DNA of 64,000 nucleotides, from contig NZ_AOIO01000030.1 of the NCBI RefSeq assembly GCF_000337555.1, positions 1 to 64,000 of the forward strand, given 5' to 3'. The stretch is from Natrialba asiatica DSM 12278 (lineage in GTDB: Archaea; Halobacteriota; Halobacteria; Halobacteriales; Natrialbaceae). Position numbers and translations under genes: made by a program. The notes under the pieces are model-generated. The model saw nothing but the letters and a program-made list of their open reading frames with translations, did no database searches and was not told the DNA's origin. Numbering within the stretch: position 1 is the first letter of the stretch; each line of letters starts with the position of its first letter. Positions 1-64,000 of this stretch are shown piece by piece.

Positions 1-21
1 AGAGATGTGTATAAGAGACAG
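1..21. other. Tn5/Nextera mosaic-end adapter remnant
   Basis: Bases 3-21 read agatgtgtataagagacag, which is exactly the 19-base transposase mosaic end used in tagmentation libraries. It is not genomic. Read in frame it gives MYKRQ, a well known artefact prefix of proteins predicted at contig edges. It marks the window start as an untrimmed contig end. Confidence 0.97.
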
Positions 22-231
22 ACCTTCGACTGCTACTCGACCCGCGTCACCGGCTCCTATTACTTCCCCCACACCGCCGACAACGAACTCGCCTACCTCT
101 GTGGCTCCGAGTCCAATTTTATCGTCTCGAAACCTGCACTCGTAACGTTGCTCAAAGAAACGGAGGCGGCGGTGATTTACGACGGCGATATTTACTGGTC
201 GAACTCGCTCTGGTCGCAGTTCGACGAGTAG
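22..231 (+). CDS. C-terminal fragment of an unrecognised protein
   Basis: An open frame of 69 codons runs from the adapter junction to a TAG stop. Its real start lies beyond the contig edge; the apparent ATG at position 7 is inside the adapter and must be ignored. The fragment contains runs such as GSYYFPHTADNELAYLCGSE and ends WSNSLWSQFDE. I recognise no domain. Codon use is somewhat less GC-rich than downstream genes, which could reflect an accessory gene, but too little is left to judge. The following 380 bases are AT-rich non-coding DNA. Confidence 0.5.
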   Translation, partial: TFDCYSTRVTGSYYFPHTADNELAYLCGSESNFIVSKPALVTLLKETEAAVIYDGDIYWSNSLWSQFDE

Positions 232-613
232 TCCAACTTCACGGGCCGCCGTACGTACTCACGCGCTCTGCAGACACCGTCTGCTGCTTCGAACGCTGAT
301 GAGAGAGCAATCCACCACTTCGCAAGCGGGGCCATACATTCATCCGGATTCGAGTACTTCTGAAACCCATGCAATGCGGTATTATCAGAACACCTTTATA
401 TAATTATTCTAATTAATTCGCGCAATCAGATACGGATTAAACTGGGGCCGTCATCGCTCGTTTCTAGTGAGTATCGTGTTGTTCTGCGAAACCTATAGCT
501 ATAATGAACAACAAGCGGACAAAAATTACCCGTTCGTCAATCAGGTGAGAAGTTCTGCCGTGAAGATGGCCACCAAAATTAAGTACTGGGATCTCGTTTA
601 CTTCTGCAGAGAG
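232..613. other. AT-rich intergenic region upstream of tbsP
   Basis: This gap holds no supportable gene. It contains a strong TATA-like run at 395-402 and a stretch rich in taatta (401-420). From a GTG at 467 the tbsP frame is open through to the gene, giving a possible 49-residue extension of poor composition that I do not believe is translated as part of TbsP. A second TATA-like run, attaagta, at 579-586 fits a leaderless start at 614. Confidence 0.6.
395..402 (+). promoter_or_regulatory. TATA box, probable promoter
   Basis: The run tttatata followed by attattct is a textbook haloarchaeal TATA element. Initiation would fall near 423-428, about 190 bases before the preferred tbsP start, so it may give a long-leader tbsP transcript. 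Confidence 0.5.
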
Positions 614-1432
614 ATGGCTTCGAATTTACTCAACCACCAGATTGACGATATACTCGAATCAGTCCTCGAAGACGCAAGCGGTGATGTCTACATGGTCAAC
701 CCCTCGCGAGACGCCATCGAGGAGTTCATCGCCGTTGCGACGGCGCTCGAGGGCTCGCTCCCGTCGGTCCACATGCTCGCCGACGAGCGTACCCTGAAGG
801 CGGTCATGGACGACTTCATCGTCGCCTCGAACGCGGCAGACCTGATCAGCGAGGGCGCACTCGCACTCCACACGCTCGAGGAAGCGCCGGAGAACTCGCT
901 TTTGGTTACCGAAGACCGCGTCATCGCCGTCGTCCACGCCGGCGACCGCGTCGGCGGCCTCGTCACCGACGACGGCAGTTTCGTCGAGGACACGTACGAG
1001 ACCTACGCCGATCGGTGGGAGGACGCGCCCGCTTACAACCTCCGGACACCGCCGATCACGGACGTTCGCGAGACCCTTTCCGACGAGATCAGCCCCGAGG
1101 CCGAGGACGATTTCACCGCGATCTTGAACTCGCTCGAGACCGCTCGTGGCGACGGCGACGGGCTCGACGAAGTGACGATCTCGCTGCTCGTCGCGGCCAA
1201 GAACGAGGCGTTGCTGTACGACATCAGCAAGTGGGGCGAGGACGTGGGCATCGCGTCGAAGGCGACCTTTAGCCGCACGAAGACCAAGCTCGAAGACATG
1301 GGCCTGATCGACACCGAGAAGGTGCCAATCGACGTTGGTCGGCCGCGCCTGCGTCTGAAGATCGGCGACGACCGACTCCGCGAGGCCGACAACGGCCAGC
1401 TCGCGACGGTCGCCCAGTCTATCCTGAACTGA
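614..1432 (+). CDS. tbsP: Transcriptional regulator TbsP
   Basis: The 272-residue product matches the haloarchaeal TbsP family, which in Haloferax works with TrmB on the glucose-dependent gapII promoter. The N-terminal two thirds (about residues 1-160) form an alpha/beta domain with the conserved NHQIDDILESVLEDASGDVY stretch. The C-terminal part (about 190-272) is a winged-helix DNA-binding domain with the helix series around WGEDVGIASKATFSRTKTKL. I chose ATG 614 because family members begin shortly before NLLNHQIDD; the longer frame back to GTG 467 has weak composition. It is followed after 131 bases by the rnp3 cluster on the same strand. The role in this organism is inferred from the family. 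Confidence 0.82.
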   Translation: MASNLLNHQIDDILESVLEDASGDVYMVNPSRDAIEEFIAVATALEGSLPSVHMLADERTLKAVMDDFIVASNAADLISEGALALHTLEEAPENSLLVTEDRVIAVVHAGDRVGGLVTDDGSFVEDTYETYADRWEDAPAYNLRTPPITDVRETLSDEISPEAEDDFTAILNSLETARGDGDGLDEVTISLLVAAKNEALLYDISKWGEDVGIASKATFSRTKTKLEDMGLIDTEKVPIDVGRPRLRLKIGDDRLREADNGQLATVAQSILN

Positions 1433-1563
1433 GGACCGACCCGGCACTGACTGTCGCTATCACTGTTTCTCGCTGCACTCGGATCGTCCTGTGTCCACTC
1501 GGCGGACAGCCGTTGTCGCCGGATGACGCAAACCCCAAGTTCTCGCCGCGTGAGTCCTCGACT

Positions 1564-2268
1564 ATGTACGAGGCCGTCCACGCCCACCCCGACGGACAGA
1601 GCACGGTCGCCAGACTTGCGAAGACGGCGGCCGAGTTCAGCTTCGAGGGCGTGGTCGTGCGCAATCGCGCGGACGAACGGGCCGAGTTCGACGCCGAGCG
1701 GATCGGGGACGAGTACGGGATCGACGTGGTCGAAGGGATCGAAATCGACGCCGACGATGTCGAACAGGCAAGCGGTGCGGTCGGCAACTACCGGACCGAC
1801 GAGACGATCATCACGGTGGCGGGCGGAACGCCCGCGATGAATCGCTTCGCCGTGGAAAACGAGAAGGTGGACGTGCTCGCCCGGCCGATGACAGCGGGCG
1901 GCGACGTAAACCACGTGCTCGCGAAAGCAGCCGTCGAGAACGGCGTTCGTTTCGAGTTCGATCTCTCGGGCGTCCTTCGCACCCACGGCGGGCGACGCGT
2001 GCGGATCATCCAGTCATTGCGAAAGCTCGCGGACATCGTCGACCACTACGACGCTCCCTACGTCGTGAGCGCGTCCCCGCAGTCACACCTCGAGCTCCGC
2101 GCGCCGCGGGACCTGGCGGCGCTCGGCGAGCAGCTCGGCCTTTCGAGTTCGTTCGTCGAGGCGGGACTCGAAGAGTGGGGGCGGATGGCCGAGCGCAACC
2201 GACGGATCCAGTCCGAGTCGTTCATTGAGCCAGGGGTCGAACGAGGCAGGTATGAAGAGGAGCATTGA
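1564..2268 (+). CDS. rnp3: RNase P protein component 3 (Rpp30)
   Basis: The 234-residue protein begins MYEAVHAHPDGQST and has the PHP-like TIM-barrel pattern of archaeal RNase P subunit p30, including GVVVRNRA, VEGIEIDADD and the RIIQSLRKLADIVDHYDAPYV region. It is a protein subunit of the tRNA 5'-maturation ribozyme, binding with Pop5 to activate the RNA. ATG 1564 is preferred over the upstream GTG-type extension because the family starts with this methionine. Its last 17 bases overlap the next gene, pointing to translational coupling. The Pop5 partner is two genes downstream, so two RNase P subunits are made from one cluster. Confidence 0.92.
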   Translation: MYEAVHAHPDGQSTVARLAKTAAEFSFEGVVVRNRADERAEFDAERIGDEYGIDVVEGIEIDADDVEQASGAVGNYRTDETIITVAGGTPAMNRFAVENEKVDVLARPMTAGGDVNHVLAKAAVENGVRFEFDLSGVLRTHGGRRVRIIQSLRKLADIVDHYDAPYVVSASPQSHLELRAPRDLAALGEQLGLSSSFVEAGLEEWGRMAERNRRIQSESFIEPGVERGRYEEEH

Positions 2269-2878
2269 GGATCACGCCGCCCGGTTCGACGAGATCGCAA
2301 GCGAGTACGACGACGAGGGTTCCGACGAGTACCGCGCGTGCGCGAATCTGGTTATCGAGCACGCTGCACCCGATACGGACGATGTCGTTCTCGATCTCGG
2401 GACCGGTACGGGCGCGATCGCGCTCGCGCTGGCTCCGGACGCCGAGCGCGTCGTCGGGCGAGACATCAGCGAGGGCATGATGTCGGAAGCCGAGACGAAA
2501 GCCGCCGAGGAAGGGCTCGAGAACGTCGCGTTCGGCCGCGGGACGTTCCGCGAGCCCGAGTACGACGGCGAAGTCGATATCGTGACCTCGAACTTCGCGA
2601 TGCATCACCTATCGGACGAGGAAAAGCGCGAGGCGATTTCGGCGATCGCCGATCTCGGTCCGCGCACGTTCGTCCTCGGGGACGTGATGTTCTTCGGCGA
2701 GCCGAACCCGGACGAGCCGTTCTACTCGCCGGAGGTCGACGATCCGGCGACCGTCGGCTTCCTCGCCGATGCGCTTACGGACGCCGGCTTCTCCCTGTCG
2801 GCCGTCGAACGCGTCCACGAGCAGGTTGGCGTGTTGGTGGCCGAGCGCGGCCGTCCCGACGCGGACCAGAACGAATGA
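2252..2878 (+). CDS. Class I SAM-dependent methyltransferase
   Basis: This 208-residue protein has the Rossmann methyltransferase fold: motif I VVLDLGTGTGAIALAL (about residues 46-61), an acidic end of strand 2 (GRDISEGMM) and the motif IV region VDIVTSNFAMHHL. It lies between the two RNase P subunit genes and overlaps both, by 17 bases with rnp3 and by the ATGA stop/start with rnp2. That arrangement suggests an RNA or translation-related substrate, but the target is unknown. The start at 2252 is the methionine just before KRSIEDHAARFDEIA, the usual N-terminus of this type; an upstream in-frame ATG would lengthen the overlap. Confidence 0.8.
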   Translation: MKRSIEDHAARFDEIASEYDDEGSDEYRACANLVIEHAAPDTDDVVLDLGTGTGAIALALAPDAERVVGRDISEGMMSEAETKAAEEGLENVAFGRGTFREPEYDGEVDIVTSNFAMHHLSDEEKREAISAIADLGPRTFVLGDVMFFGEPNPDEPFYSPEVDDPATVGFLADALTDAGFSLSAVERVHEQVGVLVAERGRPDADQNE

Positions 2879-3372
2879 AACATCTCCCAAAACACCTCCG
2901 GCCGCGCTGGCGCTATCTCGCGGTCGAGATCGAGAGTTGGCCGGACGCGTCGATCGATCGGCGAGCGTTCCAGCGCGAATGCTGGTACGCGGGCCAGAAT
3001 TTGCTCGGTGATCCGGGGAGCGCACGCGCCGAGCTGTCGGTCCTGCAGTTCGAGTTCAGTGCCGACGCAGGCGTCGGTGAGGCACTCGTCAAGGTCAGAC
3101 ACGGCTGGACAGACGAAGCGCGGGCGGCGCTCGCTTGCATCGACGAAATCGACGGGCAGCCGGTCGGTGTTCGGGTCAGCGGTATCAGTGGCACGATCCG
3201 TGCCGCTGAAGAAAAGTATTTAGGGCGACGCGGGCAAGATTCTGAAGAGAGAAACGTCGTGTTCGGGAACGAGGAGCGAGTCGCCGTCGTGCGCGATGAA
3301 TCTGTAGACGTGCGACTCGATGCGGCGTTCGCGGGGACGACAGACCTCGACTACGATTACGATTTAGCGTGA
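2875..3372 (+). CDS. rnp2: RNase P protein component 2 (Pop5)
   Basis: The product is 165 residues and begins MKHLPKHLRPRWRYLAVEIE, as archaeal Pop5/Rnp2 proteins do. The RNP-like fold is seen in the middle, with the conserved VKVRHGWTDEARAALACI and VRVSGISGTIRAAEEKYL segments; the latter is the family signature. Residues after about 125 form an acidic tail common in haloarchaea (ending DYDYDLA). It partners with Rpp30 on RNase P RNA. ATG 2875 overlaps the methyltransferase stop as ATGA. The proteasome alpha gene follows after four bases, so the cluster is continuous. Confidence 0.92.
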   Translation: MKHLPKHLRPRWRYLAVEIESWPDASIDRRAFQRECWYAGQNLLGDPGSARAELSVLQFEFSADAGVGEALVKVRHGWTDEARAALACIDEIDGQPVGVRVSGISGTIRAAEEKYLGRRGQDSEERNVVFGNEERVAVVRDESVDVRLDAAFAGTTDLDYDYDLA

Positions 3373-3376
3373 TACT

Positions 3377-4138
3377 ATGCAGGGACAAGCCCAACAGCAG
3401 GCGTACGACCGAGGCATCACGATCTTCTCGCCCGACGGCCGACTCTACCAGGTGGAGTACGCCCGCGAGGCGGTCAAACGTGGCACGGCGAGTATTGGCG
3501 TGCGAACCGACGACGGCGTCGTGCTGGCCGTCGACAAGCGCGTTCCCTCGCCGCTGCTCGAAGATTCGAGCGTCGAGAAGATCCACAAGGCAGACAACCA
3601 CATCGGCATCGCGAGCGCGGGTCACGTCGCCGACGCGCGCCAGCTAATCGACTTCGCGCGCCGGCAGACTCAGGTCAACCAACTGCGCTACGGCGAACCG
3701 ATCGGCGTCGAAACGCTGACGAAGGAAGTTACCGACCACATCCAGCAGTACACCCAGGTCGGCGGTGCACGCCCGTTCGGCGTCGCACTGATCGTCGGCG
3801 GCGTCGAAAACGGCGAGCCGCGCCTGTTCGAGACCGATCCGTCGGGAACGCCCTACGAGTGGAAGGCCCTCGCCGTCGGTGCCGACCGTAGTGAACTCCA
3901 GAGCTACCTGGAAGAGAACTACGACGACGAGGCGGACTTGGACGGCGGCATCCACCTCGCACTCGACGCACTCGCGTCGGTCAACGACGGCTCGCTGCTC
4001 CCGAGCGAAGTCGGCCTTGCTACCATTGACGCTGAAACCGAGCGCTTCGAACAGTTCGAACAGGACCGCATCGCGGACCACTTGACGGAGAACGACCTCC
4101 TCGATGAGGGCGACGAGGACGGCGAATCCGAAGAGTAA
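3377..4138 (+). CDS. psmA: Proteasome subunit alpha
   Basis: The 253-residue protein has the alpha-type N-terminal signature YDRGITIFSPDGRLYQVEYA that gates the 20S core, followed by the Ntn-hydrolase fold without a catalytic N-terminal threonine. It forms the outer heptameric rings of the 20S proteasome with the beta subunit encoded at 39.5-40.2 kb. Length is normal, with an acidic haloarchaeal tail (DEGDEDGESEE). It starts four bases after the rnp2 stop, so it is probably co-transcribed with the RNase P genes. A strong hairpin follows 11 bases after its stop. Confidence 0.97.
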   Translation: MQGQAQQQAYDRGITIFSPDGRLYQVEYAREAVKRGTASIGVRTDDGVVLAVDKRVPSPLLEDSSVEKIHKADNHIGIASAGHVADARQLIDFARRQTQVNQLRYGEPIGVETLTKEVTDHIQQYTQVGGARPFGVALIVGGVENGEPRLFETDPSGTPYEWKALAVGADRSELQSYLEENYDDEADLDGGIHLALDALASVNDGSLLPSEVGLATIDAETERFEQFEQDRIADHLTENDLLDEGDEDGESEE

Positions 4139-4149
4139 TCGGGCCAGAG

Positions 4150-4187
4150 ACTCGTGGCGACCCACTCGGTCGCTCGAGTTCACGAGT
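4150..4187 (+). terminator. Stem-loop after psmA
   Basis: An outer stem ACTCGTG (4150-4156) pairs with CACGAGT (4181-4187), and an inner stem GCGACC (4157-4162) pairs with GGTCGC (4168-4173) over a five-base loop; seven unpaired bases sit on the 3' side. It lies just past the psmA stop. There is no T-run after it, so a 3'-end processing or mRNA-stability role is as likely as termination. Confidence 0.4.
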
Positions 4188-4343
4188 ATCGGTTCTTGGC
4201 CTTGATCCCGACTCCTGATACCTGACAACTCGCGCTGCTGCACTCGTTTGTCACTGTTTCGGGATTCGGATTCGTTCGACGGCACCGAGCAACGGTCTCG
4301 TCTCAGGAAAAACTCTTTTACGAAGCCGGAGGAACGCTTCGGT

Positions 4344-5069
4344 ATGATCTCTCTTGACGAGGCGGTGACAGCGCGACTCGAGTCACACGGGGCGCGCTTT
4401 GAAGTGTTGGTCGATCCAGATGCGGCTCTCGCGATCAAACGTGGCGAGTTCGAGGGCGACTTGGAGGATGTCATCGCTGCGGAGGACGTTTTCGAGAACG
4501 CCTCCCGCGGGGACCGCCCCGCCGAGAGCGATCTCGAGAAGGTCTTCGATACGACGGACCCACTGGAGATCATCCCGGACGTTATCACGAGGGGAGAGAT
4601 CCAGATTACGGCCGAGCAGCGGCGCGAGATGCAAGAGCAAAAGCGCAAACAACTGGTCGACACCATCGCGCGCAACGCGGTCAATCCGCAGATGGATAAT
4701 GCGCCGCATCCCCCGGAACGGATCGAGAACGCGCTCGAGGAAGCGGGCTTTACCGTCGATCCGATGGAGACGGTCGAATCGCAGGTCGACGACGCGCTGG
4801 ACGATCTTCGACCGGTGATCCCGATCCGGTTCGAGGAGGTGACGATCGCGGTCCAGATTCCGGCGGAGTACGCGGGCAGCGCGCAGGCGCAGGTCCGACA
4901 GTTCGGCGACCTCGAGCGCGAGGAGTGGCAGGCCGACGGCTCCTGGATCGGCGTCGTCACCTTCCCCGCAGGGATGCAAAACGAGTTCTACGACGTGGTC
5001 AACGAACACTCGAGCGGCGAGGCTGAGACGGAGTTGATCAAGGACAAGGACGATATTCAGACGCGATAG
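4344..5069 (+). CDS. Ribosome maturation protein SBDS/SDO1
   Basis: This 241-residue protein is the archaeal homologue of Shwachman-Bodian-Diamond syndrome protein. It shows the three-domain order: FYSH domain (about 1-85, with the RLESHGARFEVLVDPDAALA opening), a central three-helix bundle containing ITAEQRREMQEQKRKQLVDT, and a ferredoxin-like C-terminal domain (about 165-241). It is thought to act on the large ribosomal subunit in late maturation. ATG 4344 matches the family start, and a ctcttttac TATA-like run lies about 30 bases upstream; the upstream reading frame is untranslated leader. The neighbourhood with psmA and RNase P genes is a conserved archaeal exosome/proteasome supercluster. 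Confidence 0.93.
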   Translation: MISLDEAVTARLESHGARFEVLVDPDAALAIKRGEFEGDLEDVIAAEDVFENASRGDRPAESDLEKVFDTTDPLEIIPDVITRGEIQITAEQRREMQEQKRKQLVDTIARNAVNPQMDNAPHPPERIENALEEAGFTVDPMETVESQVDDALDDLRPVIPIRFEEVTIAVQIPAEYAGSAQAQVRQFGDLEREEWQADGSWIGVVTFPAGMQNEFYDVVNEHSSGEAETELIKDKDDIQTR

Positions 5070-5274
5070 TCGGCGTGCGTCGTGGCGGTACCGGTGTGAG
5101 ACCGGCAATCCAACAGCGACACTGCAGTATTACAGTACCGGACGAGTTCTGTTCGAGCCCGATCTGCGTACCGTTTTCGGACACAGATGGCGTCAGACGG
5201 TCTGTTGTGCCAATTTCCATCGCGATTGCAGGGCAGGTCACAGGTGCGACGGAGCTGACTGCCAGCAGCCCGTC

Positions 5275-5598
5275 TCAGGCGCGGTGGTATCCGATCAGAA
5301 AGCCGCTCGTAAAGCCGACGGCGATCGAGGCGACGGAGAGTAGCGAGTCGATCCAGTGAGCAGCGACACCGGCATTTGACACCGTCTGTTCTTGTGTCGT
5401 GATGAGTCCGGCGGAAAGTCGATCCCAGTCGACGATAACGATGCCCTGGGACTGGAGGTAGCGAAAGACCATCAGTTCGATGCCGAAGATAATAGCGATC
5501 AGTTTGGCGACTCGCTTGGTCCCGAAGCCGAGCAGCCCGCCGAGGACTGCGCCGGCTCCGAACTCGAGTGCGAGCGTCGTCGGGTCGGCGGAAACCAT
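5275..5598 (-). CDS. FUN14 family membrane protein
   Basis: The 107-residue protein starts MVSADPTTLALEFGAGAVLG and has the FUN14 pattern: a glycine-rich first membrane segment (GAVLGGLLGFGTKRVAKLIA), a second segment around IIFGIELMVFRYLQSQG, then a short soluble loop and a last membrane helix (SVASIAVGFTSGFLIGYHRA). FUNDC1 is the eukaryotic relative; the archaeal function is unknown. I prefer ATG 5598 over GTG 5619 because a TATA-like cattat run sits about 27 bases upstream of it. It is convergent with the SBDS gene. Confidence 0.78.
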   Translation of the reverse strand: MVSADPTTLALEFGAGAVLGGLLGFGTKRVAKLIAIIFGIELMVFRYLQSQGIVIVDWDRLSAGLITTQEQTVSNAGVAAHWIDSLLSVASIAVGFTSGFLIGYHRA

Positions 5599-6125
5599 CA
5601 CCGCGAGTATTCGTATCACAGATAATGACTGTTTTGATCCGATTTCCGTCGAGCGAGCGGCCAGCGAACCGGCGGTACAACGACGAGTTCAGTGTGGGCA
5701 CGGGATTCAAGGCGTTTGGAGACGTACAGTGGAGTATGATTGTCTTGCGTCCAACGGAGGTGTCTCGCCGGCACCCCGAGCGTGGTTGATGGCGTCGTAT
5801 CGCCAGACTGGTCGCGGTCGCGGTTGTGGTTTCGGTCGTACCCGCACCCGTGCTCGCGTGTGCGCATGGAGTCGACTTCGTCTCGGCAACAGCGACGGCA
5901 TTGGATCGAGTCTCATCCACGACGGTCCACGCTACTCTGCGGATGTGCCCCTGCAGCGGCGGTGTCACCATCGGTGCCACGTATCGGTAGCAGCGGTAGC
6001 AGCAGTAGCAGCGTTTCCGTCAAGACATCGTCAGTACCAGTACCGACACCAGCGCCAGCACCGGCATCCGAACCAACCGCAAAACACCAACTCGAAGCTA
6101 CCCCTGTAATCGCATTCGCACCCGC
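5599..6125. other. Gene-free gap with decayed coding trace
   Basis: No intact gene is supportable here. A 66-codon open stretch on the plus strand (5790-5990) reads RRIARLVAVAVVVSVVPAPV followed by LACAHG, which resembles a signal peptide, but it has no start codon (a TGA directly precedes it). Around 5981-6070 the sequence is low-complexity with repeated agc and cc-agc units. The hflX start follows at 6126. Confidence 0.5.
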
Positions 6126-7427
6126 ATGAGAGCACTCATCGCCAAGCGCGTCGACTCCGGAACGCCAGATACAAGCGAGATTTCCGACCTCGCCGCCGCC
6201 GCCGGCTACACCGTCGTCGGTGAGATCACCCAGTCCCGCCGAGCCGACCCCGCACTCCAGATCGGCGAGGGAAAGGCCGAAGAACTCGCCGAAACAGCCG
6301 CCGCCACGGACGCGACGACCGTCATCTTCGACAACCGGCTCGGCCCCTACCAGACGTACAACCTCGGCCAGCTCCTTCCCGAGGGCGTCGAAGTCATCGA
6401 TCGGTTCACCCTCATCCTCGAAATCTTCGGCCAGCGCGCCCAAACTCGAAAAGCCCAGCTCCAGGTCGAACTCGCCGAACTCCGCTACGAACTGCCGCGC
6501 GCCGAGGCCAAGACCAGCCTCGCCAAACGCGACGAGCATCCCGGCTTCATGGGACTCGGCGAGTACGACGAAAGCCGCGAGCAGGACATCAAAGACCAGA
6601 TCAGCCGCATCACCGACGAACTCGAGCGCATCGAACAAACGGAGGAACACCGCCGCGAACGACGACGCAACTCCGGCTTCGATCTGGTCGCGCTCGCAGG
6701 CTACACGAACGCCGGCAAATCCACGCTACTCCGACGACTCGCGGCCGATCTCGATGTCGACGAGAACGACGATCTCCATCCCGACCTCGACTCGACCGCC
6801 GAATCACAGGACAAGCTGTTCACCACCCTCGGAACGACCACCCGCCGCGCCGACATCGACCCGCGCGACGTGCTCGTAACCGACACCGTCGGTTTCATCA
6901 GCGATCTGCCCCACTGGCTCGTCGAATCCTTCAAATCGACGCTCGATTCCGTCTACCGGGCCGATCTCGTCTTGCTCGTCGTCGACGTGAGCGAAGACAT
7001 CGACGACATCCACGAGAAACTCGTCACCAGCCACGACACGCTCTACGAACGCAACGAGGCCCCGATCGTCACCGTCCTCAACAAGATCGACGCCGTCGGC
7101 GAAGCTGAACTCGAGGAAAAGCAAGAGGCGTTGTCCGCGCTCGCACCGAACCCGGTCACCGTCAGCGCGCGGGAGGGGACGAACGTCGACTCACTGCTTG
7201 ATCGGATCGATACCGAACTGCCAGATTGGGAGGAAGAACGGCTCGTGCTGCCGATGACCGACGAGACGATGAGCGTGGTCTCGTGGATCCACGACAACGC
7301 TCACGTCGACGACGTTACCTACGGGGACGAAGACGTACTCGTCTCCTTCGAGGCGCGGCCCGCGGTAATCTCGCAGGCGCGCTCGCGCGCGAGCGAGTTG
7401 CAGACGGCGACGCCCGAATCAGCCTAA
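6126..7427 (+). CDS. hflX: GTPase HflX
   Basis: The 433-residue protein has the HflX N-terminal domain (about 1-180, with the QIGEGKAEELAETA and DRFTLILEIFGQRAQTRKAQ segments and a coiled-coil region), then a TRAFAC GTPase domain: G1 GYTNAGKS (192-199), G3 DTVGF (253-257), G4 NKID (319-322) and G5 VSAREG. HflX binds the ribosomal large subunit and splits stalled ribosomes. Between G1 and G2 there is an acidic insertion of about 20 residues (VDENDDLHPDLDST) not found in bacterial HflX. It ends at 7427 with no downstream gene in operon distance. Confidence 0.95.
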   Translation: MRALIAKRVDSGTPDTSEISDLAAAAGYTVVGEITQSRRADPALQIGEGKAEELAETAAATDATTVIFDNRLGPYQTYNLGQLLPEGVEVIDRFTLILEIFGQRAQTRKAQLQVELAELRYELPRAEAKTSLAKRDEHPGFMGLGEYDESREQDIKDQISRITDELERIEQTEEHRRERRRNSGFDLVALAGYTNAGKSTLLRRLAADLDVDENDDLHPDLDSTAESQDKLFTTLGTTTRRADIDPRDVLVTDTVGFISDLPHWLVESFKSTLDSVYRADLVLLVVDVSEDIDDIHEKLVTSHDTLYERNEAPIVTVLNKIDAVGEAELEEKQEALSALAPNPVTVSAREGTNVDSLLDRIDTELPDWEEERLVLPMTDETMSVVSWIHDNAHVDDVTYGDEDVLVSFEARPAVISQARSRASELQTATPESA

Positions 7428-7508
7428 CCTGGTTGTCCCGCCGCCGGATAGTAGATTACAGTGTGTATTTTGTTAGACTACATATGGAAACGGGAAACTA
7501 TTGGTGGT

Positions 7509-7740
7509 ATGAACCGACGAGAAATACTCGGCGGAATCGGAACGGGAACTGTCCTCGGCTCTGCTGGTTGTCTCGGAAGTATAACGAATCTCGACGATAG
7601 AAGCTCTCGACGACCACGCGTTCGTGTACGTATCGTATTCGTCGGGGCCGGTCGATGAGTTCTACTTCACCATGGTGAAAGATGATGGCGAGTAGTACAT
7701 ATACCAGTAGCGAGCGCGGATCAACGTGACCGACGTGTAG
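7509..7740 (+). pseudogene. Frameshifted Tat-type lipoprotein remnant
   Basis: The first 27 codons give MNRREILGGIGTGTVLGSAG followed by CLGSITN, a twin-arginine-like signal with a lipobox cysteine, as in haloarchaeal secreted lipoproteins. The frame then shifts near 7585-7600: the adjacent frame continues with LDDHAFVYVSYSSGPVDEFY and FTMVKDDGE before meeting stops at 7693 and 7708. Start signal, lipobox and a plausible beta-rich body in a shifted frame with several stops point to a decayed gene rather than chance. The function of the intact protein is unknown. The rest of the hflX-thiolase gap holds only the thiolase promoter. Confidence 0.55.
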
Positions 7741-7833
7741 TCGGATCGGGCACTGCTGTGCAGGAACTGCCAGCAACCGGCCGCTCCCAGTGCTGATCGA
7801 TACCGGCGCGCCGCGAGCGTTCCGGACCCCTAC

Positions 7834-7841
7834 CATATAAA
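7834..7841 (+). promoter_or_regulatory. TATA box of the thiolase operon
   Basis: catataaa is centred 28 bases upstream of ATG 7866, the standard spacing for a leaderless or very short-leader haloarchaeal transcript. Confidence 0.7.
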
Positions 7842-7865
7842 ACAGTGACCTGTGTGCAGTAGGGT

Positions 7866-9020
7866 ATGGAACGTGTCGCAGTCATCGGCTCGTCGATGAC
7901 CCAGTTCGGGCAGCGAGACGAGTGGATCGTCGAACTCCTCTCGGAAGCCGGACTCGCCTGTCTCGACGACGCGGGCGTCGACGCGTCGGATGTCGAGCAC
8001 CTGTACGTCTCGAACATGGCGAGCGGCGAGTTCGAGGGACAGACCGGAGCGATGAACGCGCTGGCCCAGGACATCGACGCGACGCCGGCGTACACCCAGC
8101 GGGTAGATCAGACGAGTTCGAGCGGCGGGGCGGGCATCTACGCCGCCTGGCAGTCGGTCGCGAGCGGGGCGAGCGAGATGACGCTGCTCGTCGGCGGCGA
8201 GAAGATGACTCACCGAACGACCGGCGAGGCGACGGACGTGATCGCCTCGTTGACGCATCCGGTCGAGTACAAACACGGCGTGACGCTGCCCTCGTTCGCG
8301 GGGTTGACCGCGCGACACTACCTCGATCGGTTCGATGCGCCCCGCGAGAGCCTCGGGAAGGTCGCCGTCAAGAACCACAAAAACGGCGTCGACAATCCGA
8401 ACGCGCAGTTCCGGAAGGAGGTCGATCTGGAGACGGTGCTGGAGTCGCCGATCGTGGCCGATCCGCTCCGACTGTACGACTTCTGTCCGATCACGGACGG
8501 GTCGGCGGCCCTGCTGTTGTGCCCCGAATCTGTCGCCCAGGAGTACGCCGACGAGTACGCCGTCATCACGGGTATCGACGGCGCGACGGACACGCACGTC
8601 GTCCACGAGCGCGAGGACCCGACCGTGATGGGCGGCGTCGTCGAGAGCGGCGAGGGGGCCTACGAGATGAGCGGCCGCGAGCCCGACGACATCGACGTCG
8701 CTGAACTCCACGATATGTTCACGATCCTCGAGTTCCTCCAGATGGAGGGACTCGGCTTCGCCGAGCAGGGCGAGGCCTGGGAACTCGTCGAAGAAGGGGA
8801 CACGGAACGCGACGGCGAGTTGCCGATCAACACCTCCGGTGGGCTGAAATCGAAGGGCCACCCGCTCGGCGCGAGCGGCGTCGCACAGGGGGTTGAGATC
8901 TACGAACAACTCGTCGGCGAAGCCGGCCCACGGCAGGTCGAGGCGGACGTGGGACTGTGCTGTAACGTCGGCGGCTTTGGCAACTGCGTTATCACCACCA
9001 TCATGGAGGCAGCACAATGA
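7866..9020 (+). CDS. Haloarchaeal serine-type thiolase, catalytic subunit
   Basis: The 384-residue protein has the thiolase fold and belongs to the haloarchaeal beta-ketothiolase alpha-subunit type described for BktB and PhaA of Haloferax mediterranei. At the position of the usual nucleophilic cysteine it has serine (QTSSSGGAG, Ser84 by alignment); the two histidines are His282 in ELHDMF and His332 in GHPLGASG, giving a Ser-His-His centre. The reaction would be condensation or cleavage of 3-ketoacyl-CoA, feeding polyhydroxyalkanoate or fatty-acid metabolism. The gene overlaps the OB-fold partner gene by four bases (ATGA), as expected for a two-subunit enzyme. Chain-length specificity cannot be read from sequence. 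Confidence 0.85.
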   Translation: MERVAVIGSSMTQFGQRDEWIVELLSEAGLACLDDAGVDASDVEHLYVSNMASGEFEGQTGAMNALAQDIDATPAYTQRVDQTSSSGGAGIYAAWQSVASGASEMTLLVGGEKMTHRTTGEATDVIASLTHPVEYKHGVTLPSFAGLTARHYLDRFDAPRESLGKVAVKNHKNGVDNPNAQFRKEVDLETVLESPIVADPLRLYDFCPITDGSAALLLCPESVAQEYADEYAVITGIDGATDTHVVHEREDPTVMGGVVESGEGAYEMSGREPDDIDVAELHDMFTILEFLQMEGLGFAEQGEAWELVEEGDTERDGELPINTSGGLKSKGHPLGASGVAQGVEIYEQLVGEAGPRQVEADVGLCCNVGGFGNCVITTIMEAAQ

Positions 9021-9376
9021 CGATGGACGCCTATCGGTACGAGGACGGCACGATCAGCTACCCTGGACATCCGCGCGGTCCCGACGGCGCGGAGCCGGTG
9101 GACACGATCGATCTGAGCGAGTTCACCGCGGAGGTCGTCACCTGGACGACCTCGACGGCGACACCCCCGGGCGTTCGCGAGCCGAACCACCTGGCGATCG
9201 TCGAGTTCACGATCGAGGGCGAATCGGTGCGCGCGATCGGACAGGTGACGACGGGCGAGATCGAGGTCGGTGAGGAGGTCCGGCCGGTTTCCGTCGACGA
9301 ACTCCGCGAGCCGGGCGCGGGCATTCGGGAGCCGGCGAGTCAGGAGTGGGACGGCTATCGGTTCGAGCCGGTTTAA
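9017..9376 (+). CDS. OB-fold partner subunit of the thiolase
   Basis: This 119-residue protein has the DUF35-type OB-fold pattern (central ATPPGVREPNHLAIVEFTIE and EIEVGEEVRPVSVDELREPG) but lacks the CxxC zinc ribbon often found in this family. In Haloferax mediterranei such a small beta subunit is required with the catalytic thiolase subunit. Start overlap with the thiolase stop supports co-translation; an in-frame ATG six bases later (9023) is an alternative. It would act in the cytoplasm as the non-catalytic half of the ketothiolase. Confidence 0.8.
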   Translation: MTMDAYRYEDGTISYPGHPRGPDGAEPVDTIDLSEFTAEVVTWTTSTATPPGVREPNHLAIVEFTIEGESVRAIGQVTTGEIEVGEEVRPVSVDELREPGAGIREPASQEWDGYRFEPV

Positions 9377-9394
9377 CGGGTGGGAACTCGTCTT

Positions 9395-10306
9395 CTATTG
9401 GCCGTTGTTGTCGGGATCGTCGTCGCCGCCATCGCCCTCGCTGTCGTCATCGGCGGCAGTCGTCGTATCGTCGCGTTCGTTGCCGCTGGCGTCCGATTCG
9501 CTCGACTCAGTATCGGAATCGCCGGCGTCGTGCTCGTCATCGGCCGGTGGCTCCTCGTCCGAACTGTACCGATCCTTCAGCGTCTCGAGTTCGGCGTCGA
9601 CATCGACGTTCGAGCCGTTCGCCGCCTCGGTTTCGTCCGTCGTCTCATCGCGCGGGGGGCGACCGTCGTCGATGTCGATCTGAACCACGTCGGTAGTCCC
9701 CGTCTCAGTGCTGTCACCACTGGTATCAGGAGTCCCGTCATCGGGACCGGACTCGCGGTCGGCAGTCGCTTCCCGGAGGCGAGTATCGACTTCGTCACGA
9801 AGCCGACGCGCCTCTGTGAGGAGCTCGCGGGCGTCTTCGTCCGCGGGAAGGGCATCCGACGAGGCCGCCCGCTGGAGTTGCGTGAGGACCGTATCGAGCT
9901 GTGAGAGTGTCGTACGACGAACGTCGGTGGCGCGCTCGCTGGTCGTTTCGGCCGCCGCCGACGCGCGATCCCTGGCCTCCCGTTCGGTGCGCACGAGGTT
10001 GAGGCCGCGCTGGAACGCCTCGAGTGCGCGCACGCTCGATTCGAGGGCGGTGATGGCGGCGGGAATAGCGAACTCGTCGGTGAACGCGAGAACTTCCCGG
10101 GGAGAGGGTGGCCGGAGCGGTGGTCCGGATGGCGCTGCGGGTGAGAACGGGGACCGGCGGTCGCTCTCGGCGAGTTCTTGACGGAGTAGTTCGATCGTGT
10201 CGGTGAGTTCGCGAACGGCCGTCGCGAGATCCTCGTCGGGGTCGGAGCGAGGAGAGTCGGAACCGGGACCGGAACCGGAGTCGGCGTTGGAGTCGGGGTC
10301 GCCCAT
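9395..10306 (-). CDS. Haloarchaeal coiled-coil protein of unknown function
   Basis: The 303-residue protein has a short Gly/Ser/Asp-rich start, a conserved core at about 28-155 with a leucine-rich coiled coil (VRELTDTIELLRQELAESD), a proline-rich SPFSPAAPSGPPLRPPSPRE linker and AFTDEFAIPAAITALESSV, and a long disordered acidic tail (about 180-303) rich in Asp, Glu, Ser and Thr. I believe this is a haloarchaea-restricted family (possibly DUF7547). No membrane segment or catalytic motif is seen. It is convergent with the thiolase operon, 18 bases from its end. Confidence 0.7.
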   Translation of the reverse strand: MGDPDSNADSGSGPGSDSPRSDPDEDLATAVRELTDTIELLRQELAESDRRSPFSPAAPSGPPLRPPSPREVLAFTDEFAIPAAITALESSVRALEAFQRGLNLVRTEREARDRASAAAETTSERATDVRRTTLSQLDTVLTQLQRAASSDALPADEDARELLTEARRLRDEVDTRLREATADRESGPDDGTPDTSGDSTETGTTDVVQIDIDDGRPPRDETTDETEAANGSNVDVDAELETLKDRYSSDEEPPADDEHDAGDSDTESSESDASGNERDDTTTAADDDSEGDGGDDDPDNNGQ

Positions 10307-10464
10307 ACGTCCCGTATGGGGTCACGGTATGAAAATCCGGCTGTCGGAAGGAGAGTGGCTCCCGATCGCGAGTCGACCGGCTGAACTCGGACGATGGGTA
10401 ACACCGTTTTTCTCCCGCATGCATTCCGAAATATTATGTGTGATCGGTACCTCTGTCAGCGAAG

Positions 10465-11232
10465 ATGGGGTCAGAATCTGGGGGTTCCGACGTCACGGAG
10501 ATGGACAGCGCGCCGGTTCCTGGGGGAACCGCTGACACCGAAAGGGAGACGACCTTCGCACAGACTCTCGACGCGCTCAAACGAGAGGGGAGTTCCGTCT
10601 TGGTAGTCGGTTCCGGGAGACAGAGGGCACACGAGGCCGTCTGCCGGCGGCTCGCAGGCGTTCACCGTGAGTCTGACTCGGAGACGCCGGAGACAGTTGA
10701 CTCGCACGGCGTCCAGTATCGACTGCGCGTCACAGACAACGCCGATGCAACAACCAGCGCGGACTCTTGGCAGGACTGTACGAACCAGCCGGTCCGAACG
10801 CGTACGATTTCCGCGGCTTCCGTCGATCGTTCTCGATCCAGTCACACGTACCCGCCCGAGTCGCCGCCGGGTGAGAAGCCGCTAATCGGCACGCTCGGCC
10901 TCGAAATTATCGATGCGATCGACGAGTTCGACCGGGAGACGGCCGACTGCAAACCGGCGGGTCTTCGTCTCTGTCTGGATTCACTGGTCACGTTGCTCGA
11001 CGAGCACGACACGGACGAGGTCTTTCGACTGTTGCATCTGGTGACGACCACCACCACTCACGTTCGGGGGGTCGGTCACGTCCATCTGCCGCTCGACTCC
11101 GACCACGACGCCGTTGCGTTGCTCGAACCGCTGTTCGATGCGATCGTCGAACTCCGAAGGCGTGACGGTATCGACGAACAGCGCTGGACGCTGCGCGATC
11201 GGGGACTGGTGACGGAGTGGGTGCCGGTCTGA
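10465..11232 (+). CDS. DUF7504-like haloarchaeal protein
   Basis: The 255-residue protein opens with a variable acidic start, then FAQTLDALKREGSSVLVVGS, the N-terminal strand and helix seen in a haloarchaeal RecA/MEDS-like family (DUF7504, from memory). A later block, LRLCLDSLVTLLDEHDTDEV then FRLLHLVTTTTTHVRGVGHV, is the conserved C-terminal half. There is no Walker A motif. Such proteins often occur as unlinked signalling-associated proteins, but no role is established. It stands alone between divergent and co-directional genes. Confidence 0.6.
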   Translation: MGSESGGSDVTEMDSAPVPGGTADTERETTFAQTLDALKREGSSVLVVGSGRQRAHEAVCRRLAGVHRESDSETPETVDSHGVQYRLRVTDNADATTSADSWQDCTNQPVRTRTISAASVDRSRSSHTYPPESPPGEKPLIGTLGLEIIDAIDEFDRETADCKPAGLRLCLDSLVTLLDEHDTDEVFRLLHLVTTTTTHVRGVGHVHLPLDSDHDAVALLEPLFDAIVELRRRDGIDEQRWTLRDRGLVTEWVPV

Positions 11233-11335
11233 TCGCTCTTCCCTTCTTGGCACCCGATAGACATCGATCGCGTACTCGGCAGTACGGCTTCCATCGATCC
11301 AAGCACTTTTCTCTCCGCCACTCCCCTCCACTGGT

Positions 11336-12088
11336 GTGCGAATCGAGAACAGTTTCATTCCCGTTCGCGGCGTCGGCGAGGTGACCGAACGCCGCCTCTG
11401 GGAACACGGAATTACCCACTGGGACGAGTTCGACGGCAGCGTCGTCGGTGACACGCTCACGGATCGGATCGAGACGTTCATCGAAACGGGTCGAACTCAC
11501 TTAGAGCAGGGCGACGTCGCGCCGTTCGCGGAGTCACTCCCCGCTGCGAGCCGCTGGCGACTCTACGAAAACGCCCGCGAGAACACGTGCTTTCTCGACA
11601 TCGAAACGACCGGTCTCGGTGCAAGCCACCACGACGTGACGACCGTTAGTCTTCACCGCAACGGCGAGACGACGACGTTCGTCAAGGGCCGAGATCTCAC
11701 GCGCGACCGACTCGTGGCTGCACTCGACGCCGCATCGCTGCTGGTCACGTTCAACGGCCAGCGCTTTGACGTGCCGTTTCTCGAGACCTGCTACGATCTG
11801 GACGTGACGACGCCACACGTCGACCTCATGTACCCCTGCAAGAAAATCGGCCTCGACGGCGGACTCAAAGCGATCGAACGGGATGTCGGTATCGACCGCG
11901 ACCTCCCCGAGATAAGCGGCCGCGATGCCGTCCGCCTCTGGCGGGAATACGAACGCGGCGACGACGCCGCACTCGAAACCCTGATCGAATACAACCGGGC
12001 GGACACGCAGCACATGGAACCGCTCCTTGAACTCGTCACAGAGCGGCTTCACGAGCAGGTGTTCGAATCGGTCTGTCGTGGCGAATAA
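11336..12088 (+). CDS. DEDD-type RNase H-like exonuclease domain protein
   Basis: The 250-residue product carries an RNase H-like exonuclease domain of the YprB type: ExoI motif FLDIETTGL near residue 86, ExoII around LLVTFNGQRFDVPFLE, and ExoIII in LIEYNRADTQHMEPLLE. The acidic residues in these motifs should bind two metal ions. An N-terminal helix-hairpin-like segment (FIPVRGVGEVTERRLWEHGI) suggests nucleic acid contact. Start is GTG 11336, with a cactttt TATA-like run about 30 bases upstream. DNA or RNA as substrate is not decided by the sequence. Confidence 0.8.
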   Translation: MRIENSFIPVRGVGEVTERRLWEHGITHWDEFDGSVVGDTLTDRIETFIETGRTHLEQGDVAPFAESLPAASRWRLYENARENTCFLDIETTGLGASHHDVTTVSLHRNGETTTFVKGRDLTRDRLVAALDAASLLVTFNGQRFDVPFLETCYDLDVTTPHVDLMYPCKKIGLDGGLKAIERDVGIDRDLPEISGRDAVRLWREYERGDDAALETLIEYNRADTQHMEPLLELVTERLHEQVFESVCRGE

Positions 12089-12141
12089 TTCTGGTCCCGA
12101 CAACCAGTACGTATACGGGTGTCGACCGGCCATCATCCCAC

Positions 12142-12552
12142 ATGACTCCAGGGACCGAACCGGACACAACAGCGGATACCTACGACGTCGAAATCGACGT
12201 TCGGCTCCGAGATATCGACTTCATGGGCCACGTTAACAACGCCACTTACGCAACCTACCTCGAACAGGCCCGAGAGGCCTATTTTCGGGACGTTTTCGAC
12301 ACCTCACTCGCCGATCTCGATACCGTTCTCGCACATCTCGAAATCAACTACAAGCAGCCTATCGAGGCCGACGCAACCGTCTCCATCGCGCTCACCGTCG
12401 GTGAACCCGGGACTGCGAGTCTCCCGCTCACGTACGAGATCTACGCCGACGAGTCCCTGGCAGCGACAGCCACGACCGTCCAGGTCTTCATCGACTCCAG
12501 TACCGGCGACTCACGTCCCATTCCGGAAACCTGGCGTTCCCAGCTCGACTAG
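12142..12552 (+). CDS. Acyl-CoA thioesterase, 4HBT family
   Basis: This 136-residue hotdog-fold protein has the 4-hydroxybenzoyl-CoA thioesterase signature DIDFMGHVNNATYATYLEQA at about residues 24-43, with the catalytic-type Asp and His (D..GHVNN). It would hydrolyse an acyl-CoA thioester in the cytoplasm. Length is normal. It follows the exonuclease gene by 53 bases on the same strand and may have its own promoter. The natural acyl-CoA is unknown. Confidence 0.85.
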   Translation: MTPGTEPDTTADTYDVEIDVRLRDIDFMGHVNNATYATYLEQAREAYFRDVFDTSLADLDTVLAHLEINYKQPIEADATVSIALTVGEPGTASLPLTYEIYADESLAATATTVQVFIDSSTGDSRPIPETWRSQLD

Positions 12553-12605
12553 TCACGACCCACCCATCGTTTTTCGATCGAGAGACTGTCTCGCCGGTGA
12601 AGACA

Positions 12606-12890
12606 CTACGACGAGTCCTCTCGCAATCTCACCTCACCGTCGCCTGTAATAACGACGTGATAGCCATTGAACGTGAACTCGACACGACCCGAAATTCGAT
12701 CGGACCCGTCCTGTCGTGGTGCAAACAGTGCATCCAGGGCTTCGGGATTGACGACAGCATAGAGGGATTCGTACTCGGGCGGTTCGATCTCGGTCGGATC
12801 GACTCCCTCCCGTTCGGCGACTGCGGCAATTACGTCAAAGCTAAGCGACCGCGTCTCGGCTGTCTCCGAACGATCGACTGAGAGTAGCAT
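12606..12890 (-). CDS. HalOD1 domain protein
   Basis: The 94-residue protein, starting MLLSVDRSETAETRSLSFDV, is a stand-alone Halobacterial output domain 1 (HalOD1). Key parts are SFDVIAAVAEREGVDPTEI, PPEYESLYAVVNPEALDALF and the C-terminal VEFTFNGYHVVITGDGEVRL. HalOD1 is known as an output module in haloarchaeal signalling proteins and as small single-domain proteins; its biochemical role is unknown. ATG 12890 is chosen over an upstream start because a perfect TATA element lies about 25 bases before it. The gene is convergent with the thioesterase gene. Confidence 0.85.
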   Translation of the reverse strand: MLLSVDRSETAETRSLSFDVIAAVAEREGVDPTEIEPPEYESLYAVVNPEALDALFAPRQDGSDRISGRVEFTFNGYHVVITGDGEVRLREDSS

Positions 12891-12910
12891 TGGCCGGACT
12901 CTTTCCTCGC

Positions 12911-12921
12911 CTATATATAAA
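12911..12921 (-). promoter_or_regulatory. TATA box of the HalOD1 gene
   Basis: On the minus strand this reads tttatatatag, ending 21 bases before ATG 12890. It both identifies the promoter and argues for the short start. Confidence 0.75.
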
Positions 12922-13583
12922 TCCACTGGCCTCAATCCAATCTTGTAGTACATATCTGTTGATCATCAGCCGTAGTTGTCCACTAGCGTATTTATTTCTA
13001 TAAATATAGTAGATAATATAGTTGAGTTCACCCCACTTGAGACGTTTCAGGGAACCGTATCCACCGAACAGGAACTCGTTGTAGGAGGCGGGACACGCTA
13101 CGGTTTCCGGCGTTCGAGGCTACTACGGGAGTCTGTCTTTGTTTCGGGAATTATTTAATAGATAGTTACCGAGTTCAGGCACGGTTCTCGCGCTTCCCGC
13201 GTACGTTCACGCGTCGGCGGGCACACCCGAACGCGAATTTGAGTCCGCCTTTGCGGCGAGCACGTTGGCTGTCGGTCCGGTGACGGTCGGTATCCTCACG
13301 TCGACGACGCCGTGGTAGTTACTCAATCGGGTACGATTCCGGGGACCGAGACCGACTCGGTTTCCTCGTGTGCTGTCTTCGTACTGTGTGAGAATACTCA
13401 GCCAGATACGGAGGCCGGTCGCGATTGCAGTGCAGGCTGGGGGAGAGGTCGTCGAGGTACTCGATATCCATCCGCGTAGATCCAGCGGTAGAACGAGCGT
13501 TGAACCGACGGTCCGAATACGGCGTTCTCCGAATACCGGACCGCGCCGAGACCGATCGGAGAAGCGTTGAACCCAACTGGGTA
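12922..13583. other. Gene-free, partly AT-rich region next to tRNA-Thr
   Basis: About 660 bases hold no supportable gene. A markedly AT-rich stretch at 12985-13022 contains tttatttctataaatatagt, and another AT run lies at 13148-13170. Open frames on the minus strand at 13200-13580 have basic, low-quality translations and run into the tRNA gene. Lower composition and lack of genes beside a tRNA 3' end fit a decayed integration region, but I found no duplicated tRNA end or integrase. Confidence 0.5.
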
Positions 13584-13657
13584 AGCCAGGGGTGGGATTT
13601 GAACCCACGAAGTCTCGATTACAAGTCGAGTGCATGAACCGCCCATGCTCCCCTGGC
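13584..13657 (-). tRNA. tRNA-Thr (anticodon TGT)
   Basis: The minus strand folds as a full 74-nt cloverleaf: acceptor GCCAGGG/CCCTGGC, D arm GCAT...ATGC, anticodon arm CTCGA-CTTGTAA-TCGAG with TGT in the centre, five-base variable loop, T arm GTGGG-TTCAAAT-CCCAC, and discriminator T, the usual base for archaeal tRNA-Thr. No intron is present and CCA is not encoded. Confidence 0.96.
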
Positions 13658-13669
13658 GCAGTCCGTTGG

Positions 13670-14236
13670 TTAGCAATCCTCCTTTGAGTGTGTATCGGTT
13701 TCTGTCCCGGAGTTCCGTTCGAGGGCCTCTCGGTCAGTTTCGGTATCGGTATCCGTCCCGGCTGCGGGCTCCTCGAGCGATCGTTTCATCGCCACTCGAT
13801 AGGACTCGTATCCGTGCGTTCGGTAAAACCGCCTGGCGTCCTCGTTTTGTGCCATCACTTCGAGAAGCAACACCTCCGCGCCCTTCGATTCGAGTTCGGC
13901 CGTGGCGGCCTCGAGTAGTGCGGACCCGATGCCCCGGTCGCGATAGGCCGGGTCGACGTAGAGATTCGAGAGAGTCCCACGCGTCCGCTCGAGTTCGAGA
14001 CTGCCCCGTTCGAGTGAGACGGAGGCAAAACCGACGATCGCGTCGGCGACGCGAGCGACGAGAAGGCCGTCGGCGACGCGGTGTGCGGCGAGGGTCTCGC
14101 GCATCAGTTCGCGGTTGGCCTCCGCGCGGACGGCCGAGTCGAACTCGCGCTGGCTGCGGGCGAGTTGAACCCAGAGATCGGTGACCGCTTCGAGATCGTC
14201 GCTCGTAGCGTGATCGATGGTTAGATCGGTTGTCAT
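13670..14236 (-). CDS. GNAT family N-acetyltransferase
   Basis: The 188-residue protein shows GNAT motifs: LSNLYVDPAYRDRGIGSALL (acetyl-CoA pyrophosphate loop RDRGIG, about residues 98-103) and EVMAQNEDARRFYRTHGYES near the end of the domain. It would move an acetyl group from acetyl-CoA to an amine; the acceptor is unknown. Residues after about 155 are a Thr/Asp/Glu-rich tail (TDTDTETDRE) encoded by hexanucleotide repeats. The stop lies 12 bases upstream-strand of the tRNA-Thr gene, which is on the same strand. Confidence 0.85.
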   Translation of the reverse strand: MTTDLTIDHATSDDLEAVTDLWVQLARSQREFDSAVRAEANRELMRETLAAHRVADGLLVARVADAIVGFASVSLERGSLELERTRGTLSNLYVDPAYRDRGIGSALLEAATAELESKGAEVLLLEVMAQNEDARRFYRTHGYESYRVAMKRSLEEPAAGTDTDTETDREALERNSGTETDTHSKEDC

Positions 14237-14278
14237 TGTCGGTTGTCGGTCATCGATCAGCGATCATCGATCGTCTGA

Positions 14279-15511
14279 TCAGTGGCCATCGTTACGATCG
14301 GAAGCGGTGTCAACAGTACGCTCGAGCGCGCTGACAGCAGGCAACTGATCGGCGGTCAGCATCTGCAACGCGGCGCCGCCGCCGGTGCTGACGTGTGAAA
14401 AGCCCTCGACGCCGAGTCGACGGAGCGCCGAGGCAGTGTCGCCGCCGCCGACGATACTCGTTGGCACGTCCGTCGCCGCGCCGTAGAGCCGTCTGGTTCC
14501 CAGTTCGAATCGGTCGTCCTCGAAGACGCCGGCCGGCCCGTTGAGGATAACGGTGCCTGCGTCCTCGAGAAGTCGCTCGTAGTAGGCGAGCGTCGATGAC
14601 CCGATATCCATCGCGGCCTCACCTTCCTGGGGCGGTAACGCGTTGACGCCGAGTTCGTGGCGGCCGTCGTCGCGGTCGACGGCGACATCGCGCGGCAGTG
14701 CGATCCGGTCGCCGTAGGCGTCGAGCAAGTCGCTGGCGCGATCGATCTCGTCCCAGTAGCCCTGTTCGTAGATGAAATCCGAACTCGCGTCGCCGAGGTC
14801 GACGCCGTCGGCGATGAGGAAGACGTTGGCGACGACGCCGGCGGTGAGGATGTGGTCGGCGAGGTCCTTCTCGAGAACGCTCCAGGCGACGTCGATTGAA
14901 TCGGGGACTTTCGCGCCGCCGAGGACGTAGATCCGCGGTTCGGGCGTCTCCTCGATCGAACCGAGCACGTCGAGTTCGGATTCCATGACGCGACCCGCAT
15001 ACCCCGGCACGACGGTTGGAAAGCCGACGAGCGAGGGCTGTGAACGGTGAGCGGCGGCGAAGGCGTCGTTCACGTAGGCATCGAGGACGGGTGCGAGATT
15101 CGCTACGAGCTGCGTTCGAGCCGCGCGGTCCGGATCGAATTCCATGTATTCCTCGCTGTAAAAGCGGGTGTTCTCGAGAACGACGCAGTCGCCGTCTTCG
15201 AGCGACTGGACGGCCTCGCGTGCGGCCTGGCTGAACGTTGCATCGACGTAGTCGACGGGACGGCCGAGCAGGTCGGAGAGACGGTCGGCATGTGGAGAGA
15301 GGCAGCCGAAGTCGTCACCGCCGGGTCGGCCCTGGTGGGCAAGAACGGCGACCCGACCGCTGCGCTCGAGCAATTCCGAGAGCGTATCGACGTGAGCACG
15401 GAGTCGGGCGTCGTCGGCGAGAGACCCGTCGTCGGCGATCGGACTGTTGATGTCGACGCGAACGCCGACGGTTGTCCCTTCGACGTCGAGGTCGTCGAGG
15501 GTATCGATCAT
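14279..15511 (-). CDS. pgk: Phosphoglycerate kinase
   Basis: The 410-residue protein is archaeal-type 3-phosphoglycerate kinase. Recognisable parts are the substrate-binding VGVRVDINSPI (DxNxP-type loop), LAHQGRPGG, LENTRFY, AYVNDAFAAAHRSQPSLVGF, the hinge YVLGGAKVPDSIDVA, and the nucleotide-binding C-terminal SIVGGGDTASALRRLGV with the STGGGAAL loop. It converts 1,3-bisphosphoglycerate and ADP to 3-phosphoglycerate and ATP in lower glycolysis and the reverse in gluconeogenesis. A short inverted repeat (15548-15562) lies about 44 bases upstream of the start. The 3' end is 42 bases from the acetyltransferase gene on the same strand. Confidence 0.96.
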   Translation of the reverse strand: MIDTLDDLDVEGTTVGVRVDINSPIADDGSLADDARLRAHVDTLSELLERSGRVAVLAHQGRPGGDDFGCLSPHADRLSDLLGRPVDYVDATFSQAAREAVQSLEDGDCVVLENTRFYSEEYMEFDPDRAARTQLVANLAPVLDAYVNDAFAAAHRSQPSLVGFPTVVPGYAGRVMESELDVLGSIEETPEPRIYVLGGAKVPDSIDVAWSVLEKDLADHILTAGVVANVFLIADGVDLGDASSDFIYEQGYWDEIDRASDLLDAYGDRIALPRDVAVDRDDGRHELGVNALPPQEGEAAMDIGSSTLAYYERLLEDAGTVILNGPAGVFEDDRFELGTRRLYGAATDVPTSIVGGGDTASALRRLGVEGFSHVSTGGGAALQMLTADQLPAVSALERTVDTASDRNDGH

Positions 15512-15547
15512 TGTCGGTCAGTCCACCGCGACACCCGAAAGGTCTTT

Positions 15548-15562
15548 CTATCGGAGAGATAG
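15548..15562. promoter_or_regulatory. Inverted repeat upstream of pgk
   Basis: CTATC (15548-15552) and GATAG (15558-15562) flank five bases, centred 44 bases upstream of the pgk ATG, where an activator or BRE-proximal regulator could bind. Arms of five are short, so chance occurrence is possible. Confidence 0.3.
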
Positions 15563-15760
15563 TCTCCGTCTGCTGTATCCGTGAGCCGTGATTACAGCGA
15601 CCATGAAACGGTCAGCGTCCCCGCTCACGTAGCCGCCAGAACCTGCAACCTGCACTTGTCAGAAAGTCTGCCAGTCAACAGTCAATTTAAAGGCCGATAG
15701 CGATCGCTGAACTCGTCCGTGGGCGGAACTGTGTGGTACAAAGCGCTACGAGACGGGACG

Positions 15761-16387
15761 TCATACCGTCCGGCAATCGGTACAGACCAGTTGGCCGTTC
15801 GCATCCCAGAGTTCGTCTGCGAGTGAGCCACAGGATTCACAGACGCCCTGTGTCGAATACTCGTCACCGCCGTTTGGCTGCAGTTGAGTCTGTGTGTCGA
15901 GTTCGGTTCCCGGCGTTGTGGCGGCGAGGCGTTCGTCGCCGCGGTCCTGATCGGCGACCGCACTCGATTCGGGGTCGGCCGTTCGTGGTGGTGTCATCGT
16001 TGCCTGGAACGAGCCGGCGGCGGCGATGACGTCGCGTTGGGTAACGACGCCGCGGAGTTCGGTATCGCGTTCGACGACGAGATTTCGGATGTTTTCACGA
16101 GCCATGATCGTCGCTGCGTCGGTAACCGACCGAGCCGGGTCGATGGAGATGACGGGTGCTGTCATGGCTTCGCTGACGGTCGTTTCAGCGGGATCGCGGC
16201 CGGCTGCGACGAGACCGAGGACGTCCCACTCGGTCATGATGCCGACTGGGTCAGCGCCGCGGACGACGAGCACACAGCCGGTGTGTTCCTCGCGCATGAG
16301 CGTTACTGCGTCCTGAACGGTGTCTGACTCGCTGACACCGACGTATTCGGTCGTCAGGACATCCCTGACCGACAGTTCCGATTCCAT
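15761..16387 (-). CDS. Two-CBS-domain protein with C-terminal zinc ribbon
   Basis: The 208-residue protein starts MESELSVRDVLTTEYVGVSE. Two CBS domains follow (about 5-60 and 70-125), with EEHTGCVLVVRGADPVGIMT and RENIRNLVVERDTELRGVVT as the typical second strands. A Ser/Thr/Asp-rich linker leads to a C-terminal zinc ribbon, CESCG...CTDC. CBS pairs usually bind adenosyl nucleotides as sensors; the zinc ribbon could mediate protein or nucleic acid contact. The short start is chosen because GTG 16399 adds only MCSH. Confidence 0.85.
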   Translation of the reverse strand: MESELSVRDVLTTEYVGVSESDTVQDAVTLMREEHTGCVLVVRGADPVGIMTEWDVLGLVAAGRDPAETTVSEAMTAPVISIDPARSVTDAATIMARENIRNLVVERDTELRGVVTQRDVIAAAGSFQATMTPPRTADPESSAVADQDRGDERLAATTPGTELDTQTQLQPNGGDEYSTQGVCESCGSLADELWDANGQLVCTDCRTV

Positions 16388-16493
16388 GTGTGAACACACC
16401 GCGCGGTCGGGCTAAAAACTACCTCCACCACACTTAAGCGGCCACACGCCGAAGTTCTCTGCTTCTACGGCACCAGTTACCGATACCAGACGG

Positions 16494-17255
16494 CTACCAG
16501 TCGACTTCGACTCTGGTTCCGTCTGCCCGACAGATTTCGAGCGCATGTTTTGCAGCGAATCCCGCGTCGTGGGCGTTTTCACCGCGCCCAACGCCGACTT
16601 GGAGTTCGACATCGACGGCATCCTCGACGTGGTGAATCGCGTCCTCGTAGTCGCCTTCCGTCAGGTCCGGACAGGTGACGATAATGTTGTCGCCGCCGAC
16701 GAAAAAGGAGAGGCTCTCGTGGGCGGTGCGCATGTGTCGCATGAGTTCCGCGTATCCCTGTTCGATTTCGATGAACGTATCGAAGGCGTTGAGCTCGTCC
16801 GTGTAGTTGCCCGTCGCGTTGATAACGTCGAAGTGGGCGATCTGAACATCGTCGGCGGTCTGGTGGGCTGTTTCGATCGCCCGTCCTTTGAGACACTCGC
16901 GCCGGCTCTTGTCCTGTGCGCTGCCTGCTTCCTGCACCAGCGTGGTCGCATCGGCGAGCGCCTGGACGGGCGAGGTGCCGGTCGCGACGCCGAGACTGAG
17001 CGTCACGGGGTAGCGATTGTTCACCGACTCCTGAAGGAGTTCGTGGTCCGCCATCGAGAGCCCGTTCGTAACCGCGATCATGTTGTCGAACCGGCTGAAG
17101 AAGACGTACCCGCCACGGTTGCCGACGAACTGGGAGATATCGGCGTAGAGTCGCGATTGCATCGTCTGGAGGTCGGCTTCGCGTCGCGGCTCCGGCGTCA
17201 CGGTCCACGGCCCGTAGTTGTCGATCTGAACGAGCGTTACCTGCGTGTTAGTCAC
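16494..17255 (-). CDS. GTP cyclohydrolase III (IIa)
   Basis: The 253-residue protein starts at GTG 17255 with MTNTQVTLVQIDNYGPWTVT, the family N-terminus. It contains two tandem ferredoxin-like halves, with GGYVFFSRFDNMIAVTNGLS and FFVGGDNIIVTCPDLTEGDY as the paired GGDN/SRFDN metal-binding regions of archaeal GTP cyclohydrolase III. The enzyme makes 2-amino-5-formylamino-6-ribosylaminopyrimidinone phosphate from GTP, the first step to riboflavin and coenzyme F420 in archaea. The upstream extension to 17351 is unsupported. It stands alone. Confidence 0.93.
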   Translation of the reverse strand: MTNTQVTLVQIDNYGPWTVTPEPRREADLQTMQSRLYADISQFVGNRGGYVFFSRFDNMIAVTNGLSMADHELLQESVNNRYPVTLSLGVATGTSPVQALADATTLVQEAGSAQDKSRRECLKGRAIETAHQTADDVQIAHFDVINATGNYTDELNAFDTFIEIEQGYAELMRHMRTAHESLSFFVGGDNIIVTCPDLTEGDYEDAIHHVEDAVDVELQVGVGRGENAHDAGFAAKHALEICRADGTRVEVDW

Positions 17256-17391
17256 GGTGCCCGAAGCTTTCGAACGCCATCGTATAAGTGGTACGTAATC
17301 CAGATTCGTGATGGGGTGCAGCCGCCAGGCGTATTCGACCGCGACGGCCACCCAGTGTATCGGGTGGAACTACGTTACAGAAAAACGGGAC

Positions 17392-17718
17392 TCAGGCGTG
17401 TTTCTGCTCCGGGTTCACGCCCTGCGGGTGGTAGTCCCAGAAGCCCCCCTGACGCATCGCTGCACCGACTGCCTTGTGCATGTCCGTAATCGTCTCGAAC
17501 TCCGCCTGCTCGACGAACTCGAAGATCTCACTGAGCGCGACGACCGTCTGATAGTTCACCCGAATCGGATCGTCCCCATATTCCGCGACGAACTCGTCTC
17601 GGTCGAGCGGGAAGTCCGCCTCTTCGTCGACCTTCTTGGCGATGACTGCCATATCGTACTTGCGCATCCCCTCGCTTCCCTCCTCGCCGTCGGGGTCGTG
17701 TGGCCAGTCCGAACTCAT
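17392..17718 (-). CDS. DUF5785 family small protein
   Basis: The 108-residue protein starts MSSDWPHDPDGEEGSEGMRK and contains DEFVAEYGDDPIRVNYQTVV and the tail GGFWDYHPQGVNPEQKHA. It is a conserved small haloarchaeal protein (DUF5785, from memory), predicted soluble and helical, with no known function. The region KYDMAVIAKKVDEEADFPLD resembles the basal DUF2795-like fold seen in small archaeal proteins, but this is only an impression. It is divergent from the DUF4013 gene, with 92 bases between starts. Confidence 0.75.
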   Translation of the reverse strand: MSSDWPHDPDGEEGSEGMRKYDMAVIAKKVDEEADFPLDRDEFVAEYGDDPIRVNYQTVVALSEIFEFVEQAEFETITDMHKAVGAAMRQGGFWDYHPQGVNPEQKHA

Positions 17719-17780
17719 ACTCGGATGTGTGCAGGGGTCCCGCAAAAGGGTTACTCTTGGTCGTCGTCGACCAGCAATCG

Positions 17781-17786
17781 TTATAC
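17781..17786 (+). promoter_or_regulatory. TATA box of the DUF4013 gene
   Basis: ttatac lies 25-30 bases upstream of ATG 17811, fitting a leaderless transcript. Confidence 0.5.
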
Positions 17787-17810
17787 CGCGAGCGTCCGCA
17801 GACGTGGGTG

Positions 17811-18590
17811 ATGGCGCTTCGACTGAGCGGGGCGCTACGGTACCCACTCCGTGGCGAGCGCTCGATGGATCTATTCGTGGTCGGTGGCTTGCTCGGGCTT
17901 GTGACGGTTATCGTAGGACAACTGGGCGTGGCGATGGGGACGTCACAGCCGCTCCTCGCAGTGCCGTTTCTCGTCGCATCGATGGCGACCGCCACCGCTT
18001 TGCTCGGCTATCTCCTTCGCGTATTCGAGACGACGGTGGACGGAGGAGAAATCCCGCCGTCGTTTCGTCCGCTCGGCTCGACGCTTCGACGCGGCTGTCG
18101 GCTGGCCGTTCTCTCGGCCGGGTACGCGATCCTCCTGGTGGCCGTCTTCGCGGTGGTCCTCGCGGTGTTCACTCGACTTCCGTTTTCGGCGGCGGTCGGC
18201 TTCGCCGGATCGATGGCGTTTTTCCTGCTGTCAACGACGACGCTCGTCGCTGTTCTCGCGATCGGGTACACGTACTCGATCGCCGTCGGTCGCATCGCCG
18301 AAGGGACGACGCTTCTCGAGGCGATAGATATCCGCCTGCAGCGGCCGGTTCTTCTGGACGGAGGCTACGCGATCGCGTGGCTGATCGCGTTCCTCATCGT
18401 GGTTCCGGGATGGGGGTTTCTCGCAGCCTCGTTCTCCAGACGAACGATAGTCGGCGTCGGTGCCGTCTTCCTCGCCTTCTACGCCCATCTCGTGTCGATC
18501 CGAGTTCTCGCGCGCGGCTATCGAAGTGCAACGGGACGCGATTCACCGTCCGTGGAAACGAACGGCGAGCCGATAGGCCGATCGAGATAG
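17811..18590 (+). CDS. DUF4013 multi-pass membrane protein
   Basis: The 259-residue protein begins MALRLSGALRYPLRGERSMD, the usual start of archaeal DUF4013 proteins, and has about five to six membrane segments, for example LFVVGGLLGLVTVIVGQLGV, ALLGYLLRVFETTV, LAVLSAGYAILLVAVFAVVL, FFLLSTTTLVAVLAIGYTYS and YAIAWLIAFLIVVPGWGFLA. The function of DUF4013 is unknown. The start is supported by the TATA box at 17781. It ends nine bases from the stop of the ABC ATPase gene on the other strand. Confidence 0.8.
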   Translation: MALRLSGALRYPLRGERSMDLFVVGGLLGLVTVIVGQLGVAMGTSQPLLAVPFLVASMATATALLGYLLRVFETTVDGGEIPPSFRPLGSTLRRGCRLAVLSAGYAILLVAVFAVVLAVFTRLPFSAAVGFAGSMAFFLLSTTTLVAVLAIGYTYSIAVGRIAEGTTLLEAIDIRLQRPVLLDGGYAIAWLIAFLIVVPGWGFLAASFSRRTIVGVGAVFLAFYAHLVSIRVLARGYRSATGRDSPSVETNGEPIGRSR

Positions 18591-18598
18591 AGACCGAG

Positions 18599-19744
18599 TC
18601 AGAGCTTCGTTTCCGGAATCGTCGTCGACTCGACCGTTCGGTTACGCATTGCGCGTCCGCTCTGTCGGTCGAAGAGATGCACCGCCGATTCGGGGATGTG
18701 CGCGTAGACGGTCTCCCCCGCCTCAACGTGGTGCATTCCATCGACTGTGGCGACGAACGTCTGCGTCTGCTCGTCACCGATGGTGAGGTAGACGTTGTTT
18801 TCGTTACCCATCGGTTCGACGACATCGACGACCGTTGCGTAGGTGTGTGCCCCGTCTGCGGTGGATTGCAGGGCGATGTCCTCCGGGCGAACGCCGAGGA
18901 CGAGTTCAGCGTGGGCGTCCGCAAGCGCGTCATCAGTTTCGTTCGAGAGGTCGTACCTGAAGTGGTCGTGGACGAGTTGGCTATCGTCTCGGGTTACGTC
19001 GAAGAAGTTCATCGAGGGTTCGCCGATGAAGCTGGCGACGAAGAGGTTTGCGGGTTCGTGGTAGCACTCGAGTGGGGTGCCGACCTGCTGGAGTTCGCCG
19101 TCGTTCAGGATGGCGATTTTGTCGGCCATCGTCATCGCCTCGGTCTGATCGTGGGTGACGTAGATGGTGGCGACGTCGAGATCGTTCTGGAGGCGTTTGA
19201 GTTCCGTGCGCATTTGCGCGCGGAGCTTGGCGTCGAGGTTCGAGAGGGGTTCGTCGAGCAGGAAGACCTCGGGGTCGCGGACGATCGCGCGGCCGAGGGC
19301 GACGCGCTGTTGCTGGCCGCCGGAGAGATCGTCCGGTTTGCGTTCGAGGAGGTCGTCGATGCCGAGCATGTCGGCGGCGGACGCGACCGTTCGTTCGATC
19401 TCGTCATCGGGCATCGCGGTCGACTCCTGCAGCCCGAAGGCCATGTTTTCACGGACGGTCATGTGCGGGTACAGCGCGTAGGACTGGAACACCATCGCGA
19501 TGTTCCGGTCTTTCGGTTTCGAGTCGTTGACGACCGAGTCGCCGAGTCGGACCTGGCCGGCGCTGATCGATTCTAAGCCGGCGACCATTCGGAGGGTCGT
19601 CGACTTGCCACAGCCGGAGGGGCCGACGAGGACGAGGAATTCCCCGTCTTCGATCGTGAGCGATACGTCGTCGACGGCGGTGATTTCGTTGCCGTCGCGT
19701 TCCGTGAACACCTTGGTTACGGCGTCGAGTTGTAGGTCTGCCAT
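18599..19744 (-). CDS. Sugar ABC transporter ATP-binding protein (MalK/UgpC type)
   Basis: The 381-residue protein has Walker A GPSGCGKST, Q-loop VFQSYALYPHMTV, signature LSGGQQQRVALGRA, Walker B VFLLDEPLSNLD and H-loop VTHDQTEAM, then a C-terminal TOBE/OB domain (about 240-381, including LVLGVRPEDIAL) typical of carbohydrate importers. It powers the transporter formed by the two permeases upstream. ATG 19744 gives MADLQLDAVTKVF, the family start; the longer frame to 19894 would overlap the permease gene. It is the last gene of the operon, 22 bases after permease 2. Confidence 0.93.
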   Translation of the reverse strand: MADLQLDAVTKVFTERDGNEITAVDDVSLTIEDGEFLVLVGPSGCGKSTTLRMVAGLESISAGQVRLGDSVVNDSKPKDRNIAMVFQSYALYPHMTVRENMAFGLQESTAMPDDEIERTVASAADMLGIDDLLERKPDDLSGGQQQRVALGRAIVRDPEVFLLDEPLSNLDAKLRAQMRTELKRLQNDLDVATIYVTHDQTEAMTMADKIAILNDGELQQVGTPLECYHEPANLFVASFIGEPSMNFFDVTRDDSQLVHDHFRYDLSNETDDALADAHAELVLGVRPEDIALQSTADGAHTYATVVDVVEPMGNENNVYLTIGDEQTQTFVATVDGMHHVEAGETVYAHIPESAVHLFDRQSGRAMRNRTVESTTIPETKL

Positions 19745-19766
19745 CGTTTTGATCTGTGAGTTGTAA

Positions 19767-20720
19767 TCACATCGTCTGTCCTTTCGCGAACTGTTCTCCG
19801 AACATGATATACACGAGAATCGTCGGGAGCGCTGCGATGAACGCACCTGCCATCTGCACGCCGTAGTCGGTTGCCATCGCGCCCTGAAGTGCATTCAACT
19901 CGAGGGTGATGACGTAGTTCGTCTGGTCGCTGAGTAAGACGAGCGCGAACAGGAAGTCGTTCCAGATCTGGGTGAACTGGTAGATCAGCGTGACGGCGAA
20001 CATCGGAACCGAGAGCGGCAGGACGATCTTTCGGTAGATCCGGGCGAGGCTTGCACCGTCGAGGCGGGCCGCCTCGATGAGTTCGTCGTCGAGCGTCTGG
20101 TAGTACGACCGAAAGAGGATCGTACAGATCGGGGTCCCGTAGGCGATGTGGGTGATTATCAGTTCGACGAGTTCACCGCGTTCGTGGAGTCCCGAGATGT
20201 CGACGATCGACCAGAACTGGCGGAGCGGGACGAGCACGGCCTGGTAGGGGATGAACACGGCGGCGAGGAACAGCGCGAGCAAGAACGCCTGCCCGCGCCA
20301 GTTGACCTTGGTGAGGCCGTAGGCGGCCAGGCTGCCGAGGAGTGCCGAGAAGACGGCTGCAGGAATCGTCAGCGCGAAGCTGTTTACCATTCCCATGGCG
20401 AGTTCGCTGCCGGCGGTGACCCAGGGGTCGATCGTGACCCCCTCGATCGGCGGCTGGAGCGGCGAGGTCTCGCGGTACGCTTTCTGGGTCTTGAACGCGG
20501 TCGTCAGCCCGCCGTACAGCGGCGAGAGGTAGCCGATGACGAGTGCGAGTAACGCGCCGTAGAGCGCGATTCGACCGGGCTCGATAGCTGGGAGGCGCGA
20601 AGAATCGTCGGTCGCTGGTTTCGTTTCCGCGTCCGTTTCTGTCTCCGCGTTCGTGTCGGTGTCGGTGTCGGTATCCGCGTCCGCGTCTATGTCTGTGTTA
20701 GCGTCGGTATCGTCCGTCAT
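19767..20720 (-). CDS. Sugar ABC transporter permease (MalG type)
   Basis: The 317-residue protein has six predicted membrane segments and the permease EAA loop IEAARLDGASLARIYRKIVL near residue 205. An unusual feature is the N-terminal tail of about 40 residues, almost entirely Asp/Thr/Glu/Ala (DADTDTDTDT), encoded by GTCGGT-type hexamer repeats at about 20625-20712. The first membrane segment follows at ALYGALLALVIGYLSPLYGG. The ATG shares one base with the stop of permease 1, so translation is coupled. Together the two permeases form the membrane channel. Confidence 0.92.
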   Translation of the reverse strand: MTDDTDANTDIDADADTDTDTDTNAETETDAETKPATDDSSRLPAIEPGRIALYGALLALVIGYLSPLYGGLTTAFKTQKAYRETSPLQPPIEGVTIDPWVTAGSELAMGMVNSFALTIPAAVFSALLGSLAAYGLTKVNWRGQAFLLALFLAAVFIPYQAVLVPLRQFWSIVDISGLHERGELVELIITHIAYGTPICTILFRSYYQTLDDELIEAARLDGASLARIYRKIVLPLSVPMFAVTLIYQFTQIWNDFLFALVLLSDQTNYVITLELNALQGAMATDYGVQMAGAFIAALPTILVYIMFGEQFAKGQTM

Positions 20721-21697
20721 TAGAGCGCACCTCGCTTGTACTGCGTGTAGGCGTACGGTCCGATGATCGTCAGTGCGAGCGCGAACAGGACCACGGCGAT
20801 CGCAGCGCCGTAGGCCCACTGGCTCGAGGAGAACGCCTCGCGGTACATCGTAACCGCGAGGATGTCGACGGAGCGGCCGGGATTGGTCCCGAACATCACG
20901 TAGATGAAGTCGAACGCCTTGAGCGCGAAGACCATCAACACGACGACTGCGCCGATGGTCGAGGATCGAAGCTGCGGGATGATGACTCGCCAGTACAGCT
21001 TCAGCGTCGACGCGCCGTCGATCCGCGCGGCTTCGTAGTGTTCGTTCGGAATCGCCCGCAGCCCCGCGAGGTAGACGATCATACAGTAGCCGCTGAACTG
21101 CCAGATGAGCGCGACGATCACCGCCGCGAGTTTGAACTGCGGATCGCCGATCCAGTTGTGCGCGAGCCAATCGAGTCCGATACCCTCCAACGTCGTGTTG
21201 ATCAATCCGCCCCTCGCGTACATCCACGACCAGAAGATCGCCGTCACGACGAACGACAGCGCCATCGGTAGCAGGTAGATCGTCCGAAACGTGTTCTCGA
21301 AGCGAATCTTTCGATCGACGAGCAGGGCAAGCCCCAGTCCGACGACCAGCGACGACCCCGTAAACGTGATGAGCAGGACGATCGTGTTCCAGAGCGACGC
21401 CCGGAAGTTCTGGTCCGCCGGCAACTGGCGATACATCTCGAGCGAGAGGTCCGTATACTCCGGCTGTCCGAGCCCGGACCAGCCGGTAAACGAGATGGCG
21501 ACGTTCCAGGCGATTGCCCCGTAGACGAACAGTAAGACGAGTAACGTCGGCGGCAGCCAGAACGGCATCGACTCGACGAAGTCACTGTCTCGAAGCCGGC
21601 CGGCGAGCGACCCCTGCGTCTGCGTTCCCTGGGACTGTTCCGTCGCCGTCTCGGACAGCGGGTTGAGCCGTCGGAGGGAGTTCCGTAACGAATCCAT
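20720..21697 (-). CDS. Sugar ABC transporter permease (MalF type)
   Basis: The 325-residue protein has an N-terminal cytosolic segment, about six membrane helices beginning WLPPTLLVLLFVYGAIAWNV, and the EAA motif EAARIDGASTLKLYWRVIIP near residue 230. This is the MalF/UgpA-like partner of the next permease. ATG 21697 gives MDSLRNSLRRLNPLS; an ATG six codons earlier is possible. It starts about 20 bases after the stop of the binding-protein gene. Confidence 0.92.
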   Translation of the reverse strand: MDSLRNSLRRLNPLSETATEQSQGTQTQGSLAGRLRDSDFVESMPFWLPPTLLVLLFVYGAIAWNVAISFTGWSGLGQPEYTDLSLEMYRQLPADQNFRASLWNTIVLLITFTGSSLVVGLGLALLVDRKIRFENTFRTIYLLPMALSFVVTAIFWSWMYARGGLINTTLEGIGLDWLAHNWIGDPQFKLAAVIVALIWQFSGYCMIVYLAGLRAIPNEHYEAARIDGASTLKLYWRVIIPQLRSSTIGAVVVLMVFALKAFDFIYVMFGTNPGRSVDILAVTMYREAFSSSQWAYGAAIAVVLFALALTIIGPYAYTQYKRGAL

Positions 21698-21717
21698 AGT
21701 AAATCCCTCTTCCACCG

Positions 21718-23046
21718 TTACTGGAAGCTGTTGACGAGTTCGTTGTACGTCTCGTCGACGTTCCAGTTATCGATGAAGTTCGAGAACGCGCCCTCGACCT
21801 CGGTCTGGGTCTCCGGCGCAACTGCCAGCCCGTGGGCGATCGACGGCGGTTGGTCGCTTGACTCCTCGAAGTCGGCCATCTGATCCTGCAGGAACGGGGT
21901 GAACGCTTCGTCCGAAACGTCGGTCCGCGGCGGAATCGAGCCCTTGGCCTGGTTAAACCGTTCCTGTGCGTCCGCGGTGCCCGCGTAGCGCAGGAATCGC
22001 ACGGTCGCGTTCGGCGACGGGTTGAACTTCGGGAATACGAACGAGTCGATGACCATCGCGTACATCCCGTCAGTTCCCGGGAACGGGACGTAATCCCAGT
22101 CGTCCCCGTACGCGAGTTCCTCGTCGGTCTCGTACTGGCCGGCGGCCCAGTCTCCCTGGTGGAAGAACGCGGCCTCGCCGGAGTTGATGTAGTCGCTCGC
22201 GTCGTCCCAGTCGTTCATCGAACTCGCGTCCTCGTTGAAGAACTCGCTGTAGTCGACGACGAGTTCGAGCGAGTCGCGGACCTCGGATTCGTTCTCCTCG
22301 ACGTTCCCCTCGATGACCGAGTCGTACACATCGGTGCCGTGCTCGCCGAGCAAGACCTGCGCCCACAGCTGGAGCGTCGACCAGGACGACTGGGTCTGTT
22401 GAGCCATTCCGATGTATCCCGCTTCGTCGGCGGTCTCCATCGCGTCGATGAGTGCGCTCGGACTGTCGACCGATTCGGGATCGATGCCGCTGTCCTCGAT
22501 AACGTTGACGTTGTAAAACAGGTTGTTCAGCCGGTGGATGTTGATCGGCACGGCGACGAAGTCGCCGTCCGGCCGCGCGACCTCGATCGGCCCGTCGAGG
22601 TACGCTTCCTCCATTTCATCGTTCCAGACGTGCCCTTCGATGTCGTAGAGCAGATCATCGGCGGTGTAATCCGCGAGTGCCTGTCCCGGCCAAACCTGGA
22701 ACGTGCTCGGCGGATCCTGGTCGACGACCCGGTTTCGAATGTTCGCCTCGAGTGCGCTCCCAGCCCCACCCGGTGACGGCGAGGACTCGACTGTAATATC
22801 CGGATACTCCTCTTCGAAACCTTCAACGAGCGCCTCGAAGGCTTCCGCCTCCGCGTCGGCCGTCCACCAGTGGCCGATCTCTACCGGTTCGAACTCGTCG
22901 GGATCCTCCTCGAGGAGTTCATCGAGCGGTTCGGCCTCGTTGCCGCCACCGAGACAACCCGCCGCAGCAGCTAGTCCGAGTGCCCCCGTCGTCTGCAACA
23001 CTCGCCGTCGTGAGTGTCCGCTTGTGTTAGAATTTTTTCTAACCAT
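21718..23046 (-). CDS. Sugar ABC transporter substrate-binding lipoprotein
   Basis: The 442-residue protein has a Tat signal SRRRVLQTTGALGLAAAAGC whose cysteine is the lipid-anchored residue, followed by an acidic linker and a type I solute-binding fold (IGHWWTADAEAEAFEALVEG; WSTLQLWAQVLLGEHG; AAFFHQGDWAAGQYETDEEL). It captures a sugar at the outer membrane face and delivers it to the permeases encoded downstream. The sugar cannot be told from sequence; neighbours suggest a disaccharide or modified glucose. ATG 23046 places the twin arginines at the normal distance. The 226-base gap upstream is AT-rich and probably holds its promoter. Confidence 0.92.
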   Translation of the reverse strand: MVRKNSNTSGHSRRRVLQTTGALGLAAAAGCLGGGNEAEPLDELLEEDPDEFEPVEIGHWWTADAEAEAFEALVEGFEEEYPDITVESSPSPGGAGSALEANIRNRVVDQDPPSTFQVWPGQALADYTADDLLYDIEGHVWNDEMEEAYLDGPIEVARPDGDFVAVPINIHRLNNLFYNVNVIEDSGIDPESVDSPSALIDAMETADEAGYIGMAQQTQSSWSTLQLWAQVLLGEHGTDVYDSVIEGNVEENESEVRDSLELVVDYSEFFNEDASSMNDWDDASDYINSGEAAFFHQGDWAAGQYETDEELAYGDDWDYVPFPGTDGMYAMVIDSFVFPKFNPSPNATVRFLRYAGTADAQERFNQAKGSIPPRTDVSDEAFTPFLQDQMADFEESSDQPPSIAHGLAVAPETQTEVEGAFSNFIDNWNVDETYNELVNSFQ

Positions 23047-23272
23047 AGTCAACCCTTCTACTGTATGCGAGATATGCACATCGTAATAAGGCCTTTGATA
23101 ATGATGGACAACATTAATCCAGAATATAGTTAATTATGTATGTGGAGTGGATAGGACGATATCGGCGGCTCAGCGGCTTATTCAGCTATGGCGGCTGATT
23201 CTACAACGGAATCGCAGCGAAACAAAGGAGTCCGCACGAAGATGACTCGACGGCGAGCGACGGGGGCCGGGT

Positions 23273-24427
23273 TTAGAGATCCGCTTCGGCTTCGGCTTCC
23301 GGCTGTTGATCCGCTTCGGCCTCCCGATCGACCGGCTGTGGGGTGGGCCGTGATTCGATCGACTCGGCTTGGCCCGTCTCGCTCGAGCGGTAAATCGCGT
23401 CGATGACGCGCTGGACGGTGAGCGCCTCCTCGAGCGTGTTCGTCGTTGGCTCGCTTCCCGTGGCGACGGCCGTCAGGAATCGCTCGTCCTGCTCGAGATA
23501 GCCAGTTAGTCCCGTATCGCCCGTACACGTCGTATCGGTGTAGTGATCGCCGCCGGTCGCACTCGCACCGAGAATCTGGAGCTTCGTATCGCCGATGTCG
23601 AACTGTGCACCGGCCTCGGTGCCGCGGATTCGGAAGTCCATGCTCTCCTCGCGGTTCGTCGCCCACGCGGCCTCGAGCGAGACGGTCTGTCCGTCGGCAC
23701 AGCGGATGAACGCGCTGACCGAGTCGTCGACGTCGTACGTTTCGGCGTTCGCGTCCCAGTTGTCGCCGAACCCGTCGGGGTCCGCGTAGTCCTCGCTCCC
23801 GCCGAACGTCGTCCTGGCGATGCCGGAGACTTCGGTGATGTCGGGGAAGTCGAGCGCGTACAGGGCGAGGTCGAGCGCGTGAACGCCGATATCCAGCAAC
23901 GCGCCCCCGCCCGAGAGATCCTTGTTCGTGAACCACGAGCCCGGTCCGGGGACGCCGCGTCGCCGCACGTAGTTGGCTTCGATGTGGGTTAGCTCGCCGA
24001 ACCGACCGCGGGCGTGGTGTTCCTCGAACATCGCCATCGAAGCCGCGTGTCGGTTGTGGAAGCCGACCATACAGAATCCGTCCGATTCCGCTTCGGCCGC
24101 TGCGATCCGCTCTGCGCTCTCTAAGGTGTGTGCCAGGGGTTTTTCGACGAGCACGTCACAGCCTTCCTCGAGCGCGGCGATCGTGATCGGTTCGTGAAAT
24201 CGGTTCGGCGTCGTCACGACGACCGCATCCACCGCATCGTCGACGACGAGTTCGTCGTGCGTTTCGTACGTCGTCGCGTTGAACTCTGCCGCGAAGCGCT
24301 CGCGTTGTTCGGGGACCAGATCGACGCCGGCGACGACGGTAGCACCGAGTTCTTCGACGTTTCGTGCGTGGTGGTGACCCATGCCGCCGAGGCCGACGAT
24401 GCCGACGCCGATGTCCGTTCCGTTCAC
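23273..24427 (-). CDS. Gfo/Idh/MocA family oxidoreductase
   Basis: The 384-residue protein has an N-terminal Rossmann NAD(P) domain (VGIVGLGGMGHHHARNVEEL), the EKPLAHT motif near residue 96 that is diagnostic of the family, and a C-terminal alpha/beta domain with GGGALLDIGVHALDLALYAL. Such enzymes oxidise or reduce hydroxyls of sugars and inositols. The C-terminal 30 residues are a Glu/Ala/Gln-rich tail. It starts with GTG and precedes the ABC transporter on the same strand, so it probably acts on the imported sugar. ThuA is divergent. Confidence 0.92.
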   Translation of the reverse strand: MNGTDIGVGIVGLGGMGHHHARNVEELGATVVAGVDLVPEQRERFAAEFNATTYETHDELVVDDAVDAVVVTTPNRFHEPITIAALEEGCDVLVEKPLAHTLESAERIAAAEAESDGFCMVGFHNRHAASMAMFEEHHARGRFGELTHIEANYVRRRGVPGPGSWFTNKDLSGGGALLDIGVHALDLALYALDFPDITEVSGIARTTFGGSEDYADPDGFGDNWDANAETYDVDDSVSAFIRCADGQTVSLEAAWATNREESMDFRIRGTEAGAQFDIGDTKLQILGASATGGDHYTDTTCTGDTGLTGYLEQDERFLTAVATGSEPTTNTLEEALTVQRVIDAIYRSSETGQAESIESRPTPQPVDREAEADQQPEAEAEADL

Positions 24428-24667
24428 CGAGAACCACCCCGTCGTTGTTGTGAGGGTGGTGTTAGGCGAGAAATGAGGGTGTTCGATGTCGTGAGCGCCC
24501 AGTCCCAGTTCATAGAGAGACGCGGGCAGCGATCAAAATAAGGGTTGTGACCGACCCATCTCTCTGCATTACTGTGAGTCATTGAATCTGATATGGGCCG
24601 ATGGTGTGTCACGTGAATGCGGGACAGACCAGGTGAGCTAAGGCCGTCGATGGTGGACCCATATCCG

Positions 24668-25390
24668 ATGTGTACGATTACGATCTGGAACGAGTTCAGA
24701 CACGAGCGAGAGGACGAGGAGGCTGCGGCGGTGTATCCGGACGGGATTCACGAAGCGCTTGCAACCGTGTTTACCGGCGAGGAAGCCGAGATCGAGGACG
24801 GTATCGAGTACGACGTTCGGACGGCGACACTCGACGAACCCGACCACGGGCTCACCGAGGACGTACTCGACGCGACCGACGTGTTGCTCTGGTGGGGACA
24901 CGAGGCGCACGACGAGGTCGAAGACGAGGTTGTCGACCGCGTTCAAGAGCGCGTGCTCGAGGGGATGGGCTTGCTGGTCCTCCACTCCGCACATTACTCG
25001 AAGGTATTCAAGCGGCTGCTCGGAACGTCGTGTAGCCTTCAGTGGCGCGAAGACGGCGGCACGGAACGGCTGTGGGTCGTCGATCCCGGCCACCCGATCG
25101 CGGACGGGCTAGATGAGTTCATCGAGTTGCCGGAGACGGAGATGTACGGCGAGCCGTTCGACGTGCCGGAACCGGACCGACTCGTCTTTACGAGCTGGTT
25201 CGAGGGCGGCGAGGTGTTTCGAAGCGGCTGTTGTTATCGTCGCGGGAGCGGGCGCATCTTCTACTTCCGACCGGGTCACGAGACGTATCCGATCTACGAG
25301 AACGCGGAGGTTCGGCGGGTGCTCCGAAACGCCGTCGCCTGGGCGAGTCCGACGGCGGGCGCCCCGCGATCGTTCGGGGAGCGCGAGTGA
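24668..25390 (+). CDS. ThuA-like protein (trehalose utilisation family)
   Basis: The 240-residue protein starts [20 protein letters not shown] and has the glutamine-amidotransferase-like ThuA fold ([60 protein letters not shown]). ThuA was named for trehalose utilisation in rhizobia and is linked to 3-keto-disaccharide metabolism together with Gfo/Idh enzymes and sugar ABC transporters, which is exactly the context here. ATG 24668 was chosen by similarity; ATG 24650 is possible. It is divergent from the oxidoreductase with about 240 bases between starts, probably a shared regulatory region. Confidence 0.88.
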
Positions 25391-25405
25391 GTCGACCGCG
25401 CCGGC

Positions 25406-26692
25406 TCAGCCGCTTCGCTGCGTGTCGACCAGTTCGGTGACGACCTCGAGTTCGGTTCCCGTCGCCGCTTCGAGTCGTTCGCGCACCTGCTCGGCGAAAT
25501 CGGGCGGTTCCGTCTCGCCGGGCGGGCGTTCGACGAGGACGGTTACGACCGGCACGTCGCCGGTGTAGAGGTCGATCAGTTCGTACTGGACGGAGAGTTC
25601 TTGCAGGACGAGATCGTCGAAGGGCGGCTCGTCGCTCATCGCGTCGAGTTCGGTTTGCGCGTCGTGTTCGACGGCTGCAGTCTGGTAGGTGCCGTAGGTG
25701 ATCCCCCCGAGGACCACCGAGAGAACGGCGATAGCGACGACCAGCACGACGATCCGTGAGCGAAGGCGGCCGTAGACGCGGTCGACGCTCCCGACGTGGT
25801 GCGGTCGGTAGCCGGAGAGCCAGAGCAGGAGTAACGCGGTGAGGTTGATCGAGAGCAGGTTGACCAGGACGAGCGTGCCGGCGGTGACGACGACCTCCGG
25901 ATGCCCCCAGGCGATTCCGAGGCCCACCGTCGCGGCCGGCGGCACGAGCGCGACGGCGATTGCGACGCCGACGAGGACCGAGCCGACGTTGCGGATGAGG
26001 CTGATGACGCCGGCGACGCCGGAGCCGAGCGCGAGAAACAGCGCCAGCGCGTTCGGCGTGATCCGCTCGCGGATCTGCGGCACCGTCGTGATGTCGAATC
26101 CCGGCGGCAACAACACCGTTCCCCTGAGAAGCCATCCCAGCAGCGCCGCCGTTGCGACGGCGACGAGGAGGCCGACGACTTGCAGGACGACCCCGCGTCT
26201 CGCGAGTTCGTCGTCGTCGACGACGACGCCGACGCTCGCCGCGAGCGCGGGTCCCATAAGCGGTGCGACGACCATCGCGCCGATGATCGTTGCCGCGGAG
26301 TCGAGCAACAAGCCGGCCGTCGCGATGACCGTGCTGACGATGAGCAGCGTGTAGTACGTCGAACTCGCGGGCGCGAGCGCCACCGCCTGGGACTGCAACT
26401 CTTCGCGGGAGATTCGGGTGCCGGAAAACCGACCGAGCAAGTCGTCGGTCCGGTCGGAAACGATCGTCTCCGCGGACGTGACCACCGTGTAGGAGGATTC
26501 GTCGAGGCCGGCCTTCCGAAAGTCGGCCACGAGCGGTTCGACGGCGGCCGGCGGGACGGGAATCGAGACGAGCGCCTCGAACTCGTCGTTGCTCGTCTCC
26601 TCGGAGACGGCGTAGTCGACGCCGGCCGCCTCCGCCCGCTCGAGGACGAGTTCGAGATCACCCGCTGGAACGAACACCTGGACGAGGCGCAT
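25406..26692 (-). CDS. DUF389 (TIGR00341) membrane protein
   Basis: The 428-residue protein has a soluble ACT-like N-terminal domain (1-95), then about six membrane helices including STYYTLLIVSTVIATAGLLL, AATIIGAMVVAPLMGPALAA, GLLVAVATAALLGWLLRGTV and VGVAIAVALVPPAATVGLGI, and a soluble C-terminal domain (about 335-428). This order is characteristic of archaeal DUF389 proteins, of unknown function. The start at 26692 is the methionine of MRLVQVFVPAGD. It is convergent with thuA, 15 bases apart. Confidence 0.88.
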   Translation of the reverse strand: MRLVQVFVPAGDLELVLERAEAAGVDYAVSEETSNDEFEALVSIPVPPAAVEPLVADFRKAGLDESSYTVVTSAETIVSDRTDDLLGRFSGTRISREELQSQAVALAPASSTYYTLLIVSTVIATAGLLLDSAATIIGAMVVAPLMGPALAASVGVVVDDDELARRGVVLQVVGLLVAVATAALLGWLLRGTVLLPPGFDITTVPQIRERITPNALALFLALGSGVAGVISLIRNVGSVLVGVAIAVALVPPAATVGLGIAWGHPEVVVTAGTLVLVNLLSINLTALLLLWLSGYRPHHVGSVDRVYGRLRSRIVVLVVAIAVLSVVLGGITYGTYQTAAVEHDAQTELDAMSDEPPFDDLVLQELSVQYELIDLYTGDVPVVTVLVERPPGETEPPDFAEQVRERLEAATGTELEVVTELVDTQRSG

Positions 26693-26815
26693 ACAGACCG
26701 TACGACGGACACCGGCATAGGCTGTCGTCACGGGATCGTGACCGTCAGCGATGCTGACCGCTCGTCACGTCGACGGCGGCGAGGCGGCAAATCGGCGGTC
26801 CGAGTGGGGTAAGTA

Positions 26816-26975
26816 AGGCCGAGAGTGAGAGAACGAGCGTGAGAGGTGGAGGGTACGCGTGAGAGTGGGTGAGTGGGTAAGAGAAAGAGTCTGAAAGGGG
26901 AAGCGGGAGTGAGGAGGAGAGGAAGCGCAGGCGTGAAAGAGCGGATGGGAAAGCGAACGGAAACGAAACGGAGTT
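26816..26975. repeat. Polypurine low-complexity tract
   Basis: About 160 bases of the plus strand are roughly four-fifths purine, built from gtgagag, gagtgggtgag and ggaag-like units. It separates the DUF389 start from the stop of the next gene. No start codon, hairpin or open frame of good quality accounts for it. Such strand-asymmetric tracts can form triplex or affect replication; here this is only a composition observation. Confidence 0.55.
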
Positions 26976-26982
26976 CCGCCAA

Positions 26983-27834
26983 TCAGAACGTCTCTCGTCC
27001 CTCGTCGGTGATCACGCTCTCGAGCAACGCCACCGGCGTCGCGTCGTAGGTCGGGTTCTCCACGTCGAATCCCTCCGCCGGTTCCGGCATGACCTCGCTG
27101 CCCGACCTGAACTCGTTCTCGAAGACGAAGCCCTCGCCGACGATTTTCGAGGCCGATCCGAGGACGGTCACCGGAACGTCGAGTTCGCGCGCGGTCGCCG
27201 CGATCGGGAACGTCCCGACGCGGTTGTAGAGCGTATCCTCGACGATGCAGTCCATGCCGACGACGACGCGGTCGCACTCCTCGAGATAGTAGCCGTTCGC
27301 GCTGTCGGTGATCAGCGTCGCCTCGACGCCGTCGAGGTCGGCGAGTCGGCGAGCCGTCTTGCGGCCGATGTAACGCGGTCGCGCTTCGGTGACGTAAACC
27401 TCGAAGGTTTTGCCCGCGTCCGTCGCTTGTTCGAGCGCCTCGATGACGGTCGAGGAGTAGTCGTGCGTCAACAACGTCATGTCGTCTTCGAGATGCGACA
27501 CGGCGTTCTCGGCCGCCCGCTCCTTGGCGGATTCGACCCGCGAGACGACCGCGTCTATCTCCTCCTGGGTCAGTATCTTCGCTTCCGTCACGGTCTCGGG
27601 GTCGGCCTCGGTCACGGCCGCCACGACCTGGCGAACCGCGTTCTGGAGCGACGCGTGGGAAGGGTTGGCCCGCCGGAGCACCGAGCCGTTTCGCTCGAGC
27701 GCGCGAACGTACTCTTCGGCGGTCGCGAACTCCCGATCGAGCAGTTCCTCGAGCGCCCGCGTCGCGTTTACGGCGACTACCGAGGAGCTGTGCGTCTGCA
27801 TCTCCTGAATCTCCTCGACCGTCTCGTCGATCAT
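26983..27834 (-). CDS. eIF2B-alpha/R15P isomerase family protein
   Basis: The 283-residue protein starts MIDETVEEIQEMQTHSSSVV and has the helical N-terminal domain plus Rossmann-like C-terminal half of the eIF2B alpha/beta/delta family (DDMTLLTHDYSSTVIEALEQ; VYVTEARPRYIGRKTARRLA; CDRVVVGMDCIVEDTLYNRV). In archaea this family includes ribose-1,5-bisphosphate isomerase of the nucleoside pentose-bisphosphate pathway and MtnA-like isomerases. The conserved GMD is consistent with an isomerase, but the substrate is not proven. ATG 27834 is the family start; the frame upstream is unconserved. Confidence 0.75.
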   Translation of the reverse strand: MIDETVEEIQEMQTHSSSVVAVNATRALEELLDREFATAEEYVRALERNGSVLRRANPSHASLQNAVRQVVAAVTEADPETVTEAKILTQEEIDAVVSRVESAKERAAENAVSHLEDDMTLLTHDYSSTVIEALEQATDAGKTFEVYVTEARPRYIGRKTARRLADLDGVEATLITDSANGYYLEECDRVVVGMDCIVEDTLYNRVGTFPIAATARELDVPVTVLGSASKIVGEGFVFENEFRSGSEVMPEPAEGFDVENPTYDATPVALLESVITDEGRETF

Positions 27835-27921
27835 ACCTGCATGGATTCCCGTAAGCGCAAAAGGTGTTCCGGGTCTGCCGATCGAATCGACCCCGTTCAA
27901 CTAGGGATCGACACCGCGAGT

Positions 27922-28284
27922 TCACTCCGCAGTCTCGAATCCAAAGAGTCGCTGTAGCTCCCGTTCGATCCGCTCGGTGAACGCGGAGAGCACGGCCTCG
28001 AACTCGTCGTCGTCAACGGCACCGACTCGCTCCCGCGGGTTCTCGGGAAGGGAAACGCTGAACTCGCCGTTTCCCTCGTACACCGGTTCGCTCTCGCTCA
28101 ATACCTGTCGGTCGATCGCTCGAAGGACCTCGGAATCGACCTGCCCGTGGAGTTGCTGGTAGGCGTTCGAATACGCTTCTTCGAGTTCGTCGAAGTAGTG
28201 GACGTATTTCTCCTCGAACTTTTCGGGGTCGAACTCGGTTGTCTGTTCGGCCTCACCCTCGGGTTCAGGGTCCGGGTCGGTCAT
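27922..28284 (-). CDS. DUF5783 family small acidic protein
   Basis: The 120-residue protein has an acidic start, a helical core FDPEKFEEKYVHYFDELEEA then YSNAYQQLHGQVDSEVLRAI, and a strand-rich part EGNGEFSVSLPENPRERVGA before a C-terminal helix ending LFGFETAE. It is a conserved haloarchaeal protein of unknown function (DUF5783, from memory). It lies 87 bases before the eIF2B-like gene on the same strand and is divergent from the next gene. Confidence 0.72.
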   Translation of the reverse strand: MTDPDPEPEGEAEQTTEFDPEKFEEKYVHYFDELEEAYSNAYQQLHGQVDSEVLRAIDRQVLSESEPVYEGNGEFSVSLPENPRERVGAVDDDEFEAVLSAFTERIERELQRLFGFETAE

Positions 28285-28379
28285 GGGAACTCGTCCGGCC
28301 CCCAGTCGGTAAACGGTTCGGCTCTGGCGAGCACAGCGACCGCATCCTTACGGTTCACGCCGTGCTAGATCCACCACCG

Positions 28380-28712
28380 ATGGCTTCCGTCACCGTCCGA
28401 TATACCTGCCCCTACTGCGACGCCGTTCACAGCATCGAACGCGGTCCCGACCTCGCGGACCGCTCGGTCACGAAACACGCACAGCCGGGCTGGGAGTACG
28501 CCGCGCCGACCGACGACCTGGAAACCCGCGAATCCGCGGACGGAATCGCCTTTCTCTGCGGCGAAGACGGCACCGTTACCGATCGTGAAGGCACCTCGAT
28601 CGAGGGCTGTGGTCGCCCGTTCTACCTCAATTTCGTCCGCTACGAGCGCGGCGTTGAACTCGAACCCGACCCGCCGACGTACGGCGGGCCGCGATTCGAC
28701 TTCAAACCCTGA
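28380..28712 (+). CDS. Small zinc-finger-like haloarchaeal protein
   Basis: The 110-residue protein starts MASVTVRYTCPYCDAVHSIE and carries one CPYC pair near residue 10, with later Cys at GIAFLCGED and EGCGRPFYLNF, which may complete a zinc site. The remainder is strand-rich and ends PTYGGPRFDFKP. No function is known. The Mrp ATPase gene starts 69 bases downstream on the same strand, so it may be in the same transcription unit and linked to metal or Fe-S handling (inference). Confidence 0.7.
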   Translation: MASVTVRYTCPYCDAVHSIERGPDLADRSVTKHAQPGWEYAAPTDDLETRESADGIAFLCGEDGTVTDREGTSIEGCGRPFYLNFVRYERGVELEPDPPTYGGPRFDFKP

Positions 28713-28781
28713 CCCTGAGTCGACCGGCCGTGTCGCCCCCGCGAACACAACCCTTTTCGACGCCCGGAGGTACCTTCAAAC

Positions 28782-29858
28782 ATGGACGAAGCCGCCGTTC
28801 GCGACCGCCTTCGGTCGGTCGATGATCCCGAACTCGGCGACGATATCGTCTCGCTCGGGTTGGTCAACGACGTGACTGTCGAGGGGGACGAGGTTGACAT
28901 CGATCTCGCACTCGGCGCACCGTACTCGCCAACCGAGTCCGACATCGCCGCCGAGATCCGTGAGTTGCTCGTCGCGGAGGGACTCGAACCCGATCTTTCC
29001 GCGAGTATTCCCGACCGTGACGACTTCGAAACCGACGAACAGGTCCTGCCGAACGTCAAGAACGTCATCGCCGTCGCCTCCGGCAAGGGCGGCGTCGGCA
29101 AGTCGACCGTCGCGGTCAATCTCGCCGCCGGGCTCTCGCAGTTGGGGGCGCGCGTCGGACTTTTCGATGCCGACGTGTACGGTCCGAACGTGCCGCGGAT
29201 GGTCGACGCCGACGAGCCGCCGATGGCCACCGAGGACGAGACGCTCGTGCCGCCCGAAAAGTACGGCGTGAAGCTGATGAGCATGGCCTTTCTCACCGGG
29301 AAGGACGATCCGGTCATCTGGCGCGGTCCGATGGTCCACAAGGTCATCACGCAGCTCACCGAGGACGTCGAGTGGGGCCACCTCGATTACCTCGTCGTCG
29401 ACCTCCCGCCGGGCACCGGCGACACCCAACTGACGATGCTCCAGACCATGCCCGTCACGGGCGCGGTTATCGTTACGACGCCCCAGGACGTGGCGCTCGA
29501 CGACGCCCGCAAGGGCCTCGAGATGTTCGCCAAACACGACACCGTCGTGCTCGGTATCGCCGAGAACATGTCGACGTTCGCCTGTCCCGACTGCGGCGGC
29601 GAACACGACATCTTCGGCTCCGGGGGCGGCGAGGAGTTCGCCGAGACTCACGACATGCCGTTCCTGGGCTCGATCCCGCTCGATCCGGCGGTCCGCGAGG
29701 GCGGCGACGGCGGCGAGCCGACCGTCCTCGACAACGGCAGTGAGACCGGCGACGCGTTTCGAACGATCACCCAGAACGTCGCGAATAACACGGGGATCGT
29801 CCACCGGCGCGGCGTGTCTCAGGCAAGCCGGACGGAGGCGTCCTCGCTGGACCAATGA
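28782..29858 (+). CDS. Mrp/NBP35 family Fe-S carrier ATPase
   Basis: The 358-residue protein starts with a MIP18/DUF59 domain (1-80: VRDRLRSVDDPELGDDIVSL) followed by a P-loop deviant Walker A SGKGGVGKST at 100-109, LFDADVYGPNVPRM, and the CPDC pair (268-271) that holds a bridging 4Fe-4S cluster between dimer halves. Mrp/ApbC proteins assemble or carry Fe-S clusters. The domain order matches Mrp proteins. Its stop overlaps the start of the following small gene as ATGA. Confidence 0.93.
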   Translation: MDEAAVRDRLRSVDDPELGDDIVSLGLVNDVTVEGDEVDIDLALGAPYSPTESDIAAEIRELLVAEGLEPDLSASIPDRDDFETDEQVLPNVKNVIAVASGKGGVGKSTVAVNLAAGLSQLGARVGLFDADVYGPNVPRMVDADEPPMATEDETLVPPEKYGVKLMSMAFLTGKDDPVIWRGPMVHKVITQLTEDVEWGHLDYLVVDLPPGTGDTQLTMLQTMPVTGAVIVTTPQDVALDDARKGLEMFAKHDTVVLGIAENMSTFACPDCGGEHDIFGSGGGEEFAETHDMPFLGSIPLDPAVREGGDGGEPTVLDNGSETGDAFRTITQNVANNTGIVHRRGVSQASRTEASSLDQ

Positions 29859-30151
29859 CCGACGAGAGCGCGGATGATGCGGTTCCGGAACCGGATTCCG
29901 GTGAAGACGGCGCCGAGCGCGACGACGATGCCGAACCCGACGAGTTCAGTCCGGACCCGGAACGCGTCGAGCGCATCCGGGCCGTTGCCGACGACGTTCG
30001 CGGCGAGTCGAGCGAGAGCAAGCAGCTCGCGAACATCCTGTACCGGACCAGCGACCTTTACGACGCGGATGAAGACACGTCGCCGGAGGAAATCGTCCGC
30101 AACGTCAAGTTCATTCTCGAAGTCAACGAACGCGGCGGGCTGGGTCGCTGA
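29855..30151 (+). CDS. Small acidic protein coupled to the Mrp ATPase
   Basis: The 98-residue protein has a disordered acidic N-terminal third and a helical conserved part PERVERIRAVADDVRGESSE then SKQLANILYRTSDLYDADED and IVRNVKFILEVNERGGLGR. Family and function are unknown to me. The ATGA overlap with the Mrp gene suggests co-translation and a possible partner role in Fe-S delivery, which is inference only. Confidence 0.7.
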   Translation: MTDESADDAVPEPDSGEDGAERDDDAEPDEFSPDPERVERIRAVADDVRGESSESKQLANILYRTSDLYDADEDTSPEEIVRNVKFILEVNERGGLGR

Positions 30152-30202
30152 CCCGCTCCGTGCAGTCGCGGTGCTTTTGGTCGTTCCCGCCGAGACCCGA
30201 GT

Positions 30203-30883
30203 GTGGACGCGAATCAGCAAACGCGGGCGAATCCGTTCAGCATGGACGAGCAGTGCCGGAACTGCCCGGCGCTCTGCGAGACGCGCACGCAGGTCGTCCA
30301 CGGCTACGGCGACGTCGGCGCTGACTTCCTGTTCGTCGGCGAACGCCCGAGTCGAGCGGCCGACGAGAGTGGGGTTCCGCTCGTCGCGCGCGATTCCGCG
30401 GCGGAGTCGGGGACCGAAGTGGACACCGGCGCGGACGCGGACACCGCCGACGACCTCCGACGCATCCTCGAACGCCTCGCCCTCTGTGACGCCACGTCTC
30501 CCGCCGACCAGCCCGAACTCGAGAACGTCTATCTGACGACTCTCACGCGCTGTCGCCACCCGGAGCGGCCGCCGACCGCCGAGGAAATCGACACCTGCGA
30601 ACCCTACCTCAACGCCGAAATCCGGATGATCAACCCCGAAATCCTGGTCCCCATCGGCGACCGCGCGCTCTCCGTCCTCGGCACCGACTACACCACGACG
30701 CCGGCGGACGAACTCGTCCTTCCCGACGCCCACGCGACGACGATCCGCGGACGCGGCTTCGAACTCGTGCCGATGGAAGCGCCCCGCGACCGGACCCCGG
30801 CGCAGACCCAGACCTGGATCGAACACTTCGCCGATCTCATGGCGTCGGACTATCGGCAGACGAAGGGGCGACAAAAACGGTAA
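30203..30883 (+). CDS. Fe-S uracil-DNA glycosylase (family 4/5-like)
   Basis: The 226-residue protein has Cys18, Cys21 and Cys25 (CRNCPALC) and a second pair Cys117 and Cys132 (CRHPERPPTAEEIDTC), the cluster-ligand pattern of archaeal 4Fe-4S uracil-DNA glycosylases. Motif A is FLFVGERPSRAADESGVP and the C-terminal block is GRGFELVPMEAPRDRTPAQT. It would remove uracil from deaminated DNA. An acidic insertion (ESGTEVDTGADADTADD) follows motif A. The GTG start at 30203 gives MDANQQTRANPF, as in relatives; ATG 30242 is an alternative. Confidence 0.85.
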   Translation: MDANQQTRANPFSMDEQCRNCPALCETRTQVVHGYGDVGADFLFVGERPSRAADESGVPLVARDSAAESGTEVDTGADADTADDLRRILERLALCDATSPADQPELENVYLTTLTRCRHPERPPTAEEIDTCEPYLNAEIRMINPEILVPIGDRALSVLGTDYTTTPADELVLPDAHATTIRGRGFELVPMEAPRDRTPAQTQTWIEHFADLMASDYRQTKGRQKR

Positions 30884-30914
30884 CAGAGCGATACCGGACC
30901 AAAGGTCGCGAGCA

Positions 30915-31139
30915 CTACCAGTACGGATTCTGCCGCCACCGCTTCGAACGCGCGCCGAGGAGTACCAGCGTGCCGACGACCGCGGTGACAATCCCGAGCG
31001 TCGCAACCGATGGCGCGAACAACCTGTCGGGCGATTCGAGCAGGTAGCCAGTTGTGAACCCGTAGACGCCAAGCGCCGCCAGCACGACGACGACTCCCGT
31101 TCCGAGCAGTCCCTCGATCGCGAGTGATCGATCGGTCAT
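30915..31139 (-). CDS. Small two-helix membrane protein
   Basis: The 74-residue protein starts MTDRSLAIEGLLGTGVVVVL and has two predicted membrane helices (LLGTGVVVVLAALGVYGFTT and VATLGIVTAVVGTLVLLGAR), ending with a basic-aromatic tail RSKRWRQNPYW. It resembles small haloarchaeal membrane proteins without assigned function. ATG 31139 is preferred to the longer frame from 31214, whose start has no membrane or family support. It is convergent with the glycosylase gene. Confidence 0.65.
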   Translation of the reverse strand: MTDRSLAIEGLLGTGVVVVLAALGVYGFTTGYLLESPDRLFAPSVATLGIVTAVVGTLVLLGARSKRWRQNPYW

Positions 31140-31239
31140 ACGCGGGTGCACAGCCTCCACCCCTATAATTCGTCCGAGTTTCCCGGTTCGATCCGCACGA
31201 AGCGCCGCGTTCAAGAGTTCAGGTCCCGGATGAGTCAGT

Positions 31240-32070
31240 ATGATCGTCGTCGTTCCCGTCGACCCGCCGTGGCCGGGGCTGGTCCTGCCGTCGCTCGTCG
31301 AGTCGACACCGCTCTCTGAATCAGCGGCTGTGGCGCTCTACGAAGCCGCCGTCACCGACGTGGTGCGGGCCGCCGAGCAAAGCGGCGGCGACGTCCTGCT
31401 CAATTACCGCGACGAGGAGACGATACCGGACGCGGTCGCCGACGCCAACGTTAACGCCGACGCCGGCGCTGGCGCAGAGACGGCAGTCCGAACACTCGTT
31501 GACGACGCACTCGAGTCGGTCGACGCCGATGCGAGCGCGGATGGCTCACCGGGTGCCGACGCTTCTCCCGTCAGATTCGAACGCCAGGTCGGTTCCACGC
31601 ACGCGGCCCGCATCGGAAACACGGTCACGCACTTACTCGAGCGCGATCGGGCCGACGCGGTCGGCGTCCTCGAACCGACGGTCCCGCTCGTCGCCCGAAC
31701 TGAACTCGACGGGGCGGCGATGTCGCTGCGCCGCCACGACGTCGTCCTCGGCCCCTCCTCCAACGGTCGGGCGTACTTCGCGGGCTTTACCGAGCCGATA
31801 GACTTCGCCGACGCGTACGAAACGCCGGCAGTGTCGACGCTCGCAAAACGGACGGCAGCAGCGGAGGCCGACCTCAAACTCGGCTTCGCGCCCATGCTCC
31901 CGACTGTCGCGACCGAGTCCGGGTTGTGTGCAACCATCGCCACTCTCGAAGCGCGCCAGCGGGCTGGTCGACCGAGGACAGATGCAACGGCTGCCGCCGT
32001 TGCTGAACTCGGGTTGACGGTCGGCTCGGACGAAACGCTCGAGCGGACGGAGACCGATAACCCTTTTTGA
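31240..32070 (+). CDS. DUF2064/nucleotidyltransferase-like protein
   Basis: The 276-residue protein begins MIVVVPVDPPWPGLVLPSLV and shows the alpha/beta pattern of the DUF2064 (glycosyltransferase-A-like) group: an N-terminal strand, AAVALYEAAVTDVVRAAEQS, AVGVLEPTVPLVARTEL and the conserved DVVLGPSSNGRAYFAGFTEP. The last motif corresponds to the DxVLGPxxDGGYYxxG signature of the family, though here the acid-glycine pair is replaced by SNGR, so catalysis is uncertain. An acidic insertion lies at about 65-105. The stop is 23 bases before tRNA-Ser. Confidence 0.65.
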   Translation: MIVVVPVDPPWPGLVLPSLVESTPLSESAAVALYEAAVTDVVRAAEQSGGDVLLNYRDEETIPDAVADANVNADAGAGAETAVRTLVDDALESVDADASADGSPGADASPVRFERQVGSTHAARIGNTVTHLLERDRADAVGVLEPTVPLVARTELDGAAMSLRRHDVVLGPSSNGRAYFAGFTEPIDFADAYETPAVSTLAKRTAAAEADLKLGFAPMLPTVATESGLCATIATLEARQRAGRPRTDATAAAVAELGLTVGSDETLERTETDNPF

Positions 32071-32093
32071 ACGCACGGGGAAGACGCAGGTGA

Positions 32094-32175
32094 GGTGGGG
32101 TGGCAGAGCGGCCTATTGCGCCTGCCTTGAAAGCAGGTGGCGTCAGCCTCTTGGGTTCAAATCCCAACCCCACCG
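32094..32175 (+). tRNA. tRNA-Ser (anticodon TGA)
   Basis: An 82-nt class II cloverleaf: acceptor GGTGGGG/CCCCACC with discriminator G, anticodon arm CCTGC-CTTGAAA-GCAGG with TGA, a long variable arm (TGGCGTCAGCCTC), and T arm TTGGG-TTCAAAT-CCCAA. The long variable arm and G73 confirm serine identity. No intron. Confidence 0.96.
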
Positions 32176-32222
32176 TTTTCTCACGACTAGCAGACGACGA
32201 GCGTTCGCTCAGTACTGCTTTC

Positions 32223-32500
32223 ATGCTCGACGATCAACGAGAGTTCATGTCGTACCGCGAAAACCCTGTTCGACGGATCCTACTGTTTGGGACCATCCCC
32301 CGCTATTCGCCCTCGTCTGCGGGCTTTCTGCCGGGACTGGATCCATCGTCGGCAGCCTCCCGGTCCCGTATCTCGTCACTTCGCTCGGTTTCCGCGCCGT
32401 TCTCGTCGGCGGCACGGCCGGCCTCGCTGTACTGCTCAGGTGTGTCGCTCTCGCCCGGGTCGAAGCAGGCTCCGAAAACGGGACGCCACCCACGGGACGT
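32223..32500 (+). pseudogene. Small membrane protein with a one-base frameshift
   Basis: From ATG 32223 the frame reads MLDDQREFMSYRENPVRRIL then LFGTIP, after which it loses membrane character. In the neighbouring frame the sequence continues PLFALVCGLSAGTGSIVGSL and PVPYLVTSLGFRAVLVGGTA then GLAVLLRCVALARVEA, two clear membrane helices. The two halves join perfectly if the run of five C at 32297-32301 had one more C (giving GTIPPLFALVCG). So this is either a real frameshift or a homopolymer error in the assembly. The extended frame runs on to 32596, into the next gene, so the true C-terminus is uncertain. Confidence 0.5.
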
Positions 32501-32541
32501 ATCGAACTGAACTCGCAGAAGAACGGGCGAGAGAGGCCTCG

Positions 32542-33585
32542 CTATCGGTACGACAACTCGAGTTCGCGCGCGCGCTCTAACAGCGCCTCGTCGTAGCGCT
32601 CTTCGGTTTGGGCCGGGCGCGTTGTATCGATCGCACGGACCTGCTGGACCGTATTCTCGAAGTTCTTGAACGTCGCTTCGTCGACCATTTGGCCGTCGAT
32701 GGTGACCGCGCCGGTGCCCTCGCGCTTGGCTTCGTTGAACCGTTCGATCTTGTGCACGTCGCGTTCTAGTTCGGCGGGCGTGGGCATGTGGATCGTGTTG
32801 GCCTGGATGGTCTGTTTGGGATAGAGCGACCAGGAGCCGTCCAGACCGAGCCGGGCTTCGTGTTCGACTTGGTCGGCGTACTCGTCGGCGTTGTAGTAGG
32901 TCAGCCCGGCGCGTTCTTTGAACAGGTCGTCGAACGGGCCGCCGATCGAGAGCAAGCCGCCGGCGCTGGCCTCGTTCGAGAGTTCTTCGAGCAGGCCGTC
33001 CCAGCGCGGGCGGCCGTCGCCGAGGTCGCGCCCGCCGAGTTCGGCGGTGTAGTCGACGGGGCCGAAGACGAGCGCGGTGAGTCGCGATTCCGCGCCGAAC
33101 GCGGCGATCTTTCGGAGGTCTGATTTAGCCCGACCGGTTTCGACGATGATCGAGAGGCCGATCGAGTTGTCCGGATAGCCGTGTTCGGACTCGGCCTCGG
33201 CGACGACTTCGGCGGCGCGCTCGACGTCTTCGAGCCGGCCGACCTTGGGGACGACGACGCCCTCGAGTTCGTCGCCGAGTTCGGCCACGAGTTCATCGAT
33301 CTGGTTTCGCCCTTTGTCGCGGGACGCCGCGTCCTCGTAGCTCCACTCGACGCGCGGCCAGATCTCGCCGGGGAACTCGTGCTCCGGCACGCGGTCGATG
33401 GTGTTTTCGAGCCCCTCGGCTTTCATGTCGGGGGCGGTGCCGTCCTCCAGGTCGGGGACGAGCCAGTCGGGTGCCTGGAAGCCCTCGGCCTCGAGGCCGG
33501 AGACGAGGTATTTCGCCGAGTCGTCTTTCGGGACGGCGGCCGGTGCGGTCTGGAAGGTTCGACAGAGTCGGATGTCGTCGGTCAT
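32542..33585 (-). CDS. HpcH/HpaI (CitE-like) beta-methylmalyl-CoA lyase
   Basis: The 347-residue protein starts MTDDIRLCRTFQTAPAAVPK and is a CitE-type aldolase/lyase: WLVPDLEDGTAPDMK, VVPKVGRLEDVERAAEVV (metal and CoA region), LSIIVETGRA with the conserved Glu, and LVFGPVDYTAELGGRDLGDG holding the Asp ligand. In the methylaspartate cycle this enzyme splits 3-methylmalyl-CoA into glyoxylate and propionyl-CoA, and relatives also make malyl-CoA from acetyl-CoA and glyoxylate. Its position directly after the mesaconyl-CoA hydratase gene on the same strand supports that role. The upstream extension to 33792 overlaps the hydratase gene and is rejected. Confidence 0.88.
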   Translation of the reverse strand: MTDDIRLCRTFQTAPAAVPKDDSAKYLVSGLEAEGFQAPDWLVPDLEDGTAPDMKAEGLENTIDRVPEHEFPGEIWPRVEWSYEDAASRDKGRNQIDELVAELGDELEGVVVPKVGRLEDVERAAEVVAEAESEHGYPDNSIGLSIIVETGRAKSDLRKIAAFGAESRLTALVFGPVDYTAELGGRDLGDGRPRWDGLLEELSNEASAGGLLSIGGPFDDLFKERAGLTYYNADEYADQVEHEARLGLDGSWSLYPKQTIQANTIHMPTPAELERDVHKIERFNEAKREGTGAVTIDGQMVDEATFKNFENTVQQVRAIDTTRPAQTEERYDEALLERARELELSYR

Positions 33586-33631
33586 GGTTCGGTTGGCGTG
33601 TATGAGTGAATCGTAGTTGCGGGTGGTCGTC

Positions 33632-34780
33632 TCAGTCTGTGCGCTTTCGAATCTCCGCGGTTCTGGTCCCCGAGTAGACCGGATCGTCGTCCTGGGTGAA
33701 CGCGATGTGTTCGAAGCGGACCGTTCCCGCCGCGTCGATCGAGGCGTCGTTCTCGGCCGAAAGCACGCGCGTGAACGCGTAGACGGTGTCACCGGGTGCG
33801 ACGAACGTGTGGAACTGCTCGTCGTCGAAGCCGACCTCGCGCCAGGTCCGCTCGTCCGAACGGGCGTGGCCGAGCGCGGTCGACCGGGTCACGTCGCCGT
33901 AGGTGACGATGTCGCCCGATGGCGAGTCGGCCATCACGTCGACGTTGTGGTGCTGTTTGGCCGTGTTGAGCGTCGCGAGCGGGAGCGAGGCCACGGTCAC
34001 GTCGTCCTGGGTGCGCCCGCGTTCGTGGCGGTAGGCGACGGCGGCGTCGCACCCCTCGGCCGTCTCGAGCGCGTCGACGAAATCCTCGAAGTAGCCGCCC
34101 GCAGGTGTGACGAACGCCTCGGGTAGCGTGGGCTCATCGCCGTCGCCGTCACCATCACCATCACCATCGTCACCGCCGTCGGACTCCGCCGTTGCAGCGC
34201 CGCTCCCGTCCGTCGCGACCGGTTCCCGGCGCGGAATCATGTTCGTCCGCTCGTACGAGCAGAGCACCTCGCCCGTCGCGGCGTCTTTCCCTCGCGTCCG
34301 CCAGGTGACGATGCCGAACTCGGGGCGCGAACTCGAGGTCGCCCTGGAGACGACCTCGCTCTCGACGCGGAGTTCGGTGCCGGCGTACACGGGGGTACCG
34401 GGGAATCGCACGTCGGTCCGCCCGAGGAAGTAGCCGCCCTTCTCGCTCAGGTCCTCGACGGTGATGCCGAGCGTGGCGGCGGTGAGGTAGTCCGGGTGGA
34501 TCGGGGGCTCGTCGAAGCCGCGCTCCGCGGCGGCGTCGGAACGCCAGTACGCCGGATCGTGGTTGAGCGTTTGGCTCATCCACGACTCGTTTCCCCAGCG
34601 GGTGAGCGTGAGTCCGGGGTCGTGTTCGAGGAGATCGCCCTCGGCGAAGTCCTCGAAGCAGTTGCCCTTCTCTCGCGTCTCGGCTCGCTCGAGCGCCCGT
34701 GCGAACGTGTCGGGATCCGTCCACTCGATCGGTCGCTCTCCGCTCCCGGTTTCGGAATCGCGTCGTGATTCCCTAGTCAT
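33632..34780 (-). CDS. mch: Mesaconyl-CoA (2-methylfumaryl-CoA) hydratase
   Basis: The 382-residue protein has two MaoC-like hotdog halves: residues about 35-190 (EGDLLEHDPGLTLTRWGNES; HDPAYWRSDAAAERG) and about 220-382 (LPLATLNTAKQHHNVDVMAD; VTYGDVTRSTALGHARSDER). This matches haloarchaeal mesaconyl-CoA hydratase, which makes 3-methylmalyl-CoA. The linker between halves contains a run DGDGDGDGDGDEP encoded by hexanucleotide repeats at about 34136-34183, likely variable in length. It overlaps the end of the ammonia-lyase gene by eight bases. Confidence 0.88.
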   Translation of the reverse strand: MTRESRRDSETGSGERPIEWTDPDTFARALERAETREKGNCFEDFAEGDLLEHDPGLTLTRWGNESWMSQTLNHDPAYWRSDAAAERGFDEPPIHPDYLTAATLGITVEDLSEKGGYFLGRTDVRFPGTPVYAGTELRVESEVVSRATSSSRPEFGIVTWRTRGKDAATGEVLCSYERTNMIPRREPVATDGSGAATAESDGGDDGDGDGDGDGDEPTLPEAFVTPAGGYFEDFVDALETAEGCDAAVAYRHERGRTQDDVTVASLPLATLNTAKQHHNVDVMADSPSGDIVTYGDVTRSTALGHARSDERTWREVGFDDEQFHTFVAPGDTVYAFTRVLSAENDASIDAAGTVRFEHIAFTQDDDPVYSGTRTAEIRKRTD

Positions 34781-36053
34781 CTGCGGTCACCTCGTCGGCG
34801 TCGGGTTCGGGTTGCCGGCTGCGGTTTCGACGCGCGATCGTCCGTCGCATCTCGTTCTCGACGATCATATAACCCTCGTCGAAGCCCATGCCGGGCTTTG
34901 CGAGGACCTGCGCGGCGTCGGTCGCGAGCGCGACGTGCGCGCAAGCGCGTGCAGACGTTGCCGTTTCGTTGCAGGTGCCCCCGAGGTAGGCGCGGGTCTC
35001 GGTCCCCTCGCAGTAGCGGACGGCCTGCCCGCTTCGGTGGACGCCACCGAGGTCCGGCGTCTTGATCTGGACGACGTCGGCCGCGCCGGCGTCGACGAAC
35101 GCTCGCACGTCCTCGAAAGTGTTGCACCACTCGTCGGCGACGATATCGACGCCGACGCCGGCCTCCTGCAATCCCGTCCGAAGCTCGATCATCGCCTCGA
35201 TCTGCGCCTCGCGACCGCCGGCGTCCATCGGTCCCTCGATCTGGATCGGGTACGGCGCAGCGGCGTCTTCGACGGCGGCGAAGTAGTCCACGACCTCGTC
35301 GCGGTCGTAGGGGCCGCCGAAAACCTCGCCGATCATCCCGTACACGTCGATGTGGAATCGCGGCTCGTAGTCGTCGGGACCGAGTTCCTGCGAGCGCTCG
35401 GTGAGCCACTCGATGAACTCGAGCAGCGTCTCTCCGTTCTCGCCGATCTTCTCGACGCTGTTGATCAGCGCGTGCGGGAGGACGGGAACGCCCTTGACGA
35501 ACATCTTCTCGGTGTTCGTGTAGCGGTCGTCCCCGGACTGGCCGAAGACCGGGACGGGTTCCGTCGCGGGCTCCGTGCCGAGCGCGTCGGCCAGTACGTC
35601 CGTGCGCGTCGTGCCCTTGGCTGCAGCGGCTGCCGCGAGCAGCGCCTGGGAGATCCCGTAGCGGATCGCAGTATGGAGTTGGCTCCCGCCGATCGCTACC
35701 TCCTCGAGGCGGTCGACGTTCGCGAGGAACTCGCTTGCGTCCCGTCCCGCGAGCGTTTCGGTAACGGGTCCCTCGACGACGGGCACGAACTCGTCGGCCC
35801 GAAAGAGCGGGTCGCGTCCGCCCGCACCGGAGTACTGGACCGCGGCGCAGTCGCCGCGGTGGGTCGTTCCGTCCGCGAGTTCAACGTCGACGATGAGGGT
35901 TTCGCCGGCCTGGCGGATTTCCTCGAAGCCGTCGGTGACGGGGTCGCCGGTGTAGGTGAACCCGTCCTGCTGTGCACCTTGCTTGATCGCGCGCTGGTCG
36001 TCGAAGAAGAACCCGGCGTAGCCGGGGGTTGCGTGGATGGCTGTAATCTGCAT
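34773..36053 (-). CDS. mal: Methylaspartate ammonia-lyase
   Basis: The 426-residue enolase-superfamily enzyme starts MQITAIHATPGYAGFFFDDQ. Family features include FHIDVYGMIGEVFGGPYDRD, YPIQIEGPMDAGGREAQIEA (metal-binding acid), IVADEWCNTFEDVRAFVDAG, and ADVVQIKTPDLGGVHRSGQA with the catalytic lysine. It removes ammonia from threo-3-methylaspartate to give mesaconate. Start ATG 36053 lies 31 bases after the glmE stop. The family in anaerobes serves glutamate fermentation; here the neighbours place it in the methylaspartate cycle. Confidence 0.95.
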   Translation of the reverse strand: MQITAIHATPGYAGFFFDDQRAIKQGAQQDGFTYTGDPVTDGFEEIRQAGETLIVDVELADGTTHRGDCAAVQYSGAGGRDPLFRADEFVPVVEGPVTETLAGRDASEFLANVDRLEEVAIGGSQLHTAIRYGISQALLAAAAAAKGTTRTDVLADALGTEPATEPVPVFGQSGDDRYTNTEKMFVKGVPVLPHALINSVEKIGENGETLLEFIEWLTERSQELGPDDYEPRFHIDVYGMIGEVFGGPYDRDEVVDYFAAVEDAAAPYPIQIEGPMDAGGREAQIEAMIELRTGLQEAGVGVDIVADEWCNTFEDVRAFVDAGAADVVQIKTPDLGGVHRSGQAVRYCEGTETRAYLGGTCNETATSARACAHVALATDAAQVLAKPGMGFDEGYMIVENEMRRTIARRNRSRQPEPDADEVTADD

Positions 36054-36084
36054 TATCGTAGTTTCGTCGTGTCCTCGTGTCGTT

Positions 36085-37524
36085 CTAGACGTCCCCCGCG
36101 TTCTGGGGACGACCGATGAGTTTTCCGTCGCTGATCGCGTCGACGTCGTCTGCAACCATGCGAAACGACTGGTCGCGGCCTTCGGTGTCCGCACGCCGCG
36201 AGAGTCGCGCCCGGTGGATCTCCTTGATGTCGTCGTCCATCGCGAGGTCGGCCCACTCGAAGATGCGGACGCGGCCGTCGTCGTCCCGTGCGGGGAGGAC
36301 GGCCCCTCTCGCGCTGTCGCTCGGTGCGAACGGCACGTCGAGTGCGCCCGAGTCGAACGCCTCGATCGTTCCCCGGACGACGTCGCCGTCGCCGTGCTCG
36401 AGGATGGTGTCCGTGAGACACCGCGTTTCGCGCTCGATCAGGTCTTGTTCCTCCGCGATGCCGTCGATATCGATCTCCTGCTCGATCGCCATGTCGATGA
36501 CCTGCCGCGTCGTGCGCAGCCCGGAGGCGTTCGCCTCCTTCGTCGGCACGCCCTGGAACTCCTGGGGGGACTTGGTGATGACTTTGTCCGGCCGGGCGAT
36601 GGCGGCGGTCATCCCGCCGAGGCTGATCACGCCGTTCGCGCGGGCCTCGTCCGGCGGGAAGCCGCCCATCCACTCGTGGAAAACCGTGGTGACGACGACC
36701 TCGTCGGGCAGGAACTCGTCGCCCAGTTTCTGCAGGGCGTTCAGCGCCGCAACGTCCTGGACAACGTTGCCGACCTGCCCGTAGCCCAGCGTCACGGAGC
36801 GCACGCCCTGCGTGGCGGCGAGTTGGCCCTCGACCAGCATGATCGCGATGGCGATCGAGGGCGGCACCAGCGTTCCGGTCAGCGGTCCGAACGGCTCGCG
36901 GTTGATCCGCACGCCGCGTTCCGTGTAGGCTCCCGCGAGCCGGTCGACGAACTGCCACTTCTCGATGGTTTCCTCCAAACCGTGGCGCTTGGTGTAGGGG
37001 ATGTTGTACGAGATCGGGCCGCCCTCGAAGCTCTGGAAGCCGCCGGCGAACGTGATGGCCGCCAGCAAGCGGGCGTCGGGCGTCCCGTGGCGAACCTCGA
37101 TCGGGGCGTCGATCGCCTCGATCAGCTCCCGGCAGCCCTCGACGCCGTGGTTGACCGCCGGGAACCCGTTGAGGGTGTCTTCCCCGCTCTCGCGGGCGTT
37201 CTCGAGCCCCTCTTGTGCCTTCTCGTACTCGTTATCGCGCGTGTACGAGTCGATCGTCGTCGGGAGGAGATCCGCTTTCCCCTCCCCGTGGAGGTACTCG
37301 AGCAGTTCGACCTGATCGTCGAGACACGGCACGCCGGCCCGCGGCTGCAAGAGGGGTTTGGTCGCCTCTTCGAGCACGTCGGCGAAGCGCTTGCTCGCGG
37401 GAAGCGACTCGTGGTACGCGATCGCCTCGTCGAAGTCGACATCCGCACCCGTCGGCCAGTCGGCCCGAATCTCCTCGTCGATACGCCGTAGCTCGTCGGC
37501 CGGAATGCGTTCGTCTCGTATCAT
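36085..37524 (-). CDS. glmE: Glutamate mutase epsilon subunit
   Basis: The 479-residue protein is the catalytic TIM-barrel subunit of B12-dependent glutamate (methylaspartate) mutase. Typical parts are ITFAGGFQSFEGGPISYNIP, VTLGYGQVGNVVQDVAALNA and VVTTVFHEWMGGFPPDEARA. With GlmS it rearranges L-glutamate to threo-3-methylaspartate. It starts directly after the glmS stop codon without a gap, so the two subunits are translationally coupled. Length matches the bacterial MutE family. Confidence 0.95.
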   Translation of the reverse strand: MIRDERIPADELRRIDEEIRADWPTGADVDFDEAIAYHESLPASKRFADVLEEATKPLLQPRAGVPCLDDQVELLEYLHGEGKADLLPTTIDSYTRDNEYEKAQEGLENARESGEDTLNGFPAVNHGVEGCRELIEAIDAPIEVRHGTPDARLLAAITFAGGFQSFEGGPISYNIPYTKRHGLEETIEKWQFVDRLAGAYTERGVRINREPFGPLTGTLVPPSIAIAIMLVEGQLAATQGVRSVTLGYGQVGNVVQDVAALNALQKLGDEFLPDEVVVTTVFHEWMGGFPPDEARANGVISLGGMTAAIARPDKVITKSPQEFQGVPTKEANASGLRTTRQVIDMAIEQEIDIDGIAEEQDLIERETRCLTDTILEHGDGDVVRGTIEAFDSGALDVPFAPSDSARGAVLPARDDDGRVRIFEWADLAMDDDIKEIHRARLSRRADTEGRDQSFRMVADDVDAISDGKLIGRPQNAGDV

Positions 37525-37965
37525 CTAGGAACTGATCGTCGCGCGCTCCGTCTCCGTCGGCGCAATCTGGAGATCCTGGCGGAGCGCAGCGATCGCTTCT
37601 TCGGGGTCCGTCTCCGAGTCGAAGACCCGGTCGAAGCCGAGTTCTTCGAACGTCGCCCGCGTCTGCTCGAAGTCGTCCTGCCCGACGGCGAGGTTGCCGC
37701 CGATGTAGGTGTGCGCATCGACACCCGCGTCTTCGAGCACGCCGTGGAATCCCCGGCAGTCCTGCTCGGCGTGGCCGTAGAGCGACGAAACCAGTACGGC
37801 CTCGGCATCGTGTGCTACCGCGGCCTCGGCGAACTCTTCCTGGGAGGTCTGGACGCCGAGGTTGATGACGTCGAAGCCTGCTGCACTGAATGCCTGCTCT
37901 AGGATCGTAATGCCGACGACGTGAGCGTCCGAGCCGATCACGCCGAGGACGACCGTTTGGGACAT
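37525..37965 (-). CDS. glmS: Glutamate mutase sigma (B12-binding) subunit
   Basis: The 146-residue protein has the cobalamin-binding DxHxxG motif in GVIGSDAHVVGITI (Asp13, His15, Gly18), the SSLYGH loop near residue 66, and the GG of TYIGGNLAVG. It binds adenosylcobalamin with a base-off/His-on geometry and pairs with GlmE. ATG 37965 is preferred to 37980 because relatives start MSQTVVLG and a TATA box is about 27 bases upstream. It is the first gene of the methylaspartate operon. Confidence 0.95.
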   Translation of the reverse strand: MSQTVVLGVIGSDAHVVGITILEQAFSAAGFDVINLGVQTSQEEFAEAAVAHDAEAVLVSSLYGHAEQDCRGFHGVLEDAGVDAHTYIGGNLAVGQDDFEQTRATFEELGFDRVFDSETDPEEAIAALRQDLQIAPTETERATISS

Positions 37966-37991
37966 CGTGTGCAGAACCATGATGGACCTGG

Positions 37992-37999
37992 GTATAAAC
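37992..37999 (-). promoter_or_regulatory. TATA box of the methylaspartate operon
   Basis: On the minus strand gtttatac lies 27-34 bases upstream of glmS ATG 37965. The AT-rich 38008-38040 stretch beyond it is shared with the divergent mct promoter. Confidence 0.65.
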
Positions 38000-38117
38000 C
38001 TAATGATTTTCCATGATAATATTCCTTAAACACCTTAACAGCCCCTCTATGTCACAAGTTCACACCTACATGATCGATGGTAAAGGTTTAGGTGGCGGTG
38101 TCGCAACCACCCACACC

Positions 38118-39305
38118 ATGGGCGCACTCTCGAACCTGCGCGTGCTGGACCTCACACAGGTCCTCGCCGGCCCGTACTGCACGATGTTACTCGCGGACAT
38201 GGGTGCCGACGTCGTCAAGATCGAACGTCCCGGCGGCGACCTCATCCGGTCGAATCCCCCGTTCGTCGACGACCCCAACGAAGAGGCCTACGGCGGCTAC
38301 TTCCAGAGCGTCAACCGGGGCAAGCGAAGCATCGAACTCGACTTCGCCGACGCGGACGACCGCGCGGACTTCCGCTCGCTCGTCGAGGAAGCCGACATCG
38401 TCGTCGAGAACTACCGCGCGGGCACGATGGAGAAGTACGACCTCGGCTACGAGACGCTCACCGAGTTCAATCCGGAACTCATCTACTCCTCGATCCGAGG
38501 CTTCGGCGATCCGCGCACGGGCGAAACCGAACGGCAGGGCCAGCCCTCCTTCGACCTCATCGCCCAGGCCCTAGGCGGCGTCATGGAGATTACCGGCCAG
38601 GAAGACGGCCCCCCGACGAAGGTCGGCCCCGGCATCGGCGACCTCTTCACCGCGACGCTGAACTGCATCGGCATCCTCGCCGCCGTCAACCACCGCGAAC
38701 AGACCGGCGAGGGCCAGTACGTCGACACCGGCATGTACGACTCGATGATCAGCATGACCGAACGCGCCGTCTACCAGCAATCCTACACCGGCACCCCGCC
38801 CACCAGACAGGGCAACTCCCACCCGACGCTGTTTCCCTACAACGCCTTCGAGACCGCCGACGGCTACGCCGTTATCGCCGCGTTCGGCACGAACCACTGG
38901 ACCGAGGTCTGCGCCGCCATGGACCGCGCGGACCTCGCCGACGACTACCCCACCACCGCCGACCGACTCGAACACCGCGAGTTCTTGCGCGCCGAACTCG
39001 CCGACTGGGCCGCGGATCGAACCACGGACGAACTCGTCGCCGAACTCGAGGGGAGCGTTCCCGTCGCGCCGGTGCAAAACACCGAGGACATCTTCGACGA
39101 TTCGCACGTCCACGCGCGTGACATGCTCGTCCCGGTCGACCAACCCGGCACCGACGAGGAAGTCGAAATCGCCGGCTCGCCGATCAAGATGACCGAGACG
39201 CCGCCCGAACCGCGCGGTCGCGCCCCGTTACTCGACGAACATCGCACGGAAATCCTCGGTTCGACGGACGAGCGCGCGGACGCAGAACAGGCTGCCGACG
39301 ACTGA
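38118..39305 (+). CDS. mct: Succinyl-CoA:mesaconate CoA transferase (CaiB/BaiF family)
   Basis: The 395-residue protein has the family III CoA-transferase pattern: LDLTQVLAGPYCTMLLADMG, VVKIERPGGDLIR, VVENYRAGTMEKYDLGYETL, and DGPPTKVGPGIGDLFTATLN with the expected acyl-anhydride Asp (Asp175 by alignment). Being divergent from the glutamate mutase operon, it fits the step that activates mesaconate with succinyl-CoA. I chose ATG 38118 (MGALSNLRVLDL) by family; ATG 38049 in the same frame adds 23 residues and has its own TATA-like cttaaaca run 25 bases upstream, so an extended form is possible. Confidence 0.9.
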   Translation: MGALSNLRVLDLTQVLAGPYCTMLLADMGADVVKIERPGGDLIRSNPPFVDDPNEEAYGGYFQSVNRGKRSIELDFADADDRADFRSLVEEADIVVENYRAGTMEKYDLGYETLTEFNPELIYSSIRGFGDPRTGETERQGQPSFDLIAQALGGVMEITGQEDGPPTKVGPGIGDLFTATLNCIGILAAVNHREQTGEGQYVDTGMYDSMISMTERAVYQQSYTGTPPTRQGNSHPTLFPYNAFETADGYAVIAAFGTNHWTEVCAAMDRADLADDYPTTADRLEHREFLRAELADWAADRTTDELVAELEGSVPVAPVQNTEDIFDDSHVHARDMLVPVDQPGTDEEVEIAGSPIKMTETPPEPRGRAPLLDEHRTEILGSTDERADAEQAADD

Positions 39306-39467
39306 ACGCGATCCGCAGGCAGTCTCGGTTTCCGTCGGACAAGCCACTATTCCGCTAGACGGCAACGACACGGATCTCTACACTACAACAGCAACAGCCA
39401 GAAAAGCCGCCAACAGCCCCGGTGGACGGGTCACTACTCCCGAACTCGGAATCGAGGTCGTTTAGAT

Positions 39468-40199
39468 TCAGACGACTTCTTCGAAGTCGTGGTGACCGTT
39501 GATCTCGACGCCCTCGTCGGTGATCTCGCAGAGGAAGACGCCGTTACCGGAGCCGGTGTCGCGTTCGGCGGCGGACTTGATCGCGCGGGCGGCGATCGTG
39601 GTCGCGTCGTCGTTCGAGAGGCCGTCCTCGTACTCCTGTTCGAGCAGACCGTAGGCGAGTTGCATCCCGCTACCGGTGACGGTGTAGTCGTCTTCCATGA
39701 CGCCGCCGGCGGGATCGATGCTGTAAACGTGACTGCCTTCCGAATCGACGCCGCCCAGGATGGGGTGAATCGCGAAGAACGGGCCGCCGCGAGCGAAGTT
39801 ACCGGCGAGCGTCGCAAGCGCATCGATGCTCATCGCCTCACCGCGACGCGCCCCGTAGAGGTTAACCTCGGCGCGGAGGCTCGAGATGAACGACTGGGCG
39901 CCGCCGACGCTGCCGACCATCGTCAGCGCACCGGTCGGGTGAATCTGCTCGACCTTCTGGACGTTCTTGTTCGAGACGAACCGGCCGCCGAGGCTGGCGC
40001 GCATGTCCGTCGCGATGACGACGCCGTCCTCGGTCGTGATGCCGATCGTCGTCGTCCCCGTCTTGTTGACGTTGTCCAGGTCGGCCCGCGAAAGGTCGTT
40101 CTGCGGCAGCGATCCGACCTCCGGCGCGTAGGGGTTCGAATCGTCGGCCAACTGATCGACCGTCCGGGAGAACTCCGAATTATGCTGTGGTGCTCGCAT
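39468..40199 (-). CDS. psmB: Proteasome subunit beta
   Basis: The 243-residue protein has a 48-residue propeptide ending NVNKTG, followed by the mature N-terminus TTTIGITTEDGVVIATDMRA, in which Thr49 is the catalytic nucleophile after autocleavage. The core motif GSGMQLAYGLLEQEYEDGLS is typical of beta subunits. It assembles into the two inner rings of the 20S proteasome with PsmA (3.4-4.1 kb). ATG 40199 gives MRAPQHNSEFSRTVDQL, the family start, and has a TATA element at the right spacing. Confidence 0.97.
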   Translation of the reverse strand: MRAPQHNSEFSRTVDQLADDSNPYAPEVGSLPQNDLSRADLDNVNKTGTTTIGITTEDGVVIATDMRASLGGRFVSNKNVQKVEQIHPTGALTMVGSVGGAQSFISSLRAEVNLYGARRGEAMSIDALATLAGNFARGGPFFAIHPILGGVDSEGSHVYSIDPAGGVMEDDYTVTGSGMQLAYGLLEQEYEDGLSNDDATTIAARAIKSAAERDTGSGNGVFLCEITDEGVEINGHHDFEEVV

Positions 40200-40222
40200 T
40201 GACCGAAGATTACGACCGGCAC

Positions 40223-40230
40223 GATATAAA
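40223..40230 (-). promoter_or_regulatory. TATA box of psmB
   Basis: tttatatc on the minus strand lies 24-31 bases upstream of psmB ATG 40199, fitting a leaderless transcript. Confidence 0.75.
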
Positions 40231-40352
40231 ACATCGGCGGTCATCGTCCTTGTTTCCGCTTCGTCCGAGTGCAGGTTCGACCCGGCGTACTACTGAACTC
40301 GCGTCGCTACCGAGTGCAGGCGTACGGTCGAGCAAACGAGTTCAGCGAGTAA

Positions 40353-40523
40353 TCAGGGTTGGGTGGCGTCGTAAGCGGTTTCGACGGTGTCGATGAGTCG
40401 GTGGATGGGCAGCGTGATTCCGGCCTGGCGGGCGGCGATTGCGAGCGGCATTGCGACGATACCGGTCACGATACAGAGTTGGTACAGTGCGAACAGCGTT
40501 GCGCGGTACACGCGGGATATCAT
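40353..40523 (-). CDS. 56-residue single-helix membrane protein upstream of psmB
   Basis: A 57-codon frame encodes MISRVYRATLFALYQLCIVT followed by GIVAMPLAIAARQAGITLPI and HRLIDTVETAYDATQP. It has a basic-aromatic start, one or two short membrane segments, an amphipathic LPIHRL part and a soluble end. A clear TATA element lies 30 bases upstream of ATG. Size, clean start, promoter and composition support a real gene; it is short enough to be missed by length cut-offs. I recall similar short proteins near psmB in other haloarchaea but cannot confirm it here. Function unknown. Confidence 0.7.
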   Translation of the reverse strand: MISRVYRATLFALYQLCIVTGIVAMPLAIAARQAGITLPIHRLIDTVETAYDATQP

Positions 40524-40552
40524 CAGCGTTCAGTCGTGGGTCAGACGGAGGT

Positions 40553-40561
40553 GATATATAA
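40553..40561 (-). promoter_or_regulatory. TATA box of the 56-residue membrane protein gene
   Basis: cttatatat on the minus strand is 30-38 bases upstream of ATG 40523. It is one of the best TATA matches in the window. Confidence 0.7.
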
Positions 40562-40845
40562 GCGTTTGTAAGCTGGAAAAATCATAACGTTTGTTAATCC
40601 CAGATGGGGGCGACGTCGTCTTGCGATTCAAAATCACTTTCAGTCCGAGCAACTGAACCTGTACCCGACCCGACATCCGGCTATGCAGGCGGGAATCGAC
40701 TAGCTCAATTCGCATAACTTACAGGGATGATCGAATTCGCGTGCGCGCCGAGGCGCTGGCACACGCGGTAAGCAACACTCGCGCGGTTGCTCTCCGGTCA
40801 GCATCGAACCGCAAGACAGGAAACCCCCCGGACCGACCAGGAAAT

Positions 40846-41199
40846 ATGGGCAATTACCTCGTCGCGATGGAAGCAGCATGGCTCGTTCGGGATGTCGACG
40901 CGATCGACGACGCGATCGGCGTCGCGGTCAGCGAAGCCGGCAAGCGCCTCAACAGCGAAGATATGGACTACGTCGAAGTCGAAGTCGGCGCGACGGGCTG
41001 TCCCGCATGCGGTGAGCCCTTCGATTCGGCGTTCGTCGCAGCCGAAACCGCGCTCGTCGGCCTCGCTCTCGAGATGGAAGTCTTCAACGCCGACGGCGAG
41101 GAACACGCCTCCCGCATCGCAAAGAGCGAAGTCGGCGGCGCGCTCCGAGACGTCCCCCTCTCCGTCGTCGAAATCATCGAGGTCCCCGAGGACGAATAG
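40846..41199 (+). CDS. DUF555 (UPF0212) family protein
   Basis: The 117-residue protein starts MGNYLVAMEAAWLVRDVDAI and has the single CPAC motif in VGATGCPACGEPFDSAFVAA, the signature of archaeal DUF555. The second half AAETALVGLALEMEVFNADG is a helix-strand unit. The function is unknown; the CPAC pair suggests a metal or redox site. ATG 40846 is the family start, 5' of which the open frame is low quality. The HTH-CBS regulator follows after 77 bases. Confidence 0.88.
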   Translation: MGNYLVAMEAAWLVRDVDAIDDAIGVAVSEAGKRLNSEDMDYVEVEVGATGCPACGEPFDSAFVAAETALVGLALEMEVFNADGEEHASRIAKSEVGGALRDVPLSVVEIIEVPEDE

Positions 41200-41253
41200 C
41201 CCCCGCGACACCCCGCTTCGGACGCGGACCGCCAGCCACCCAAAGGACTTTCT

Positions 41254-41268
41254 ATAACCCCTGGTTAT
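41254..41268. promoter_or_regulatory. Inverted repeat at the HTH-CBS gene promoter
   Basis: ATAACC (41254-41259) and GGTTAT (41263-41268) form a perfect dyad with a three-base spacer. It overlaps the TATA run tctataac (41251-41258) and the expected transcription start, 9-23 bases before ATG 41277, an ideal place for autorepression by the encoded HTH protein. Confidence 0.55.
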
Positions 41269-41276
41269 CCACCGGT

Positions 41277-41816
41277 ATGGAACTTCCCACGCCCGCGGAC
41301 CTCCGCCAGCGCCGGACCGAACTCGAGTTAACCCAGAGTGAACTCGCCGACAAGGCCGAGGTCTCTCAGCCGCTGATCGCCCGGATCGAAGGCGGAGACG
41401 TCGACCCCCGCCTCTCGACGCTTCGACGGATCGTCAACGCACTGGAGAAAGCCGAAAGCGACGTAGTTCGCGCGGCGGACCTGATGAACGAGGCCGTCGT
41501 GAATGTGTCGCCGGACGATCCCGTTACGGAAGCCGCACGCAAGATGGAAGAAGAAGCCTACTCGCAACTCGCCGTGATTCAGGACGGCATTCCCGTCGGT
41601 TCGATCAGTCAAAGCGGCCTCGTCCACCTGGACGCTGCGGCCCGTGATGAGCCGATCGCGGACCACATGAGCGAGAGTTTCCCGACCGTCTCGAAGGACG
41701 CGACGCTCGACGAGATCAGTAATCTACTGGAGCACTACAAGGCCGTCATGATCACCGAAGCCGGCGAGACGGTCGGCATCATCACCGAGGCGGACATCGC
41801 CTCGCGGTTCTCCTGA
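41277..41816 (+). CDS. XRE-type HTH regulator with two CBS domains
   Basis: The 179-residue protein has an N-terminal Cro/CI helix-turn-helix (about 8-62: LRQRRTELELTQSELADKAE then VSQPLIARIEGGDVDP) and two CBS domains (about 66-120 and 125-178; VNVSPDDPVTEAARKMEEEA; FPTVSKDATLDEISNLLEHY). CBS pairs bind adenosyl ligands, so this is likely a ligand-sensing repressor. The small size with a single HTH implies dimer binding to a palindrome, and a palindrome sits over its own promoter. Target genes are unknown. Confidence 0.9.
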   Translation: MELPTPADLRQRRTELELTQSELADKAEVSQPLIARIEGGDVDPRLSTLRRIVNALEKAESDVVRAADLMNEAVVNVSPDDPVTEAARKMEEEAYSQLAVIQDGIPVGSISQSGLVHLDAAARDEPIADHMSESFPTVSKDATLDEISNLLEHYKAVMITEAGETVGIITEADIASRFS

Positions 41817-41898
41817 GCCCTGTCACCAAGCCCTCCAGATCTGCGGTCGCACCCGGCCGAGGGCGACTGTGCGCTGAACGGCGCGATTCGACCGCCGC

Positions 41899-42312
41899 TC
41901 ACTCGACAGACGGCCGCGGCGCGCTCTCGTACCGTTGCATCTTCGCCGATTTATCGGAAATCGTCTCGTACAGGTGTTGGAGCGTCTCCTCCGCGGCGAG
42001 CAGATTGTGTTCGTCGAGGAACTGCCGCCCCTCGGCAGTAAGCCTGTAAAATTTCCACGGATACCCCTGCTGGCGCTCGTCTTCGGTCAGTTCCACCGCT
42101 TCGAGCATTCCGGCCTCGATCAGTTTCTGGACGTGTTTGTAAACGGTCGCCTCGCTAACGCTCGGATTCAACTGCTCGAGTTCGTACATCGAGGGGAGTT
42201 GCTCGGGGTGTTGCAGTACGTTCATGAGCAGTGCAAATCGCGTTTCTTGGGTGACGAAGTGAAGGAGTTCGCGGGTGTTCGGTCCCTCGGACGTGCCGAG
42301 CCGGGTACTCAT
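41899..42312 (-). CDS. Winged-helix transcriptional regulator (PadR/ArsR-like)
   Basis: The 137-residue protein starts MSTRLGTSEGPNTRELLHFV. The winged helix covers about 15-100: TRFALLMNVLQHPEQLPSMY, ELEQLNPSVSEATVYKHVQK (recognition helix) and LTEDERQQGYPWKFYRLTAE (wing). A C-terminal helix (EETLQHLYETISDKSAKMQR) probably dimerises. ATG 42312 is chosen because a TATA-like acttactt and a perfect dyad lie just upstream; the extension to 42363 would run through both. It is convergent with the HTH-CBS gene. Confidence 0.82.
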   Translation of the reverse strand: MSTRLGTSEGPNTRELLHFVTQETRFALLMNVLQHPEQLPSMYELEQLNPSVSEATVYKHVQKLIEAGMLEAVELTEDERQQGYPWKFYRLTAEGRQFLDEHNLLAAEETLQHLYETISDKSAKMQRYESAPRPSVE

Positions 42313-42344
42313 ACGGCGGGCTACGTGCTGGGACACCAAGTAAG

Positions 42345-42358
42345 TTACTCTGGAGTAA
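42345..42358. promoter_or_regulatory. Perfect dyad at the winged-helix gene promoter
   Basis: TTACTC (42345-42350) and GAGTAA (42353-42358) are separated by TG. The dyad lies 33-46 bases upstream of ATG 42312, over the BRE/TATA region of the minus-strand promoter, suggesting an operator for the encoded regulator. Confidence 0.55.
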
Positions 42359-42532
42359 ATCACTCGCGGGTAAGATACTGAACTCGTCGAATTCCGATTG
42401 ATTTCCGATACTTGTGTCCCACGTTATCGGTCTTTCGGGCCTCTATTGCCACTTTCTCGATCGAGCACAAAGAATCGGAAAATCGGAAACGACCCGGAAA
42501 CTACTATGGTCGATTGCCGAAACTCATTGCAC

Positions 42533-43087
42533 ATGACAGACTCACAGCCGGCTGTCCCCGAGGCGGTCCTCACGAGTGCCTACGAGCGACTCGACCGGGA
42601 GGACATCTCACTCGCGGACAACGAGGCCATCTTGCACTCGCTGAGCGAGCTGACGCCGATCTACGAGAGCGACCGCTCCTATTTCGTCCTCGGTAGCTAC
42701 GACCGCGAACCGATCCGGCGGCTCAACCTCGTCGTCGACCGGTTGAATCGACGATCCGATGCCTACGCGTTCCGGATGGTCGACGTTCGCGGCGAGTGGG
42801 AAAACGGGATTCAGAAGTTTTGCCTTATCGCGGATCTCGTCACGCACGTGGTCGGCGTCGCCGAGAAGGAGCCGAGCGACTTCCTCGTCGAACAGGGGCT
42901 GCTCGCCGGCACGTCAGAGTTCTTCGAGAAGAGTCACGTCCTCAAGCGCGAGTACCCGGACGGCGAGGACGACCACCCCTTCGGTTGGATGCAGGACGGC
43001 GTCTTCGAGCTGCTCGAGTCGGAGGGGCGACTCCACCGCTGGGAAACCGAGGCGGAACTGGTCGCCGCCGCCGAGGAACTTCCGTAA
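42533..43087 (+). CDS. Haloarchaeal protein of unknown function
   Basis: The 184-residue soluble protein starts MTDSQPAVPEAVLTSAYERL and contains LGSYDREPIRRLNLVVDRLN, AYAFRMVDVRGEWENGIQKF and VVGVAEKEPSDFLVEQGLLA, ending with helices. The FVLGSYDREPIRRL start of the core resembles nucleotide- or deoxyribosyltransferase-like and TIR-related sensor folds seen in stress proteins, but I see no complete catalytic motif and do not assign one. ATG 42506 is an alternative start. It is divergent from the winged-helix regulator and could be its target. Confidence 0.65.
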   Translation: MTDSQPAVPEAVLTSAYERLDREDISLADNEAILHSLSELTPIYESDRSYFVLGSYDREPIRRLNLVVDRLNRRSDAYAFRMVDVRGEWENGIQKFCLIADLVTHVVGVAEKEPSDFLVEQGLLAGTSEFFEKSHVLKREYPDGEDDHPFGWMQDGVFELLESEGRLHRWETEAELVAAAEELP

Positions 43088-43097
43088 TCGAGTGCAG

Positions 43098-44078
43098 TTA
43101 CGAGTGGCCCGACACGGGAACCGGTTCGTACGGCTCCTCGAGATAGGCCATGTCGGACGCCGACAGCGAGATATCGAGCGCGTCGACGGCCTGTTCCAGG
43201 TGTTCGACGCTGGTCGTGCCGACGATCGGCGCGTCGACCCAGTCCTTGTGGAGCAGCCAGGCAAGGGCGATCTGTGCCATCGTGACGCCCTTTTCGGCGG
43301 CGAGTTCGGCGACGCGCTCGTTGATTTCGGGGCCGCCGCCCTCTCGGTAGGGGTGGTCGTACAGGTACTCTTCCGTCTTGCCGCGCGTCGTCGCGTCGAT
43401 GTCCTCGTGGGGACGCGTGAGGTAGCCGCGGGCGAGCGGCGACCAGGGGAGGACGCCCACGTTTTCTTTCGCACAGAGCGGCAGCATCTCGCGTTCTTCC
43501 TCGCGGTAGACGAGGTTGTAGTGGTTCTGCATCGTGGCGAACCGGTCGAGTCCGAGTCGGTCGCTCGCGTGCAGCGATTCGGCGAACTGGTGGGCCCACA
43601 TCGAGGAGGCACCGACGTACCGAACGTGGCCGCGGCGGACGGCGTCGTCGAGCGCGCGCATGGTCGTCTCGATCGGCGTGTCGTCGTCCCAGCGGTGGAT
43701 CTGGTAGAGATCGATCGCGTCCACGCCGAGGCGCTCGCGACTGGCGGCGAGTTCCTGTTCGATCGCCTTTCGCGAGAGCCCGCCCGAGTTCAGGTCGTCG
43801 TCGCGCATCTGGAAGTAGGTCTTCGTCGCGATGACGGCCGCATCGCGGTAGTCGAACTCGGCGAGTGCGTCGCCCAGGATGCGCTCGGATTCGCCCCGCG
43901 AGTACATGTTGGCGGTATCGAAGAAGTTGATCCCGAGGTCGATGGCGCGCTCGATGATCTCCGTGCTTTCCGATTCTTCGAGCACCCACTCGCGCCAGTC
44001 GCTCGACCCGAAGCTCATGCAGCCGAGACAGAGGCGGCTGACCTCCATGCCGGTGTTTCCAAGCGTCGTGTACTCCAT
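43098..44078 (-). CDS. Aldo/keto reductase
   Basis: The 326-residue TIM-barrel protein starts MEYTTLGNTGMEVSRLCLGC and carries the catalytic set: Asp and Tyr in GINFFDTANMYSRGESERIL, Lys in VIATKTY, His in DLYQIHRWDDDTPI. The NADPH site is in the C-terminal WSPLARGYLTRPHEDIDATT and VGTTSVEHLEQAVDALDISL. It reduces aldehydes or ketones; the substrate is unknown. ATG 44078 matches the family start. The frame upstream of it is not part of the gene. Confidence 0.93.
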   Translation of the reverse strand: MEYTTLGNTGMEVSRLCLGCMSFGSSDWREWVLEESESTEIIERAIDLGINFFDTANMYSRGESERILGDALAEFDYRDAAVIATKTYFQMRDDDLNSGGLSRKAIEQELAASRERLGVDAIDLYQIHRWDDDTPIETTMRALDDAVRRGHVRYVGASSMWAHQFAESLHASDRLGLDRFATMQNHYNLVYREEEREMLPLCAKENVGVLPWSPLARGYLTRPHEDIDATTRGKTEEYLYDHPYREGGGPEINERVAELAAEKGVTMAQIALAWLLHKDWVDAPIVGTTSVEHLEQAVDALDISLSASDMAYLEEPYEPVPVSGHS

Positions 44079-44170
44079 ATGCGAGGATCGACGAGCGGGA
44101 AGAAAACAGTTCTGTCGGGGTTCGGGACTGCGACCGTCGCCGATTATCGTCCCGGGAGTCGCCACACAGG

Positions 44171-44632
44171 CTAGACGAGCCCCCGAACCAACGAGCCGAG
44201 CATCGGCAGCCCGATCGCACTGCCGACGGTGAGATAGACGACCGGCCGCATCTCGAGAACCGTCGCGGTCGCGCCGCCCAGACTGACGACGAAGAGCCCG
44301 AGGGCGACCAGTCCGAAGCCGGCCGCCGTGGCGAGCGCGCGCCACGGGCTCGCGGAGACGAGACCCACGAGCGCGCCCGCGAGAACGAGCCCGAACCAGT
44401 GGAGCCACGCGAGCGCGAGTCCGATGACGGTCGTCAGGGCGATCGCGACGGCTCGCTGGCGTGGATCGGCTCTCACGGCTTCAAGCCGGCGACCGAGTTC
44501 GGCGACGAGCGATCGGTTCCCCCCGTCTGCATCGGTGCCGGTGTCGGCGTCTGTGTCGGTATCGTCGGCGGCGGTGGCAACCGCCGTCGGTTCCGATGCG
44601 GCGCGGTCGCCGTCAGCCGAGCCGGCGTTCAT
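44171..44632 (-). CDS. Small membrane protein coupled to the acylase
   Basis: The 153-residue protein has a disordered Asp/Thr/Ala-rich N-terminal part (1-40), a basic amphipathic stretch (ELGRRLEAVRADPRQRAVAI), and about three membrane helices (ALTTVIGLALAWLHWFGLVL, LATAAGFGLVALGLFVVSLG and VVYLTVGSAIGLPMLGSLVR). Its ATG overlaps the acylase stop codon by four bases, implying coupled translation and perhaps a membrane partner of the exported enzyme. Family unknown. Confidence 0.68.
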   Translation of the reverse strand: MNAGSADGDRAASEPTAVATAADDTDTDADTGTDADGGNRSLVAELGRRLEAVRADPRQRAVAIALTTVIGLALAWLHWFGLVLAGALVGLVSASPWRALATAAGFGLVALGLFVVSLGGATATVLEMRPVVYLTVGSAIGLPMLGSLVRGLV

Positions 44633-47142
44633 GAGCCGTCCTCCACGAACGAGACGTCCGCCTCGCCGTCGTCGACCGTCCGATCCATCGCTTTCTGCTC
44701 GCCGTTTCGCCACCGGTCGAACTGATCGTCGTAGTGCTCGGAGAAGTAGTCGCCCGAGTTCCCGCCGGGGAGAATCGCCGTCGCGCCGCCGCCGGGTTCG
44801 ACGACCATCCGCCAGCTCGAGCCGACGGCCGAGTCGACGCGGTAGTTTTTGACCGTCGCCCGCGACCCGTCGGCTGGCTCCGTCTCGTAGTCCAGAAACG
44901 GCGCTTCGACGCCGAACGGATGCTCGATCGCCCGCGTCGAGTTCCAGTCGCCGTACGCGTCCCAGCCCTCCTCGTCGAGTTCGTCTCGCGTCGTCTCGAG
45001 CGCGGCGATCATCGTCTCGGCCCGCGAGCGCTCGGCGAAGAACTCGCCGTCCGCCGGCAGCGTCGCCACGACCCAATCGTTCGGATAGTACGAGTCGTCC
45101 AGTCCCGCGTCGTCGAACGCGGGTTCGAAGAGTTCTCGCCGGTAGTGCTCGATCCAGCGGGCGAAGACGAGCGCGCCGCGGGAGTCGCGGTCCATGCGGT
45201 AGTCCCACGATTCGAGGGCCTCGCGGGCGTTCGCGAGCCCGGTCGTCTCGCTCGCTCGAACGGCGTCTACGAGGGCGGGAACGAGCTGCGCTGCCCGCTC
45301 GTCGTACGCGTCGTCCTGAAGGGTGCGATGAAAGTCGAGATCGGTCGGCTCGCCGCCGCCGACGCGCTCGTCGAGTCGCTCATAGATCCGCTGCCCGCGG
45401 TAGGGGGTCGCGTAGCCGGTCCCGACGTAGTGGGTCGGGTCGTCGGTCACGCGCTGGTTTGCCGTCGCGAGTATATCGGGATCGATGACGTGCGGTTTCT
45501 CCTCGAACGGGACGAATCCGTCCCAGGAGGATTCGCCGAAGGGAGTGAAACCGTCCCACTCCCCCTCGCCCGCGGAACCGTCGAAGATTCGGTTCCCGGC
45601 TACCGCCTCGCCGTCGACCTCCCGAATCGGGAGCTTGCCCGTCGCGTAGTACATCGTCCGCCCCTCGGCGTCCGCGTAGACGAGGTTCTGCGTCGGCAGG
45701 TCGAACTTTCGGGTTGACTCGAGCACGTCGTCGAGGCCGTCGCTCCGGCCGAACTCGTAGATCGCCTCGGTCGTCCGGGTCGCCGTGTGGCCGGTCCAGG
45801 CGACGCCGACGGTTTGGCCCTCCCGCTCGAGGACCGGCCCGTGAACCGTCTTCCTGACAGTTATCGTGCGGTTCTTGCCCCCTGCGACGGCGAGTTCGCG
45901 TTCCTCGGTCTCGAACTCGCGCCACTCATCCTCGTAGCGGTAGCGCTCGCCTGCTTCGTCGAACTCGTACTCGTAGCAGTCGAGTACGTCCGCGCCGACG
46001 TTGGTGAACGACCAGACGCCGCTATCGTTGGTTCCGGCGATGACGAACGGGACGCCGGGAAAGGTCGCCCCGCGAACCGAGGCGTCGGCGGTCTCGACGT
46101 GTTGCTCGTACCACAGCGGCGGCGTCATCAGGGTGAGATGCGGGTCGTAGGCGACGATCGGGGTTCCGCTCTCGGTGTGCTCGCCGGAGACGACCCAGCT
46201 GTTCGAACCGACGCCCGGCGGCGACTCGAATGTCGACAGCCAGTTCAGAAGCGCCGGGCCGACGGCGGCAGTGTGCTCGGCAGCAGTATTGCTGTCGGTG
46301 TCGGATGCAGTCTCGGACTGTCGGAGTCGGTCCACAGCGTTCGCAGCATCGCCCTCGGTTCCGGTATGGGTCGCCGCTTCGCTTCCATTTTCGCGCTCCG
46401 TCTCGCCGTCACCGCGTTCGTCCGCATCCAGTCGCTCCCCCTCGACCGCGTCCCGAAGAATCGGCACGTCGTGATCCAGCCGCTCCGGATAGAGTTCAGC
46501 TGCGGTTTCCTCGCCGAGTCGATCCGCGAGCAGCGCCTGCCGCAACTCGGCGAAGGAGCCGGTTAGATCCCACGAGATCTGTTTTTCCATCAGCATCGAA
46601 TCGACCGGCGTCCACGGCTCCGGCTCGGCCCCGAGCAGTTCGAACTCGAGGGGGAGCTGCTCGTCTTCGATCACCGCGTTGACGCCGTCCGCGTAGGCCT
46701 CGATCAGCGGCCCGGCCGGCGTCTCGGAAACGTGTTCCCAGGTCGCCTCGGCCGCCCCCGCGAAGTCCATCGCGATGTGAAACTCGTCGTCCTCGACGGT
46801 CGACTCGCCGACGAGTTCGGAAACCTGTCCGCGCATGACCCGCCGCTGGAGGTCGAGCTGGAAGAGCCGATCGAACGCCTGCGCGTAGCCGACGGTGAAG
46901 TACGCCGCCGCCTCGTCGTCGGCCGCGACCGTCGGCACGCCGAACTCGTCGTGACGGACGCTGGCCTCGCCGTAGGGGCTCTCGACGGTGTCCGGGAGCG
47001 ACCGATCCGCCGCGTCCCAGGCGTCGCCCGAGAGCGGTGCGAACTGATCGAGCAACTCCCGGGCAGACGTCAACGTGAGCCCGCCAACGCCGGCAGCTAA
47101 CGCACCGGCCAGGACGCCCCGACGCGTGGTATCAGCCTGCAC
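44629..47142 (-). CDS. Tat-exported penicillin acylase family hydrolase
   Basis: The 837-residue protein opens with a twin-arginine signal TTRRGVLAGALAAGVGGLTL. The alpha part spans about 45-310; a low-complexity linker rich in Thr, Ser, Glu and Asp (about 235-292) sits where the spacer peptide of this family lies; then PPGVGSNSWVVSGEHTESG gives the self-processing Gly312-Ser313 site and N-terminal nucleophile of the beta chain. It would hydrolyse an amide, for example acyl-homoserine lactone or another N-acyl compound, outside the cell. It appears full length. The small membrane protein downstream is coupled to it. Confidence 0.88.
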   Translation of the reverse strand: MQADTTRRGVLAGALAAGVGGLTLTSARELLDQFAPLSGDAWDAADRSLPDTVESPYGEASVRHDEFGVPTVAADDEAAAYFTVGYAQAFDRLFQLDLQRRVMRGQVSELVGESTVEDDEFHIAMDFAGAAEATWEHVSETPAGPLIEAYADGVNAVIEDEQLPLEFELLGAEPEPWTPVDSMLMEKQISWDLTGSFAELRQALLADRLGEETAAELYPERLDHDVPILRDAVEGERLDADERGDGETERENGSEAATHTGTEGDAANAVDRLRQSETASDTDSNTAAEHTAAVGPALLNWLSTFESPPGVGSNSWVVSGEHTESGTPIVAYDPHLTLMTPPLWYEQHVETADASVRGATFPGVPFVIAGTNDSGVWSFTNVGADVLDCYEYEFDEAGERYRYEDEWREFETEERELAVAGGKNRTITVRKTVHGPVLEREGQTVGVAWTGHTATRTTEAIYEFGRSDGLDDVLESTRKFDLPTQNLVYADAEGRTMYYATGKLPIREVDGEAVAGNRIFDGSAGEGEWDGFTPFGESSWDGFVPFEEKPHVIDPDILATANQRVTDDPTHYVGTGYATPYRGQRIYERLDERVGGGEPTDLDFHRTLQDDAYDERAAQLVPALVDAVRASETTGLANAREALESWDYRMDRDSRGALVFARWIEHYRRELFEPAFDDAGLDDSYYPNDWVVATLPADGEFFAERSRAETMIAALETTRDELDEEGWDAYGDWNSTRAIEHPFGVEAPFLDYETEPADGSRATVKNYRVDSAVGSSWRMVVEPGGGATAILPGGNSGDYFSEHYDDQFDRWRNGEQKAMDRTVDDGEADVSFVEDGS

Positions 47143-47324
47143 ATCCGATACCTGTTGCTAGTGGTACATAACTGTCCCGTTGGGACGATTCTCCGGGGAG
47201 TGTGACGGTCGCGGTGCCACTGTGCATCAGAATTCGGCCGTTTCCAGCCGATATGCGTGCTGAACTCGACTGTCGTCGGTCCGACGAGACTCGTGAACTC
47301 GGCCGGGCAGCGGTAACGCCACGT

Positions 47325-47349
47325 TAGCTAGTTCGTTTCCGAACTGCTA
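47325..47349. promoter_or_regulatory. Near-perfect 10-bp-arm dyad upstream of the HxlR gene
   Basis: TAGC-t-AGTTCG (47325-47335) pairs with CGAACTGCTA (47340-47349) around TTTC, with a single bulged T. It abuts the TATA-like ctatagta (47347-47354), 28-35 bases before ATG 47382, the place where a repressor or activator of this promoter would bind. Confidence 0.6.
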
Positions 47350-47381
47350 TAGTACTCCACGCCGTAGGGACTGCAAATCGA

Positions 47382-47738
47382 ATGTCTTCCCAGCAAATCG
47401 ATACCCGCGAAACCGACGCCGGCGCCTGCTCAGTCATCGAATCGCTCGAACAGATCGGCTCCCAGTGGCGACTGGCCGTCCTCCACGAACTGCTCTCGGG
47501 CGAACAGCGGTTCAACGAACTCAAGCGCTCGACCGGCGCGAACGCACGAACGCTCTCGCGCGTCCTCGACGATCTCGGCGAGACGGGCTTCGTCGAGCGC
47601 CGCATCGAGGAGGACGCCCCGATCGCGACCTATTACAGTCTCACCGACAAGGGCGAATCACTCGAGCCGGTGTTCGACGAAATCGAGTGTTGGGCCGGTA
47701 CCTGGCTCGACGACGAGTCTGTACAAGAACAGAACTAA
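47382..47738 (+). CDS. HxlR family transcriptional regulator
   Basis: The 118-residue protein has the HxlR winged-helix pattern: CSVIESLEQIGSQWRLAVLH (a conserved Cys precedes, Cys16), LLSGEQRFNELKRSTGANAR then TLSRVLDDLGETGFVERRIE, and wing residues IATYYSLTDKGESLEPVFDE. HxlR proteins often sense reactive electrophiles or redox state through this cysteine. A strong dyad and TATA box lie just upstream, implying autoregulation. The UPF0179 gene is convergent, 20 bases beyond the stop. Confidence 0.9.
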   Translation: MSSQQIDTRETDAGACSVIESLEQIGSQWRLAVLHELLSGEQRFNELKRSTGANARTLSRVLDDLGETGFVERRIEEDAPIATYYSLTDKGESLEPVFDEIECWAGTWLDDESVQEQN

Positions 47739-47758
47739 CCGGACGATGCCGACCGCGT

Positions 47759-48205
47759 TTAGTCCTCCTGTTCGAGTTCAACGAACTGGAGCGACCGGTC
47801 GAGGTGACAGTCGTCGTGTGGCGGGTCGCCGAGCATCTCGCTGATCCGGTACTCCTCGTCGAAGGCGGCACCGTCGGGCTCGCAGAACTCGTGGCTCGGG
47901 CACTCGACGTACGGACAGGGGCCGGCGAGACTCGCCTTACTTCCGGCGAACGCGCCCTTGGTCGGGATGTTCGCGCGCACGGGCACGGGTTCGACTTCGA
48001 CGGCGCGGACGCCGCCGTCGTGCATCGCACACTCGAGCGTCTGTGCGTTCTCGCGAACCGACGTGATGCGGTAGGTCGTCCCCGTCGAGAGGTTGAGACA
48101 CTGGCTCCGGTACGGACAGCCGGCACAGCCGTCGGCCTCGCCCTGATAGATGAACTCGGTTCCCGGTTCGGCGAGTCGGGAGCCGACGAGCGTGACAGTA
48201 GACAT
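47759..48205 (-). CDS. UPF0179 family protein
   Basis: The 148-residue protein starts MSTVTLVGSRLAEPGTEFIY and is cysteine-rich: DGCAGCPYRSQCLNLSTGTT, QTLECAMHDGG, GPCPYVECPSHEFCEP and HDDCHL. This pattern is that of archaeal UPF0179, probably a metal-binding protein with at least two sites. The function is unknown. ATG 48205 matches the family start. The DUF5820 gene precedes it on the same strand with a 45-base gap, so the two may form an operon. Confidence 0.9.
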   Translation of the reverse strand: MSTVTLVGSRLAEPGTEFIYQGEADGCAGCPYRSQCLNLSTGTTYRITSVRENAQTLECAMHDGGVRAVEVEPVPVRANIPTKGAFAGSKASLAGPCPYVECPSHEFCEPDGAAFDEEYRISEMLGDPPHDDCHLDRSLQFVELEQED

Positions 48206-48250
48206 AGCAGTGATTACTCGACACTCGCGGTTAAGCCTCACGTCCCGCCG

Positions 48251-48694
48251 TCAGGATCGATCGCTGAACGCTTCCTCACTCTCGCGCTCGCCGGCGGGCT
48301 CGCGTCCGGTGAACTCGTCGAGTCGCGCGAAGTACTGTTCGCGCGGGACCTGATAGCAGTCTCTGTAATCGATTTCACCCGCGTCGAACTGCTGTGCGAG
48401 TTCGAGCGCGGCCGAGAGCGCGTCGGATCGCGTTGAAAATTGGGCGCCGCCGTCGAGGGTGATTTCGGGTTCGAGATAGAGGGTAACGTACCAGTCGTTC
48501 CGGCCGGTCGTGTCGGTTGGATTCTGGCCGGGACGACGCGTGCGCCTGCCGTGGGTGAGATACAGCGTCGGGAGACAGGGGGCGGGGAGATCGCTGCCGT
48601 TGAAGATATCGGGACGGTACGCCAGGACGAGGCGGCCGTCCTCGCCCTCGGCCCAGATGTCCCAGGAATCGGGGAGCGCTGCGAGATCGGTCAT
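48251..48694 (-). CDS. DUF5820-like haloarchaeal protein
   Basis: The 147-residue protein starts MTDLAALPDSWDIWAEGEDG and contains PTLYLTHGRRTRRPGQNPTD, WYVTLYLEPEITLDGGAQFS and TRSDALSAALELAQQFDAGE, ending in a charged tail. I place it in the haloarchaeal DUF5820 family from memory; no function is known. It is probably the first gene of a pair with UPF0179. ATG 48694 is preferred to the long frame to 48850, which has weak composition. Confidence 0.7.
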   Translation of the reverse strand: MTDLAALPDSWDIWAEGEDGRLVLAYRPDIFNGSDLPAPCLPTLYLTHGRRTRRPGQNPTDTTGRNDWYVTLYLEPEITLDGGAQFSTRSDALSAALELAQQFDAGEIDYRDCYQVPREQYFARLDEFTGREPAGERESEEAFSDRS

Positions 48695-49244
48695 AGTGAG
48701 GGTAGGAGAACCGTCCCTAAATCTCCGTCGTCGCCGAGCGCTGAGTAAGGTTTCAGTTACTGCAACGAACCCGACTGTTGATACCTGTAGACATATCAGG
48801 TCAGGTACCGAAGCGCGCGCGAGTGAACCACGGCAATGCAGGCAGGTCATTTACGTCGCTCGGCACGAACTGTGGTCCACGATACCATTCGTCTCTAGAG
48901 AATAGTGGCAGATATATCCTGTAATAATCTCCTAATAAATACCTTTTGGGGCCAACGTTAAGTATCTGGATTACTCACTCATTAAATACTATCGGTATCC
49001 GTCCGTCGGACCGATTCACCCCACGCCCACCCTGGTACGTTGCCCACGCTTCTAGACGTGGTCACCGTCCATCGGTGAGTGGTGAGGGTTCACACATGAC
49101 ACAAAAAGCCGCTGTCGCCCGCACGGGTATGCCCTCTTCGAGAGCCCCCGTCTCGTTCCGGAGGGTAGCCGCGACGCCGAGGGTTGGCGATCGGATCGAC
49201 TCTCGGCTCACGACCGACGGGGATCCACAACTGGCAATGATACA
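48695..49244. other. Long leader/promoter region of the prkA operon
   Basis: This gap separates the divergent DUF5820 and prkA genes. It holds an AT-rich promoter-like stretch at about 48905-48990 (TATA-like taataaata at 48933-48941), a spaced dyad TACCTG (48782-48787)/CAGGTA (48802-48807), a six-base-pair hairpin at 49062-49078 (TCACCG/CGGTGA) and a 50-codon open frame at 49096-49248 that overlaps the prkA start. If transcription begins near 48965 the leader is about 280 nt, long for haloarchaea. Confidence 0.5.
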
Positions 49245-49248
49245 ATGA
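49096..49248 (+). CDS. Possible 50-residue leader ORF coupled to prkA
   Basis: The frame begins MTQKAAVARTGMPSSRAPVS, is basic, and ends LTTDGDPQLAMIQ with its TGA overlapping prkA ATG 49245 as ATGA. The overlap suggests translational coupling, but the composition is poor compared with real haloarchaeal proteins (too basic), so it may be chance or a regulatory leader peptide. No homologue recognised. Confidence 0.3.
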   Translation: MTQKAAVARTGMPSSRAPVSFRRVAATPRVGDRIDSRLTTDGDPQLAMIQ

Positions 49249-51317
49249 CCGGTGACATCGAGACACTCGAGCAACTCAGCACGGAGTACAAGGAATCGAT
49301 GCCCGCGGACCTACGGGAGACCAAGTCTTTCGACTGGTACCTACAAGCGGTGTACGACGACCCGAAGATCACCCGGAACGCCCACCAGCGCGTTGCGGAT
49401 ATGTTCGACTACTACGGGACGACTTACGACGAGACCGAAGGCGTCGTCGAGTACCAGTTGGCCAGCGAGGACCCGTTGAACGACGGTGAGAACACCTTCT
49501 ACGGGACCGTGATCCACCAGTCGATCCACGAGTTCGTCAACAAGGTGAAGTCGGGAGCCAGACGGTTGGGACCGGAACGCCGGATCAAACTCCTACTCGG
49601 CCCGGTCGGCTCGGGGAAGTCCCACTTCGATAAGCAGGTTCGGGAGTACTTCGAGGACTACACGATGCACGAGGAGGGGCGGATGTACACCTTCCGGTGG
49701 ACCAACCTCTGTGATGTCATCAAAGACCAGGACCCCGCCGACGATACGGTTCGGTCGCCGATGAACCAGGACCCGCTGGTTCTGTTGCCGTACGAACAGC
49801 GCCAGCGGGTGATCGACGATGTCAACGAGCGCCTGGATGCGCCGTACACCATCCAAAACGAGCAGTCGCTCGATCCGGAGAGCGAGTTCTACATGGACAA
49901 ACTGCTCGCGTACTACGACGACGACCTCCAGCAGGTGTTAGAGAACCACGTCGAGATCATCCGCTTCGTCGCCGACGAGAACAAACGGCAGGGACTGGAG
50001 ACCTTCGAGCCGAAGGACAAGAAGAATCAGGACGAAACGGAGTTGACGGGCGACGTTAACTACTCGAAGATCGCCATCTACGGCGAATCGGACCCGCGCG
50101 CGTTCGATTACTCGGGGGCGTTCTGTAACGCGAACCGCGGCATCTTCTCCGGGGAGGAGTTGCTCAAACTCCAGCGCGAGTTCCTCTACGACTTCCTGCA
50201 CGCGACCCAGGAGCAGACGATCAAGCCGAAGAACAACCCGCGGATCGACATCGACCAGGTGATCGTCGGCCGGACGAACATGCCCGAGTACAAGGACAAG
50301 AAGGGCGACGAGAAGATGGAAGCGTTCAACGACCGCACCAAGCGGATCGACTTCCCGTACGTCCTGTCCTACGAGGACGAGTCCCAGATCTACCAGAAGA
50401 TGCTGAACAACGCCGACGTGCCGGACATCAACGTCGAGCCACACACCCTGGAGATGGCCGGCCTGTTCGGCGTCCTCACCCGTATCGAGGAGCCGGACGC
50501 CGAGACGGTCGACCTCCTCTCGAAGGTCAAAGCCTACAACGGCGAAATCGACGAGGGCGACGACATCGACATCAAGAAGCTCCGCGAAGAGGCGGAGCAG
50601 ACGGCCGAAATCGGCGAGGGGATGGTCGGCATCTCGCCGCGGTTCATCGGCGACGAGATCGCGGAGGCGATCATGGACTCCAAACACCGCTCTCGCGGCT
50701 TCCTTTCGCCGCTGACGGTGTTCAACTTCTTCGAGGAGAACCTGGAACACCACGGCTCGATTCCCGAAGATAACTTCGAGACCTACTACCGCTACCTCGA
50801 GACGGTCCGCGAGGAGTACAAAGAACGCGCCATCGAGGACGTGCGCCACGCGCTGGCCTACGATCTGGACGAGATCCAGCGCCAGGGCGAAAAGTACATG
50901 GACCACGTGATGGCCTACATCGACGACGACACGATCGAGGACGAACTCACCGGGCGCGAGCAGGAACCAGACGAGACGTTCCTGCGCTCGGTCGAGGAGA
51001 AACTCGACATCCCCGAAGACCGCAAAGAGGACTTCCGCCAGGAGGTCTCGAACTGGGTCAGCCGCAGGGCCCGCGAGGGCGAGGCCTTCAACCCGCAGGA
51101 CAACGAGCGCCTGCGCCGCGCCCTCGAACGCAAGCTCTGGGAGGACAAGAAGCACAACATCAACTTCTCGGCGCTGGTGTCGGCCAACGAGTTCGACGAC
51201 GACGAGCGCTCGGCGTGGATCGACGCGCTGATGGAACAGGGCTACTCCGAGGGCGGCGCAAAGGAAGTGCTCGAGTTCGCCGGCGCGGAGGTCGCCAAAG
51301 CCGAGATGGAAGACTAA
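49245..51317 (+). CDS. prkA: PrkA family serine kinase / AAA+ protein 1
   Basis: The 690-residue protein has the PrkA architecture: an N-terminal AAA+ domain with Walker A GPVGSGKS (119-126), the conserved FYGTVIHQSIHEFVNKVKSG lead-in and a DPRAFDYSGAFCNANRGIFS segment, and a C-terminal PrkA domain (about 500-690) with FNFFEENLEHHGSIPEDNFE. PrkA was described as a serine kinase; in Bacillus it also acts as an AAA+ ATPase/protease-like protein, and E. coli YeaG acts in stress and nitrogen starvation. It is first of a tight operon, one base from the second copy. Confidence 0.92.
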   Translation: MTGDIETLEQLSTEYKESMPADLRETKSFDWYLQAVYDDPKITRNAHQRVADMFDYYGTTYDETEGVVEYQLASEDPLNDGENTFYGTVIHQSIHEFVNKVKSGARRLGPERRIKLLLGPVGSGKSHFDKQVREYFEDYTMHEEGRMYTFRWTNLCDVIKDQDPADDTVRSPMNQDPLVLLPYEQRQRVIDDVNERLDAPYTIQNEQSLDPESEFYMDKLLAYYDDDLQQVLENHVEIIRFVADENKRQGLETFEPKDKKNQDETELTGDVNYSKIAIYGESDPRAFDYSGAFCNANRGIFSGEELLKLQREFLYDFLHATQEQTIKPKNNPRIDIDQVIVGRTNMPEYKDKKGDEKMEAFNDRTKRIDFPYVLSYEDESQIYQKMLNNADVPDINVEPHTLEMAGLFGVLTRIEEPDAETVDLLSKVKAYNGEIDEGDDIDIKKLREEAEQTAEIGEGMVGISPRFIGDEIAEAIMDSKHRSRGFLSPLTVFNFFEENLEHHGSIPEDNFETYYRYLETVREEYKERAIEDVRHALAYDLDEIQRQGEKYMDHVMAYIDDDTIEDELTGREQEPDETFLRSVEEKLDIPEDRKEDFRQEVSNWVSRRAREGEAFNPQDNERLRRALERKLWEDKKHNINFSALVSANEFDDDERSAWIDALMEQGYSEGGAKEVLEFAGAEVAKAEMED

Positions 51318-51318
51318 C

Positions 51319-53604
51319 ATGACCGGACACGACTACGTCACCGAGGCCGATCGCGAACTCGAAGAGACCTACGAGGAGCCGATGAGTCTCGCGGCGTACG
51401 TCGACCGGATTTTCGAGAACCCGACGATCGCCTCGCACGCGTCGAAGTACCTGCTCGAGGCGATCGAAGCCGCCGGGACGCGAGCGGTGGTCGAGGAGGG
51501 CGAGGAGAAAGAGCGCTATCGCTTCTTCGACGACCCGCACAACGACGGCGAGCACGCGATTCTCGGTAACACGGAGGTGTTGAACGGGTTCGTCGACGAC
51601 CTCCGGTCGATCGCCGCGGGTCGCGGCAAGGACGAGAAGATCATCTGGTTCGAGGGCCCGACGGCGACGGGCAAGTCGGAACTCAAGCGGTGTCTCGTCA
51701 ACGGCCTCCGGGAGTACTCGAAGACGCCCGACGGGCGACGCTACACCGTCGAGTGGAACGTCACCACCGCCGAGACGGGCGACCGCGGCCTGAGCTACGG
51801 CGTCGATCCGACCGCCGGCGACGACCAGAACTGGTACGAAAGCCCCGTCCAGGCCCACCCGCTGTCGGTGTTCCCCGAGCAAGTCCGCTCGCAGTTGCTC
51901 GCGGATCTGAACGCTGAACTCGGCGACCACGTCCCCGTCCGGATCGACACCGAACTCGATCCGTTCTCGCGGGAAGCGTACGAGTTCTTGGAAGAGCGGT
52001 ACCGTCGGGAGGGCAGCGACGATCTCTTCTCGGCGATCGCCGACGACGAGCACCTCCGCGTGAAAAATTACGTCGTCGACCACGGGCAGGGCGTCGGCGT
52101 CTTGCACTCGGAGGACGAGGGCCGCCCGAAGGAACGACTCGTCGGCTCCTGGATGCACGGGATGCTCCAGGAACTCGACTCGCGAGGCCGGAAGAACCCG
52201 CAGGCCTTTAGCTACGACGGGGTGCTGTCGCAGGGCAACGGCGTCCTCACCATCGTCGAGGACGCGGCCCAGCACGCCGACCTCCTCCAGAAGTTGCTGA
52301 ACGTCCCCGACGAGCAGTCCGTCAAACTGGACAAGGGGATCGGGATGGACGTCGACACGCAGCTGCTGATCATCTCGAATCCCGATCTGGAGGCCCAGCT
52401 CAACCAGCACGCCGACCGGAACGGCATGGACCCCCTGAAAGCGCTCAAGCGCCGCCTCGACAAACACCGCTTTGGCTACCTGACCAACCTGAGTCTCGAA
52501 ACCGAACTCATCCGCCGCGAACTGGCGAACGAGACGGAAATCTGGGAGGCCGAGAGCTACGACGAACTCGAAGCGCGCATCCGCGAGCCGATAACGACGA
52601 CGATCAAGGGTCAGGACGGCGAAACGCGAACCCGCGAGTTCGCCCCGCACGCGATCGAGGCGGCGGCGCTGTACGCGGTCGTCACGCGCCTGGACGAGGA
52701 GAACCTGCCCAACGGGCTCGACCTGGTCGACAAGGCGCTGATCTACGATCAGGGATTCCTCCAGGAGGGCGACACGCGCCGGGAGAAAGACGAGTTCGAC
52801 TTCGACGACGACGGCAACGACGGCGATCACGGCATTCCGGTCACGTACACGCGCGATACGCTCGCGGAGTTGCTCCAGACCGAGCGGGACCGCCACCACG
52901 CCGAACTCGGCGTCGAGAACGTGGTTATGCCGCGCGACGTGTTGAACTCGATGGCCGAAGGGATGGCGAACGCGCCGGTCTTCTCGACGGGCGAACGCTC
53001 GGAGTTCGAGAACCGCGTCGTGCCGGTCAAGAACTACGTCTTCGACCAGCAGGAGTCGGACGTTATCGAGGCGATCATGCACGAGAAACGCGTCGACGAG
53101 GAGACCGTCGCCGAGTACGTCGAACACGTCTACGCCTGGGAGACCGACGAGCCGCTGTACAACGACCGCGGCGAAGAGGTCGAGCCGGACCCGCTGAAGA
53201 TGAAGCTGTTCGAGATCGAGCACCTCGGGCGGTTCTCCGAGGACGAATACCAGGGCAATCTTCCCAGAGAGAGCGTCAGGAACTTCCGCCGGGAGAAGGT
53301 GATCACGTCGCTGAACCGCCACGCGTGGGAGCACCGCGACGAGGACTTCTCGGCGGCGAACGTCGACCTGACGGCGATTCCGGTCATCAAGAGCGTCCTC
53401 GAGAGCCACGACTGGGACGACGTCAGCCGGACCTTCGAGGACTTCGACCCGCGCCAGTGGGACGACCCGCCGAGCGGGACCGAGACGGCCGCCGTCAAGG
53501 AGTCGACGATCGAGACAATGGTCTCGGAGTTCGACTACTCGGCGGCGTCGGCCGAACTGACCAGCAGACACGTCATGGGACAGGTGAGCTACCGATGGGA
53601 TTGA
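51319..53604 (+). CDS. PrkA-like AAA+ protein 2
   Basis: The 761-residue protein is a divergent paralogue of PrkA: Walker A is GPTATGKS (113-120), preceded by HAILGNTEVLNGFVDDLRSI, and the segment FSYDGVLSQGNGVLTIVEDA parallels the matching region of copy 1. The C-terminal half differs strongly, with acidic insertions (about 490-505) and a long region ending [14 protein letters not shown]. It starts one base after the first copy, so the two are co-translated and may form a hetero-oligomer (inference). Its last 10 bases overlap the His-rich frame. Confidence 0.9.
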   Translation: MTGHDYVTEADRELEETYEEPMSLAAYVDRIFENPTIASHASKYLLEAIEAAGTRAVVEEGEEKERYRFFDDPHNDGEHAILGNTEVLNGFVDDLRSIAAGRGKDEKIIWFEGPTATGKSELKRCLVNGLREYSKTPDGRRYTVEWNVTTAETGDRGLSYGVDPTAGDDQNWYESPVQAHPLSVFPEQVRSQLLADLNAELGDHVPVRIDTELDPFSREAYEFLEERYRREGSDDLFSAIADDEHLRVKNYVVDHGQGVGVLHSEDEGRPKERLVGSWMHGMLQELDSRGRKNPQAFSYDGVLSQGNGVLTIVEDAAQHADLLQKLLNVPDEQSVKLDKGIGMDVDTQLLIISNPDLEAQLNQHADRNGMDPLKALKRRLDKHRFGYLTNLSLETELIRRELANETEIWEAESYDELEARIREPITTTIKGQDGETRTREFAPHAIEAAALYAVVTRLDEENLPNGLDLVDKALIYDQGFLQEGDTRREKDEFDFDDDGNDGDHGIPVTYTRDTLAELLQTERDRHHAELGVENVVMPRDVLNSMAEGMANAPVFSTGERSEFENRVVPVKNYVFDQQESDVIEAIMHEKRVDEETVAEYVEHVYAWETDEPLYNDRGEEVEPDPLKMKLFEIEHLGRFSEDEYQGNLPRESVRNFRREKVITSLNRHAWEHRDEDFSAANVDLTAIPVIKSVLESHDWDDVSRTFEDFDPRQWDDPPSGTETAAVKESTIETMVSEFDYSAASAELTSRHVMGQVSYRWD

Positions 53605-53690
53605 CTGCCGAACACGACCGCAAACACGACCACGACCACGATCACGACCACGAACGTGAGGCGGCAGCGGAGGTGCAATCATGGGACTGA
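53595..53690 (+). CDS. His/Asp-rich 31-residue peptide between prkA2 and yeaH
   Basis: The frame begins [20 protein letters not shown] and ends [11 protein letters not shown]. Its ATG overlaps the end of prkA2 by 10 bases, and its stop lies 10 bases inside the YeaH gene, so ribosomes could pass from one gene to the next through it. The alternating His-Asp run is a plausible metal-binding tract. It could equally be linker DNA kept open by chance, since YeaH would otherwise be 76 bases downstream; the perfect bridging overlap is the main argument for translation. Confidence 0.4.
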
Positions 53691-55006
53691 GAGACGACCT
53701 CGAACGATTCCGCGAAGTCGGCGAACAGCGCCGCGAAGACCTCGCCGACTTCATCCAGTACGGCGACCTCGGGGGCGGCCGCCCCGACCAGATCAACATC
53801 CCGGTCAAGATCATCTCGCTGCCAGAGTTCGAGTACGACCAGCGCGACCAGGGCGGCGTCGGACAGGGCGAAGACGGCACGCCCGACACCGGCCAACCGG
53901 TCGGCCAGCCGCAACCGCAGCCGGGCGACGACGGCGAGGACGGCGAACCCGGCGAGGAGGGCAGCGACCACGAGTACTACGAGATGGACCCCGAAGAGTT
54001 CGCCGAGGAACTCGACGAAGAGCTCGGGCTCGATCTCGAGCCGAAGGGCAAGCGCGTCATCGAGGAGAAGGAGGGACCGTTTACCGACCTCACGCGGACT
54101 GGCCCGGATAGCACGCTCGACTTCGAGCGGATGTTCAAGGAAGGCCTCAAGCGCAAACTTGCGATGGATTTCGACGAGGACTTCCTTCGCGAACTCTGCA
54201 AGGTCGAAGGCATTACGCCGCGAAAGGTCTTCGAGTGGGCTCGCGGCGAGAATCTGCCGGTGTCGATGGCCTGGGTCGAAGAGGCCTACGACGACATTCC
54301 CGCGGACGAACGGGGAACGTGGCGGTCGATCGCCGAAGTCGAGGCCAACGTCGAACGCGAGAGCGTTCAACAGCAGATCCGCCGCGAGGGGATCAAGCAC
54401 GTGCCCTTCCGCCGCGAGGACGAACGCTACCGGTACCCCGAGATCATCGAGGAGAAAGAGAAGAACGTCGTCGTCGTCAACATCCGCGACGTCTCCGGGT
54501 CGATGCGCGAGAAGAAACGCGAACTCGTCGAGCGCACCTTCACGCCGCTGGACTGGTACCTCCAGGGCAAGTACGACAACGCCGAGTTCGTCTACATCGC
54601 CCACGACGCCGAGGCCTGGGAGGTCGAGCGCGACGACTTCTTCGGCATCCGCAGCGGCGGCGGCACGAAAATTTCGAGCGCGTACGAACTCGCCGCCGAA
54701 CTCCTGGAGGAGTACCCCTGGAGCGACTGGAACCGCTACGTCTTCGCGGCGGGCGACTCCGAGAACTCCTCGAACGACACCGAAGAACGGGTGATCCCGA
54801 TGATGGACCAGATTCCCGCCAACCTCCACGCCTACGTGGAGACCCAGCCGAGCGGGAACGCGATCAACGCCACCCACGCCGAAGAACTCGAGCGCCACTT
54901 CGGCACGGACGCCGACGATGTGGCGATCGCATACGTCAACGACGCCGACGACGTGACCGACGCGATCTACGAGATTCTCAGCACGGAGAGTGAGTCCGAT
55001 GAGTAA
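53681..55006 (+). CDS. yeaH: YeaH/YhbH family protein (DUF444) with VWA domain
   Basis: The 441-residue protein starts [20 protein letters not shown]. After a disordered acidic and Gly/Gln-rich linker (about 55-110) it has a conserved middle region and a von Willebrand A-like domain with MIDAS motif RDVSGSM (269-275) and [20 protein letters not shown]. YeaH is always found with PrkA and SpoVR in bacteria and is thought to be a metal-dependent adaptor or scaffold. Its end overlaps the spoVR start by eight bases. Confidence 0.92.
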
Positions 55007-57038
55007 GCGAAACACCAACGCCGACAGATTCCGCAAACAGGCGATCGCGACCGACCTCGAGGAACCGGTCACGGAGGCTCGGAACCTGGCCGAGAAACTG
55101 GGGCTCGAGCCCTACCCGGTCAACTACTGGATCATCGACTACGACGAGATGAACGAACTCATCGCCTACGGCGGCTTCCAGTCGCGCTACCCGCACTGGC
55201 GGTGGGGCATGCAGTACGACAAACAGCAAAAGCAGGGCCAGTACGGCGGCGGCAAGGCCTTCGAGATCGTCAACAACGACAACCCGGCCCACGCGTTCCT
55301 CCAGGAATCGAACACCGTCGCCGACCAGAAGGCCGTCATCACCCACGTCGAGGCCCACTCCGACTTCTTCGCGAACAACGAGTGGTTCGGCCTCTTCACC
55401 AGCGGCCGCGCCGACGAGAAGCAGGTCAACGCCGCGGCCATGCTCGAACGGCACGCGCGGGCGATCGACGACTACATGTCTGATCCCGATATCGACCGCG
55501 CCGAGGTCGAGAAGTGGATCGACCACTGCCTCAGCCTCGAAGACAACATCGATCAACACCAGGTGTTCGAGCGCCGACTCGACGTCGACGGCCCGGCGGC
55601 AACGGCTGAACTCGACAAAGATTTAGCCGAAAAGCTGGACGAACTCGAACTTTCCGAGGAGATCAAAGGCGAGGTGTTCGACGAGGAGTGGCTCGAACGC
55701 TTAGAGGGCGAGGACGGCGGCGTCACCTTCCCCGAAGAGCCACAGAAGGACCTCCTCGCGTTCGTCCGCGAGCACGGCAAACGGTACGATCCGGAGGCGG
55801 AACGCGCCGTCGAGATGGACGAGTGGCAACGCGACGTCCTCGACATGATGCGCGCCGAGGCGTACTACTTCGCCGCCCAAAAGATGACGAAGGTGATGAA
55901 CGAGGGCTGGGCCGCCTACTGGGAGTCGACTATGATGACCGACGAAGGCTTCGCCGGCGCAGACGAGTTCATGAACTACGCCGACCACATGGCGAAGGTG
56001 CTCGCCTCGGGCGGACTCAACCCCTACAGTCTGGGCATGGAACTGTGGGAGTACGTCGAGAACACGACGAACCGTCGCGAGGTCTTAGAGCACCTGCTTC
56101 GGGTCGAGGGCATCACCTGGCGAAACCTCGCAGACGTCGTCGACTTCGACGAGGTGTGCGAGCACCTCGAACCGCCCGCGGCGATCGACACGATCACGCC
56201 GGCGACGCTCGACGAACTCGCGAGCGCCGACGTGCCCGACGAGTGGATCGATCACGCGGCGCTCGAACGGGCTCGGAACGGCGAGATCGACGTTGAACGG
56301 TATCCCTGGAAGGTTCTGACCTACGAGGGACTCGCCCACCGACACTACTCGCTCGTCAAGCGCCAGCACCGCGGATTCCTCTCGCGGGTCACCCAGAACG
56401 AACTCGAGCAGATCGGCCGCTACCTGTTCGACGATACCCGCTACGACAGCATCGAGGAGGCGCTCTCGAACGTCGAGTTCACCGCGGGCTGGGACCGGCT
56501 CTTTGACGTGCGCGAGAGTCACAACGACGTGACGTTCTTGGACGAGTTCCTCACGCAGGAGTTCATCACGGAGAACAACTACTTCACCTACGAGCACTCG
56601 AAGGCGACGGGACAGTTCCACGTCGCGAGCGACGCCGCCGAGGACGTCAAGAAGAAGCTCCTGTTGCAGTTTACCAACTTCGGCAAGCCGACGATTGCGG
56701 TCTACGACGGCAACTACAACAACGCAAACGAACTCCTGTTAGGACACCAGTACAACGGCGTGATGCTCGATCTCGGCAAGGCGAAGGAAACGATCAAGCG
56801 TATCTTCGAGCTGTGGGGCCGGCCGGTGAATCTGCTGACCATCGTCAAGGAGATCGACGAGCACGATATCGAGGTGGCAAAGCGCCGGAACCGGGAGCCC
56901 GAAGCCGAAGAGCGGGGCAAACTGCTGCGGTACGACGGCGAGGAGGTAACGGTCGAGGATCGCCGCTGGGAGGAGGTCGAACATCTCGCTGCCGACGATG
57001 TCGACTACGATACGAAGCCGGAGGAGTGGCTCGCCTGA
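54999..57038 (+). CDS. spoVR: SpoVR family protein
   Basis: The 679-residue protein has the SpoVR signature: [58 protein letters not shown] with [15 protein letters not shown], and FYFAAQ-type segment [20 protein letters not shown] followed by ESTMM. In Bacillus it is needed for spore cortex; in non-sporulating species it is part of the stress module with PrkA and YeaH. Biochemistry is unknown. Slightly longer than bacterial forms because of an acidic insertion at about 190-250. ATG 54999 is preferred to the GTG nine bases earlier. Confidence 0.93.
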
Positions 57039-57123
57039 TTCCGGTCTGCCGTACCGATTTACCGGTGCGACCGCAGGACGGTTCGCGATTGCGCCGGAAT
57101 TGACGGACAGCAGTCCGTATGAC

Positions 57124-57834
57124 TCACTTCAACCCGACACGCGGCGCGCGAATCGGCCGATCCGCAGACGCACAGTCGACGCCACGGAATCCGAGCAGCG
57201 CCGCCGTAAGCCGCCGCTTGATCGGCCACGCGTGGATTTCGAGATCGACCGTCTTCGCTCGCGGAACGAGTCGCGTCGTCAGACAGCGCCAGTAACTCGC
57301 ACCGATCACGTCGCAGTCGAGTTCGACCGCGGTCGTGACGGGCGTCTCGAGCCGACGGCTGACGAGGAGTCCGATGGATTGACTCGGCTCGAGTTCGCGA
57401 ATCGCTCGTAGTTCCGAGGGGAGAAACGAGGTCAGGAGAACGGGATTGTCGATGCCGTCGATCGCATCGAGCACGTCCGCCGCGAGGCCGCGTTCCTTGA
57501 GTTCGAGGTGCAGTTCGAGACCCGGCGGTAGCGCCTCGAGCAGTTCCACAAGGGTCGGAATTCGCTCGTCGGTTCCGAGAACGGTATGCGTTTTGAGTTC
57601 CGTGAGGCTGCTCGTTGCGACTGGGGCGTCGCTGGTAGCGGGAGCGGTATCAGTATCAGTAACCGCATCGGTAACGCGGTCGATCGTCGCGTCGTGAATA
57701 ACGACGAGTTCACCCGATTGACAGCGACGGACGTCGACCTCGACGGCGTCTGCATGCTGGGCAGCCGACTTGACGGCGGCGACGGTGTTCTCGGGAGCCG
57801 TCGACGCGAAGCCACGGTGGGCAATCAGTCGCAT
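57124..57834 (-). CDS. Glycerophosphodiester phosphodiesterase
   Basis: The 236-residue TIM-barrel protein starts MRLIAHRGFASTAPENTVAA, with the HRG...PEN catalytic motif, and continues ADAVEVDVRRCQSGELVVIH (metal-binding Glu-x-Asp) and LELHLELKERGLAADVLDAI (second metal acid and Lys). It hydrolyses glycerophosphodiesters to glycerol phosphate, feeding lipid turnover. A Thr/Asp/Ala-rich insertion (VTDTDTAPATSDAPVATS) follows HDATIDRVTD and is encoded by repeat DNA. ATG 57834 gives the usual start. Confidence 0.92.
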   Translation of the reverse strand: MRLIAHRGFASTAPENTVAAVKSAAQHADAVEVDVRRCQSGELVVIHDATIDRVTDAVTDTDTAPATSDAPVATSSLTELKTHTVLGTDERIPTLVELLEALPPGLELHLELKERGLAADVLDAIDGIDNPVLLTSFLPSELRAIRELEPSQSIGLLVSRRLETPVTTAVELDCDVIGASYWRCLTTRLVPRAKTVDLEIHAWPIKRRLTAALLGFRGVDCASADRPIRAPRVGLK

Positions 57835-58101
57835 TCGAGCCACGTGATGTGGGTGGTGACCTTTAGCGTTCTGTTCTCCGTGTTCCCGGTGCGCTGAGAG
57901 CCGGACTCGGCGCTGTGATTACGGATCGATAGCTGCGACGCAACCCGTGCGGTACGTGAACGCTATTACGTTCGTGCCGGTCGCTCGGCCAAATCAATTA
58001 GCACCCACGTTTAAACAAGTCCCGTGAGAACAGATCGGTACGTGTCCCCCGCATGTATCGTTGTGGAGTCTCAACGTTGTACCTCCTGTGGTGGCTGAAC
58101 G

Positions 58102-58554
58102 ATGAGTGATCGACGATCGGAACCGTTCGAAATCCTTCTCGTTGGAGGCGATCCGAACGACGATCAGCCGATACGTGATGCCTTCGAGAATCTCACAATC
58201 GATATTCGTGTCACCGCTCTCGACGACACGACGGTCGGACTCGATGAACTCGAGCGCCGCCGAACAGACGAGACGACCCCATTTCCGGCACTCGTCCTGC
58301 TCGATATCGATCAGCCGTCCGTCGACGGCCACGGGCTTCTAGAGGCGATCAAAGCGGACCCGGTACTCGTCCGGCTCCCCGTGATCGTACTCACGGCAGC
58401 AGACGACCCGGCGACCGTCCTCGAGAGTTACGAACTCGCGGCGAACGCCTCGCTCCCGAAGCCGTCGGACCCCGCCGAGTTCGACTCGTTGGCCGAAACG
58501 GTGGCGTCTTTCTGGTTCGAGCAAGTGCTCTTACCACCTATCGAAACGTCCTGA
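58102..58554 (+). CDS. Response-regulator receiver-domain protein
   Basis: The 150-residue protein is a single receiver domain: acidic pocket Asp17, Asp20, Asp21 (GGDPNDDQPI), phospho-acceptor Asp68 (VLLDIDQPSVDGHGLL), Thr98 (VIVLTAADDP) and Lys120 (SLPKPSD). It lacks an output domain, so it passes a signal by binding a partner, as haloarchaeal single-domain receivers do. No histidine kinase is nearby, making it an orphan. A 267-base gap upstream contains a gtttaaac run at 58011-58018. Confidence 0.88.
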   Translation: MSDRRSEPFEILLVGGDPNDDQPIRDAFENLTIDIRVTALDDTTVGLDELERRRTDETTPFPALVLLDIDQPSVDGHGLLEAIKADPVLVRLPVIVLTAADDPATVLESYELAANASLPKPSDPAEFDSLAETVASFWFEQVLLPPIETS

Positions 58555-58641
58555 GCGGACCGTTGCTTGCAGGCACCCGTCATCACGCACTTCGTCCCGT
58601 CGCCCCCGGTATTGATCGTCACCGACGTTGGAGGGACATCC

Positions 58642-59376
58642 ATGGCACCACAATCAGCCTTCGAGGTCGATTTCACGGACACCGTCGCCGTCGTCACCGG
58701 TGCGAGCGGTGCACTCGGCAGTGCCGTCGTCGACCGGTTCCGGACAGCGGGCGCGACCGTCTGCGCCGTCGATGTCGTCGCACCCGACGACGAGGACAGC
58801 CTGCTCGACCGCGACCCGGCCGACGAGGCCGCCCTCGCGTTCTACGAGGCCGACCTGACCGACGAAGCCGACGTCACTGAACTCGTCTCCAGAATCGTCG
58901 ACGACCACGGCCGGATCGACCACCTGCTGAACATCGCAGGTACCTGGCGCGGCGGTGACCACATCGAGGAGACGTCCCTCGACGACGTCGAACTCTTGCT
59001 CGATGTCAACTTGAAGACGGCGTTTCTCGCGTCGAAGCACGCCCTGCCGCACCTTCAGGAAACCGAGGGATCGATCGTCAGCATCAGCGCACGCTCGTCA
59101 CTCGAGGGCGGCGAGGGCGACGGTCCGTACCGCATCACGAAGGCCGGAATCCGCCTGCTCACGGAGACGTTGGCCGAGGAGAACCGCGGCACCGTCCGGG
59201 CCAACTGCGTGATGCCGAGCGTGATCGACACGCCGATGAACCGCGAGATGATGTCGGATGCAGATTCCGACTCGTGGGTCGATCCAAGCGACATCGCGAA
59301 CGTGATGGCTTTTCTCTGCAGCGACGGCGCGACGGTCACGAGCGGCGCTGCGGTACCGGTCTACGGCGAGGCCTAA
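58642..59376 (+). CDS. Short-chain dehydrogenase/reductase
   Basis: The 244-residue protein has the NAD(P)-binding TGASGALG (19-26), NIAG (97-100), the catalytic Tyr163-xxx-Lys167 in GPYRITKAGI and a serine region at 147-149. This is a classical SDR related to 3-oxoacyl-ACP reductase-type enzymes; an Asp near the end of strand 2 (CAVDVVAPDD) suggests NAD rather than NADP. The substrate is unknown. ATG 58642 gives the normal length; the longer frame from 58567 is not supported. Confidence 0.92.
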   Translation: MAPQSAFEVDFTDTVAVVTGASGALGSAVVDRFRTAGATVCAVDVVAPDDEDSLLDRDPADEAALAFYEADLTDEADVTELVSRIVDDHGRIDHLLNIAGTWRGGDHIEETSLDDVELLLDVNLKTAFLASKHALPHLQETEGSIVSISARSSLEGGEGDGPYRITKAGIRLLTETLAEENRGTVRANCVMPSVIDTPMNREMMSDADSDSWVDPSDIANVMAFLCSDGATVTSGAAVPVYGEA

Positions 59377-59381
59377 GCCGC

Positions 59382-59801
59382 TCACTCGGCCGGGAGCCGC
59401 TCGGTCTCGGACCTGATCTCGTCGTCCTCCCGCCACTGGTAGTACCGGTAGGTCTCACCGGCGATTTCGACCAGCGAGACGTTCGCACGCGCTGGAACGC
59501 CGACGGGGAACTCGTCGGAATCGACCGCAGCAGCAGCAGCAGTACGCTGGGCAGTGCCACCCCCGCGCGCATGCTCCCCGTCCGTAGCTGACTCCGAGTT
59601 CACCGCAGCATCGTGGTCACTCGCCGCGTCGTCACCCCCTTCGAGCATGGTCCGTGTTTCGGCAGTCGAGTCCTTCCAGTCGGCGAGTGCGGTTGCATGC
59701 TCAGCAACGGCGCGGAGCGTCTCACCGTTTCTGTCCTCGAGTGCCACAGCCAGTTCGTCATCGAGTTCGTCCGGTGGCCGTGGGCGGCCGCGTTCGCTCA
59801 T
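59382..59801 (-). CDS. Haloarchaeal protein of unknown function
   Basis: The 139-residue protein has a helical N-terminal part (PPDELDDELAVALEDRNGET then LRAVAEHATALADWKD), a disordered Ala/Ser/Asp/Glu-rich middle (about 50-90) and a strand-rich end, RANVSLVEIAGETYRYYQWR followed by EDDEIRSETERLPAE. The end looks conserved and may be a small beta module. No family recognised. Convergent with the SDR gene, five bases apart. Confidence 0.6.
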   Translation of the reverse strand: MSERGRPRPPDELDDELAVALEDRNGETLRAVAEHATALADWKDSTAETRTMLEGGDDAASDHDAAVNSESATDGEHARGGGTAQRTAAAAAVDSDEFPVGVPARANVSLVEIAGETYRYYQWREDDEIRSETERLPAE

Positions 59802-60030
59802 TGCACGCGGTTGTGCGCCCGTCCCGAAATTTCACCCGGTCTCCGCCACTCGGGGGTTCGAGGCACGCTGACCGCCGGCACGCATCGATAGCGAGGGGAT
59901 CTTGCGGTCACAACAGGAGTCGGAACGCGATACTGAGTCGAAAATCGAAAGACGAGACGTGAGACGACGGAAGATCCGCGAGCCGAAACCCGCAGCCGAA
60001 ATAGCGAGGTGAACACCAGCGAGCGAACGG

Positions 60031-61386
60031 TTAGAACGTCTCGAGGTACCGATCGAGTTCCCACTGGGAGACGTCGATCAAGTACTCTTCGAACTCCTGG
60101 CTCTTGGCTTCGACGAACTTCGGAGCGACGTGGTCGCCGAGTGCGTCGTAGATGACGTCGTCCGCTTCCAAGGCGTCGACGGCTCCGCCGAGGTTCGACG
60201 GCAGCGTTTCGATACCGTACTCTTCGCGTTTCTGTTCGTCGAACTCGTAGATGTTCTCGCGAACCGGGTCCGGACAGTTGAGGTCGTTCTCGATACCGTC
60301 GAGACCGGCGTGGATAAGCGCGGCGAACGCGAGGTACGGGTTACAGGACGGGTCGGGGAAGCGGGCTTCGATTCGCGAGGCCGCGGACGTGCGGGCCGCG
60401 GGCTTGCGGATCAGCGCCGAGCGATTGCGGTCGGACCAGGCGACGTAGACCGGGGCCTCGTAGCCCGGCACCAGCCGCTTGTAACTGTTGACCGTCGGGT
60501 TCGAGACCGCCGTGATCGCCGGGGCGTGCTCGAGAATCCCCGCGAGGAACGAGTGGGCCGTCTCCGACAGATCGAACTCGTCGTCCTCGTCGTGGAACGC
60601 GTTCTCGCCGCCCTCCGTAAAGAGCGAGAGGTGGGTGTGCATCCCCGAGCCGTTGATCTTCGGGATCGGCTTGGGCATGAACGTCGCGTGGTAGTCGTGC
60701 TGGGCGGCGATGGCGCGAACGACCGTGCGGAAGGTGGCGACGTTGTCCGCCGTCGTCAGCGCGTCGTCGTACTCGAAGTTGATCTCGTGTTGGCCCTCCG
60801 CGACCTCGTGGTGGCTGGCCTCGACCTCGAAACCCATGCTCTCGAGGCCGTAAATGATGTCCCGACGCACGTCGCTCGCGAGGTCCTTCGGCGCGAGGTC
60901 GAAGTAGCCGCCGGCGTCGTTGGTCGTCGTCGTCGCGTACCCGTCCTCGTCCTCCTCGAACAGGAAGAACTCCGGTTCCGGCGCGGCGTTGACCGTGTAT
61001 CCCATCTCCTTGGCGCGGTCGAGGGCGCTCTTGAGCACGTAGCGCGGATCGCCCTCGAACGGCTCGTCCGTCGAGGTGTCGTAGACGTCGCAGATCATCC
61101 GGGCCGCCGCGCTGTTCTCGTCGTTGCGCCACGGCAAGATTGCGAACGTCTCCGGATCCGGCTTCAGCCGCATGTCCGACTCCTGAATCCGGACGAAGCC
61201 CTCGATCGAGGAGCCGTCGAAGTAGATGCCCTCGGTAAACGCCTTCTCGGCCTGACGTGCCGGCACAGAGACGTTCTTGACCGTCCCGAGGATGTCCGTA
61301 AACTGCAATCGGAGGAAATCGACGTCCTCCGTCTCGATTTTGTCTAACACGTTCTGTTCCGCCGTAGTCAGGTTCCCGTCCGTCAT
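60031..61386 (-). CDS. glnA: Glutamine synthetase, type I
   Basis: The 451-residue protein has the GSI domains: the beta-grasp N-terminus ([20 protein letters not shown]), [17 protein letters not shown] (active-site Asp loop), [11 protein letters not shown] with metal Glu residues, [11 protein letters not shown] (ammonia and metal site), and [20 protein letters not shown] (ATP and Arg site). It makes glutamine from glutamate, ammonia and ATP, the main ammonia assimilation step. A TATA-like gttttagt lies about 30 bases upstream, beside the inner arm of a paired inverted motif (61429-61486) that may be a nitrogen-response operator. Confidence 0.97.
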
Positions 61387-61428
61387 CTTTTGCTCGAATC
61401 AATCCACGATACCCACCACTAAAACTCT

Positions 61429-61486
61429 ATTGTTGTGGGCGAATATCCTTCTACACATGGATTCGTGGATGTTTGTCCACAACAAT
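61429..61486. promoter_or_regulatory. Paired inverted motif ATTGTTGTGG at the glnA promoter
   Basis: ATTGTTGTGG (61429-61438) and its exact complement CCACAACAAT (61477-61486) are 38 bases apart. The first lies just upstream of the minus-strand TATA of glnA. Ten exact bases in both halves are unlikely by chance, and the spacing (48 bases centre to centre, about four and a half helix turns) would allow a looped or cooperative regulator. Confidence 0.5.
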
Positions 61487-61598
61487 TCGAGTTCAGCCGA
61501 GAGTGGCACATCCCGTGGCAAACGTTGCGCCACAGGTTGACGAATGGTTGTGATACCGCGTCCGGCATGGATTTCCCTGCGGAGCCCCGTCACCGACT

Positions 61599-61955
61599 AT
61601 GACCGAGTTCACGGCCACACCGGTTCAACTCGACACTGAAGCCGAACTCGATGCGTTCATCGAGCGCCACGAGTGCAGTCTCGTGGAGTTTTACGCGGAG
61701 GGCTGTCCGCTGTGTCAGGCGATGGGACCAGTACTCGGCAACGTTGCGCGGTCGACAGCCGTCGCCATTGGGCTGGTGAATCCGCGGGACGATCTCGAAC
61801 TCGTCGATCGGTTCGAGATTCAGTCGGTACCGACGCTGGTGCTTTTTCGAGCGGGCGAACCGATCGCAACGCGCGCTGATGGATTTCTCGGCGGTGACGA
61901 GGTGGTCGCGTTTCTCGAAGCGAACGCCCCGGTGACCGTGGCGGACGGCGATTGA
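61599..61955 (+). CDS. Thioredoxin-like protein
   Basis: The 118-residue protein has the thioredoxin fold with active site CPLC (Cys36-Cys39) in VEFYAEGCPLCQAMGPVLGN and the cis-proline loop IQSVPTLVLFRAGEPIATRA. It is a small cytoplasmic thiol-disulfide oxidoreductase. The Pro-Leu dipeptide differs from the Gly-Pro of ordinary thioredoxin, so its redox potential likely differs. Divergent from glnA, with about 210 bases between starts. Confidence 0.88.
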   Translation: MTEFTATPVQLDTEAELDAFIERHECSLVEFYAEGCPLCQAMGPVLGNVARSTAVAIGLVNPRDDLELVDRFEIQSVPTLVLFRAGEPIATRADGFLGGDEVVAFLEANAPVTVADGD

Positions 61956-61971
61956 TCGGGGCGAGGCCCGG

Positions 61972-62361
61972 CTATTCTGCTGTCGTCTCGTCGGTCTCGT
62001 CGGTCTCCTCCCCTTCGCCTTCGTCGGTGCCGTCGTCTCCCGTCTCCGACTCCTCCTCTTCGGGTCCCGATATCTCGGTCGGATCCACCTCACCCGCGAG
62101 GAACTGTTCACCGAGTTCGGTAATGTCGTACATTCCCGGCGCGTGTTTCGTCAGTAGATCCCGTTTCGCGAGTTCTCGACACCGGTAGGCGGCGTGCGGG
62201 CTCCGACAGATCTTTTCGTCCTCCATCTGGTCCGGCATGAAGAACTCGTCCTGGCTCAGGAGTTCCAGGATGGGCTCGTCGGCGGGGTCCATCCAGTCGG
62301 CGGCCAGTTCGGTGTCCGGTTCGGCGTCCGATTCGGTGTCGGAGTCGTCGTCCGCTGTCAT
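61972..62361 (-). CDS. Winged-helix protein with acidic tails
   Basis: The 129-residue protein has an Asp/Thr/Glu-rich N-terminus, then a winged-helix-like core WMDPADEPILELLSQDEFFM, RSPHAAYRCRELAKRDLLTK and HAPGMYDITELGEQFLAGEV, and a long acidic tail EEEESETGDDGTDEGEGEE. The core resembles PhiH1-type/MarR-like haloarchaeal regulators, which have no known target here. ATG 62361 is preferred over the extended frame to 62388. Convergent with the thioredoxin gene. Confidence 0.72.
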   Translation of the reverse strand: MTADDDSDTESDAEPDTELAADWMDPADEPILELLSQDEFFMPDQMEDEKICRSPHAAYRCRELAKRDLLTKHAPGMYDITELGEQFLAGEVDPTEISGPEEEESETGDDGTDEGEGEETDETDETTAE

Positions 62362-62450
62362 GGCGCGTTGTACGCACTCTGCGGGCAAGAAAGAACTGAT
62401 CGGAAACGGGTTCGGTCGAGACGAACCCTCGGGACGCGACCCCGAGCGAT

Positions 62451-62615
62451 TTACGAGGGGTGTTGGTGCTGGATGCGCTCGGCGATCGTATTAGGGACGC
62501 GCGTGCCGCAGTCGGCGCAGTTCCAGTTTCGGGAGACGGTCCCGGGCTCTTTCTCGAGGTCGTGGTTGTACTGGATAACGGCGCCGCAGTGGCAGGTGTA
62601 GGTCGTGCGGGACAT
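62451..62615 (-). CDS. 54-residue zinc-ribbon protein
   Basis: The short gene encodes MSRTTYTCHCGAVIQYNHDL followed by EKEPGTVSRNWNCADCGTRV and PNTIAERIQHQHPS. Two CxC/CxxC pairs (CHC and CADC) make a rubredoxin-like zinc site. Haloarchaea have many such small zinc-finger proteins, mostly of unknown function. Start and stop are clear; the gene is below the usual length limits and easily missed. Confidence 0.75.
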   Translation of the reverse strand: MSRTTYTCHCGAVIQYNHDLEKEPGTVSRNWNCADCGTRVPNTIAERIQHQHPS

Positions 62616-62763
62616 GCGTGAGCGTCGTAAGAGCGGAGCGCAGAAGTCTCTGTCACGTACCGGACGGTGTGAACTGACCGCTTCGGTTTCGATCTCGCGG
62701 CGGGTTCGCAGCGACGAGTCGCCGCGGATCGGACCCGAACGGTCTCGGTTGCGCTCCCGATGC

Positions 62764-62994
62764 TCACTCTGTCTCGTCGAGCAACCCGAGTTCGGTCGCG
62801 ACCAGATCGGCGATTCGGTCCGCGATATCCGGATCGACCTCCGCGACGGCCTCGCCGTCGTGCAGTTGGGTGTTGTGTCGCTCGACCGCGTCGGCGACGG
62901 CCGAAAGCGGGACGCGAGAGGTCGTCTCGCAGGCGTCACAGACGATCGGGACGCGCGGGGAATCGGCATCCGTATCCGTGTCGTCGCTCGTCAT
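62764..62994 (-). CDS. Small one-zinc-knuckle-like protein
   Basis: The 76-residue protein has an acidic Thr/Asp start (MTSDDTDTDADSPRVPIVCD), one CxxC pair in VCDACETTSRVPLSAVADAV, and a helical remainder VERHNTQLHDGEAVAEVDPD then IADRIADLVATELGLLDETE. The single CDAC pair could bind zinc in a dimer. Function unknown. ATG 62994 is chosen over the frame to 63021. Confidence 0.65.
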   Translation of the reverse strand: MTSDDTDTDADSPRVPIVCDACETTSRVPLSAVADAVERHNTQLHDGEAVAEVDPDIADRIADLVATELGLLDETE

Positions 62995-63048
62995 TGGCGG
63001 GTCTCTCGTGGCAATCAGCAAAGAATCATCGATTTTACGGGTTCGCTT

Positions 63049-63999
63049 CTATCCGCGTCGGCGGACCGCGACAGCGGCGAGCAGCGCACCGACTGCGGCA
63101 AGGATTCCGAAGCCGGGGACCGTATCGGTGTCGTTCGTGGAACCGGGGCTGCTGTCGCCGTCGCCAGCGCCGGAGTTGGAATCGGAGTCGGTATCAGTTC
63201 CGTCGGCGGCGTTGCCGTCCGTCTCGTTGACGGGGATGTCCGCGTCGCCATCGAGTTGCAACACGGCGACCATATCGCCGTGCGAGCCGTCGGGCGTGTA
63301 CGTCCAGCTACCGCCGGCTTCCTCGTAGGGTTCGGCTGCTTCGAGCGGATCGATGTTCGACTTCCAGTCCTGGTTGGCTTGCTGAACGTAGCCGACGAGT
63401 TCGATCTGGTCCGCGTGGGGGCCCCCAATTTCGACTTCGCCGTATTCGACGGTCTCGTTTTCGGGGAGTCCGTGCCATTCGACACAGTGTGAGTCGAGGT
63501 ACCCGTCACCCTGCGGGAGTTCGCTCGTGCCGAACTGATCCCCGTCCATCGGGCGGTTGTAGTTGTCCGTCAGCGGGTACTCGACGGTGAACGGATCGGC
63601 TCCCTGGTGCCAGGAGAGCGACTCGCCGGTGGGAATCGTCACGGTCGTGTCCGGCACCGATTCGCCGGAGACGGGTTGGCCGGCCTCGTTGACCAACGTG
63701 ACGCACATCTTCCCGGAGCCCTCGCCGAGGTAGGGCATGCGGTAGTCGTCGCGCGGGTTCGTGTAACTGATCCAACTCCCGTCATCGGCCGCCGCCTCGA
63801 AGTACGGGTCGCCTTGCTCCGGAACGGCCTCGACGTACTCCTCCTCGGAGACGTACTGTTGCGCAATTGCGGACACGGGGTCGGAACCGGTTCCGGCCGC
63901 GGCGGCACCGGCGGGGCCGAAGGCGGCGACTGCGCCGAGAAGGGCGCAGATACCGACGACGAGCACCGCGCGACGTCCGGACGGGGCGTCACGACTCAT
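63049..63999 (-). CDS. PGF-CTERM secreted protein
   Basis: The 316-residue protein has a signal peptide (RRAVLVVGICALLGAVAAFG, cleavage near AAAAGTGSD), a mature body with HCVEWHGLPENETVEYGEVE, and a Thr/Asp/Ser/Gly-rich stalk (about 255-290) leading to the sorting signal VPGFGILAAVGALLAAVAVR followed by RRG. PGF-CTERM proteins are processed and lipid-anchored by archaeosortase A. No enzymatic domain recognised. The ATG is one base from the window edge, so the start could in principle be longer. Confidence 0.85.
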   Translation of the reverse strand: MSRDAPSGRRAVLVVGICALLGAVAAFGPAGAAAAGTGSDPVSAIAQQYVSEEEYVEAVPEQGDPYFEAAADDGSWISYTNPRDDYRMPYLGEGSGKMCVTLVNEAGQPVSGESVPDTTVTIPTGESLSWHQGADPFTVEYPLTDNYNRPMDGDQFGTSELPQGDGYLDSHCVEWHGLPENETVEYGEVEIGGPHADQIELVGYVQQANQDWKSNIDPLEAAEPYEEAGGSWTYTPDGSHGDMVAVLQLDGDADIPVNETDGNAADGTDTDSDSNSGAGDGDSSPGSTNDTDTVPGFGILAAVGALLAAVAVRRRG

Positions 64000-64000
64000 A

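Follow-up and report, generated by a model that had tools for sequence, protein, structure and literature searches.

The left end of contig 30 of the Natrialba asiatica DSM 12278 genome (4.4 Mb in 49 contigs) carries a stretch of library adapter, then the 3' end of an uncharacterised gene, then an uninterrupted gene for a TbsP-like transcriptional regulator (Table 1). The stretch studied is bases 1-64000 of this contig, called the window here. Its leftmost bases had been said in the original prediction to contain an exact Tn5/Nextera mosaic end, and they do: the 19 bases AGATGTGTATAAGAGACAG match with 0 mismatches. This is the single match in the window at up to three mismatches, and none of 100 shuffles contained any, so that 0 are expected by chance. 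The first open reading frame (7-231) uses a GTG inside the mosaic end, and its frame has no stop back to base 1; its first residues MYKRQ are adapter-encoded, and the start is artificial, as had been proposed. In the TbsP-like gene the Pfam match begins only at residue 52, so translation probably starts farther downstream than base 467.

Table 1. Features at the left end of the window.
Feature	Position	Strand	Basis
Tail of Nextera adaptor 1 or 2, final two bases (AG)	1..2	+	Suffix comparison with the adaptors in the available text of PMC3046479
Residual library adapter, 19-base Tn5 mosaic end	3..21	+	Exact match
Adapter-encoded artificial start codon and five residues, MYKRQ	7..21	+	ORF list
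Genuine 3' end of uncharacterised gene, 69 codons and stop	22..231	+	Comparison with relatives
TbsP-like transcriptional regulator, next gene, uninterrupted	467..1432	+	Pfam TbsP_N (E 1.8e-60) and HTH_TbsP_C (E 2e-56)

Base-by-base comparison with relatives places the resumption of genomic sequence at base 22. Low quality had been suspected in the bases next to the adapter, but the first 60 genomic bases show 0 mismatches to either of two homologous loci (L010 and L011), and over the whole of 22-231 ungapped comparison gives 203/210 identical positions to L010 and 200/210 to L011; as far as such comparison can tell, the bases directly after the adapter look sound. A search for plasmid near-identity with window bases 1-400 gave no match.

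The 69 residues encoded by 22-231 recur at 18 haloarchaeal loci, of which those of Natrialba aegyptia (94%) and N. taiwanensis (91%) are the most similar; the loci include one on a complete chromosome, that of Natrinema gelatinilyticum (L015). Several of these records, including the two closest, are probably from the same sequencing project and hence are not independent. In all 18 homologues a single frame runs continuously through the position of the base-22 junction, extending 630 to 802 codons upstream before a stop, and the gene in relatives spans about 700 to 800 codons when counted from the farthest ATG. In L010, one of these loci, the gene lies at 997-3210.

As query against the genome we used the frame from N. 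aegyptia, which measures 753 residues from stop to stop. Its residues 1-648 match contig 29 at 167454-169397 with 95% identity, and residues 684-753 match the window at 19-228 with 93% identity, the first matched codon being adapter. Contig 29 ends at base 169,398, and since the upstream part of the gene reaches that end, we conclude that the gap separating contigs 29 and 30 divides the gene, in agreement with the earlier view that a real gene had been cut. The missing stretch amounts to 107 bases by L010 or 113 bases by L011, and in these relatives it encodes a variable linker with abundant Ala, Ser and Thr. Contig 29 has no adapter at its end (L054), so an adapter is not required at every break. 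Paralogous places with 35-37% identity are also present in the genome, at 22,773-24,635 of contig 19 and 121,109-122,905 of contig 30.

The exact 19-mer is found in 26 copies when all 49 contigs are searched; the reversed pattern gives 0. The distance to a contig edge is 0 to 13 bases for fifteen of these copies, and the other 11 lie 1 to 17 bases from an internal N; at none of the 26 is genomic sequence joined directly beyond the adapter, only a contig edge or N. For 24 of the 26 copies, the tail that separates the 19-mer from the edge or N is identical to a suffix of adaptor 1 or 2; of the other two, that at the start of contig 33 has no tail at all and that in contig 10 has the adaptor 2 tail minus one base. 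Longer-pattern searches, in which eight tail bases had to be present, assign adaptor 1 to six copies and adaptor 2 to seven; where the tail is just 1 to 4 bases long, adaptors 1 and 2 are indistinguishable or separable only in part. The present Illumina Nextera adapters have different tails, TCGTCGGCAGCGTC or GTCTCGTGGGCTCGG. These agree with the observed tails in at most one base across the 26 copies (the comparison is informative in the 24 copies with at least two tail bases, the window's copy among them), and the present Illumina version was therefore rejected. Checking the first bases against adaptor sequences, as had been recommended, thus identified the mosaic end exactly and assigned the AG tail to the original Epicentre Nextera rather than to the Illumina version.

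Original Epicentre Nextera adaptors 1 and 2 are printed together with the mosaic end by Adey et al. 2010 (PMC3046479, in the portion of the article available), and the AG at window bases 1-2 fits both. The likeness to that system consists in the exact 19-base mosaic end with the preceding AG at the window edge and, at the other copies in the genome, in up to 17 bases of one tail or the other; the difference is that the window edge retains just two bases of tail, too few to distinguish adaptor 1 from adaptor 2.

Ten joints account for the 11 internal copies, since two copies in contig 3 share one N. These two, at 117657-117720 (L002, L003), are of opposite orientation and face each other over it; one tail is that of adaptor 1, the other that of adaptor 2. 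At three of the 10 joints, in contigs 5, 10 and 13 (L005, L007, L008), the genomic stretch adjoining the adapter recurs beyond the N, over 37, at least 60, and 56 bases, respectively. Such a repeat on both sides of a joint is what one expects if an adapter tail hides an overlap, and these three joints are probably false short duplications inside deposited contigs. No repeated stretch was detected at the other seven joints, within a check that covered about 200 bases for six of the 11 copies.

Other haloarchaeal genomes hold the same sequence. We found the 19-mer in 13 of 100 genomes searched, with our own genome counted; four of the six other members of the genus are among the 13. One genome (G005) has 35 copies, with the 19-mer at the very end of its contig 8. 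A close check of 20 stretches from four other haloarchaeal genomes, taking the first five listed places not at a contig start in each, yielded 21 copies, 10 at a contig edge and 11 at an N; the tail was exact adaptor in 17 and absent in 4. Contig 15 of G079 (L062) repeats the arrangement of contig 3 here, with two adapter copies facing one another over one N. Of 292 genomes sampled from the class, 30, our own counted, contain the CAG-extended 19-mer and the other 262 do not; the carriers are spread over nine of 77 genera. This all-or-nothing distribution over scattered genera fits a sequencing batch.

Two biological explanations of the contig start deserve consideration. The 19-mer is a substrate of Tn5 transposase and is carried by Tn5 constructs, so the contig might begin at the end of a real Tn5 or IS50-derived insertion in the gene, whether natural or from a mutagenesis construct. 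Against such an insertion, none of the 26 copies lies more than 17 bases from a contig edge or N, with only library adaptor in between, the natural IS50 outer end, in the form searched, has 0 matches in the genome, and the numbers across genomes (26 copies here, 6 to 40 in each of the 30 carriers among 292 class members, 0 in the remaining 262) point to a library batch. On these three grounds, copy positions, missing outer end and distribution among the 292 genomes, we rejected a real transposon insertion, which we consider very improbable.

Should the 19-mer instead be native haloarchaeal sequence, for instance a repeat or part of the cut gene itself, the open reading frame that passes through it would be accounted for, but coding is continuous at the junction in 18 of 18 homologues, and base-by-base comparison with four of them finds agreement at no more than 2 to 5 of the 21 positions of window bases 1-21. 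Two of the six other members of the genus moreover have 0 copies. The continuity of the homologues and their poor agreement with bases 1-21 led us to reject a native repeat, an explanation that we find even harder to credit than a transposon. We conclude that bases 1-21 are leftover sequencing adapter, an assembly artefact rather than biology. Almost certainly, this adapter went untrimmed from an original Epicentre Nextera (transposase-made) library, and the assembly was interrupted within a gene, at a variable linker.

A probable source is the haloarchaeal project of PMC4230888, which used PCR-free Nextera libraries and A5 assembly. The available text of that 2014 paper describes 59 haloarchaeal drafts, N. 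aegyptia included, with libraries that include PCR-free Epicentre Nextera and with assembly by A5. The PCR-free protocol, like the adaptor sequences, is printed in the portion of PMC3046479 available. In the methods of PMC4230888, as far as accessible, screening is against E. coli BL21 and pWH1891 only; trimming information is supplied with the reads, and the words adapter and adaptor are absent from the accessible main text. According to the available part of the A5 paper (PMC3441570), stage 1 uses TagDust to strip contaminating adapters, those of Epicentre Nextera among them, and stage 3 uses SSPACE to scaffold and extend contigs. We infer membership in the PMC4230888 set from kinship with N. 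aegyptia and N. taiwanensis, the draft state and the adaptors. The A5 haloarchaeal drafts (PMC4230888, PMC3441570) resemble the present case in being fragmented drafts of haloarchaea with Nextera adaptors and N joints; they differ in that the place of this genome among them is our own deduction and in that neither paper, in the parts available, reports left-over adapters in finished assemblies. A literature search, with most subscription journals outside its scope, turned up no report of adapter contamination in such genomes, and the joined adaptor sequence used as a literature query gave no match.

A plausible course of events can be suggested. Sequencing of short fragments would have continued past their ends into the opposite adaptor, giving rise to the tails; read-through of this kind predicts reads whose 3' ends finish in CTGTCTCTTATACACATCT. 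If TagDust drops affected reads in their entirety instead of trimming them, it would have removed those reads that were mostly adapter and left partial 3' tails in others. The stage 1 action of TagDust and the trimming information given with the reads speak against survival of the adapter, which therefore depends on this presumed whole-read behavior. Adapter-bearing read ends left untrimmed may then have been used by the assembler to end or extend contigs, with either SSPACE or the contig builder carrying the tails to contig ends; extension by the scaffolder is a candidate for the step that fixed them there. Adapter tails may further have hidden true overlaps, producing the single-N joints. 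At the locus studied, the break would have fallen inside the gene's variable linker, leaving the adapter on the left edge of the next contig.

The feature at the contig start is of low biological interest and is useful as a warning. The MYKRQ start of the first open reading frame of contig 30 should not be annotated, and the cut gene should count neither as a short gene nor as two genes. The 19-mer can serve as a simple marker of false contig ends and joints across a batch of reference genomes, because its CAG-tailed form is held by 30 of 292 class genomes and 3 of 10 joints here are flanked by duplicates. A broader proposition is about as likely as not: that roughly one in ten of the class genomes sampled holds adaptors as a batch effect, with internal copies marking false joints or false short duplications, and that the reference genomes are thereby biased in their gene counts, in their broken genes and in what look like tandem repeats. 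We did not find this bias described in print.

The cut gene itself, as judged from the 18 loci compared, belongs to a conserved haloarchaeal family. Those family members that were scanned matched no family in Pfam, NCBIfam or PADLOC, and a profile search for a solved relative of the cut gene found none. An AlphaFold2 model of the cut gene was built from alignment A2, which held 14 of the 18 homologues (L019, L023, L025 and L027 were omitted to thin the set); with a low mean pLDDT of 48.3 and a pTM of 0.31, it was too poor for a fold search. Two stretches are conserved in the family, HYIGHCE and FFLNACGS, and these may resemble CHAT-type (caspase-like) peptidases.
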